DNA from: an uncultured bacterium
Lineage (GTDB): Bacteria; Desulfobacterota; Binatia; HRBIN30; CADEER01
Length of the DNA: 36,502 nt
Direction: 5' to 3'
Assembly (NCBI GenBank): GCA_902826395.1
Contig: CADEER010000025.1
Coordinates: forward strand, 8,566-45,067
Shown here: positions 1 to 36,502 of the stretch, piece by piece
Position numbering within the stretch: position 1 is the stretch's first letter
Layout of the letters: the number at the start of each line of letters is the position of its first letter
The notes under the pieces: generated by a model
What the model saw: only the letters and a program-made list of their open reading frames with translations
What the model was told of the DNA's origin: nothing
Database searches by the model: none
Translations under genes and position numbers: made by a program

Positions 1-58
1 CCACATTCGTGCCACCACCCTCCTTAGACTTTCAACGATTTCCGGCTATGAAAGGCGC

Positions 59-1420
59 ATGAGCGAGTACAGCGCCTGGTTCGAATGCATCAACGGTTGT
101 CCGACCCGATTCAGCCTGACCGAGGTCATCTACCGCTGTCCCGATTGTGGCGATCTGCTCGACGTACAGCACGACGTCGACGCGTTGCGCCGGCGATCCG
201 GGGCGGCGTGGATCAAGCTCTTCGAGGAGCGTTACCGCCGCAACGAATTCCCCTTCGGCTCCGGGGTCTGGGGCAAGAAGGAATGGGTGATTCCCTTCAT
301 CGACAACGAGAACATCGTCTCGACCTACGAGGGCGGCACCAATCTCATGTGGGCCGAGCGCTACGGCAAGCTGCTCGGCGTCGAGGATTTGTGGGTAAAG
401 CAGTGCGGCAACTCCCACACCGGCTCGTTCAAGGACCTCGGCATGACGGTGCTGGTCTCGGTGGTGAAGCAGATGATCGCCGAGGGACGGCCGATCACGG
501 CGATCGCCTGCGCATCGACCGGTGACACGTCGGCGGCGCTCGCCAACTACGGCGCGGCGGCCGGCATTCCCGCCGTCGTATTGCTGCCGAAAGACAAGGT
601 GTCACCGGCACAGCTCGTCCAGCCGTTGGCCAACGGCGCGCTGGTGCTCAGTCTCGACACCGATTTCGACGGCTGCATGGCATTGGTGCAGCAAATCACG
701 CACGAGCCCGACATCTACCTCGCCAACTCGATGAACAGCCTGCGCGTCGAGGGCCAGAAGACGGTCAGCATCGAGCTGGTGCAGCAGTTCGACTGGGAAG
801 TGCCGGACTGGGTCATCATCCCGGGCGGCAACCTCGGCAACGTCAGCGCCCTCGGCAAGGGCTTTCTGATGATGCGCGACCTCGGCCTCATCCAGAAGCT
901 GCCGCGCATCGCCGTCGCCCAGGCGGCCAACGCCAACCCCCTCTACCTGGCGTACCAGAAGAACTTCGAGTCGTTTGAAGCGGTGCGCGCCAAGGGTACC
1001 CTGGCGAGCGCCATCCAGATCGGCAACCCGGTCAGCTACAAGCGGGCCGTGCGAGTACTCCAGCAGTTCGACGGCGTCGTCGAGCAGGCCACCGAGAACG
1101 AGCTCGCCGACGAAGCGGCGCGCGCCGACCGCACCGGCATGTTCAACTGCCCGCACACCGGCGTCGCCCTGGCGGCGCTGCGCAAGCTGGTCGAGCGCAA
1201 AATCATCCGCTCCGATCAGCGCGTCGTCGTCATCTCCACCGCGCACGGTTTGAAGTTCGCCAATCAGAAGATCGCCTACCACCTCAACGACCTACCTGGC
1301 GTGGATTCCCGCTACGCCAACGCGCCGGTCGAGATCGGCGCCGACCTGGGCCAGGTCAAGGAGGCGATCCGTCGCTTTTCGGAAAAGTCGACGTTGCTGG
1401 AGAACACAGGTGCCATCTAA
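59..1420 (+). CDS. thrC: Threonine synthase
   Basis: A 453-residue fold-type II PLP enzyme that converts O-phosphohomoserine to threonine and phosphate (EC 4.2.3.1), the last step of threonine synthesis in the cytoplasm. The N-terminus carries a rubredoxin-knuckle-like cysteine set (C10, C14, C27, C30) often seen in this type of threonine synthase. The Schiff-base lysine is K125 in the GSFKD motif, following the NSHTGS segment, and glycine-rich phosphate-binding stretches follow ([16 protein letters not shown]). The ATG at 59 is the only in-frame start near the conserved N-terminus. A weak AAGG lies just upstream, and a four-codon ORF beginning at 48 ends in an ATGA overlap with this start. 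A second PLP enzyme follows 28 bp downstream, consistent with an aspartate-family operon. Family assignment is secure. Confidence 0.95.
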
Positions 1421-1448
1421 GAGCGGTTCCGACGAGAGAGAGTCTTCG

Positions 1449-2618
1449 ATGCGCGGTCCGAGTACGCGCGCCGTGCACGGCGGCGAGCCGCGCAAGAAGG
1501 CGCTCGACGCCCTCACGACACCGATCCTGCAGACGTCGACCTACACCTTCGCCGACACGCAGGAGCTGCGCGACCACTTCGAGGGCCGCATCGATCGCAT
1601 GGAGTACGGGCGCTACGGCAACCCGACCCAGCGCGTCGCCGAGGAGAAGCTCGCCGAGCTCGACGGCGCCGAGGACGGGCTGCTGTTCTCGAGCGGCATG
1701 GCGGCGATCACCACGACGCTATTCGCGATGCTGTCGCGCGGCGCCCACGTCGTCGTCACCGACGACGCCTACCGGCGCACGCGGCAGTTCCTCAACCAGA
1801 CCCTGCGCCGATTCGGAGTCGAGGTGTCGACCGCGCCGGCCGGCGACTACGCCCGCATCGAGGAGGCGGTGCGGTCGAACACCCGCCTCATCTTCAGTGA
1901 GTCGCCGACCAATCCCTACAATCGCGTCCTCGATCTCGAGAAGTTGGTCGCCGTGGCGCGCCGCAAGCGCGTAAAGACCATCATCGATTCCACCTTCGCG
2001 ACACCGATCAACCAGCGGCCGATCGAGTTCGGCGTCGACCTAGTCATCCACTCGGCGACAAAATACCTGGGCGGCCACAACGATCTGCTGGCCGGCGCGG
2101 TGGTCGGCAGCCGCGCCCTGGTGTCGGGGATCCGCGACCTGCAGGGCGTCACCGGCGCGGTGCCGGATCCGTTCAGCGCCTACCTGCTGATCCGCGGCGT
2201 CAAGACGTTGGCGCTGCGCGTCGCTCGGCAAAACGACAACGCCGAGCGCATAGCCGCCTTTCTCGACGCGCATCCGAAGATCGCGCACGTCCACTACCCG
2301 AGCCTGCCGAGCCATCCCGAGCACGAGATCGCGCGGCGACAGATGAGCGGTTTCGGCGGCGTCGTCGCGTTCGAAGTCAACGGCGACATCGACGCAACCA
2401 GCCGCCTGATCGACGCCTGTCGCATTCCGCGCATCGCCCCGTCGCTCGGCGGCGTCGAAAGCCTGATCGAACAACCCGCCCTGATGAGCTTCTATGAGCT
2501 GACCACCGAAGAGCGCCTGAAAGTCGGCATCAAGGACAACCTGGTGCGCTACGCGGTAGGCATCGAAGACGGCGACGACCTGATCGCGGATCTAGAACAG
2601 GCGCTCGAGCAAGTCTGA
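1449..2618 (+). CDS. Trans-sulfuration PLP enzyme (cystathionine gamma-synthase/beta-lyase family)
   Basis: A Cys/Met-metabolism fold-type I PLP enzyme of 389 residues from the ATG at 1449. That start has a GAGAGAG ribosome site about 8 nt upstream and gives the usual family N-terminus (MRGPSTRAVHGG). A GTG at 1410, overlapping thrC by 11 bp, would add 13 residues. Family marks are the YGRYGNPT phosphate-loop segment, FSSGMAAI, ESPTNP, and the PLP lysine in SATKYLGGHND (K205 from the ATG). Members act on homoserine- or cysteine-derived thioethers: cystathionine gamma-synthase, beta-lyase, gamma-lyase, or methionine gamma-lyase. Sequence alone does not decide which. Adjacency to threonine synthase fits a role at the homoserine branch point, which is inference. 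A 57-bp diverged copy of its 3' end lies at 3951-4007. Confidence 0.9.
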   Translation: MRGPSTRAVHGGEPRKKALDALTTPILQTSTYTFADTQELRDHFEGRIDRMEYGRYGNPTQRVAEEKLAELDGAEDGLLFSSGMAAITTTLFAMLSRGAHVVVTDDAYRRTRQFLNQTLRRFGVEVSTAPAGDYARIEEAVRSNTRLIFSESPTNPYNRVLDLEKLVAVARRKRVKTIIDSTFATPINQRPIEFGVDLVIHSATKYLGGHNDLLAGAVVGSRALVSGIRDLQGVTGAVPDPFSAYLLIRGVKTLALRVARQNDNAERIAAFLDAHPKIAHVHYPSLPSHPEHEIARRQMSGFGGVVAFEVNGDIDATSRLIDACRIPRIAPSLGGVESLIEQPALMSFYELTTEERLKVGIKDNLVRYAVGIEDGDDLIADLEQALEQV

Positions 2619-2708
2619 CACCAGGGTCAGAGCCTTTTCACTACGAGGCGACGGAACGCTCCTGCTGTCTCCGCCTCCCTCAGCATCGACCCTGATGCGT
2701 CTCTGTTG

Positions 2709-3800
2709 TCAGGCGAATTCGGTTCGCGCCCGCGCAACCAAGTCGCGCATGTCCATGCTGCCGCTCGCACCGTTGTTCGAGCTGGTCTGCCACGACTGCA
2801 CTGCGATCGCCCGGGGCCCGACATCACCGGCCCAGAAGCCGAACACCGGTCCGCCGGACTGCCCAGGGAACACGTCCGCCCTGTGCAGAATCGATTGTGC
2901 CGCTGCGTCGGTTCCGTTGACTCGAAATCCACCCTGCCACGTCGGCCGCTGGCCGCTGTTGAGATCCGCCGGGTAGCCCATGTGCGACCATGCGTCGAGA
3001 CTGTCCCAGTCGTCGTCGTAGCCACGCGCGCCCATCCAGCCAGTCGTCTCGCCCAGTCGCCGGTCGAGCACCACCACCGCGTAGTCGAAGTCGCCCTCGT
3101 TGCCAGAGATGAACCCGTCGCCGTCCTCTTGAACGTACCAGTAGATGTGTTCGCCGTACGCTTCGCCGAAAGGTGCGTCGCCGTCGAAGAACGAGGGCGT
3201 GAATCGCACCCAGTCGGCAGCGAAGCCGGCCGGTGCGCTCCAATCGATGACATGGCTTACGGTCAACAAATGGCGCGGGCCGATCATTACGCCCGACCCC
3301 GAACCGCGGTTTGTCTGTACCAGGCCGACGGTCGACCACGGATAGGCTGTGTCCCGAAAGGCTCGGCGATCGTCAGCCCCAAAAACGGTGGTAGCGATGC
3401 GCGGCTCGGACATAGCCGGCCGAATGCGCTTCACACTCTTCACCCGCTCCTGCGGAGTAGCGCTGAAGGCGAGATGGTCCGGGACAAAGCCGGTCAGTCG
3501 CTCCGTCAACTGCTCCTCGCTCATTTTACGTTTCTCGATTCTGCTCGCCCGCCCTCTCAGCGCCGGGGGCACCGCACGACCGCCCGCGGTGACACCGTCG
3601 ATATCGACGATCACTTCCCAGAATGATCGACCGTCGCCGCGTTCGACGCGATGAATACGAGTTTCGACCTGAGGCTCGCGCTCGGCGGCGACATGGAAGC
3701 GGCGCTCGAGAGCGATTGGCGTTTCCCTGACCGCGTCGCGCGATCTGAAGTGCTGGTCTAGTTCGTCCACCGGCACTGGTCTCTGGATACATTCTCCCAT
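2709..3800 (-). CDS. Trypsin-like (V8/glutamyl-endopeptidase-type) serine protease
   Basis: A 363-residue protein whose C-terminal two thirds is a chymotrypsin-fold serine protease. The putative catalytic triad is H183 in LLTVSHVI, D239 in DFDYAVVVL and S315 in FPGQSGGPVFG. The GQSGGP form resembles bacterial glutamyl endopeptidases and stress-type trypsin-like proteases. The first roughly 130 residues are charged and could be a propeptide or regulatory domain. No signal peptide is visible, which is odd for this class and leaves localisation open. The ATG at 3800 was chosen because a strong AAGGGAG lies 7 nt upstream; ATG 3842 or an even earlier start would extend the N-terminus with less convincing sequence. 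It is convergent with the PLP enzyme. Protease fold is confident; substrate is unknown. Confidence 0.85.
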   Translation of the reverse strand: MGECIQRPVPVDELDQHFRSRDAVRETPIALERRFHVAAEREPQVETRIHRVERGDGRSFWEVIVDIDGVTAGGRAVPPALRGRASRIEKRKMSEEQLTERLTGFVPDHLAFSATPQERVKSVKRIRPAMSEPRIATTVFGADDRRAFRDTAYPWSTVGLVQTNRGSGSGVMIGPRHLLTVSHVIDWSAPAGFAADWVRFTPSFFDGDAPFGEAYGEHIYWYVQEDGDGFISGNEGDFDYAVVVLDRRLGETTGWMGARGYDDDWDSLDAWSHMGYPADLNSGQRPTWQGGFRVNGTDAAAQSILHRADVFPGQSGGPVFGFWAGDVGPRAIAVQSWQTSSNNGASGSMDMRDLVARARTEFA

Positions 3801-3950
3801 GTTCGAGCTCCCTTCACGCTTGGCCGGACGCTGCTTCTTCATTGCGAGCAATCCGAATCGGTCATGAGACGTGGCCGTACTATGCGCGCAAGGCACCCGA
3901 CAATTGGGAGTTTCCCGGATCCCGATCCAGCAAGGATGTCCACATGGCGC

Positions 3951-4007
3951 ATCGAAGACGGCCACGATCTGATCGCAGATCTCCAGCAGGCACTCGAGCA
4001 AGTCTGA
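3951..4007 (+). pseudogene. 57-bp relic of the trans-sulfuration enzyme 3' end
   Basis: This stretch reads IEDGHDLIADLQQALEQV followed by TGA and matches the last 18 codons plus stop of the PLP gene (2562-2618) at 50 of 57 positions. Two residues differ (D to H, E to Q) and the remaining changes are silent third positions. Similarity stops abruptly on both sides. It is therefore the tail of a second, diverged copy of the gene, left upstream of the protease gene, probably by recombination or insertion of the protease block next to the gene's 3' end. It has no start codon or ribosome site. Confidence 0.8.
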
Positions 4008-4010
4008 GAT

Positions 4011-4075
4011 CTTCACCACAGAGGCACGGAGAGAAGACTCATCCGCAGATTGCGCAAATTACGCAGATCCCAGAA
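4011..4075 (+). repeat. Intergenic repeat debris (CACAGAGGCACGGAG and GCAGATTACGCAGAT types)
   Basis: The segment CTTCACCACAGAGGCACGGAG matches the left arm of the complete inverted-repeat element at 29522-29609. It is followed by an ATCCGCAGATTGCGCAAATTACGCAGAT stretch (4040-4067), a degenerate tandem of an approximately 9-nt unit. Only one arm of each type is present, so this looks like a truncated or decayed copy. It lies 3 bp after the PLP-gene relic, marking this as a rearranged junction. Confidence 0.6.
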
Positions 4076-4466
4076 GACTTGGGCATTGCGGTACCGCGCA
4101 TCCAAACCCACCCCTTGATTGAGTTTAGGGAACGCGAGGAGACTCGATGGATCCGAAGTAGAGAGCATCCTTGCGAGGCGTAACCTGCGGATGAGTTTCT
4201 TCTGTCAGATCAAGGCGAGTGTTGGGCGCCATGCGGGACCTTGTTGGGTGTAGGATTTACGCACCTGCCGCATGATCGATGCATGCGACGAGTGAAGAAC
4301 TTCAGCCGCGTACTGTAGCGGATTCTCCGACTTACATCGCACGCTCCACCGCATCTCGATTCAACGACGCGATGCTCACAGCCGTCATCTGGGCATACGG
4401 CTTGCTGACCACTCTATTGAACACGCCGCGCAATGGAATTCGTGGCCTACTCAAAGGAGTTGAAAA
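4076..4466. other. Intergenic stretch without a convincing gene
   Basis: No recognisable gene was found. A 73-codon reading frame (4279-4500) runs into the lipoprotein gene in another frame, lacks a ribosome site and resembles nothing known to me. The promoter for the lipoprotein gene should lie here, but no clear -35/-10 pair is visible. Confidence 0.5.
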
Positions 4467-4955
4467 ATGGTCAGAGCAAGAAAGGGAACTTCTTCTGTAA
4501 TCGCCGCCGCGATGTTTCTGTCGTTGTGTGCGACGATTTCGTGCTCCGGCTACCAGCCGAGCACGGAAACCACGGTTGGCGCAGTCGGCGGCGCGGCGGC
4601 TGGTGGACTGCTGGGCGCGGCGATCGGAGACAGCCCGGAAGCAACAGCAGCCGGGGTGATCCTCGGCGGATTGGTGGGAGCAGGCGTAGGCGAATATCTG
4701 AATCAGCGCGATCGTCGCTACATGAGCGACACGACCTACGACGCCCTGGAGAACACGCGAACGGGCAACTCCATCGCGTGGAAGAATCCCGACACCGGAC
4801 ACTCGGGCGAGGTCACGCCGACCGAAACTTTTCAGACTGCTCAGGGCGTGAACTGTCGTGAGTTCAAGCAGACCGTGATGATCGACGGCGAAGCGAACAC
4901 GGCTCACGGCACGGCGTGCCGCCAGCAGGACGGCAACTGGAAGATCGTCCAGTAG
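4467..4955 (+). CDS. Glycine-zipper outer-membrane lipoprotein (17-kDa surface antigen type)
   Basis: A 162-residue exported protein. The N-terminal basic region and hydrophobic segment end in a lipobox-like CATISC, so C26 would be lipidated after signal peptidase II cleavage. Residues 37-75 form a glycine zipper (GAVGGAAAGGLLGAAIG and VILGGLVGAGVGEYL), a membrane-inserting motif of the Rickettsia 17-kDa antigen and related families. The C-terminal part (about 105-162), with two cysteines and a terminal GNWKIVQ, resembles the conserved surface domain of those proteins. An AAGGAG site lies 7 nt upstream of the ATG. Probable role is envelope integrity, by family analogy; no specific function is shown. 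Confidence 0.85.
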   Translation: MVRARKGTSSVIAAAMFLSLCATISCSGYQPSTETTVGAVGGAAAGGLLGAAIGDSPEATAAGVILGGLVGAGVGEYLNQRDRRYMSDTTYDALENTRTGNSIAWKNPDTGHSGEVTPTETFQTAQGVNCREFKQTVMIDGEANTAHGTACRQQDGNWKIVQ

Positions 4956-5047
4956 ATCCGTCGACAAGACCGCATCGGTCCGCGCGCCCTTGGCCGATGG
5001 AGTCAGCGAGCCCTTGTTTCGAACTCACCCAAATGGAGGCTCTAGGA

Positions 5048-5641
5048 ATGAACACGAATAAACAGGACACGAACAAGCAGGAGATGATCAGCAAGCACGT
5101 GCGCGACATGCTTGCTGTCGAGAATGAGATGCACGCCGCGTTTCGGCGCCAGAAGAAGGACGATCGCTTGAGCAAACTCCCCCGTGCGGCGAGTGTCGTG
5201 TCGGAGATCGAAGACACCATCGACCGGCATCTCGAAGCACTTCGGGGTTGCCTGTCTCGATACGGAGCGGGGGAATCGACCTTGAAGCAGGCCGTAGGTT
5301 CGGTTCTCGGCGCGGCCGCCGGCATCTACAACGGGATGCGGTCGGATGAACCGGTTTCTCGGATGTTGCGCGACGACTACATCGCACTGTCGACCGCAGT
5401 CGTCTGCTACGAGATGTTGCACGTCACCGCTCTCGCGGCTGGGGAGCAGAAGACCGCGGATCTCGCGCTCGAGCATCTGAAGGAGTACGCCCCGCTCGTG
5501 ATCGCGATCACTGAGACGCTGCCGCACGCGCTGGTCGAAGAGATGGGGCGCGAGGGAAAGCTGAACATCGATCACCAGGCGGCGGAACGTGCCGTGCGCA
5601 ACACGAAAGCGGCTTGGATGGATCAAGCTGTAGCGGGCTGA
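5048..5641 (+). CDS. Ferritin-like helical protein (YciE/DUF892-like, tentative)
   Basis: A 197-residue, almost all-helical protein. The ATG at 5048 has a GGAGG 8 nt upstream, so the longer in-frame reading from 4916 is rejected. Glutamate and histidine pairs recur on predicted helices (VENEMH, EIEDTIDRHLEAL, YEMLHVTALAAGEQKTADLALEHL), as in ferritin-like domains of the YciE/DUF892 group. These bind a di-metal centre and are often stress induced. Assignment rests on helix and ligand pattern, not a diagnostic motif. The gene follows the glycine-zipper lipoprotein by 92 bp on the same strand, so the two may be co-transcribed as a stress or envelope pair. Confidence 0.6.
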   Translation: MNTNKQDTNKQEMISKHVRDMLAVENEMHAAFRRQKKDDRLSKLPRAASVVSEIEDTIDRHLEALRGCLSRYGAGESTLKQAVGSVLGAAAGIYNGMRSDEPVSRMLRDDYIALSTAVVCYEMLHVTALAAGEQKTADLALEHLKEYAPLVIAITETLPHALVEEMGREGKLNIDHQAAERAVRNTKAAWMDQAVAG

Positions 5642-5749
5642 GCGATCGCTTCTCCGACTTCCCGCGGCCCTCGCGATTTCGGGAACGGGCTGGCTACTCT
5701 GTCGCACGGACGGTAAATCTCCGGCAATTGCCGCCCAGCTTCGTTACGA

Positions 5750-6523
5750 GTGGTGGCGCGAGTACCGATGCCGTCGCCACTGACAAAGCCGAGACCGAGA
5801 ACACCGCGCGCGAACTTCTCGCCATCGCCGCAGGAGCCGTGTTTCTGCGGCAGCGGCAAGCCCTTCCGGGATTGCTGCGGCTCAGCGAAACGAGATCGCC
5901 TGCCGCCGCACGGTGTCGGGATCGTTCCCGGCTTTCTCGACCCTGACATCTGCCGGAGCTGGATCACGCACCTGCACCGACAGCCGCGCCTGCCCTTGGG
6001 CACGGTCGAGGCACCGGACAGAGGCATCAGCCACTCCGAAACCACGCACGGTGGCGACCGAATCACGGATCTCGTGAAGGCCGGCCGATTGCGGCGCGAC
6101 ATCGATCGGCGGGTCGAACGCGCGTATCAGGACATAATCGCACCGCTCCGCGGGCGACGATTCGCTTGGTTCGAATACCCTCAGGTGCTGCGCTACGAAC
6201 CAGGTGGCTGGTACCGCGCCCACGCGGACTCGGAAGTGTGTTCACCCGACGGGCGATCCTGGACGAAGGGCATCGATCGCGACATCAGCCTGCTGCTCTA
6301 CCTGAACGACGACTTCCAGGGTGGCGAGCTGCGCTTTCTGAAGTTCAGATACTCGCACCGCCCGCGCGCCGGCGACCTGGTGTTCTTCCCGTCCGATCAT
6401 CGCTACGTCCACCAGGCCGAGCCGGTGAAAACCGGCTTGCGCTGGGTGGTAGCATCTTGGGCTGCGTTCACGGACGAACCACGGGTGCGCGATCAGCCAC
6501 CGCCCGCGAGCATCATGCTCTGA
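5750..6523 (+). CDS. SEC-C motif plus prolyl-4-hydroxylase-type 2OG-Fe(II) oxygenase
   Basis: A two-part protein of 257 residues. Residues 31-44 (CFCGSGKPFRDCCG) form a SEC-C zinc-binding motif, the type found at the SecA C-terminus. Residues about 55-240 form a 2-oxoglutarate/Fe(II) oxygenase of prolyl-4-hydroxylase type with H158-x-D160, distal H221 and 2OG-anchoring R231. The ELRF and GDLVFFPS strands are also typical. It probably hydroxylates a protein or peptide side chain, and the SEC-C motif could recruit it to the ribosome, to SecB or to another partner. That role is inference. The start is uncertain: GTG at 5750 is used, but ATG at 5768 is equally possible and neither has a good ribosome site. 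Confidence 0.85.
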   Translation: MVARVPMPSPLTKPRPRTPRANFSPSPQEPCFCGSGKPFRDCCGSAKRDRLPPHGVGIVPGFLDPDICRSWITHLHRQPRLPLGTVEAPDRGISHSETTHGGDRITDLVKAGRLRRDIDRRVERAYQDIIAPLRGRRFAWFEYPQVLRYEPGGWYRAHADSEVCSPDGRSWTKGIDRDISLLLYLNDDFQGGELRFLKFRYSHRPRAGDLVFFPSDHRYVHQAEPVKTGLRWVVASWAAFTDEPRVRDQPPPASIML

Positions 6524-6591
6524 CCCAGACGTCTCACGCTGACGGCTGCGAGTCCTGGCGTGAAGATTCCGAGCCCAGGCTCTCTTCCTCA

Positions 6592-6720
6592 GAGACGGTC
6601 GTAAAACGAAAGATCAGCGACCGTACACGTACTCGTACACGGAGTTTCCTGCAGAATTCGGGCATTGATCGTGTACGGGTACGCGTACGAGTACGTGTAC
6701 GGGAGAAAATCGACAGTCTC
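6592..6720. mobile_element. Miniature element copy A (129 bp, GTACNC hairpin core)
   Basis: The ends GAGACGGTCG (6592-6601) and CGACAGTCTC (6711-6720) are a 10-bp terminal inverted repeat with one mismatch. The 4-bp CTCA is repeated directly outside both ends (6588-6591 and 6721-6724), as a target-site duplication. Inside, arms of tandem GTACNC hexamers (3 units at 6621-6642, 5 units at 6670-6703) face each other around a spacer with CTGCAGAATTC. It lies between the convergent oxygenase and Ogt-AlkA genes. No coding capacity, so any movement would need a transposase in trans. It is the inverted counterpart of copy B, differing mainly by two hexamers. Confidence 0.85.
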
Positions 6721-6734
6721 CTCACCTGCTGGGA

Positions 6735-7946
6735 TCAGTCCCGAACCGCACGCGATTCTCGTTCGGCCGCACGCCACAGATACCAACTCGCAACGGATCG
6801 ATACGGGGCCCAGCGCTCGCCGTGCTTGGCGAGATCTTTTGGCGCCGGCAGGTCGCGCTTGCGCGCGGCGACGGCGAAGCCTTTGCGGACACCGTAGTCG
6901 TCGACCGGCAGCACGTCGGGCCTCCCGAGTCTGAAGATCAGCAGCATCTCGACCGTCCAGCGGCCGATGCCGCGCACCGCCGTCAGGCGCTCGATCAGCG
7001 CCGCGTCCTCCATAGTCCGCGCCTCGGCGAGTGACGGGATCTCGCCGGCGCGGGCGCGGCGCGCCAGGTCGCGCAGCGACAGCAGCTTCGCCGCCGACAG
7101 TCCGGCGCCGCGCAGCTTGGCGTCGGTCGCGCGGGCGATGCCGTCGGCCGTGAGGCCGCCGTAAGGATGCGGGAATAGCGCACAGACGCGGGCGTGGATC
7201 GTCGCCGCCGCGCTGCCGCTGAGTTGTTGATAGACGATCGCCTCGGCGAGCGCGCCAAACAGGCTGGCGGTGCGCTTGAGCTCGAGGCGGCACGGCCCGA
7301 CCGCGTCGATGATGCGCGCCAGCATCGGGTCGGCCGCGCGCAGATGCGACGCCGCGGCGGCCGGATCGAAGCCCAGCTCGCCGGCGTCGTCGAACAGGCC
7401 GAGCTGATCTTTGCGACGCGCGCCCTCGATGTTCAGCAAGCGCAGTTTCGTCGCGGCGCCGCCGCGCGCCGAGAAGCCGCCGAGCTTGCCCGACGATGCG
7501 ACGACGCGATGGCACGGCACGACGATCGGGAATGGATTGCGGCCGAGCGCCTGTCCGACACTGCGCGCCAGATCGCGCTGCCCGAGGCGCGCTGCCAGTT
7601 CGCCGTACGAGATCGTCTCGCCCGGCGGGATCTGTCGTGCGACGTCATATACGCGGCTCTCGAAATCGCCAACGCCGTCCATGTCCAACGAGATCTCCGA
7701 CAGATCGCGCCGCTCGCCGCTCAGGAGAGCGGCGATGGCCTCGATCGCGCCGGCGATTTTGGCCGGCGGCTTCACCTCGCCATCACGGCCGAAGCGGCGC
7801 ACCATGCGAGCGCGCGTCTGCGCCTGATTGCCCTCCGGCAGTTGCACCCCGGCGATACCGCGATCGCTCCAGGCGACGCCGCACCAACCGATTGGAGTTT
7901 CAAAGAGGGTGAACTGCATAGCGCGCGCAGGCTTGCTGGTCGTCAT
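6735..7946 (-). CDS. Methylguanine-DNA methyltransferase / 3-methyladenine glycosylase fusion
   Basis: A 403-residue fusion of two DNA alkylation repair activities. Residues about 10-178 are an Ogt/Ada-C-type O6-alkylguanine transferase, with the methyl-acceptor C145 in the PCHRV motif. Residues about 200-403 are an AlkA-like HhH-GPD glycosylase with the helix-hairpin-helix LTAVRGIGRWT (321-331) and the D349-D350 pair, where the catalytic aspartate sits. One polypeptide could therefore repair O6-alkylguanine directly and excise N3-alkyladenine. In E. coli, Ada and AlkA are separate. The N-terminal Ada zinc/AraC regulatory part is absent. The ATG at 7946 is favoured, with 7919 (MQFTLFETPIGW) as alternative; neither has a clear ribosome site. 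Inverted miniature elements flank the gene on both sides. Confidence 0.9.
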   Translation of the reverse strand: MTTSKPARAMQFTLFETPIGWCGVAWSDRGIAGVQLPEGNQAQTRARMVRRFGRDGEVKPPAKIAGAIEAIAALLSGERRDLSEISLDMDGVGDFESRVYDVARQIPPGETISYGELAARLGQRDLARSVGQALGRNPFPIVVPCHRVVASSGKLGGFSARGGAATKLRLLNIEGARRKDQLGLFDDAGELGFDPAAAASHLRAADPMLARIIDAVGPCRLELKRTASLFGALAEAIVYQQLSGSAAATIHARVCALFPHPYGGLTADGIARATDAKLRGAGLSAAKLLSLRDLARRARAGEIPSLAEARTMEDAALIERLTAVRGIGRWTVEMLLIFRLGRPDVLPVDDYGVRKGFAVAARKRDLPAPKDLAKHGERWAPYRSVASWYLWRAAERESRAVRD

Positions 7947-8046
7947 CGATGAGACATCAGTCGAACGGCTCCTACAGCGCAAGTCACGGATAGGTGAACC
8001 GTGAACAGGGTCGCCTTCCATTCGCTTCGGCGTCGGTATCGCTATT

Positions 8047-8091
8047 GGTATCGGTATCGAGAGGGTCGATTCCGACTCCGATACCGATACC
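8047..8091. repeat. GGTATC-type hairpin
   Basis: GGTATCGGTATCG (8047-8059) is perfectly complementary to CGATACCGATACC (8079-8091), a 13-bp stem. The 19-nt spacer is itself nearly self-complementary (GAGGGTCG against CCGACTC). A further GGTATCG at 8036-8042 and GAACGCGATTCC after the right arm extend the pattern. The arm is a tandem hexamer, as in the GTACNC hairpins, but with a different unit. It lies 100 bp upstream of the Ogt-AlkA start, in its presumed leader or promoter region. Confidence 0.75.
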
Positions 8092-8130
8092 GAACGCGAT
8101 TCCCTTCAATCGCTACGCGACCTCCCCCCG

Positions 8131-8298
8131 GACCCCCTCCTTGGCAAGGGACTGTCGATTTTCTCCCGTACTCGTACTCGTACGCGTACCCGTACACGAT
8201 CCATGCCCGAATTCTGCAGGAAACTCCGTGTACGAGTACGGGTACGAGTACGTGTACGGTCACGAATCTTCGTTTTCCGACAGTCTCGCAAGGAGGGG
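8131..8298. repeat. Older palindrome split by miniature element B
   Basis: When copy B and one GCAA are removed, the flanks rejoin as CCCCTCCTTGGCAAGGAGGGG, a 9-bp perfect stem with a GGC loop. Left half 8134-8147, right half from 8288. The element therefore entered at the apex of a pre-existing palindrome. The right half also runs into the TetR coding sequence. Confidence 0.7.
8148..8287. mobile_element. Miniature element copy B (140 bp, GTACNC hairpin core)
   Basis: Terminal inverted repeats GGGACTGTCG (8148-8157) and CGACAGTCTC (8278-8287) are flanked by a perfect GCAA duplication (8144-8147, 8288-8291). The arms are five GTACNC hexamers each (8166-8198 and 8227-8259). Reverse-complementing arm two and comparing, all three mismatches fall in the fifth base of the hexamer. 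The spacer contains GAATTCTGCAG. Its right end overlaps the 3' end of the TetR gene and supplies its stop codon. The 19 bases from the left terminus (through ATTTTCTCC) are the same in copy C apart from no visible change. Confidence 0.88.
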
Positions 8299-8958
8299 AA
8301 GTCGTCCGTCCGCATCGGCAGCACCGACGCTGCGGCGGCAGAAGCGCACCAGCGTCGCGACGATCTCGTCTTCGGAGGCGATCTGCCCGGCGATCGGCGA
8401 CAGCGGACCGACCAGCGATTCGGCGATCGCTCCGACCACGGCGGCGGCGCTGAATTCGACGTTCTGATCGGGGATCTCGCCGGCGGCGATCGCCTGGCGC
8501 AGCAGGCCGGCCATGTGGCGGCAGTACGTGCGGCGGTACACCAGCCGCTCGGCGTCGACCAGCGGGTCGACGGGCTCGTGCAGCAGCGCCCACGCCAGCC
8601 GCCGATGGCGCAACGCCCTTCTCGCGTGGTTGGCCACCGCCGCCTCCAGGCGCTCGACGCAACTGCCGCGCGCCGCCGCGTCGTCGACCGCCGCCAGATC
8701 GCGCTTCGCGGTGTCGCGGAAGACCTCGACGAAGAGCTCCGCTTTCGACGGGAAGTGGCGGTACAGCGCGCCCGCCGAAACGCCGACGCGATCGGCGATC
8801 GCCTGCACCGACGCGGCGCCGTAGCCGCCCTCTTCGAGAAGGGTGCGCGCCGCCTCGACCAGTCGATCGCGCGTTTTGCCGAGCGGCGCGTCGGGGCCGC
8901 GCTTCGTCTTGCGACGGGCCGCCGCCTGCGGCTTCGCGCGTCGACGCCGCACCGCCAC
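8260..8958 (-). CDS. TetR-family transcriptional regulator
   Basis: A 232-residue repressor-type regulator. After a basic, disordered N-terminus (RRRRAKPQAAARRKTKR), the TetR helix-turn-helix runs from TRDRLVEAARTLLEEGGY through IADRVGVSAGALYRHFPSKAELF. The remainder is an all-helical ligand-binding domain. The GTG at 8958 lies 2 bp past the Rieske gene stop and is used as start (GTG 8952 is an alternative); the frame stays open upstream but would run inside the Rieske gene. It is last in the crotonase-Rieske-TetR operon, so it likely binds the paired palindromes at 10924-10964 and represses the operon until a substrate-derived ligand appears. The last seven residues (LSENEDS) and stop come from miniature element B. 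Confidence 0.9.
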   Translation of the reverse strand: MAVRRRRAKPQAAARRKTKRGPDAPLGKTRDRLVEAARTLLEEGGYGAASVQAIADRVGVSAGALYRHFPSKAELFVEVFRDTAKRDLAAVDDAAARGSCVERLEAAVANHARRALRHRRLAWALLHEPVDPLVDAERLVYRRTYCRHMAGLLRQAIAAGEIPDQNVEFSAAAVVGAIAESLVGPLSPIAGQIASEDEIVATLVRFCRRSVGAADADGRLPLLARLSENEDS

Positions 8959-8960
8959 GG

Positions 8961-10082
8961 CTACGCCGTTCCCGCCAGCGCCGCGTGGAGCGATGCGTGA
9001 AAGTGGCCGATGGCGCTCTCGAAGAGGCCGAACTCGAAGAACTGATTGGCGCCGCTGGCGAGGCTGCGCTGGATGGCGCACGCCATCTCCTGGTCCTCGG
9101 CGCCGCCGCGCGCGACCAGGTCCGCGCCCTGGCTCAGCGCCGCCTGCGCGTCGGTGTCGCTCTCCTCGTGGTCAGTCAGCACGTACGTGACCAGGCGCGT
9201 GCGATCGATCGCGACCGGCTCGATGGCGACGACAAACACTCGGCCGGGAAAGGTCGCGACCATCGCGTTGGGGAACAGGTGGTAGACGTACGTGAGCACG
9301 CCGTCGGCCGAGCGCTCGGCTGGCTGCTGAGCGCGCAGCTTGTTGACGTTGCGGTACGGGAAGGCGATGCGGCTGTTGCGGCCGAACCGCTCCACGACAT
9401 TCAAATTGTCGTACTGCAGCGGATAGAAGGTCGCGGCGTGCGTGGTGCGGATGTGGTAGCCCTCGAGAAATCCCTCGGCGAGAATCTTCCAGTTCGCCGC
9501 AATCTCCATTTCGCCGGCGCCGAGCATCCGCCAGCCGGGCGTGGCCAGCGGCGCCAAACGCGGCGGCGGCGCGCCCGGCGCAGCCGATTGGGTGACGTAC
9601 ACCAACCCGTCGACCTCGAGCGCCTGCACCGGCACCAGTCCGCGCGCGCTTCTGTCGAGACCCGGAAAGCCGTGCTCGTGCGGGACGTGCCGCAACTCCC
9701 CGTCGAGCCCGTAGGTCCAGCCGTGGTAGCGGCAGACGAACGCCTTGGCGCAGCCCGATCCCTCCGCGAGCTGCGTGCCGCGATGGCGGCACGCGTTGCG
9801 AAACACATGCACTTCGTTGTCGGCATCGCGCACCGCGAGCAGCGGCGTCCCCGCCGCGATGCGCGCCAGCCAGGCGCCGGGCTGGGGCAGTGCGGCGGAC
9901 GGGCAAAACGGCGTCGCGGTGCGCCGCATCAATTCGATCTCGGCCGCATAGCGCCGTTCGCAGCGGTAGTTTTCGATCGGTTCGCGCCAGGTAATCTCGC
10001 CGCGGTCGGTGCTCTTCTCGTCGATGTGATCGAGGATGCGCGCGACGACGGTGGCATCGTCGGCCAATGCGTTGGCGCTCAT
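8961..10082 (-). CDS. Rieske-type aromatic-ring-hydroxylating dioxygenase, alpha-subunit family
   Basis: A 373-residue oxygenase. The Rieske [2Fe-2S] ligands are C98-x-H100 and C117-x2-H120 (CRHRGTQLAEG...CRYHGW). The mononuclear iron ligands are H210 and H215 in EGYHIRTTH and probably D330 in GGAEDQEM. Such enzymes hydroxylate or dealkylate aromatics and quaternary amines using electrons from a separate reductase; none is seen here. The ATG at 10082 has GGAG 7 nt upstream and overlaps the crotonase stop as ATGA, so translation is probably coupled. Regulated together with the crotonase by the downstream TetR gene, inferred from the operators. The substrate cannot be deduced. Confidence 0.93.
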   Translation of the reverse strand: MSANALADDATVVARILDHIDEKSTDRGEITWREPIENYRCERRYAAEIELMRRTATPFCPSAALPQPGAWLARIAAGTPLLAVRDADNEVHVFRNACRHRGTQLAEGSGCAKAFVCRYHGWTYGLDGELRHVPHEHGFPGLDRSARGLVPVQALEVDGLVYVTQSAAPGAPPPRLAPLATPGWRMLGAGEMEIAANWKILAEGFLEGYHIRTTHAATFYPLQYDNLNVVERFGRNSRIAFPYRNVNKLRAQQPAERSADGVLTYVYHLFPNAMVATFPGRVFVVAIEPVAIDRTRLVTYVLTDHEESDTDAQAALSQGADLVARGGAEDQEMACAIQRSLASGANQFFEFGLFESAIGHFHASLHAALAGTA

Positions 10083-10882
10083 GATCGATCTCCGGCGGCG
10101 GTGGTGGCGGGCGGCCGCGGCGAGGCATCGCGCGCTCCCGCCGCGAAGCGCGCCAGACCCGCGAGCAACTCCTCCGACGAACACTCGGGCCGCACCATTT
10201 CGGCTTCGAGCAACAGACCTTCGTCGATGTCGAGCGACAGGCCGTGCAGGACCGCGTTGCGGTCGGCGCAGATGCCGCGAAAGTTCGGATAGCCGGCGAT
10301 CGTCTGCGCCAGCTCGAGCGCGCGGCCGAGCGCCTCGCCGGCCGGCACTACCTCCTGGACGAATCCCATCTCATAGGCGCGCCGCGCGTCGAAACGCGCG
10401 CCGGTGGTGAGCATGTACAGCGCGTTGCCGGTGCCCATGATGCGCGCGAAGCGCTGGGTGCCGCCGTCGGTGTACGGCACACCCCAGCGGCGCGACAGGC
10501 AACCGAACTCGGCATTCTCCGCCGCAATGCGAATGTCACACCACGCCGCCAGCTCGCCGCCGCCGGCGAAGCAGTAGCCGTTGACGGCGGCGATCGTCGG
10601 CTTGCCGGGATCGAGGCGAGCGAAACCCATCGGACCAGCCCGATCGAGGTACTCGTGTTCGAACAGCGAGATCGGGTTCTTCAGATCGGCTCCGGCGCAA
10701 AACGCCAGCTCGCCGGCACCGGTCACGACCAGCACGCGCGCCTGGTCATCGGCCGCGAACGCCTCGATCGCCCGACCGATGCCGACCGCCGTCTCGCCGT
10801 CGACACAGTTGCGCTGCTCGGGGCGGTTGATGCGCAGGACGCGCACCGCGCCGCGGTCCTCGACAGTCACCTTCTCCGTCAT
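10079..10882 (-). CDS. Crotonase-family protein lacking the second catalytic glutamate
   Basis: A 267-residue enoyl-CoA hydratase/isomerase superfamily member. The oxyanion-hole segments FCAGADLKN and CFAGGGELAAWCD are intact. The glutamate equivalent to rat hydratase E144 is present in AGGGE, but the position equivalent to E164, 20 residues on, is serine (FGCLSRRWGVPYTDGG). The RRWGVP-x-x-DGGT signature marks a known crotonase subclass. Classical hydration is therefore unlikely; isomerase, hydrolase or decarboxylase chemistry is more plausible. The ATG at 10882 has GGAGG 10 nt upstream. It is first in the operon and overlaps the Rieske start by 4 bp, suggesting a shared catabolic route on a CoA-linked or ring substrate. 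Confidence 0.9.
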   Translation of the reverse strand: MTEKVTVEDRGAVRVLRINRPEQRNCVDGETAVGIGRAIEAFAADDQARVLVVTGAGELAFCAGADLKNPISLFEHEYLDRAGPMGFARLDPGKPTIAAVNGYCFAGGGELAAWCDIRIAAENAEFGCLSRRWGVPYTDGGTQRFARIMGTGNALYMLTTGARFDARRAYEMGFVQEVVPAGEALGRALELAQTIAGYPNFRGICADRNAVLHGLSLDIDEGLLLEAEMVRPECSSEELLAGLARFAAGARDASPRPPATTAAGDRS

Positions 10883-10923
10883 CACCGGCTCGCCTCCTTC
10901 TCCGGAACCAGTTTTCCGGTCGT

Positions 10924-10964
10924 GTGAATTCGGATTCACGTCAACTAGTGAATCCGGATTTACT
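10924..10964. promoter_or_regulatory. Tandem palindromic operators, probable TetR sites
   Basis: Two related palindromes, GTGAATTCGGATTCAC (10924-10939) and AGTGAATCCGGATTTACT (10947-10964), have centres 24 bp apart and share the half-site GTGAATCCG. They lie 40-80 bp upstream of the crotonase start, with TTGACG sequences on the minus strand adjacent to each (a possible -35). Position and symmetry fit autoregulation by the TetR protein of this operon. The plus-strand serine hydrolase gene starts 130 bp the other way and could also be affected. Confidence 0.75.
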
Positions 10965-11093
10965 CGTCAAGAGAATTATCGTTCCGACAGGAAACCGGCG
11001 GGTTCGGATATTTGATGTGCCGAAAGTGGTGGGATGGCCGATTCGGTATGCCGCGCCCTTGGTTCAGAGCGCGCCGCGGGCTAAGTGGGGCCG

Positions 11094-12266
11094 ATGTTTC
11101 GACTGAGACACGCGACCCTGGCCCTTGGATTGACTGCGACTCTGCTCCTGTCGGCGTGCGGTAGCGACGACGACAGCTCGAGCGACGATACCGGGCCGGC
11201 GCCCGAGTTCGACTTCTCCGCCTTCGATGCGGAAGTGCAGGCATTCGTCGACGAGACGGGGCTCGAAGGGGTGGGCACGGTGGTCGTCCACCGCGACTAC
11301 GGCGTCATTCATCAGAAGAGCTTCGGCAGCTTCACCGACGACCGCATCTATCTGGTCGCGTCGTCGAGCAAGATGGTCAGCGCCGGCGTGCTCATGCATC
11401 TCGACGATCAGGGCCTGCTCGACGTCGACGAGCCGATCATCGACGCCATCGGCTGGGGCGATTCCAATCCCGACATCACGCCGGCTCAACTGATCTCCAA
11501 CAGCTCCGGCCTGGTCGGACTGCTGCCCAATCCGGCGTATCCGCCGTACATCTGCCAGTACCTCGCGGCCGGAACTCTGCAGGACTGCGCGCAGCGGATC
11601 TTCACCACCGAGCTCGACGACGCCGACATCATTCCGCCGGATACCATGTTCATCTACGGCGGCGGTCAGTGGCAGGTCGCGGGCGGCGTCGCCGAAGTCG
11701 TATCGGGCAAGAGCTGGGATCAACTGATCGAGGAGATCTACGTCGAGCCCTGCGGCCTTCAGGCGACCGCTTACACCAACCATTTCACGAGCTTGACCAA
11801 CCCCGACAACAACCCGTTCGGCTACCCGTCGGGCTTTGACGGCGATCCCGCCAACCTGACGCCGACCGACAACCCCAACATCGAAGGCGGCCTGTACACC
11901 ACCACCGGCGACTACGCCAAGCTCCTCCTGATGCACCTGCGCGGCGGCATGTGCGACGACAATCGCGTCCTCTCCGAAGAGGCAGTGCAAGCGATGCACG
12001 CCGATCGCATCGCGCTGGCCTACGACGGCTCGACCGGCCGCGCCGATCCAGCCGGCTACGGACTCGGCTGGTGGATCTTCCGCAGCGCCGATTCGCTGAT
12101 CACCGATCCCGGCGCCTACGGCGCCTTCCCGTGGCTCGACGAAGATCGCGGCTATGGTGCGTTCCTCGCGATCGAGGCCAACACGGGAGTCGGTACGCAG
12201 CTTTTCGTCCGCGTGTTGCCGCTCGCCGACGCAGCCGTCGACGCGGGGCTGGCCGAGCAGCCGTGA
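11094..12266 (+). CDS. Serine hydrolase lipoprotein, beta-lactamase/class C fold
   Basis: A 390-residue exported protein with lipobox LLLSAC and lipidated C22, followed by an acidic linker. The body is a penicillin-binding-protein/beta-lactamase fold: S90-x-x-K93 in VASSSK, Y188 in FIYGGGQ replacing the YxN motif, and a C-terminal glycine strand (GYGAFLAIEANTG). Such proteins include esterases, D-aminopeptidases and carboxypeptidases, and the altered YxN suggests esterase-like rather than lactamase activity. The ATG at 11094 is preferred over GTG 11085 because it gives a compact signal peptide with GGGG just upstream. Divergent from the crotonase operon; function within it is unproven. Confidence 0.88.
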   Translation: MFRLRHATLALGLTATLLLSACGSDDDSSSDDTGPAPEFDFSAFDAEVQAFVDETGLEGVGTVVVHRDYGVIHQKSFGSFTDDRIYLVASSSKMVSAGVLMHLDDQGLLDVDEPIIDAIGWGDSNPDITPAQLISNSSGLVGLLPNPAYPPYICQYLAAGTLQDCAQRIFTTELDDADIIPPDTMFIYGGGQWQVAGGVAEVVSGKSWDQLIEEIYVEPCGLQATAYTNHFTSLTNPDNNPFGYPSGFDGDPANLTPTDNPNIEGGLYTTTGDYAKLLLMHLRGGMCDDNRVLSEEAVQAMHADRIALAYDGSTGRADPAGYGLGWWIFRSADSLITDPGAYGAFPWLDEDRGYGAFLAIEANTGVGTQLFVRVLPLADAAVDAGLAEQP

Positions 12267-12282
12267 GGCAACCGATCGGCGC

Positions 12283-12480
12283 TTACCCGCTGACCGCCCA
12301 GTAGAGCGACAACGCCGCGGTGAGCACGGCCACCGCGGCGAGCGTAAGCTTTCGCCGCAGCGCGCGTACCCGGCGCGCCCGCTGCACCGGCTGGTTGATG
12401 TGGTGACTGAGAATCTCGGGGAGCTGGATCACGGCGCCGATCAGGCCGACGATCAACACCAGGAACGCCGCCGCAATCAT
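12283..12480 (-). CDS. Small two-helix membrane protein
   Basis: A 65-residue protein with two hydrophobic helices (about 2-17 and 46-63) separated by a basic loop (HHINQPVQRARRVRALRRK). Its ATG is 7 bp after the RNase R stop on the same strand, with only a weak GGACG as ribosome site, so it may be translated from the RNase R transcript. No family recognised. Convergent with the serine hydrolase gene 16 bp away; no terminator visible between them. Confidence 0.55.
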   Translation of the reverse strand: MIAAAFLVLIVGLIGAVIQLPEILSHHINQPVQRARRVRALRRKLTLAAVAVLTAALSLYWAVSG

Positions 12481-12487
12481 TCGTCCG

Positions 12488-14800
12488 TCACCGCCGTCGC
12501 CCGCGGCCGCCGGCGCCGCGCCGCGCGTCGCGTCTTGCGGGTGGCGCACCGCGTCCGCCGAGACGACCGCGCAACGTTTCGTTCTCGCGGTGCTCGAGGA
12601 GCGCCAGCTCGATCCGCCGGCGCTGCAACGACACGTCGACGGCCTCGACCACGACGCGGTCGCCGAGGCCGATGATGCGATTGGTGCGCGCGCCTTGTAG
12701 CACCGATTCGGCCTCGACGAACTCGTAGTAATCGTCCGCGACGTCCTGGATGCGCACCAGTCCTTCCACCGGATAGGCGTCGAGCTCGACGAAGAAACCG
12801 AATGACGCGACTCCGACGACGAAGCCGGGGTGCGGCTCGCCGAGATGCTGAAGCATGAACTCGGCGCGCCGCAGATCGAGCATGGCCCGCTCGGCGTCCA
12901 TCGAGTTGCGCTCGCACTGCGACGCCGCCGCGCTCGCCGCCTCGATCGCCTCCATCTCAGCCGCGGCTGGCCGAACGTCGCCGTCGAACAACCGACCCAA
13001 CTGCCGGTGCACGAGCAGATCGGGGTAGCGCCGGATCGGCGACGTGAAGTGACAGTAGATCGGGAATGCCAGGCCGAAATGTCCGCTGTTGATCGCCGAG
13101 TAGCGCGCCTGGGTCAGCGAGCGCAGCATACGGCGCGATAAAACCGCCTCCATCGGGTGGCCGCGCAACTTGTCGAGCACGGCCTGCACGTCGCGCGGCC
13201 GCACCGGATCGTCGATGGCGACGCGCAGGCCGAAGCGCGCCAGCACTTCGTTGAGCTCGACCAGCTCCTCCGGATCGGGCGGCTCGTGGATCCGGTACGG
13301 AAAACTGACGTCGCGGTCGCGCAAATGGATCGCCACGGCTCGGTTCGCCTCGAGCATCAGCTCTTCGATGATGCGGTGCGCGTCGTTGCGCTCGCGCAGC
13401 CCGAGGCCGACGCAATGCCCGTCGGCGGATAGTTGGACGATCGGCTCGGGCAGGTCGAGATCGAGGGCGCCGGCGCGCATCCGATTCTCGTACAGGCCGC
13501 GCATCAGAGCGCGCATGTCGCGCAGCGCCGCCTCGATCACCGGGTCGCCGATCGGATCGGCGGAGCGCGGCGCGCCGTCAGCGGCGGCGAGCTCGGCGGC
13601 GACCCGGGTGTACGTGAGGCGCGCCCGCGAGCGGATGACCGCGCGATAGAAACGCTGATCGGTGCGGCGCGCCGCCGCGTCGAGGTCCATCTCGGCTACC
13701 AGGACGAGGCGCTCGCGCTCGGGGTTGAGCGAGCACAACTGATTCGAGAGACGCTCGGGCAGCATCGGCACGGCGCGGTCGGGGAAATAGGTGCTGGTGC
13801 CGCGCAGCGCCGCCTCGACATCGAGCGGCGAGCCGCGCTGCACGTAGTGCGCGACATCGGCGATCGCCACCCAGGCGCGCCAGCCGGCGCCGCGGCGCTC
13901 GACGCATACGGCGTCGTCGAAATCGCGCGCGTCTTCGCCGTCGATGGTGACGAACGGCATCGCGCGCAAATCCTCGCGGCCCGCGAAGTCGTCCGGCCGC
14001 GGGTCCGTCGGCAGGGCCGCCGCGGCGGCCAACACGTCGTCCGGAAAGTCGACGCGCAGGCCGAACTCGAGCGCAATCGTCAGGAACTGCACCTCGGGGT
14101 CGTCGGCCGCGCCGAGCACGCGCTCGAGCGAGCCGCGCGCCGGCCGCCCCGGCGTCGGCGGCGCCGTCAGGCGTACCACCGCTACCAATCCGGCGTCGCG
14201 CGCCCGCGGCGATTCGCCGCCGACGATGTCGACGATCGGCAGCAGTTCGTCCGACGGCAACAGTCGCCACCCGCGCAGGTAGGACTGCAGCGTGCCGATG
14301 ATGCGCTCGCGCGCCGCGGCGACGACGCGCACGACCCGGCCGCTGGCGCGGCGGTCGCGCGCGTCGAGGCTGTCGATCTCGATCTCGACGCGATCGCCGT
14401 GCAGGGCGGCGCCCTCCATGCCGGCCGGAATGAAGACGTCGCGCTGAAAGCGCCGCGCCGCATCGCCCTGCACTTCGACGAATCCGAACCCGGCGCGCGC
14501 CCGCGAGTAACGCCCTTCGATACCGCCGCCGCGCGGACGCACCCGGCCGCCGTCGGTGCCGGCTTTTCCTCCGCCGGGGCGAACCTCACGCGGCTCCCAT
14601 CGGTACCGCGTCTTGCCGACGCGCTGCAGATGCCGCGCCTCCACTTTCTCTTCCAGCACCGCCTTGACGGCGCGCCGGTCGTAGCGCTCGAGCCCCAGCT
14701 CGTCGGCGATCTGCGCTATCGTCATCGCGCGTGGCGCTCGACGCTGGAGAAGCTCGACGAAGGCGGCGGAGTCGTCGGAATCGTTACGAGGTGTATTCAT
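12488..14800 (-). CDS. rnr: Ribonuclease R
   Basis: A 770-residue 3'-5' exoribonuclease of the RNase II/R family that degrades structured RNA. Domain order is as expected: N-terminal helix-turn-helix (about 1-70), cold-shock domains (about 85-240), catalytic RNB domain beginning near IDGEDARDFDDAV, where the metal-binding aspartates lie, and ending near HFTSPIRRYPDLLVHRQL, then an S1 domain (PGFVVGVASFGFFVELD) and a basic, Arg/Gly-rich tail. Length is close to the usual 700-820. Start is the ATG at 14800. The gene follows ettA on the same strand across a 204-bp palindrome-rich gap. Substrate range follows from family knowledge only. Confidence 0.95.
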   Translation of the reverse strand: MNTPRNDSDDSAAFVELLQRRAPRAMTIAQIADELGLERYDRRAVKAVLEEKVEARHLQRVGKTRYRWEPREVRPGGGKAGTDGGRVRPRGGGIEGRYSRARAGFGFVEVQGDAARRFQRDVFIPAGMEGAALHGDRVEIEIDSLDARDRRASGRVVRVVAAARERIIGTLQSYLRGWRLLPSDELLPIVDIVGGESPRARDAGLVAVVRLTAPPTPGRPARGSLERVLGAADDPEVQFLTIALEFGLRVDFPDDVLAAAAALPTDPRPDDFAGREDLRAMPFVTIDGEDARDFDDAVCVERRGAGWRAWVAIADVAHYVQRGSPLDVEAALRGTSTYFPDRAVPMLPERLSNQLCSLNPERERLVLVAEMDLDAAARRTDQRFYRAVIRSRARLTYTRVAAELAAADGAPRSADPIGDPVIEAALRDMRALMRGLYENRMRAGALDLDLPEPIVQLSADGHCVGLGLRERNDAHRIIEELMLEANRAVAIHLRDRDVSFPYRIHEPPDPEELVELNEVLARFGLRVAIDDPVRPRDVQAVLDKLRGHPMEAVLSRRMLRSLTQARYSAINSGHFGLAFPIYCHFTSPIRRYPDLLVHRQLGRLFDGDVRPAAAEMEAIEAASAAASQCERNSMDAERAMLDLRRAEFMLQHLGEPHPGFVVGVASFGFFVELDAYPVEGLVRIQDVADDYYEFVEAESVLQGARTNRIIGLGDRVVVEAVDVSLQRRRIELALLEHRENETLRGRLGGRGAPPARRDARRGAGGRGRRR

Positions 14801-14976
14801 CAGGGTTCAGGGGCCAGGGGCCGGGGGTCAGGGAAGGTAGAGGCTTCGCCTCTCATCAATACAGCGGATCTTCGCATAGCGAAGATCCAACCTCCCCTGG
14901 CCCCTGATCCCTGGCCCCCGGCTCCTGGTCAAGATCCTACCACCCCTGACCCCTGGCCCCCGAACCCCGACCCCTG
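14799..14976. repeat. CCCCTGGCCC-type inverted repeat cluster
   Basis: Near-repeats of a 12-13-nt GGGGCCAGG/GGGGTCAGGG unit on the left (14799-14832) face two runs of the complementary CCCCTGGCCCCTGA unit on the right (14892-14928 and 14939-14976). Two small perfect hairpins sit between them: GAGGC-TTC-GCCTC (14839-14852) and GGATCTTCG-5 nt-CGAAGATCC (14866-14888). The cluster fills the gap between ettA and rnr and would be in the rnr leader if transcription starts upstream. Confidence 0.75.
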
Positions 14977-15004
14977 GGGCGCTGACGAGGTGACGGCGAA
15001 GCCG

Positions 15005-15021
<17 letters not shown>
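14977..15021. terminator. 21-bp perfect stem spanning the ettA stop codon
   Basis: Positions 14977-14997 and 15001-15021 are exact reverse complements with a GAA loop, giving a 21-bp uninterrupted stem. The ettA TGA (15005-15007) and its last codons are in the right arm. There is no T tract, so it is not a canonical intrinsic terminator. It may protect the mRNA 3' end or be a further REP-like repeat that has come to encode the C-terminus. Confidence 0.7.
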
Positions 15022-16687
<1,666 letters not shown>

Positions 16688-16830
16688 AAACAGCGCAGTT
16701 TCGAGTGTCGAGCTGTAAGTTGCAAGACGGGTTGCGGACATGCGCCCTCCCAGCCGGGCCATGCGCTTTGTCCGCTGGGTGACTATGAGAGGGACGCGAT
16801 GGCGCCCTTTCTCGGCCGGAACGGCGGAAC

Positions 16831-18432
16831 GTGAAGCTCGAACCCCTACTCGCCGCGGCGATCATCGCGCTGACCCTCGCGGTCGAATGGCATCTCTTCG
16901 AGAGCTCGGTCCGCGCGCTGGTGCTGCCGACCTTCCCGGCCCATCACGACCAGACGGCGTACCTGATCCACGCCTACGCCAACGATGCGGAGATCGAACG
17001 CCAGGGCTTGTGGAGGGCAATCGCGAATCGTGTCACCACCGGGTCGGCGACCGGCTCGTTGCTCGACCTCGAGGCAGCGCTGGCTTTCCGCGCCGTCGAG
17101 CCGAACCGCCTCGGCGCGCTGAGCGTCCTCTTCGCTCACTTCGCGGCGCTGCAGATCACTTTCCTCTACGTAGCGTGGTGGGCGACCGGATCGCTGGCGC
17201 TCGGCATCGTCGCGGTCGCGCTGCTGGCATCCTCCGGATTCTTGTTCGTCGTGCCGGGCGGCCTCTTCGACTTTCGCATCGACGCGGCCGCGTCGTGCGC
17301 CTTCGGCATTTTCGTCGCAGCACTGGTGCGCTCGCAATTCTATCGCCAGCGCGCCTGGTCGATGGCGGCAGGCATCGCCGCCGCCTACCTGATCGCTCTG
17401 CGGCACAATATGATCGCTCACCTGGCGGTCCTGCACGCGGTCTTTCTGGTCGCGATCCTACGGCGTCGCCGCGGCGAGAACGGCGCCGAGCGAGCGATCA
17501 ACTTCTGCTGTTCGATCGCGGCGATGACGGCGCTCAGCGCGCCCTTCGTGTATTTCAGCCGCGTTCACATCGCCGAGTACTACATCGGTCAGGTCGCATC
17601 GCGCGGGCCCGTGCGCACCGCCCTCTCCGGACGCTCCGCGCTCGTGCAGCTCGCGTTCTACCCGTACAACGTCGCCGTCCAGCACGTGCGCTTCATGCCG
17701 CTGATCGCGGGACTCGCCGCGCTCGTGCCGTGGCTCGGCATCGGCCGAGGGTCGAGCGAGGCACGCCCGCTGCGCTACGCACCGCTGCTGCTCGTCACGA
17801 TCGCCGTGCCGCTGGCCATCCTCACGTTACACTCCAATCGCTCGACGACGGTCGCCGGTCTCGTTCTGCCGCCGATCGCGCTGCTCGTCACCTTCGCCCT
17901 CGCCGAGCGCGGTCGCGTTGGCGGGCGATCCGCTCTGGTCGCGTCGCTGATCGTGCTCGCCGTCGGACTGGCCGTGCATGGAGCACAACACGCCATCTGG
18001 AGGGCGGCCGAACGGCCGCGATTGGCGGACGGTGCGGCCATCTTCGACATGCACTATCGGATCGCATCGATCTGCGCCGAGCGCGGGCTGCACGCGCCGG
18101 CCTACCTGACCGACACCCTGGAAGACGAGATCGAGCCGGCAATCGGCGCCACCGCGCTGTTCGAGCGCGAGCGCCGCTATCTGGTGCCGCACAACCCCGC
18201 GGTACGCGAGCAGATCTTCGCGGTCGGCGAACCTGAGCTCGGCCGCATCGCCGCAGCGAGCGACGTCATCCTCTTGCAGACGCGCGGCGAAAGAATTCCA
18301 TACCCGTACGTGCAGGCCGTCGCGGCGGCACGAGAGCCACTGGACCGGGCGATCCGCGAGCACTTCGTCGAGATCGGCAACTGGTCGTTCACCGACTCGG
18401 CCGCCACCGCCTACGTCGCGCGTCGGCCTTGA
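16831..18432 (+). CDS. Polytopic membrane protein, glycosyltransferase-C-like
   Basis: A 533-residue membrane protein with about nine to eleven hydrophobic helices and a soluble C-terminal part (about 400-533). The HHDQTAY segment just after the first helix is in the position where GT-C enzymes (ArnT, PMT, GT39 families) place their catalytic acidic residue in the first extracytoplasmic loop. That is the basis for the call; no clear family signature is recognised. The GTG at 16831 has a GGCGGAAC just upstream. Its 3' end overlaps the oppositely oriented hydroxylase gene by 22 bp. Probable role is transfer of a lipid-linked sugar, with modest certainty. Confidence 0.6.
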   Translation: MKLEPLLAAAIIALTLAVEWHLFESSVRALVLPTFPAHHDQTAYLIHAYANDAEIERQGLWRAIANRVTTGSATGSLLDLEAALAFRAVEPNRLGALSVLFAHFAALQITFLYVAWWATGSLALGIVAVALLASSGFLFVVPGGLFDFRIDAAASCAFGIFVAALVRSQFYRQRAWSMAAGIAAAYLIALRHNMIAHLAVLHAVFLVAILRRRRGENGAERAINFCCSIAAMTALSAPFVYFSRVHIAEYYIGQVASRGPVRTALSGRSALVQLAFYPYNVAVQHVRFMPLIAGLAALVPWLGIGRGSSEARPLRYAPLLLVTIAVPLAILTLHSNRSTTVAGLVLPPIALLVTFALAERGRVGGRSALVASLIVLAVGLAVHGAQHAIWRAAERPRLADGAAIFDMHYRIASICAERGLHAPAYLTDTLEDEIEPAIGATALFERERRYLVPHNPAVREQIFAVGEPELGRIAAASDVILLQTRGERIPYPYVQAVAAAREPLDRAIREHFVEIGNWSFTDSAATAYVARRP

Positions 18433-19265
18433 GCCAACGCGGCGAGTTGGCGCCGCCAGATCGCGACTGGCTGCATTTGCGCGCGCCAGATCGATGCGTC
18501 GGAGGCGAGGTTCTCGGTGCCGGTGGGAGGGTACTCGTCGCGCGCTGGCGCGTAGAAGGTGCCGAAGAGCCAGTCCAAGACTGGAAAGAGTTGCGCGTAG
18601 TTCGCGTCGCGGTGCTCGGGCAGGCGCGAGTGGTGGACGCGGTGCCATTGCGGTCCGCACACCGCCAAGGTCAGCGGCCCGAGCGGCAGGCGCAGATTCG
18701 AGTGCGCGAACAGCAACACGAAGCGCGACACGACCATTGCGACGAGCGCGAACTGCGCCCCCGGCCTACCGAACAGCCACACCACCGGCGCCCCGACGAC
18801 GATCGCCTGCACCGGCGCTTCGAGCCAGAAAGTCCGGTAGCTGGTCGTCACGTTCAGCTCGGCATCCGAGTGGTGCAGCTCGTGGATCGCCCACAGGGCC
18901 GGATAGCGGTGCTGCGCGCGGTGATACCAGTAGTAGACGAAGTCGCCGGCGAACATGTACGCGGGCAACAACAGCAGGCTCTCGATCGGCAGATTCGCCT
19001 GCGGCGACCGCGCACCCGCACGAGTCGGCCCGAAGGTGTACCACAGCGACAACGTCGCCATGCCGAGACCGAGGTAGACGGCCATGTAGACGAGATTTCG
19101 CAGCCGGCCCGCCCAACGCTGTCCGCGCTCGGCGGGCCACAACAACTCGGCGACAGTGAACAGCGTAAACAGCGCCGCCACCAGCGCCAGACCGCGCAAC
19201 TCGCCGCCGAACAACTGCGCAAAACCGGCGAGCCAGCGCTCGAAGAACGACTGCGCGGCCGCCAA
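18411..19265 (-). CDS. Sterol desaturase / fatty-acid hydroxylase family membrane enzyme
   Basis: A 284-residue integral membrane di-iron enzyme. The conserved histidine clusters are H115-x3-H119 (YHRAQH), H128-x2-H131-H132 (HELHHSD) and WHRVHHS near residue 210, with the LPEHRDANY motif after it. Family members hydroxylate or desaturate sterols, carotenoids and fatty acids. Start is an unusual TTG at 19265, supported by GGAGGG 7 nt upstream and by the lack of a better ATG. It converges with and overlaps the membrane glycosyltransferase-like gene by 22 bp. Substrate unknown; lipid is the likely class. Confidence 0.9.
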   Translation of the reverse strand: MAAAQSFFERWLAGFAQLFGGELRGLALVAALFTLFTVAELLWPAERGQRWAGRLRNLVYMAVYLGLGMATLSLWYTFGPTRAGARSPQANLPIESLLLLPAYMFAGDFVYYWYHRAQHRYPALWAIHELHHSDAELNVTTSYRTFWLEAPVQAIVVGAPVVWLFGRPGAQFALVAMVVSRFVLLFAHSNLRLPLGPLTLAVCGPQWHRVHHSRLPEHRDANYAQLFPVLDWLFGTFYAPARDEYPPTGTENLASDASIWRAQMQPVAIWRRQLAALAQGRRAT

Positions 19266-19390
19266 CTACGTACCCTCCGCATGGACCGGCGGGGATCCCA
19301 ATCGGTGAAAATACAGGCAGCCCCATTCGCGGACGACCACATCGATCCGCAGGCCCCTCTCGAAACAACACATCCCGATTCGCCTCAACT

Positions 19391-19433
19391 GAGTTCGAAC
19401 AGGGTCTTGCTGATATTGCAACGCAGCCGCAAC
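19391..19433 (-). pseudogene. 43-bp relic similar to the TPR-protein gene
   Basis: This stretch matches 23666-23708, inside the TMTC-like gene, at 37 of 43 positions. On the minus strand it reads LRLRCNISKTLFEL against LRLRCNLGKTLLEL. Nothing before or after is alignable. It looks like the remnant of a second TPR gene or a duplicated fragment. No ribosome site or start. Confidence 0.5.
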
Positions 19434-19882
19434 TCATCAGATCGAAGTGGCTCCCAGCCCAGCGGATACAAGCGCCGGAGAATTCTCTCTGCTGCGTCGA
19501 TCGGAAAACCGACTATTGCTGCCGGCCGAAAGTCAGCCCGACGAGTCGAACCACGAAGACACGAAGAGCACGAAGGGGTCGTCGGGTTTGCTCTTCGTGG
19601 TTCTAAAGCCGCCGGCCGAGCGACTGATTGAAAGTCAGAATTCAATCCGTCGCTCACGACTCCGGCGTCAAAACGTCGCCCAGGGCAGCTGTTCGAGCTA
19701 CGGCAGTCATCGGAGCGATTGCGCAGGTGGCCGATCCGGCCGCGGCGGTGCGCGAGCTCATCGCGCGCGCTTGAGTCGAGAGTTGGACCGAAAACTCCGC
19801 CATACACCCACAAGCCACTTTTGCGCGTCTGCGAGGCATTGTTGGTTGCGTTTGGGTCCGACGTTCGTGGTACCAAGTCCAT
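19434..19882. other. Long intergenic region upstream of the propeller gene
   Basis: Apart from the CACGAAGA repeat and the TPR relic next to it, no gene or RNA is recognised in this 450-bp stretch. Reading frames across it are repeat-derived (for example HEEHEG-type peptides). No clear promoter or ribosome site precedes the propeller gene. Confidence 0.5.
19545..19608. repeat. CACGAAGA-type inverted repeat
   Basis: The left arm (19549-19576) carries CACGAAGA-CACGAAGAG-CACGAAGG, near-tandem 8-9-nt units. The right arm (19591-19608, CTCTTCGTGGTTCTAAAG) is complementary to its start. Shared GCCGGCCGA blocks lie outside both arms (19521-19530, 19611-19620). The same unit in inverse orientation is at 23374-23412, beyond the propeller/cytochrome gene. 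Confidence 0.7.
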
Positions 19883-22800
19883 ATGCGACTTCGAAACGCG
19901 ACCTCTCGCCTCTCGTTTCTGAGCGCCGTCCTGGCGCTTTGCTGCCTCCTCCCGGCGGTGGCGATGGAGCCGACCGGACATCCGACGTTCGCCAGCCCGC
20001 TGGCGGCGCCGATCGCGCTGTCTCCAGTCGTCGACGAGCTATACGTTGTGAACACGGCAGCGGATACACTCGACGTCATCGACACGACGCAGCAAGTCGT
20101 CTCGGTGAGAGTGGCGGTCGGCATCGATCCGGTCGCTGTCGCGGTGAGGCCGGACGGCAAGGAGATCTGGGTTTCCAATCACGTCTCCGACACGGTGAAC
20201 GTCATCGACGTCGAGCCGAGCAGCCCGACCCGACACCAAGTGATTGCGACGATCACGGCTTGGCTCGGCGATGACTGGGTGACTGACTTCGACGAACCGG
20301 TCGGCATCGCCTTCGCCAGCAATCAGAAAGCGTACGTTGCGCTCTCGTCGCGCAACCGCATCGCCGTGGTCGACGTGGCCAGCCGCACCGTCACCAAGCA
20401 GATACAGGTCCACAGCCAGGAGCCCCGCGCCATCGCGGTGCGCGACGGGCGCCTCTACGTCATTCCCTTCGAGTCGGGCAACACCACCGAGTTCTCGGGT
20501 TGTCTGAACATGAGCGATCCCGGCTGCACCTTTTCCATCACCGACCTGCTTTCAAACTCCAACGACGTCATTCTCACCCGCAACATGGTCGCCGACATCG
20601 TTCGCCGTCCCGGAACACCGGATCGCGATCTCTTCGTCTACGACACGGCGGACGAGAGTCTGCTGTTCGAGGTATCGGGAATCGGCACCCTCCTCTACGG
20701 CATCGCGATCGACTCGCACGGCCAGGTCTTCATCGCTCAGACGGAAGCTCGCAACGACGCCAACGGCGCCATGGGAACAGCGGGCCACGGTCTGCCCGAG
20801 TTGGAGAACCGAGCCTTTCTGAACCAGGTCGCGCGAGTCGATTGTGCGCTCGCCTGCACCGGCGCGACCGTCTTCGACATCGAGCCGCTGCCGCCGATTC
20901 ATCCACTCCCTGGCGAGCAGTTGGCGACTCCCTTCGGCATCCAGGTCAGCGACGACGACGCGACCGTGGTGAGCGTCGCCGCGGCATCGAGCCGGCTCTT
21001 CACCATGGACGCGGAGACGGGCGCAGTGATCGGCCGCACCGATGTCGGCGCCATCCCGCGCGGGCTGGCGCTCGAGTCGGATCCGTCCGGCGCGGCGGCG
21101 CGCGCCTGGGTCTTGAACGCGATCGAGAACAGCGTGTCGGTGGTCGACGTCTCCGACCCGGGCGCGCCGCAGGAAACGGCGCGGATCGCGCTCGTCGACC
21201 CGTCCCACCCCGACGTCAAACACGGCAGAATTGCCTTCAACGACGCCGCCGCCTCCACCACCGGCACCTTCGCCTGCGCCAGCTGCCACCCCGATGGCCA
21301 TACCGACCAGCTCCTTTGGAACGTCGGCGCGCCGCCGTGCGTCATGCCGGGTTGCGATCAGATTCAACCCCGCGTGACGATGCCGGTGCGCGGTCTGCGC
21401 GACACGCTGCCACTGCACTGGGACGGAGTTCCCGGCGATCCCTTCGGCGGCATCAACGCCGTCGTCGCCAACTCCGGACAGACGGTGGCGCCGAACTGCA
21501 CCGACGAGCACAGTTGCTTCCGCAATCTGGTCGACGGGTCCATGTCGGGGATCATGTGCGACCAATCCGCCTGCCCGACCGACGCCAACGAGCTCGGTCT
21601 CGCAGGCGCCTTCAGCGAGGCCGATCGAGACGCAATCGCTGTCTTTCTGCGCAGCGTTCCCTATCCGCCGGCGCGCTCGCGCCGCCTCGACGATCGCTTC
21701 TCGGCGCTGGGAGCCGAGGGCTTCCGCAACCTGCTTGTCGGAGTCGACGCCGCCCACCCCGGTTGCAGCCGCGCCGGCGCCTGTCATTCGCTGCCGTTCT
21801 GGGCCGGCACCAACACCCCTGGCACGGGCATGGACGCTCCGACCTTCCGCGGCATGACCGATCGCCACTTGCTCCTGCCCAACGGCAGGGCCGGAATGTG
21901 GGCGTTGATCCAACTCGAAGCGCTGAACGAAGTGGCTTGGGACCCAAGCCACGGACCCGACGAGCTCTACTCCTGGGGCATGACCTTCGGCAGCCCTGCC
22001 GTTCCCCTCACCAATCGCGACAGTGCCGGGACCGGGCCGTTCCCTCTATTTCAACTGTTCGAGGAGGGGTCGACGGGATTCTCGGCCGTGTTCGGCCGCC
22101 AGCTGACGCTCGACGCCGAGACCACTTCACGCGGGTTGTCCGACTCCACCGAGGCCATCCTGCAGCGCATGGAGGAGGCCGACACAGACGGAGTGGTGAA
22201 CCTGCGCGTCCAGGGCATCCAACTCGGCGCGGGCGCTCCATCTCAACTCGATCTCGAGTACGAATCGGGCCGCTACGAGTCGGCGAGCTCCTCCGGCCCG
22301 AGCCTGAGCAGCAGGCAACTGCTCCGACTGGCTCGCCGCGGCGCTCTCGTCGCCACCGCCACTGCTCGCATCGGACCGCGGTCGGACGTCGATCACCCGC
22401 AGCCCGCGCTCTGGCTTCCGGCGAAGAACCCGAACAATCAAACCAGTCTGCAGAAGATTCCCGAGCTGACGGATCCGCCGACCGTGACGATGTTCGGACG
22501 CCACGTCGCCGCCGACGCGATCGTGCTGATCGACGGCCAGGCGGTCGACAGCAGCGTCGCCTGCGCCACCGGCGGCGTGTTGCCCAACTGCGATGACGAA
22601 TCGCTGCGCGTCGACCTCGACGAGTTCCCCACCGTCGGAGATCACGCCATCCAGCTCGCCACGCCGGGCGGCCTGATCAGCAACGAAGTGCTGATCATCT
22701 TGACCGAATGCCCAGAGGGCGCGACGCTGCCCTTTGTCCAGTGTCGCGCCGCGACGCTATTGGAGACCGTCGAAGAGAGCGACGACCTCGGCACGCTGCA

Positions 22801-23050
22801 CGCCCGCCTGGAGAAGTCCCTAGTCCGCGCACACGAGGCACTCCGACAAGCGCGCCTGGATGTCTCGGATGATCAATTGCGACCGGCGAGCCGGAACCTC
22901 CGTCGGGCAGTGAAGGCAACCAAGCGATTCGAGCGAATCCTCGGATCGGGCCGTGGCCAACGCGAGATCCCCGTCGACACCCGGACGGCGCTGTCCGCCG
23001 CGGCCGCCGACATCCGCGATGACCTGACTCTGATTGGCGACGCGCTCTAG
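19883..23050 (+). CDS. Secreted YVTN beta-propeller protein with c-type haem motif
   Basis: A 1055-residue exported protein. A Sec signal (residues 1-27, ending AVA) is followed by beta-propeller repeats of the YVTN type (VNTAADTLDVIDT, VSNHVSDTVNVIDV, ALSSRNRIAVVDV, NAIENSVSVVDV). A cytochrome-like region has one haem-attachment motif, C465-A-S-C468-H469. A second site, C628-x5-C634-H635, has non-standard spacing and may be disulfide or a degenerate haem site. Residues about 845-950 look like an IPT/TIG-type beta domain, and the last 100 are helical. This arrangement resembles di-haem peroxidase-like propeller proteins of the periplasm or surface. Likely electron transfer or binding; no substrate is evident. 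No ribosome site is seen; the signal peptide supports the start. Confidence 0.85.
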   Translation: MRLRNATSRLSFLSAVLALCCLLPAVAMEPTGHPTFASPLAAPIALSPVVDELYVVNTAADTLDVIDTTQQVVSVRVAVGIDPVAVAVRPDGKEIWVSNHVSDTVNVIDVEPSSPTRHQVIATITAWLGDDWVTDFDEPVGIAFASNQKAYVALSSRNRIAVVDVASRTVTKQIQVHSQEPRAIAVRDGRLYVIPFESGNTTEFSGCLNMSDPGCTFSITDLLSNSNDVILTRNMVADIVRRPGTPDRDLFVYDTADESLLFEVSGIGTLLYGIAIDSHGQVFIAQTEARNDANGAMGTAGHGLPELENRAFLNQVARVDCALACTGATVFDIEPLPPIHPLPGEQLATPFGIQVSDDDATVVSVAAASSRLFTMDAETGAVIGRTDVGAIPRGLALESDPSGAAARAWVLNAIENSVSVVDVSDPGAPQETARIALVDPSHPDVKHGRIAFNDAAASTTGTFACASCHPDGHTDQLLWNVGAPPCVMPGCDQIQPRVTMPVRGLRDTLPLHWDGVPGDPFGGINAVVANSGQTVAPNCTDEHSCFRNLVDGSMSGIMCDQSACPTDANELGLAGAFSEADRDAIAVFLRSVPYPPARSRRLDDRFSALGAEGFRNLLVGVDAAHPGCSRAGACHSLPFWAGTNTPGTGMDAPTFRGMTDRHLLLPNGRAGMWALIQLEALNEVAWDPSHGPDELYSWGMTFGSPAVPLTNRDSAGTGPFPLFQLFEEGSTGFSAVFGRQLTLDAETTSRGLSDSTEAILQRMEEADTDGVVNLRVQGIQLGAGAPSQLDLEYESGRYESASSSGPSLSSRQLLRLARRGALVATATARIGPRSDVDHPQPALWLPAKNPNNQTSLQKIPELTDPPTVTMFGRHVAADAIVLIDGQAVDSSVACATGGVLPNCDDESLRVDLDEFPTVGDHAIQLATPGGLISNEVLIILTECPEGATLPFVQCRAATLLETVEESDDLGTLHARLEKSLVRAHEALRQARLDVSDDQLRPASRNLRRAVKATKRFERILGSGRGQREIPVDTRTALSAAAADIRDDLTLIGDAL

Positions 23051-23545
23051 CGGCTCGACTTCAGGGCGAGACACTAGGGCTGGGCCGCAGGCGCCAGCGG
23101 CCCACCTGTGTCGGCGATTCCGAATAGTCGGGGGATCGCCTCCGGCAAAATCTGGGCGGAGTCAGGCTTGGTTCGAGTCCGCTGCAGTCGCCGTTTGCCT
23201 GGCAAGACGCGCCCGGGGGAAGTTCGGCGACAGGTAGACATCGATCGACCGATGTTCACGCACCTCCACAAGACCATAGGCGATCGATTTCGTCGCCATT
23301 CTGCCGGCCAAACTCGCAGAAGTCGGCGCTGCCCCGATGATCACGCGACGCGCAGCGGGGGCCCCGGGATACCCTCTTCTTCGTGCCCTTCGTGTCTTCG
23401 TGGTTTGAAGAAGCAACGGTTGGGCGGGCTTCCGGCGATCCCGACTACGGTGCCGCGCTGCCGCTCTCAGGTTCGTTCTTCAACCGCTTGATCTCGGCAG
23501 CAACGCGCGGCGCGTCTTCTACTGGGTCGAGCCAGCGGCGACACG
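23051..23545. other. Intergenic region with a repeat arm and possible coding remnant
   Basis: No intact gene. On the minus strand, the frame crossing about 23470-23535 reads RRWLDPVEDAPRVAAEIKRL, which looks protein-like and follows the TPR gene stop in a different frame; it may be a frameshifted remnant of a longer C-terminus. Confidence in that remnant is low. The CACGAAGA repeat arm at 23374-23412 is listed separately. Confidence 0.4.
23374..23412 (-). repeat. Solo CACGAAGA-type repeat arm
   Basis: CTTCGTGCCCTTCGTGTCTTCGTGGTTT is the reverse complement of the tandem-unit arm at 19549-19576. A short AGAAG on either side gives a small extra inverted repeat (CTTCTT...AAGAAG). The two arms lie in opposite orientation on either side of the propeller gene, 3.8 kb apart. 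Confidence 0.65.
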
Positions 23546-25246
23546 TTAATTCGCCGTAGCCGGCCGTTGCTCGCGCGCTGCCGCGAGTAGCTGGCGTGCT
23601 TCTTCCGCGGTGGGGTCGATACGCAATGCCTCTTCGAAGTGCCGCATCGCCTCGTCCGTCTCGCCGAGTTCCAGCAGGGTCTTGCCGAGATTGCAGCGCA
23701 GCCGGAACGAGCGCGGGCTGCGGCGCACCGCCTCCTCCAGGTGCGACAGCGCTTCCCGCGGGCGGCCGCTCTCGCGCAGGAACGCTCCGAGGTTGCCGAG
23801 GGTCTCCGGGTCGGAGGCGCCGAGTTGCAGCGCCACGCGCAGTTGCTCGATTGCCGCGGCGCGGTCGCCGAGCGCCGCCAGCGCCGCGGCGAGAACCTTC
23901 CTCGCCTCGACGCCGCCAGGATCGAGCGCGACCGCATCCTCGCCGGCGCGCTGCGCCGCTGGCGCGTCACCGGCGTGCAGCAACGCGAAGGCGAGGTTTC
24001 GATGAGCCGTGGCGGACTGCGGATCGGTGACGGTTGCGGCGCGCATCAGCGTCACGTTGTCGGTGAAGTTCGCGGCGTGTCGCCACGTCAAAAGCGTCAG
24101 CGCGGCGACGACCCCGAGCATGACGGCGTTGGCAAGGCGCGGCGAGTCGATCCGCTCGCGCCAGCGCTGCCAGGCGGCAGCGACCACCGCGGTCACGGCG
24201 ATGAGCGCCGGATGCTGGTAGTGATCCTCGATGTAGGGGGTTTCGGTCAGCCCCATCGCCGGCAACAGCGCCAAGCAGTAGTACAACCACGCGAAGAGCA
24301 ACGGTCGGCCCCACGTGTCCCGCCAGCGCCACAGGAGCAGCGTCGCGAGAACGGCCGCGCCCAGCGGCAACCACCACCGCACCTGCGCCGCTTCGATGCG
24401 CCACGGCTCGTACATGAAGGCGAGGTCTACCGGCAGCAGTGCCTTCGACAGATAGAACCAGACCGCGCACCCGGCGCGCAGCGCTGCGCCAACGATGTCG
24501 ATCTGCACCTCGATGTTCGGATCGCGGGCGCGGAACCAGATGTTGACGCCGACCAGCGCCGCGGCGGTCAGAAAGAACGGCGCCAGCCGCGCCGCGTCGC
24601 GACGCACCAGCCGCCGTGTCCATGCGATCATCAGCACCAGCAGCAACGGAAAGATCGCCACCGACACCTTGCTGAGCAACGCGGCGGCGAAGCATGTCAG
24701 CGAGGCGGCGTACCACAGCCCAGCGCGTGGGGCCGACGGCCCCTCCGCCTTCAGATAGGCCAACGCCGACAACTGCGCGAACAGCAGCGCCAGCAGAGTC
24801 TTGCGCTGCGAGATCCACGCCACGGTCTCGACGTTGACGGGATGTAGGGCAAACAGCAGTGCCGCCACCGCGGCGCCGGGAATCGCCAGCCGCGACAGGA
24901 TGCGCCAGAAGAGCAGTGCTTCGACGACGTGCAGAAGCAGGTTGGTGATTCGGTAGCCGAGCGCCTGCCCGCCCCACAGGCGCCACTCGAGCCAGAGAGA
25001 CGTGTTCGACACCGGCCAGTAATCGATCGCCTCGGCCGACCACCAGAACCGCCACACTCCGTCGGCCGCCCTTATCAGCGCGCTGTCGGTCAGCAGGATG
25101 TCGTCGTCGATCAAGAAGCCGCCCGACAGCGATGGCCAGTAGGCGATCGGCGTCAGAACCACGATGCCGACGATCGCCGCGCGCCAGGCGGCATCGGCGC
25201 TCGCAGATCGATCCGCCCGCATCGAACGCTCAGGCGGCGCGCCCAT
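23546..25246 (-). CDS. TMTC-like membrane glycosyltransferase with C-terminal TPR repeats
   Basis: A 566-residue protein with about ten transmembrane helices (roughly 22-405), then TPR repeats (about 410-560, e.g. RNLAFALLHAGDAPAAQRAGEDAVALDP and NLGKTLLELGETDEAMRHFEEALRIDP). The first loop has FLIDDDILL, in the place of the catalytic aspartates of GT-C glycosyltransferases, and HPVNVETVAWISQRKTLL is a hallmark of TMTC-type proteins, which O-mannosylate secreted proteins in eukaryotes. A bacterial protein-glycosylation role is inferred from that similarity. ATG 25246 is used; ATG 25222 is possible. A diverged copy of 43 bp lies at 19391-19433. Confidence 0.8.
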   Translation of the reverse strand: MGAPPERSMRADRSASADAAWRAAIVGIVVLTPIAYWPSLSGGFLIDDDILLTDSALIRAADGVWRFWWSAEAIDYWPVSNTSLWLEWRLWGGQALGYRITNLLLHVVEALLFWRILSRLAIPGAAVAALLFALHPVNVETVAWISQRKTLLALLFAQLSALAYLKAEGPSAPRAGLWYAASLTCFAAALLSKVSVAIFPLLLVLMIAWTRRLVRRDAARLAPFFLTAAALVGVNIWFRARDPNIEVQIDIVGAALRAGCAVWFYLSKALLPVDLAFMYEPWRIEAAQVRWWLPLGAAVLATLLLWRWRDTWGRPLLFAWLYYCLALLPAMGLTETPYIEDHYQHPALIAVTAVVAAAWQRWRERIDSPRLANAVMLGVVAALTLLTWRHAANFTDNVTLMRAATVTDPQSATAHRNLAFALLHAGDAPAAQRAGEDAVALDPGGVEARKVLAAALAALGDRAAAIEQLRVALQLGASDPETLGNLGAFLRESGRPREALSHLEEAVRRSPRSFRLRCNLGKTLLELGETDEAMRHFEEALRIDPTAEEARQLLAAAREQRPATAN

Positions 25247-25453
25247 CGCCGCCAGTTACAAAAAATCGATGCCGCCGCCAAGGCCTGTCGCGGCGCGGCG
25301 GGCGCGGCGGCAATGCGCCGAGATCTCAGTTGACTTTGCGCGACGGCGGGGCCTAGAGACAGAACGGCCCGGCGGGGGACGGGCGGCCGTCCGCGGGAGC
25401 GCGGTGGCAGGCACGTCCAGGTCGCTCACTCGGCGGCACAAGGGGGTTTCTCA

Positions 25454-27916
25454 ATGCGAAGTTTCTCGTTCGTTCTCGCCGCGCTGGCGCTGGTTGCGTC
25501 GCCGCTGCAGGCCGCCGATCAGCCGGTACTGGGCAAGGTCTTGCTGGTCAAGAATCCCGGCGATCCGGAAAAGCGCAAGGTCGTCTTCAAGGCCAAGGAA
25601 GACGCGAGCAGCGCGACGATCGTCGGCGATCCGGTCGCCAACGGCGCGACCCTGGTGATCGACGCCATCGGCGGATCGACCAACAGCCAGACCTACGACC
25701 TGCCGGACGGCATCGGCGTCGACGGCAAGCCTTTCTGGAAAGGCGATGCGGTCAAGGGCTACACGTACAAGGACAAGACCGGCGAGAACGGACCGGTGAA
25801 GATCGCCAAGATCAAGAAGACGCCGAGCGGCGTGTTTCAGATCAAGGCCGTCATCTCGGGCAAGATCGGCGACATTTCCCTGCTGCCTCCCAATGAGGGA
25901 ACGCGCGGCTGCGCCATGCTGACCATCGGCGGCGGCGACTCGTACAGCGTTCGCTTCGCCGACGGCGACATCAAGAACAAGGACGACAAGCAGTTCAAGG
26001 TCGTGAATCCGCTGACCTCCGGCACTTGCATCGCCTGCGAGCCGCTCGACGACGCCAACTGCCTGTTTCCCTTCCCGAGCGACTGGTTCACCATCGACGA
26101 TCCGAGCACCGACACCGGCAAGCGCGTCAACTTCTCGAACGCCGTGATGCCGCGCAATGCGAGCGGTGTTGCGATGAATTTCGCGCCCTACAACGCCAAC
26201 GACGGATTCAGCCCCGGCGCCAGCATCATCCTGCGCGCGCCCAACGTCGACCTCGGCGTGACCGGTGCCGTGCCGGTCACCGACCTGGAGCGTTCATTCG
26301 ACGCGGACCAGCCGATCGTCGTCATCAACGCCACCACCCTCGAGCGTCACCTGATCTGGGCGGAGGTCGACTCGAACGCTACCGCCGAAGCGAGCCAGGT
26401 GCTGATCATACGGCCGGCGGTGAACTTCGATCACGGGCAGCGCTACATCGTGGCTCTCCGCAACATCAAGGACGCGAGCAACACTCTGCTGACTCCCGAT
26501 GCCGACTTCCTCGCCTACCGCGACGAGACACCGACCGGTGATCCGGTCCTCGAGTCGCGGCGGGATCACATGGACGAGATTTTCGACACCCTCGAAGACG
26601 CCGGCATCGACCGCAGCGAGTTGTATCTGGCGTGGGACTTCACGGTGGCGAGCTCGACGAACCTCACCGAGCGCCTGCTGTTCATGCGCGATGACGCGTT
26701 CGATCGGCTCGGCACCGACGCCCCGACTTTCACCGTCAACACCGTCACCAACGATGTCGACAGCCGCATCTACCGCATCGTCGACGGAACCTTTGAAGTA
26801 GAGCGCTACGTGAGCACCACCCTGCCGGGTGCCACCTTCGTGCTTGGACCGGACGGCCTGCCGACTCACCAGGCGACGCCGCAAGTCGCTCAGTTCCAGT
26901 GCATCATCCCGCGAGCCGCCCTTGCCGACGCGGTCTCGGCTGCCGTGCCGGCGCGAGCCTCGATCTACGGCCACGGCCTCCTCGGTGCCCACACCGAGGT
27001 CAGCGGCAACAACGTTCGCAACATGTCGAACGAGCACAACTTCGTGTTCTGCGCGACCAAGTGGATCGGCATGGCGAACGAAGACGTTTCCAACGCGATC
27101 TCGATCCTGCAGCAGCTCGGCAACTTCCCCAGCTTCACCGACCGCCTGCAGCAGGCGATGGTCAATCAGCTCTTCCTCGCCCGCCTGATGATTCACGCCG
27201 ATGGCTTCGCCTCCCACGCCGCGTTCCAGGACATGTTCGGCGATTCCGTCATCGACCCGAGCGACGTCTTCTACGACGGCAACAGCCAGGGCGGCATCTT
27301 CGGCGGCACGGTCATGTCGATCGCCCAGGACATCACCCGCGGCGTGCTCGGCGTCCCGGGCATGAACTACTCGCTGCTGCTGACCCGCAGCGTCGACTTC
27401 GACCTTTACAAGGCCTTCTATTACCCGGCGTATCCGGACGAGATGGTGCGCCCGCTCGGCTTGGCTCTGATCCAGATGTTGTGGGATCGCTCCGAGCCGA
27501 ACGGCTACGCGCATCACATGACCGACGATCCGCTGCCCAATACGCCGGCGCACGACGTGCTCCTGCACAGCGCCTTCGGCGACCATCAGGTCTCGAACCT
27601 CGCCACCGAGATCCAGGCGCGCACGATCGGCGCCTCGATCCACCAGCCGGCGCTGGCGCCGGCGCGCCATACCGACGTCGATCCCTACTTCGACATCCCG
27701 GCGATCCCGTCGTACCCTTTCAACGGCTCGGCCCTGATCATCTGGGACAGCGGCGAGCCGGCACCGCCGATCACCAATACACCGCCGTACGCCGGCACCG
27801 ACCCGCACTCGCATCCACGCAACGACGTCGACGCGCGCCAACAGAAGTCCGACTTCCTGCAGACCGGCGGCTCGGTCAGCGACACCTGCGTCGGCCTACC
27901 CTGCACGGTGCCGTAA
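25454..27916 (+). CDS. Large secreted alpha/beta-hydrolase (lipase-like) protein
   Basis: An 820-residue protein with a Sec signal (residues 1-21, ending LQAADQ). The first 190 residues are beta-rich and repeat-like and may be a binding domain. The C-terminal half has alpha/beta-hydrolase marks: an oxyanion-hole-like YGHGLLG, nucleophile S611 in GNSQGG, acidic D710 in FGDHQ, and H785 or H787 in DPHSHPRND as the final triad member. Similar architecture is seen in predicted bacterial lipases with a long N-terminal domain. Whether it is an active lipase is inferred. An AAGGGGG ribosome site lies 8 nt before the ATG. A perfect stem at 27936 follows the stop. Confidence 0.8.
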   Translation: MRSFSFVLAALALVASPLQAADQPVLGKVLLVKNPGDPEKRKVVFKAKEDASSATIVGDPVANGATLVIDAIGGSTNSQTYDLPDGIGVDGKPFWKGDAVKGYTYKDKTGENGPVKIAKIKKTPSGVFQIKAVISGKIGDISLLPPNEGTRGCAMLTIGGGDSYSVRFADGDIKNKDDKQFKVVNPLTSGTCIACEPLDDANCLFPFPSDWFTIDDPSTDTGKRVNFSNAVMPRNASGVAMNFAPYNANDGFSPGASIILRAPNVDLGVTGAVPVTDLERSFDADQPIVVINATTLERHLIWAEVDSNATAEASQVLIIRPAVNFDHGQRYIVALRNIKDASNTLLTPDADFLAYRDETPTGDPVLESRRDHMDEIFDTLEDAGIDRSELYLAWDFTVASSTNLTERLLFMRDDAFDRLGTDAPTFTVNTVTNDVDSRIYRIVDGTFEVERYVSTTLPGATFVLGPDGLPTHQATPQVAQFQCIIPRAALADAVSAAVPARASIYGHGLLGAHTEVSGNNVRNMSNEHNFVFCATKWIGMANEDVSNAISILQQLGNFPSFTDRLQQAMVNQLFLARLMIHADGFASHAAFQDMFGDSVIDPSDVFYDGNSQGGIFGGTVMSIAQDITRGVLGVPGMNYSLLLTRSVDFDLYKAFYYPAYPDEMVRPLGLALIQMLWDRSEPNGYAHHMTDDPLPNTPAHDVLLHSAFGDHQVSNLATEIQARTIGASIHQPALAPARHTDVDPYFDIPAIPSYPFNGSALIIWDSGEPAPPITNTPPYAGTDPHSHPRNDVDARQQKSDFLQTGGSVSDTCVGLPCTVP

Positions 27917-27935
27917 GCAGCATCCCTTCACGATA

Positions 27936-27969
27936 CCGTCCGGGTCCGTTGCGAAACGGACCCGGACGG
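27936..27969 (+). terminator. 15-bp GC-rich hairpin after the secreted hydrolase
   Basis: Arms 27936-27950 and 27955-27969 are perfectly complementary around a GCGA tetraloop. It starts 20 bp after the stop codon. No U tract follows, so it is a possible factor-assisted terminator or mRNA-stabilising hairpin. Confidence 0.65.
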
Positions 27970-27988
27970 ACGAGCTCGGGAAGCGGGA

Positions 27989-28242
27989 AAGCCGGGAACC
28001 AGTGAACCGGGAACGCGGCTCGCACCGCGTCGTCGACTGACGAGGCGCCGCGAGCCACCAGGGTTGGTGTTGAGTCGCGGACCCCGGGCCGCCCGGCAGG
28101 TCGGCCCCTACGGCGCGCTGAGGATGGTTGCGACACAACCAACCACGCGCCCGAGTTCAACCCCTACCAAAAGGCTGGTCGCGACGTCGCAAGCGGCGGG
28201 CAGCCGTTGCTCGTTCCCGGTTCTCTGGTTCTCGGCCCCCGG
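27989..28242. repeat. GAACCGGGAACG-type inverted repeat element
   Basis: The left arm (27989-28020) contains GAACCAGTGAACCGGGAACG, and the right arm (28202-28242) contains its near-exact complement, 19 of 20 matching, with GGCT/AGCC at the inner ends. The arms are about 180 bp apart. The interior holds further inverted pieces (CCACCAGGGTTGGTGTTGAG against CAACCCCTACC-type sequence) and a GGTCGGCCCCTACGG block common in intergenic repeats. No gene was found in this 344-bp gap. Confidence 0.65.
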
Positions 28243-28260
28243 TTCGGCGGCCCCTACCCT

Positions 28261-29505
28261 TCAGTCGTGCGAGTGGTGCACCTTGCCGAGGGCCAGGGCG
28301 GCGAGGTCGCGCAGTTGCTCGCTTTCGCTCTCGCGTGTGATCCGTTCGAGCGCCCGGCGGCCGGGGCTTCCCATCAATGATAGTGCCGCGATCGCGCCCG
28401 GCGCCGCTGGGGTGGCGCGGTCGATCTCGCTGACCAGCGGCGCGATCGCCGGCTCGCCGAGTCGGGCGATGGCGAGCGCCGCGGCGCTGCGCACTTCGGG
28501 CGCCGGGTCGGCGAGACTGGGAACCGCCGCCGCCAACCCCCAAACCGTCTTGGTGCCGGCGAGCCGCACCGCTGCGGCGGCCCGCACGCCGGCATCGGGA
28601 TCACTCTTCGCCAACTCGGGCAGCATCCTCTCGGCGAGCGAATCGGGCGCGTGTCGTGCGCCGACCGCGCGGCGGCCGGCTTCGGGGTCGGCGAGTAGGC
28701 GCACTGCCGTCGCTTCGTCGAGACCGCCGTCGATCGCGGCGAGGGCGTCGATGGCAGCGATCCCGACTCCGCTGTCCGACCGCGCCAGCTCGGCGAGTTG
28801 GGCTCGCGCCGCGGCGACGCGCCGGTCGCCGAAGTAGGCGACGATCGCCGCGCGCAGCGCTTGCGGCCGCTGCGTATCGGCGGCGACGGCGGCGAGCCGC
28901 GCAATCGTCTCGGCATCCGGTGCCGCCGGAGCTTCCACGATGCGGCGGAGCGCCGCCGCGGCGAGTTGCGGCTGCGCGGCTTCGACGACCTCGGCCAAGC
29001 GATGCACGCCGATAGCTTCGCGCCGCGGCGCGGCGTCGAGCTCCAGATACGCGGAGAGGCGATCGAGCTCCCGACCACCGGGGTTCATCGTGTACGCGTT
29101 GCCGTCCGCCGCGACGACAAGAATATCAGCGGCTAGACCGCGCTGGCGCCACAACGAGTTCCGCGGCGGAGCTTCGAGCGCCAGCAACACGCGCTGGCCG
29201 GCGGCGAACCGCGGCGCGCGCCCGCTCGGTTCCTGCCACGCGATCGACTGCTGCTCCGCTGCTGCGCCGGCGAGCGTGCGCTCGACGCGCACCGACGCGG
29301 TGAACGTCCGCGCGTCGAGGCGCTCGGGCGTACCGACCACCCCGGCGATCACCGCCCGCGCCGACTCCGCCGCGACGATGATCGGTTCCCCCGGCGCCAA
29401 CCGCTCCGCCGCCGCCGGCATCACCGAACCGACAAGCAACCCGAGCACCACCCGCGCCATCGCGCGCAGCAGGCAACGCGAGTGAAACCCGAACTTACGG
29501 TCCAT
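28261..29505 (-). CDS. Exported HEAT-repeat protein
   Basis: A 414-residue protein. From the ATG at 29505 a basic N-terminus is followed by a signal segment (ARVVLGLLVGSVMPAAA); ATG 29460 would give a shorter signal. A beta-rich N-terminal domain spans about 35-150. From about 165 it becomes alpha-helical, with repeated LA-x-LA/DP-x-VR HEAT-type helices to the C-terminus (e.g. DPDAGVRAAAAVRLAGTKTVWG, DPAPEVRSAAALAIARLGEPA). HEAT repeats bind protein partners. No enzyme motif. A CACRGAGG repeat lies immediately upstream. It has no functional link to its neighbours that the sequence shows. Confidence 0.75.
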   Translation of the reverse strand: MDRKFGFHSRCLLRAMARVVLGLLVGSVMPAAAERLAPGEPIIVAAESARAVIAGVVGTPERLDARTFTASVRVERTLAGAAAEQQSIAWQEPSGRAPRFAAGQRVLLALEAPPRNSLWRQRGLAADILVVAADGNAYTMNPGGRELDRLSAYLELDAAPRREAIGVHRLAEVVEAAQPQLAAAALRRIVEAPAAPDAETIARLAAVAADTQRPQALRAAIVAYFGDRRVAAARAQLAELARSDSGVGIAAIDALAAIDGGLDEATAVRLLADPEAGRRAVGARHAPDSLAERMLPELAKSDPDAGVRAAAAVRLAGTKTVWGLAAAVPSLADPAPEVRSAAALAIARLGEPAIAPLVSEIDRATPAAPGAIAALSLMGSPGRRALERITRESESEQLRDLAALALGKVHHSHD

Positions 29506-29521
29506 CAACCCCAATCAAAAA

Positions 29522-29609
29522 TTCATCACCACAGAGGCACGGAGGCACAGAGAAAAAAGGAATACTCAACGAGTGCCCTACTCCGTGTCTCTGCGTCTCT
29601 GTGGTGAAG
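29522..29609. repeat. CACRGAGG-type inverted repeat element
   Basis: Left arm 29522-29552 and right arm 29581-29609 are near-perfect complements around a 28-nt spacer. Each arm is a run of an 8-nt unit (CACAGAGG, CACGGAGG, CACAGAG). It lies 7 bp downstream of the PHP gene stop on the minus strand and would form a hairpin in that transcript before the HEAT gene. Confidence 0.75.
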
Positions 29610-29615
29610 TCTTTT

Positions 29616-32594
29616 TCAGTTCGACAGCGGCGCCTGGAACCCCGCTTCGCCGTCGACGTCGGCATACAGCGCGTTGGTGAACGCCAGCGACAGCACGCCG
29701 AGCTCGTCGAGGTTGCCGTCGGTGAGATCGGCCAGCGTCTCGTTGCCTTCGCGGCGCAGACCGCTCGCCATCACCGGGAACAGCGGCGGCGACACACCGT
29801 CGCTGCCGCGCACGACGACGACGAACCAGGTGTCGACTTCCAATCCGTCGAAGCGCTCGACGACCAGCGTCTCCCATTTCTGCGCACCGTCGATGCCGGC
29901 ATGGACGGTGACGGCGTCGGCCTCGAAGTCCTCGCCGCGCACCAACACCCGCGTCGGCTCGGCGCCGTACAGGGTCGGCACGCCGTCGTTGCTCGCCGCC
30001 ACAACCGTGTCGGCGTTGGCGTAGATCTCGATGCGATCGTAGGCCGCCCAGATCGGCGACTGGATGTGGATCTCGAGGTCGACGCTGCCGTTCTCGGAGC
30101 TGACCGTCGTCGCCGCGTCGAGCCCCAGCTCGGCGACCGCGCCGGAGCCGTCGTTGGCCAGCAGCCGGGTCAGCACGAACGGTCCCTGACTGCCGATGGC
30201 GCGGCCGGCGCGCACCGAGCGCGCCACTTCGTCGGTATCGATCTCCGGCGGCGCGTCATTCGAAGATGCGGTCCAGGTGCGCGCGCCGGCCGACTCCAGC
30301 GTGAAGAACTTGTGCGTGTCGGTGTCGGCGATGCCGGTGGTGATCAGGCCCTGGTTCAAGTGGTTGAACCAGATCCCCATGCGCTGTTGCAGAAAACCCG
30401 CCTGGCCGCCTCGGCTGTCGCTGTTCCAGATCTCGAGCGCCGGGAAGTGGTGAAAGAGCTCGCCGCCCTGCGGATCGAGGCGGAAGCGCGTCCGATCGTC
30501 GGCGCTCATCGCGGCCGATGGCGGTACCGCGCCGGTGTCGATGCGCAGCGGATCGAAGTAGCTGTCGATGTGATTGATCTGCACGACCGTGTCCGCCGTA
30601 GATGTCGGCGCGTTGGCGACCAGCTCCTCGAGCTCGCTCGGCGGCAGACAGTAGGCGCCGCGCGAGACGAAATCCTCGCCCGGCGGTGCCGCGACGCCCC
30701 AGTCGGTCGAGCCGCCCGATGGCCGCGACGGATCGATGGTGCGCGGGTACGAGTTGAAGTGACCGTAGTCCCAGGTGGTGATCTCCTCGCCGATCGTCGA
30801 CTTCACGAACTCCTGGAAGCCGAGCTCGGCAATCTTGGGATCGAGATCGGTGTGCACGTGGTGGTCGGTCATCACGATGTTGTCGACGCCCTCACCGGCG
30901 AACTGACGCACCCGATCGGCATGCGACACACGCGAGTCGGCGCTGTGGATGCCGTGCACGTGGAAGTCGGACGAGATGAATCCCTCGGTGTCGACGACGC
31001 GGGCGATCTGCGCGTCGACCTCGGCTACCTGGCCCGCCGTGATGTCGACGTCCGCTTCGAAGCGCGAGTACTCGATGCCGCGCGACACATAGACGCGATA
31101 CGCGCCCGGCTCGATGTCGAGCTGGGCGACGCCGTCCGAATCGGTGTAGGCGAAGTTGGCGATGCCGAACGGACGCGACGCCTCGTTGCCGGCGTCGTTG
31201 AAGAATCCCGTCGGGTCGCCGCCGCCGAAGATCGGCTCGGGGCTGGGGTCGAAGCCGACGACGCTGATGCGCGCCGGTACCGCTTCCTCGTTTTCGTCTA
31301 CCACTCGCACCAGCAGCCCGCCGGTCGCTGGCAACGCGATGTCCTGCACCACATCGGCACCTTCGGTGATCGTCACCGAGTGCAGCAGCGGCGAGGTACC
31401 GCCGCCTTCGTAGGGAGTGCCGTCGATGGCGGCGGCGACGCCGTACGTGCCGTCTACCAGGGTCCCCTCGTAGCAGCCGGCGTCGTCGGTAACGAACTGC
31501 GAGACCAGGCGCGCGATGGCGCCGCCCTGGCCAAGCTCGCCGACCGCGACGCGCGCCGCGGCGGCCGGCACTCCGGCCTGCGTCACGCAGCCACGCAGCG
31601 TCCCGGCGGCGAGATTCTTGACCTCGTTTTCGATGTCGATGGCGTTGCCGCCGCTGCCGTCGCCGACGCCGAAGTAGCGCACGAAGGAGTTCGAGCCCAT
31701 GGCCGGCACGACGAACACCGACGGCGTGCCGAGGATCGCACCGATCGTGCTCTGGCTGTGCATCACATAAGAAACGCCCGAGGCCGTGAACGAGCTCGAG
31801 CTCATCGTCGACTCGGGGATGCGGACCGCGACGTGCGAGTAATCGACCCCGGTCGCTTCGCCAAAGCCGATGAAGCTCATCACGCCGAGGTCGGTGGTGA
31901 GAATCTCGCCGATGCCGGCGGTCGCCGAGCTGGTCCACTGACCGAGCTCGCCGGCGGCATTGATGTAGTCGCCGACGAACAACCCGAGGTCCTCGTCCTG
32001 ATTGTTGAAGATCGTCGTCTCCATCCGCAGATACGGAACGTCGGCTTCGAGGATGTAGTCCGTGCACCCTTCGACGTCGTAGTCGACGTCGTCGGCCGAT
32101 TCAGGGAACGGCAGACCGCCGATGTCCTCGATGATCGTCGAAGGATTGACGAAGTCGAGCGTGTCATCCGGCCCGCAGGCGCGGATCACCGCCGCCTCGC
32201 CGTCGGTGCCGTCGTTGACGACTTCCAGCGTCTGCGCGTTGATCACCGTTTCGACGTTGACCGCCGGCTGGATCTCGAGAAAGTTGTCGGTGCCCGGCCG
32301 CTCGACGAGCTCTGCGTCGATGATGTTTCCGCCGAACGGACCGACGCTGTACATGTCGCGCTGCGCCGGCGCCTGAATGACGAAACGCGCCACCGAGTTG
32401 GCGAGCATATGATCGCCGACCCGACCGTGCGCCAGCGGACCGTCCAGCAGATCTGCTTCGTCGGTGATCTCGAACGCCCGCGCGCCGTCGATCGGTGTCG
32501 GCGTCGGTCGCGGACCCGAGCTGTCGTCGTCGGACGAGCAACCGATCGCGAGACCGAGCACAACGAGCGTCAACGCGCTTCGCACAAACCTCAT
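29616..32594 (-). CDS. Large lipoprotein with PHP-type metallo-hydrolase domain (CehA/McbA-like)
   Basis: A 992-residue exported lipoprotein. The ATG at 32594 has AAGGGGG 6 nt upstream and gives a signal peptide with lipobox GLAIGC. The first 330 residues are beta-rich. A carboxypeptidase-regulatory/CNA-B-like domain (GTLRGCVTQAGVPAAAARVAVGE) follows around 345-440, a second such fold around 445-540, then a PHP domain from about 540, with H545 and H547 in DFHVHGIHS, TDHHVH, INHID and DTDTH as metal ligands. CehA/McbA-type enzymes hydrolyse phosphate or carbamate esters. Substrate is unknown. Followed by the CACRGAGG element and the HEAT-repeat gene. Confidence 0.85.
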   Translation of the reverse strand: MRFVRSALTLVVLGLAIGCSSDDDSSGPRPTPTPIDGARAFEITDEADLLDGPLAHGRVGDHMLANSVARFVIQAPAQRDMYSVGPFGGNIIDAELVERPGTDNFLEIQPAVNVETVINAQTLEVVNDGTDGEAAVIRACGPDDTLDFVNPSTIIEDIGGLPFPESADDVDYDVEGCTDYILEADVPYLRMETTIFNNQDEDLGLFVGDYINAAGELGQWTSSATAGIGEILTTDLGVMSFIGFGEATGVDYSHVAVRIPESTMSSSSFTASGVSYVMHSQSTIGAILGTPSVFVVPAMGSNSFVRYFGVGDGSGGNAIDIENEVKNLAAGTLRGCVTQAGVPAAAARVAVGELGQGGAIARLVSQFVTDDAGCYEGTLVDGTYGVAAAIDGTPYEGGGTSPLLHSVTITEGADVVQDIALPATGGLLVRVVDENEEAVPARISVVGFDPSPEPIFGGGDPTGFFNDAGNEASRPFGIANFAYTDSDGVAQLDIEPGAYRVYVSRGIEYSRFEADVDITAGQVAEVDAQIARVVDTEGFISSDFHVHGIHSADSRVSHADRVRQFAGEGVDNIVMTDHHVHTDLDPKIAELGFQEFVKSTIGEEITTWDYGHFNSYPRTIDPSRPSGGSTDWGVAAPPGEDFVSRGAYCLPPSELEELVANAPTSTADTVVQINHIDSYFDPLRIDTGAVPPSAAMSADDRTRFRLDPQGGELFHHFPALEIWNSDSRGGQAGFLQQRMGIWFNHLNQGLITTGIADTDTHKFFTLESAGARTWTASSNDAPPEIDTDEVARSVRAGRAIGSQGPFVLTRLLANDGSGAVAELGLDAATTVSSENGSVDLEIHIQSPIWAAYDRIEIYANADTVVAASNDGVPTLYGAEPTRVLVRGEDFEADAVTVHAGIDGAQKWETLVVERFDGLEVDTWFVVVVRGSDGVSPPLFPVMASGLRREGNETLADLTDGNLDELGVLSLAFTNALYADVDGEAGFQAPLSN

Positions 32595-32821
32595 GGAGAC
32601 CCCCTTCTCGCGGCTCTCTGCCGGCGATCGCCGGACTACCGCACCAGCGTCGTGCATATCGCTCTCGGCGCCTTCCCGCAAAGATCCAGGGCTCGGTCCA
32701 CCAACGCCGGCGTGGCGTTGGCTCTGCGCTCACCGCGCTTGAAATCCGCGTCAGGAAGCTCTCAAGTCGGGGCGATGCCCGAATTCGGCGCCAATAGCTA
32801 TCGGCCAAAAGGGAGATCGAT

Positions 32822-33697
32822 ATGAAAGACCTGAAGATCGAGCGGCTGTCCGGCTCGCTCGGCGCCGAGGTGCGCGGCCTGCGACTACAAGACCTCGAGC
32901 CCGGCGACACCCCGGCGATCCGTGCCCTGCTGCTCGAGCACATGGTCCTGTTCTTCCCCGGACAGAATCTCACCCCCGACGAGCACATCGCGTTCGGCCG
33001 CCTCTTCGGCGAGCTCGAGGCGCATCCCAACCTTCTCTTCGCGGCCGAACGGCCGGAGTTCTTCGAGCTCCACGCCGCCGGCGGTCAGGGTGCCATCGCC
33101 GATGAGTGGCACAGCGACCTCACCTGTCAGGCGTCGCCGTCGGTGGTGTCGATCCTGCACATGGTCAAATGCCCGGAGGTCGGCGGCGACACGCTGTGGA
33201 CGAACGCCTACAAAGCCTACGAAGCGCTCTCGCCGCCCCTGCGCGACCTCTGCGACGGACTGACCGCCCTGCACGATGCACATCCGCACGGCAGGCCAGA
33301 GCAGATGGCGATCCATCCGGTGGTGCGCGTTCATCCGGAGACCGGTCGCAAGTCGCTCTTCGTCAACGAGCACTTCACGCGTCGCATCGTCGAGCTGAGC
33401 CATGAAGAGAGCGACGTCATCCTCGCCTATCTCGTGCGCTGGATCACCAACCAGCGCTTCACCGTGCGTTATCGCTGGACCAAGGGCACGGTTGCGATGT
33501 GGGACAACCGCTGCACGCAGCACTGCGTGCTCGACGACTTCGAGGGCGAACGCGTCATCCAGCGCGTCACGGTCATGGGCGATCACCCTCAGGCGGCATC
33601 CCCGCCGCGCTGGCAACCACACATCGGCCCGCTCAGCGCCGCCAGCCGCCACGACCGGCAGTTGCACGAGTTCCTCAAGCAACGCGGCGACCGTTAA
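32822..33697 (+). CDS. TauD/TfdA-family 2-oxoglutarate dioxygenase
   Basis: A 291-residue cytoplasmic dioxygenase. Iron ligands are H97-x-D99 (EWHSD) and H234 (CTQHCVLDDF); R248 probably binds the 2-oxoglutarate carboxylate. Length and pattern match TauD/TfdA enzymes, which hydroxylate taurine, phenoxyacetates, alkyl sulfates or carboxylates and release sulfite, phenol or similar products. A GGGAGA ribosome site precedes the ATG by 6 nt. It lies upstream of a haem-oxygenase-like and a P450 gene, a cluster of iron oxygenases with no common promoter visible. Substrate cannot be named from sequence. Confidence 0.93.
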   Translation: MKDLKIERLSGSLGAEVRGLRLQDLEPGDTPAIRALLLEHMVLFFPGQNLTPDEHIAFGRLFGELEAHPNLLFAAERPEFFELHAAGGQGAIADEWHSDLTCQASPSVVSILHMVKCPEVGGDTLWTNAYKAYEALSPPLRDLCDGLTALHDAHPHGRPEQMAIHPVVRVHPETGRKSLFVNEHFTRRIVELSHEESDVILAYLVRWITNQRFTVRYRWTKGTVAMWDNRCTQHCVLDDFEGERVIQRVTVMGDHPQAASPPRWQPHIGPLSAASRHDRQLHEFLKQRGDR

Positions 33698-33754
33698 AAC
33701 CTGACTACTGCTTGCCGAGCAGAAGCATCCCCTGAAAGTCCCGATCCACACCGC

Positions 33755-34063
33755 GTCACCCCGGCGAAAGGGACTGTCGATTTTCTCCAAATGACGGGCG
33801 AAGCCCGCACAAAACACCTCTCCCGCATGACTCGCGGGAGAGGATTAAAGGAGAGGGTTCGTCGTCGTAGAGTCCGCGAAAGCCTTGTGGCACATGCGCT
33901 AACGCACACGAAACATCTGATTGCCCTCTCCCTAACCCTCTCCCGGAGGGAGAGGGGATCTTTGCGGTTCGGGCTCGAGAAACTGTTCGCATCTGCTTTT
34001 ACGACAGTCTCGAAAGCCGGGTCTAGCTTGTGACCCGCTGGATCCCGGCTTTCGCCGGGATGA
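33755..34063. repeat. Paired REP-like CCCGGC-GAAA-GCCGGG repeats, one interrupted
   Basis: Removing copy C and one GAAA restores GTCACCCCGGCGAAAGCCGGGT across 33756-34021. A second, intact copy is at 34044-34063 in inverse orientation: ATCCCGGC-TTTC-GCCGGGAT. The mobile element therefore entered exactly at the tetraloop of the first. The intact copy is immediately upstream of the minus-strand haem-oxygenase-like gene's 3' end. Confidence 0.75.
33770..34011. mobile_element. Miniature element copy C (242 bp, different core)
   Basis: Ends GGGACTGTCG (33770-33779) and CGACAGTCTC (34002-34011) are an inverted repeat with one mismatch at an outer base. A perfect GAAA duplication flanks it (33766-33769, 34012-34015). 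The left 19 bases match copies A and B; the right end shares TTTTACGACAGTCTC. The interior is unrelated: hairpin GGGC-GAA-GCCC (33796-33806), CCTCTCCCGC with GCGGGAGAGG (33817-33843), and CCCTCTCCC with GGGAGAGGG (33936-33956), the latter two forming larger opposed arms. Confidence 0.85.
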
Positions 34064-34116
34064 CTTCTGAGATGCGGTCTTCTGAATGATCCAGGGGCTC
34101 TACTGAACGACAGCCG

Positions 34117-34893
34117 CTACTTGCGCAGCGCGCCTGGTTCGTCGAGCCAGCGGTTGAGCGCCACCGTTCGCGCGTTGCGACCGATCAGCACGTACTCGAC
34201 GGCGCGGCGGATGCGTCGCTGCTGGCCGGCTGTCTGCGCCACCTGTCGCAAGAGGTACTCGGCGACGCGGCCGTGGTCATCTTCGGCATAGGCGTGGACT
34301 TTGAAGTTCTCCACTTCGATTCCGTAGTGGTCGCGCATGCCCTCGTACATCATCTGCGCGTAGTTGGTCGACGCGGCGAACCGTTCGCCCGCCCAGCCAA
34401 ACGCCGCCATACCCTCTTCGTAAGATCGGCGCATGTAATAGAGCGACGTAAACACCGAACCGATCGTCTCCGGCATCGCGCGATAGTCCGCCAGCTCCTC
34501 GTTACTGATGCCGAGCTGGTGCGCCCAGGTGATCTTCATGTCGAGGTGGTTCTTGTCGCCGCCAAAACCGGTCTCGTCGGCGAGATTTTGCAACCAGTGG
34601 ACGAAGTGTTCGCTCGAGCTCATGTCCACGGCGTCGACGTCCGGCGCGTTGGCGACCAGCGATGCGAACTCGGACGTGTACCACTTGCCGAGGAAGTAGT
34701 ACTCCTTGCACAGGCGCTTCAGCAGCCCCTCCGACAGCGTTCCGTCGGCGATCCGCAACCACACCCGGTTCTTCTCGGTCGCAACCTGCGCCTGCAGCGC
34801 TTCCAGACTCTGCATGAAGTCGTCGACGGGCAGCGCGCCGTCCGCCTCGGCGCGAACCTGCGATCGAATGTCCTTGAAATCACGTTGTGTCAT
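34117..34893 (-). CDS. Haem-oxygenase-like fold iron enzyme (HDO/PqqC-TenA type)
   Basis: A 258-residue all-helical protein of the haem-oxygenase-like superfamily that includes PqqC, TenA and di-iron oxidases (UndA, CADD). The last core helix carries H200-x3-E204-x2-H207 in HAYAEDDHG, in the place of the di-iron HxxxDxxH motif. An expected ligand pair on an earlier helix (Glu-x6-His) appears as E75-x6-N82, so a di-iron site is possible but not certain. ATG 34893 has GGGAG 8-9 nt upstream; longer frames extending to 35718 are rejected because they run through the P450 gene. Divergent from the P450, suggesting a shared oxidative pathway. Confidence 0.75.
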   Translation of the reverse strand: MTQRDFKDIRSQVRAEADGALPVDDFMQSLEALQAQVATEKNRVWLRIADGTLSEGLLKRLCKEYYFLGKWYTSEFASLVANAPDVDAVDMSSSEHFVHWLQNLADETGFGGDKNHLDMKITWAHQLGISNEELADYRAMPETIGSVFTSLYYMRRSYEEGMAAFGWAGERFAASTNYAQMMYEGMRDHYGIEVENFKVHAYAEDDHGRVAEYLLRQVAQTAGQQRRIRRAVEYVLIGRNARTVALNRWLDEPGALRK

Positions 34894-34998
34894 CGTCTTC
34901 GCTCCCGTTCGGCTGGTTGCTGCTGCGTCCTCTCGCATACCCGATTTGCCGCGTCGAGTTGCGCGCACGCTCGCGGCGTTGACTCGTGCGAATAGGGA

Positions 34999-35027
34999 AA
35001 ATATTACTTTACTTATTAGAGAGTCAA
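34999..35027 (-). promoter_or_regulatory. Candidate promoter for the haem-oxygenase-like gene
   Basis: The only strongly AT-rich patch in this region. On the minus strand TTGACT (35022-35027) is followed by TAATAT (35001-35006), but with a 15-bp spacer, which is short. It lies between the divergent haem-oxygenase-like and P450 genes. No operator symmetry is clear. Confidence 0.3.
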
Positions 35028-35124
35028 CATTGCAGACCGGCGGCTTCCTTCCGCCCGCCGTTTTGCTGTACGGACGATCTCTGCGGCGGGCGGCTTGCCG
35101 CTCCAATCGAACGAGGAAGCAACA

Positions 35125-36318
35125 ATGAGCGGCTCCAGCGACCTGTACTACGACCCCTACGACGTCGACATCCGCCAGAATCCGTACCCGACCTACCGCC
35201 GCCTGCGCGAGGAGGCGCCGCTCTATTACAACCCCCAGCACGACTTCTTCGCGGTGAGCCGCTTCGACGACGTGGAGCGCGGCCTGGTCGATCGCGAGAC
35301 CTACATCTCCAGCCGCGGCGCCATCCTCGAGCTCATCCGGGCGAACATGGAGATGCCGTCGGGGGTGATCATCTTCGAGGACCCTCCGGTGCACACCATC
35401 CACCGCGGGCTGCTGTCGCGGGTGTTCACGCCGCGCAAGATGAACGCACTGGAGCAGCAGGTGCGCGACTACTGCGCCGCCGCCCTCGATCCGCTCGTCG
35501 GCAAGGGCGGCTTCGACTTCGTCCGCGACCTCGGTGCGCAGATGCCGATGCGGGTGATCGGCATGCTGCTCGGAGTGCCGGAATCCGACCAGGAGTCGGT
35601 TCGCGACACCGCCGACGCGCAACTGCGCACCAAACCCGGTCAACCGATGAAGTTCACCAGCGAGAAGTTCGCGCGCGGCGAACACTTCGGCGAGTACGTC
35701 GATTGGCGTGCCGAGCACCCCTCCGATGACCTGATGACCGAACTACTGCTCGTCGAGTTCACGGACGAGAACGGCAAGGTCCGGCGGCTGACTCGCGAGG
35801 AGGTCCTCACCTACGTCACCGTCGTCGCGGGAGCGGGCAACGAAACGACGACGCGCCTGATCGGCTGGACCGGCAAGCTGCTGTCCGATCACCCCGACCA
35901 ACGACGCGCGCTGGTCGCCGATCCGTCGCTGATTCCGAACGCCATCGAGGAAATCCTCCGCTACGAATCGCCGGCGCCGCACGTCGCGCGCTACGTCTCG
36001 CGCGATGTCGAGCTGTACGACCGCAAGGTGCCGGAGGGCAGCGTGATGATGCTCCTGATGGGCTCCGGCAATCGCGACGACCGGCGCTTCGCGGACGGCG
36101 ACGCGTTCGACATCCACCGCAAGATCGACCACCACCTCGCCTTCGGCTACGGCATCCACTTCTGTCTCGGCGCCGCCCTCGCCCGCCTCGAGGGACGGGT
36201 TGCTCTCGAAGAAGTGCTGAAGCGATTTCCGGACTGGCAGGTGGACGAAGAGCGCGCCGTGATCGCGCCAACATCCACGGTGCGCGGCTTCGAGACCCTG
36301 CCGGTGTTTACGCCGTGA
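35125..36318 (+). CDS. Cytochrome P450
   Basis: A 397-residue soluble bacterial P450. Marks are the I-helix AGAGNETTT (acid-alcohol pair for O2 activation), K-helix EEILRYE (ExxR), and the haem loop FGYGIHFCLG with cysteine ligand C347. Length matches bacterial class I P450s that need ferredoxin and reductase partners, none of which is encoded nearby. The ATG at 35125 has GAGGAAG 6 nt upstream. A G/C-rich inverted repeat (CCGCCCGCCG at 35051-35060 against 35084-35093) lies in its leader. It is followed, after a GTACNC hairpin, by the start of an AMP-ligase-like gene on the same strand. Confidence 0.94.
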   Translation: MSGSSDLYYDPYDVDIRQNPYPTYRRLREEAPLYYNPQHDFFAVSRFDDVERGLVDRETYISSRGAILELIRANMEMPSGVIIFEDPPVHTIHRGLLSRVFTPRKMNALEQQVRDYCAAALDPLVGKGGFDFVRDLGAQMPMRVIGMLLGVPESDQESVRDTADAQLRTKPGQPMKFTSEKFARGEHFGEYVDWRAEHPSDDLMTELLLVEFTDENGKVRRLTREEVLTYVTVVAGAGNETTTRLIGWTGKLLSDHPDQRRALVADPSLIPNAIEEILRYESPAPHVARYVSRDVELYDRKVPEGSVMMLLMGSGNRDDRRFADGDAFDIHRKIDHHLAFGYGIHFCLGAALARLEGRVALEEVLKRFPDWQVDEERAVIAPTSTVRGFETLPVFTP

Positions 36319-36330
36319 TCAAACTATCGA

Positions 36331-36421
36331 CCGTACACGTTCTCGTACACGTACGCGCACACGAGGTCTCAGGCCCGCATCGTCGGGCCGAGTACGGGTA
36401 CGTGTACGTGTACGTGTACGG
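36331..36421. repeat. Free-standing GTACNC hairpin
   Basis: Arms of five hexamers each (36331-36363 and 36390-36421) flank a short GGCCCG-CATCGT-CGGGCC hairpin (36372-36389). Most mismatches again fall in the fifth base of the unit, with two extra deviations (GTTCTC, GCACAC). Terminal repeats GRGACTGTCG and a target duplication are absent, so this is the core alone. It fills most of the 124 bp between the P450 stop and the next start. Confidence 0.8.
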
Positions 36422-36442
36422 AGACACCCCCCCGGAGATCGC

Positions 36443-36502
36443 ATGACGACTGTCGCGGATGTCATCCGCCGCAACGGCACCGACCCCGGCATCGCCCCGC
36501 GA
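36443..36502 (+). CDS. Start of a probable AMP-binding acyl-CoA ligase (truncated by the window)
   Basis: Only 20 codons are present (MTTVADVIRRNGTDPGIAPR), the typical N-terminus of an AMP-dependent acyl-CoA synthetase (TVADVLRRNA...). GGAG lies 6 nt before the ATG. Same strand as the P450, so it may activate the P450 product or substrate as a CoA thioester. The call depends on the start alone. Confidence 0.55.
   Translation, partial: MTTVADVIRRNGTDPGIAPR

Follow-up and report, generated by a model that had tools for sequence, protein, structure and literature searches.

A GTACNC hairpin without terminal inverted repeats at a P450–ligase junction: a candidate orphan of an S23-associated hairpin family

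The S23/IVP proteins form a widespread family whose function is unknown and which is known mainly from fragmented rRNA. According to the portions of the literature drawn on here, a 23S rRNA IVS may carry an S23p ORF, as in Coxiella burnetii, and its stem is a substrate of RNase III (PMC4990558). PF05635 is reported in rRNA inserts, whether these carry an ORF or not, and ORF-less inserts are reported at the same sites in CPR rRNA (PMC11270868, in the part concerning these inserts). In the relevant passages of two further papers, PF05635 is also reported in cas loci (PMC3936711) and is said to resemble Avd of diversity-generating retroelements (PMC10053308). For Correia elements, the sections used of a recent review report RNase III cleavage, and they describe Chunjie as inserted in an operon (PMC10969869). 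Our literature search, whose coverage of subscription journals was limited, retrieved no publication describing dispersed cognate hairpins of S23 genes.

The hairpin studied here occupies positions 36331–36421 (no strand assigned) of the analysed stretch of 36,502 nucleotides, hereafter the window. An inverted-repeat scan delimited a left arm of GTACNC units (36331–36363, +) and a right arm of GNGTAC units (36389–36421, +), each of 33 nt, which are 85% complementary and separated by 25 nt, so that the hairpin measures 91 bases. By fold and loop comparison, its loop contains a small inner hairpin, GGCCCG...CGGGCC (36372–36389, +), unrelated to the MITE loop treated below. The fold of 36320–36435 reached −54.4 kcal/mol (z −3.7), none of 200 shuffles being equally stable, and the hairpin is predicted to fold as its own domain. 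With one mismatch permitted, GTACACGTACAC had 11 matches in the window against 0.06 expected. The arm motif AGCGMAGCG, present in three other hairpins of the source genome, is absent from this one, and no Rfam family matched it at the gathering threshold. Upstream lies a cytochrome P450 gene (35125–36318, +; PF00067 by Pfam, with the start codon chosen by us), which stops at 36316–36318. The next ATG, at 36443, follows this stop after a gap of 124 nt and the hairpin after 21 nt, which confirms the position, after a P450 stop and before a ligase-like start, given in a preliminary description of this DNA. This ATG opens the 5′ part of a gene (36443–36502, +; MTTVADVIRRNGTDPGIAPR) that is cut by the contig end at 36502 and has a similar start in the congener G002; we take it to be acyl-CoA-ligase-like from the likeness of its 20 readable N-terminal residues, to which the naming is limited, to FadD-type starts. 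A Shine–Dalgarno-like GGAG (36434–36437, +) precedes the ATG within GGAGATC. As a post hoc observation, GGAGATC stands directly 5′ of the ATG in 3 of 12 co-directional junctions with hairpins of this kind (the present one, C309 and C83), compared with 2 of 407 predicted genes starting with ATG.

The source genome (G000; 6.09 Mb in 423 contigs) was compared with three congeners (G001–G003), a genome of the same family (G004) and one of the same order (G012). The GTACNC/GNGTAC arms of the hairpin are like those bordering S23 genes in relatives. A PF05635 (S23/four-helix-bundle) gene on contig C3 of G004 is bordered on either side by GTACNC hairpins (hairpin at 209733–209880, gene at 210016–210327 and hairpins to 210644), and the sole other GTACNC place listed in that genome, C4:628781–628895, has its loop and flanking sequence in common with the hairpins of the S23 locus. 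Two full S23 genes with GTACNC arms (L309 and L314) were found in G012, together with 28 scored copies with such arms, some cut by contig ends, mostly around a gene cut down to its first codons. A 25-nt motif of these arms, GTACACGTACTCAGCGMAGCGGTAC, searched with up to three mismatches (at most two were seen), occurred 38 times in G012 and three times in G000, and was absent from G001–G004 and from the reversed control; all three G000 copies are hairpins lacking terminal inverted repeats (TIRs). None of the five PF05635 hits checked in G000, out of seven, was an S23 gene with GTACNC arms, the remaining two being weak hits. Since no GTACNC-armed S23 gene was seen among the hits checked in G000, the hairpin at 36331–36421 is probably an orphan. 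We consider it reasonably probable that it belongs, as a non-autonomous member, to an S23-associated family of hairpins, somewhat like REPINs or dispersed rRNA IVS. The GTACNC-S23 units of G012 have in part the appearance of array or cassette DNA, and they may therefore have spread for a different reason. Units at L327 (G012:C33) and L309, some of them in tandem, have GTTCGGC-like borders. Integron attC sites were considered for the G012 units and set aside as a weak lead: a strict GTTRRRY core was present on the left in one of the 28 copies, and scanning one copy for inverted repeats gave no hit.

Other S23 genes of the class carry other arm units (CGTGAAC, GGCGAGG, CGGGGTA and similar). Arms were scored by comparing the 250 nt upstream with the 250 nt downstream of each S23 gene. 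The first set covered 30 loci in seven genomes; 17 of them scored 17 or more, whereas 3000 random placements in G000 gave at most 16. A second set comprised 23 new loci, 21 of them scorable, of which 13 reached this score; its shifted controls (n=451) had a maximum of 17 and a 99th percentile of 15. Inverted arms scoring 17 or more were therefore present at 30 of 51 S23 loci in both sets together, with weak Pfam hits and loci truncated by contig ends among those below 17. No rRNA was detected by Rfam at 11 S23 loci or at the locus of the hairpin (L001), the one match in all being a tRNA. About 1.25 Mb of G000 contained eight dispersed CGTGAAC-unit hairpins and four GGCGAGG-unit hairpins, which match the arms of S23 genes in the same genome. 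We advance only tentatively the wider proposal that S23/four-helix-bundle (Avd-like) proteins outside rRNA may be the hallmark of widespread hairpin mobile elements, in which each S23 gene would have its own inverted arms of tandem 6–7-bp units and dispersed non-autonomous hairpins that enter the junctions of operons, duplicating the target and leaving the stop and start codons of both neighbours intact; the hairpin at 36331–36421 would be such an orphan. At L315 (G000:C36:4236–4532), an S23 gene is followed downstream by a complete GGCGAGG-unit hairpin, and its upstream arm sequence lies around a run of N. In the window, CCCCTGR heptamer arrays in direct orientation (14882–14977) are similar to the units in the arms of an S23 gene at G000 C6:72914.

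GTACNCGTACNC matched G000 1206 times (611+595) against 13 (6+7) in the reversed control, with 24, 15 and 10 matches in the three congeners, 59 in G004 and 215 in G012. Several G000 contigs (C3, C9, C11 and others) start inside GTACNC elements; as these repeats break the assembly, the G000 copy numbers are lower bounds. Most of the examined copies are MITEs with GRGACTGTCG ends, and TIR-less hairpins with unrelated loops are a minority, which forms a separate class in G000. Two related MITEs with GTACNC cores (no strand assigned) lie in the window, at 6592–6720 with GACTGTCG-type ends and at 8148–8287 with GRGACTGTCG ends. In the stretches of G000 that were read, a sample enriched for TIR-less copies (20 regions plus several loci picked by a pattern avoiding MITE arms), 53 clusters had five or more units: GACTGTCG-type ends were present on both sides in 29, on one side in 13 and on neither in 11, the last two groups containing some clusters that are coding sequence or contig ends. 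Complementarity at the N positions was found in 70 of 130 cases in MITEs (0/1000 shuffles as good); in TIR-less hairpins it was found in 13 of 28 (311/1000 shuffles as good; nine hairpins entered, one of which gave no units), giving no covariation support. Another element of the window, at 33770–34011, has the ends GGGACTGTCG...CGACAGTCTC in common with the MITEs around a different interior without GTACNC, so that different cores occur within a single set of ends. A TCGGTA hexamer array (8033–8059) lies near a MITE, and hairpins built from TCGGTA or TCGAAA units are scattered through G000.

The preliminary description allowed that the hairpin might be a remnant of a TIR element, that is, a degenerate MITE that was once complete and has lost both ends. 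In favour of this, the arm units are shared, 29 of the 53 clusters have both ends, and among TIR-less hairpins the loop of C134 is clearly MITE-like (0/200 shuffles as good) and that of C25:1586 borderline (1/200). When 14 of the 15 TIR-less hairpins followed were compared with 29 MITE loops, however, the loop at 36331–36421 proved unrelated to the conserved GGAGTTTCCTGCAGAATTCGGGCATTGATC type (57/200 shuffles as good), and for the other 11 hairpins at least 25/200 shuffles were as good. The GTACNC arms, a MITE feature, are present, and the GRGACTGTCG terminal inverted repeats at fixed distance are missing, as the same description had stated. Genuine MITE ends sit at offsets 16–18 and 23–30. 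At these offsets, the best GACTGTCG match to the left of the hairpin has three mismatches; to the right, a one-mismatch match lies at offset 35, within ligase codons. Diverged MITE ends, raised earlier as a possible counter-argument, were searched for around the hairpin and none was found at the right distance in either flank. Because its loop is unlike that of the MITEs, the hairpin is, on sequence comparison, probably not a MITE remnant, and we regard loss of both ends from a full element as unlikely. A related GTACNC core was probably captured by the TIR element.

By gene prediction from codon usage, 12 of the 15 TIR-less junctions are co-directional (three re-assigned by hand after suspected wrong start codons), two are convergent and one is divergent. 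Co-directional neighbours were also found for 17 of 26 classifiable MITEs, with three more at contig edges, and for 95 of 142 baseline pairs, which makes direction on its own a weak argument. TIR-less hairpins sit in narrow gaps, often 10–60 nt per side, and MITE gaps are mostly larger. Alternatively, the hairpin could have evolved separately from simple sequence as a regulatory or mRNA-stabilising stem of the host, fixed in an intercistronic gap and not mobile. The prevalence of co-directional narrow gaps is consistent with this, as is the lack of a flanking duplication at 36331–36421, already remarked on in the preliminary description (direct-repeat score 6, control mean 7.6). Such a stem does not account for the lineage-restricted expansion of the repeat (1206 matches vs 10–24 in congeners), for the insertion of a sibling at C309 or for the absence of the hairpin at the G002 junction, and we judge it improbable.

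The C309 hairpin lies directly before a gene of a Bat operon which, from reading its sequence, is presumably BatA-like. In G001, G002 and G003, this gene overlaps the preceding one at ATGCGGCTGCATGA, and the equivalent region of G004 is likewise without a hairpin. In G000, a 17-nt sequence, CATGCGGCTGCATGATC, stands at either end of an insert of 173 bp, which includes the hairpin and is absent from the four relatives; direct repeats of score 16 or more occurred at 0.15% of 2000 random places. Both neighbouring genes keep their stop and start, which means that an insert can enter a start/stop overlap and leave both genes unbroken. Mobility of the TIR-less family is documented once, at C309. Among 14 TIR-less hairpins tested for direct duplication, only this one was convincing, a 13-nt near-repeat at C10 being at the control's 95% level; in other periodic hairpin families, the single row at or above a score of 12, among 29 non-GTACNC rows, owes its match to a MITE end. 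The earlier suggestion that the core may move separately is therefore supported at the family level, by the distinct TIR-less class and by one insertion with a 17-bp duplication. Comparison with a hairpin-free P450–ligase locus, also proposed earlier, was possible with G002, where a putative orthologous P450 (82% identity) and a similar ligase start downstream are 67 nt apart, with no GTACNC hairpin between them. As the G000 and G002 spacers do not align, we infer rather than observe insertion at this junction and, with it, the mobility of this copy. The unit boundaries differ between the two sites, given an insert of 173 bp at C309 and a gap of 124 nt here. The hairpin could also be what remained, as the core only, from the activity of another transposon or from recombination between GTACNC repeats, which we consider very unlikely: highly repetitive arms could recombine and an unrelated TIR element carries GTACNC cores, but the flank is not common to MITEs and the loop differs from theirs.

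The preliminary description placed the hairpin in the operon mRNA, which is plausible, as the genes are co-directional and the search of 36200–36502, including the part between hairpin and ligase, revealed nothing resembling a promoter or a terminator; no T run of an intrinsic terminator follows the stem. Its suggestion that translation could be altered found no support in folding, since in silico removal of the hairpin left accessibility nearly equal (Shine–Dalgarno from 0.31 to 0.36, ATG from 0.83 to 0.78). An effect on RNA processing is likely, because the long stems of IVS and Correia elements are cut by RNase III, and by analogy the hairpin is probably a double-strand RNA processing site in the operon. 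If it belongs to an S23-associated family, the copy would have inserted as a unit between P450 and ligase, and an S23 protein or a trans-acting partner may once have helped its spread; we know of no catalytic protein for this S23/Avd-like candidate helper. The long stem in the polycistronic mRNA could then serve as an RNase III substrate and separate the P450 and ligase messages, and the ligase would keep its own ribosome-binding site after cleavage of the stem. If true, the link between S23, tandem-unit arms and operon-inserting hairpins would give S23 a testable role, and it would explain a bacterial repeat class without a known transposase.

Cyanobacterial STRR heptamer repeats consist of tandem units of about 7 bp and also occur in hairpins, a unit structure like that of the arms described here. 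Correia/NEMIS and Chunjie are likewise small hairpin elements in or near transcripts; unlike the copy at 36331–36421, which has neither feature, they have TIRs and direct repeats in the description available from the review (PMC10969869). REPIN-RAYT systems resemble the present one, as far as the portion used of the source describes them, in their dispersed extragenic hairpins and in a cognate gene situated near those hairpins (PMC3116915), whereas the helper here would be S23/Avd-like and not an HUH transposase. The rRNA IVS differ in that the 11 S23 loci checked here lie outside rRNA, the hairpin at 36331–36421 is without an ORF, the arms are tandem 6–7-bp units and RNase III cleavage is something we infer; as in the part of the IVS account cited above (PMC4990558), an S23-family ORF lies between inverted arms.
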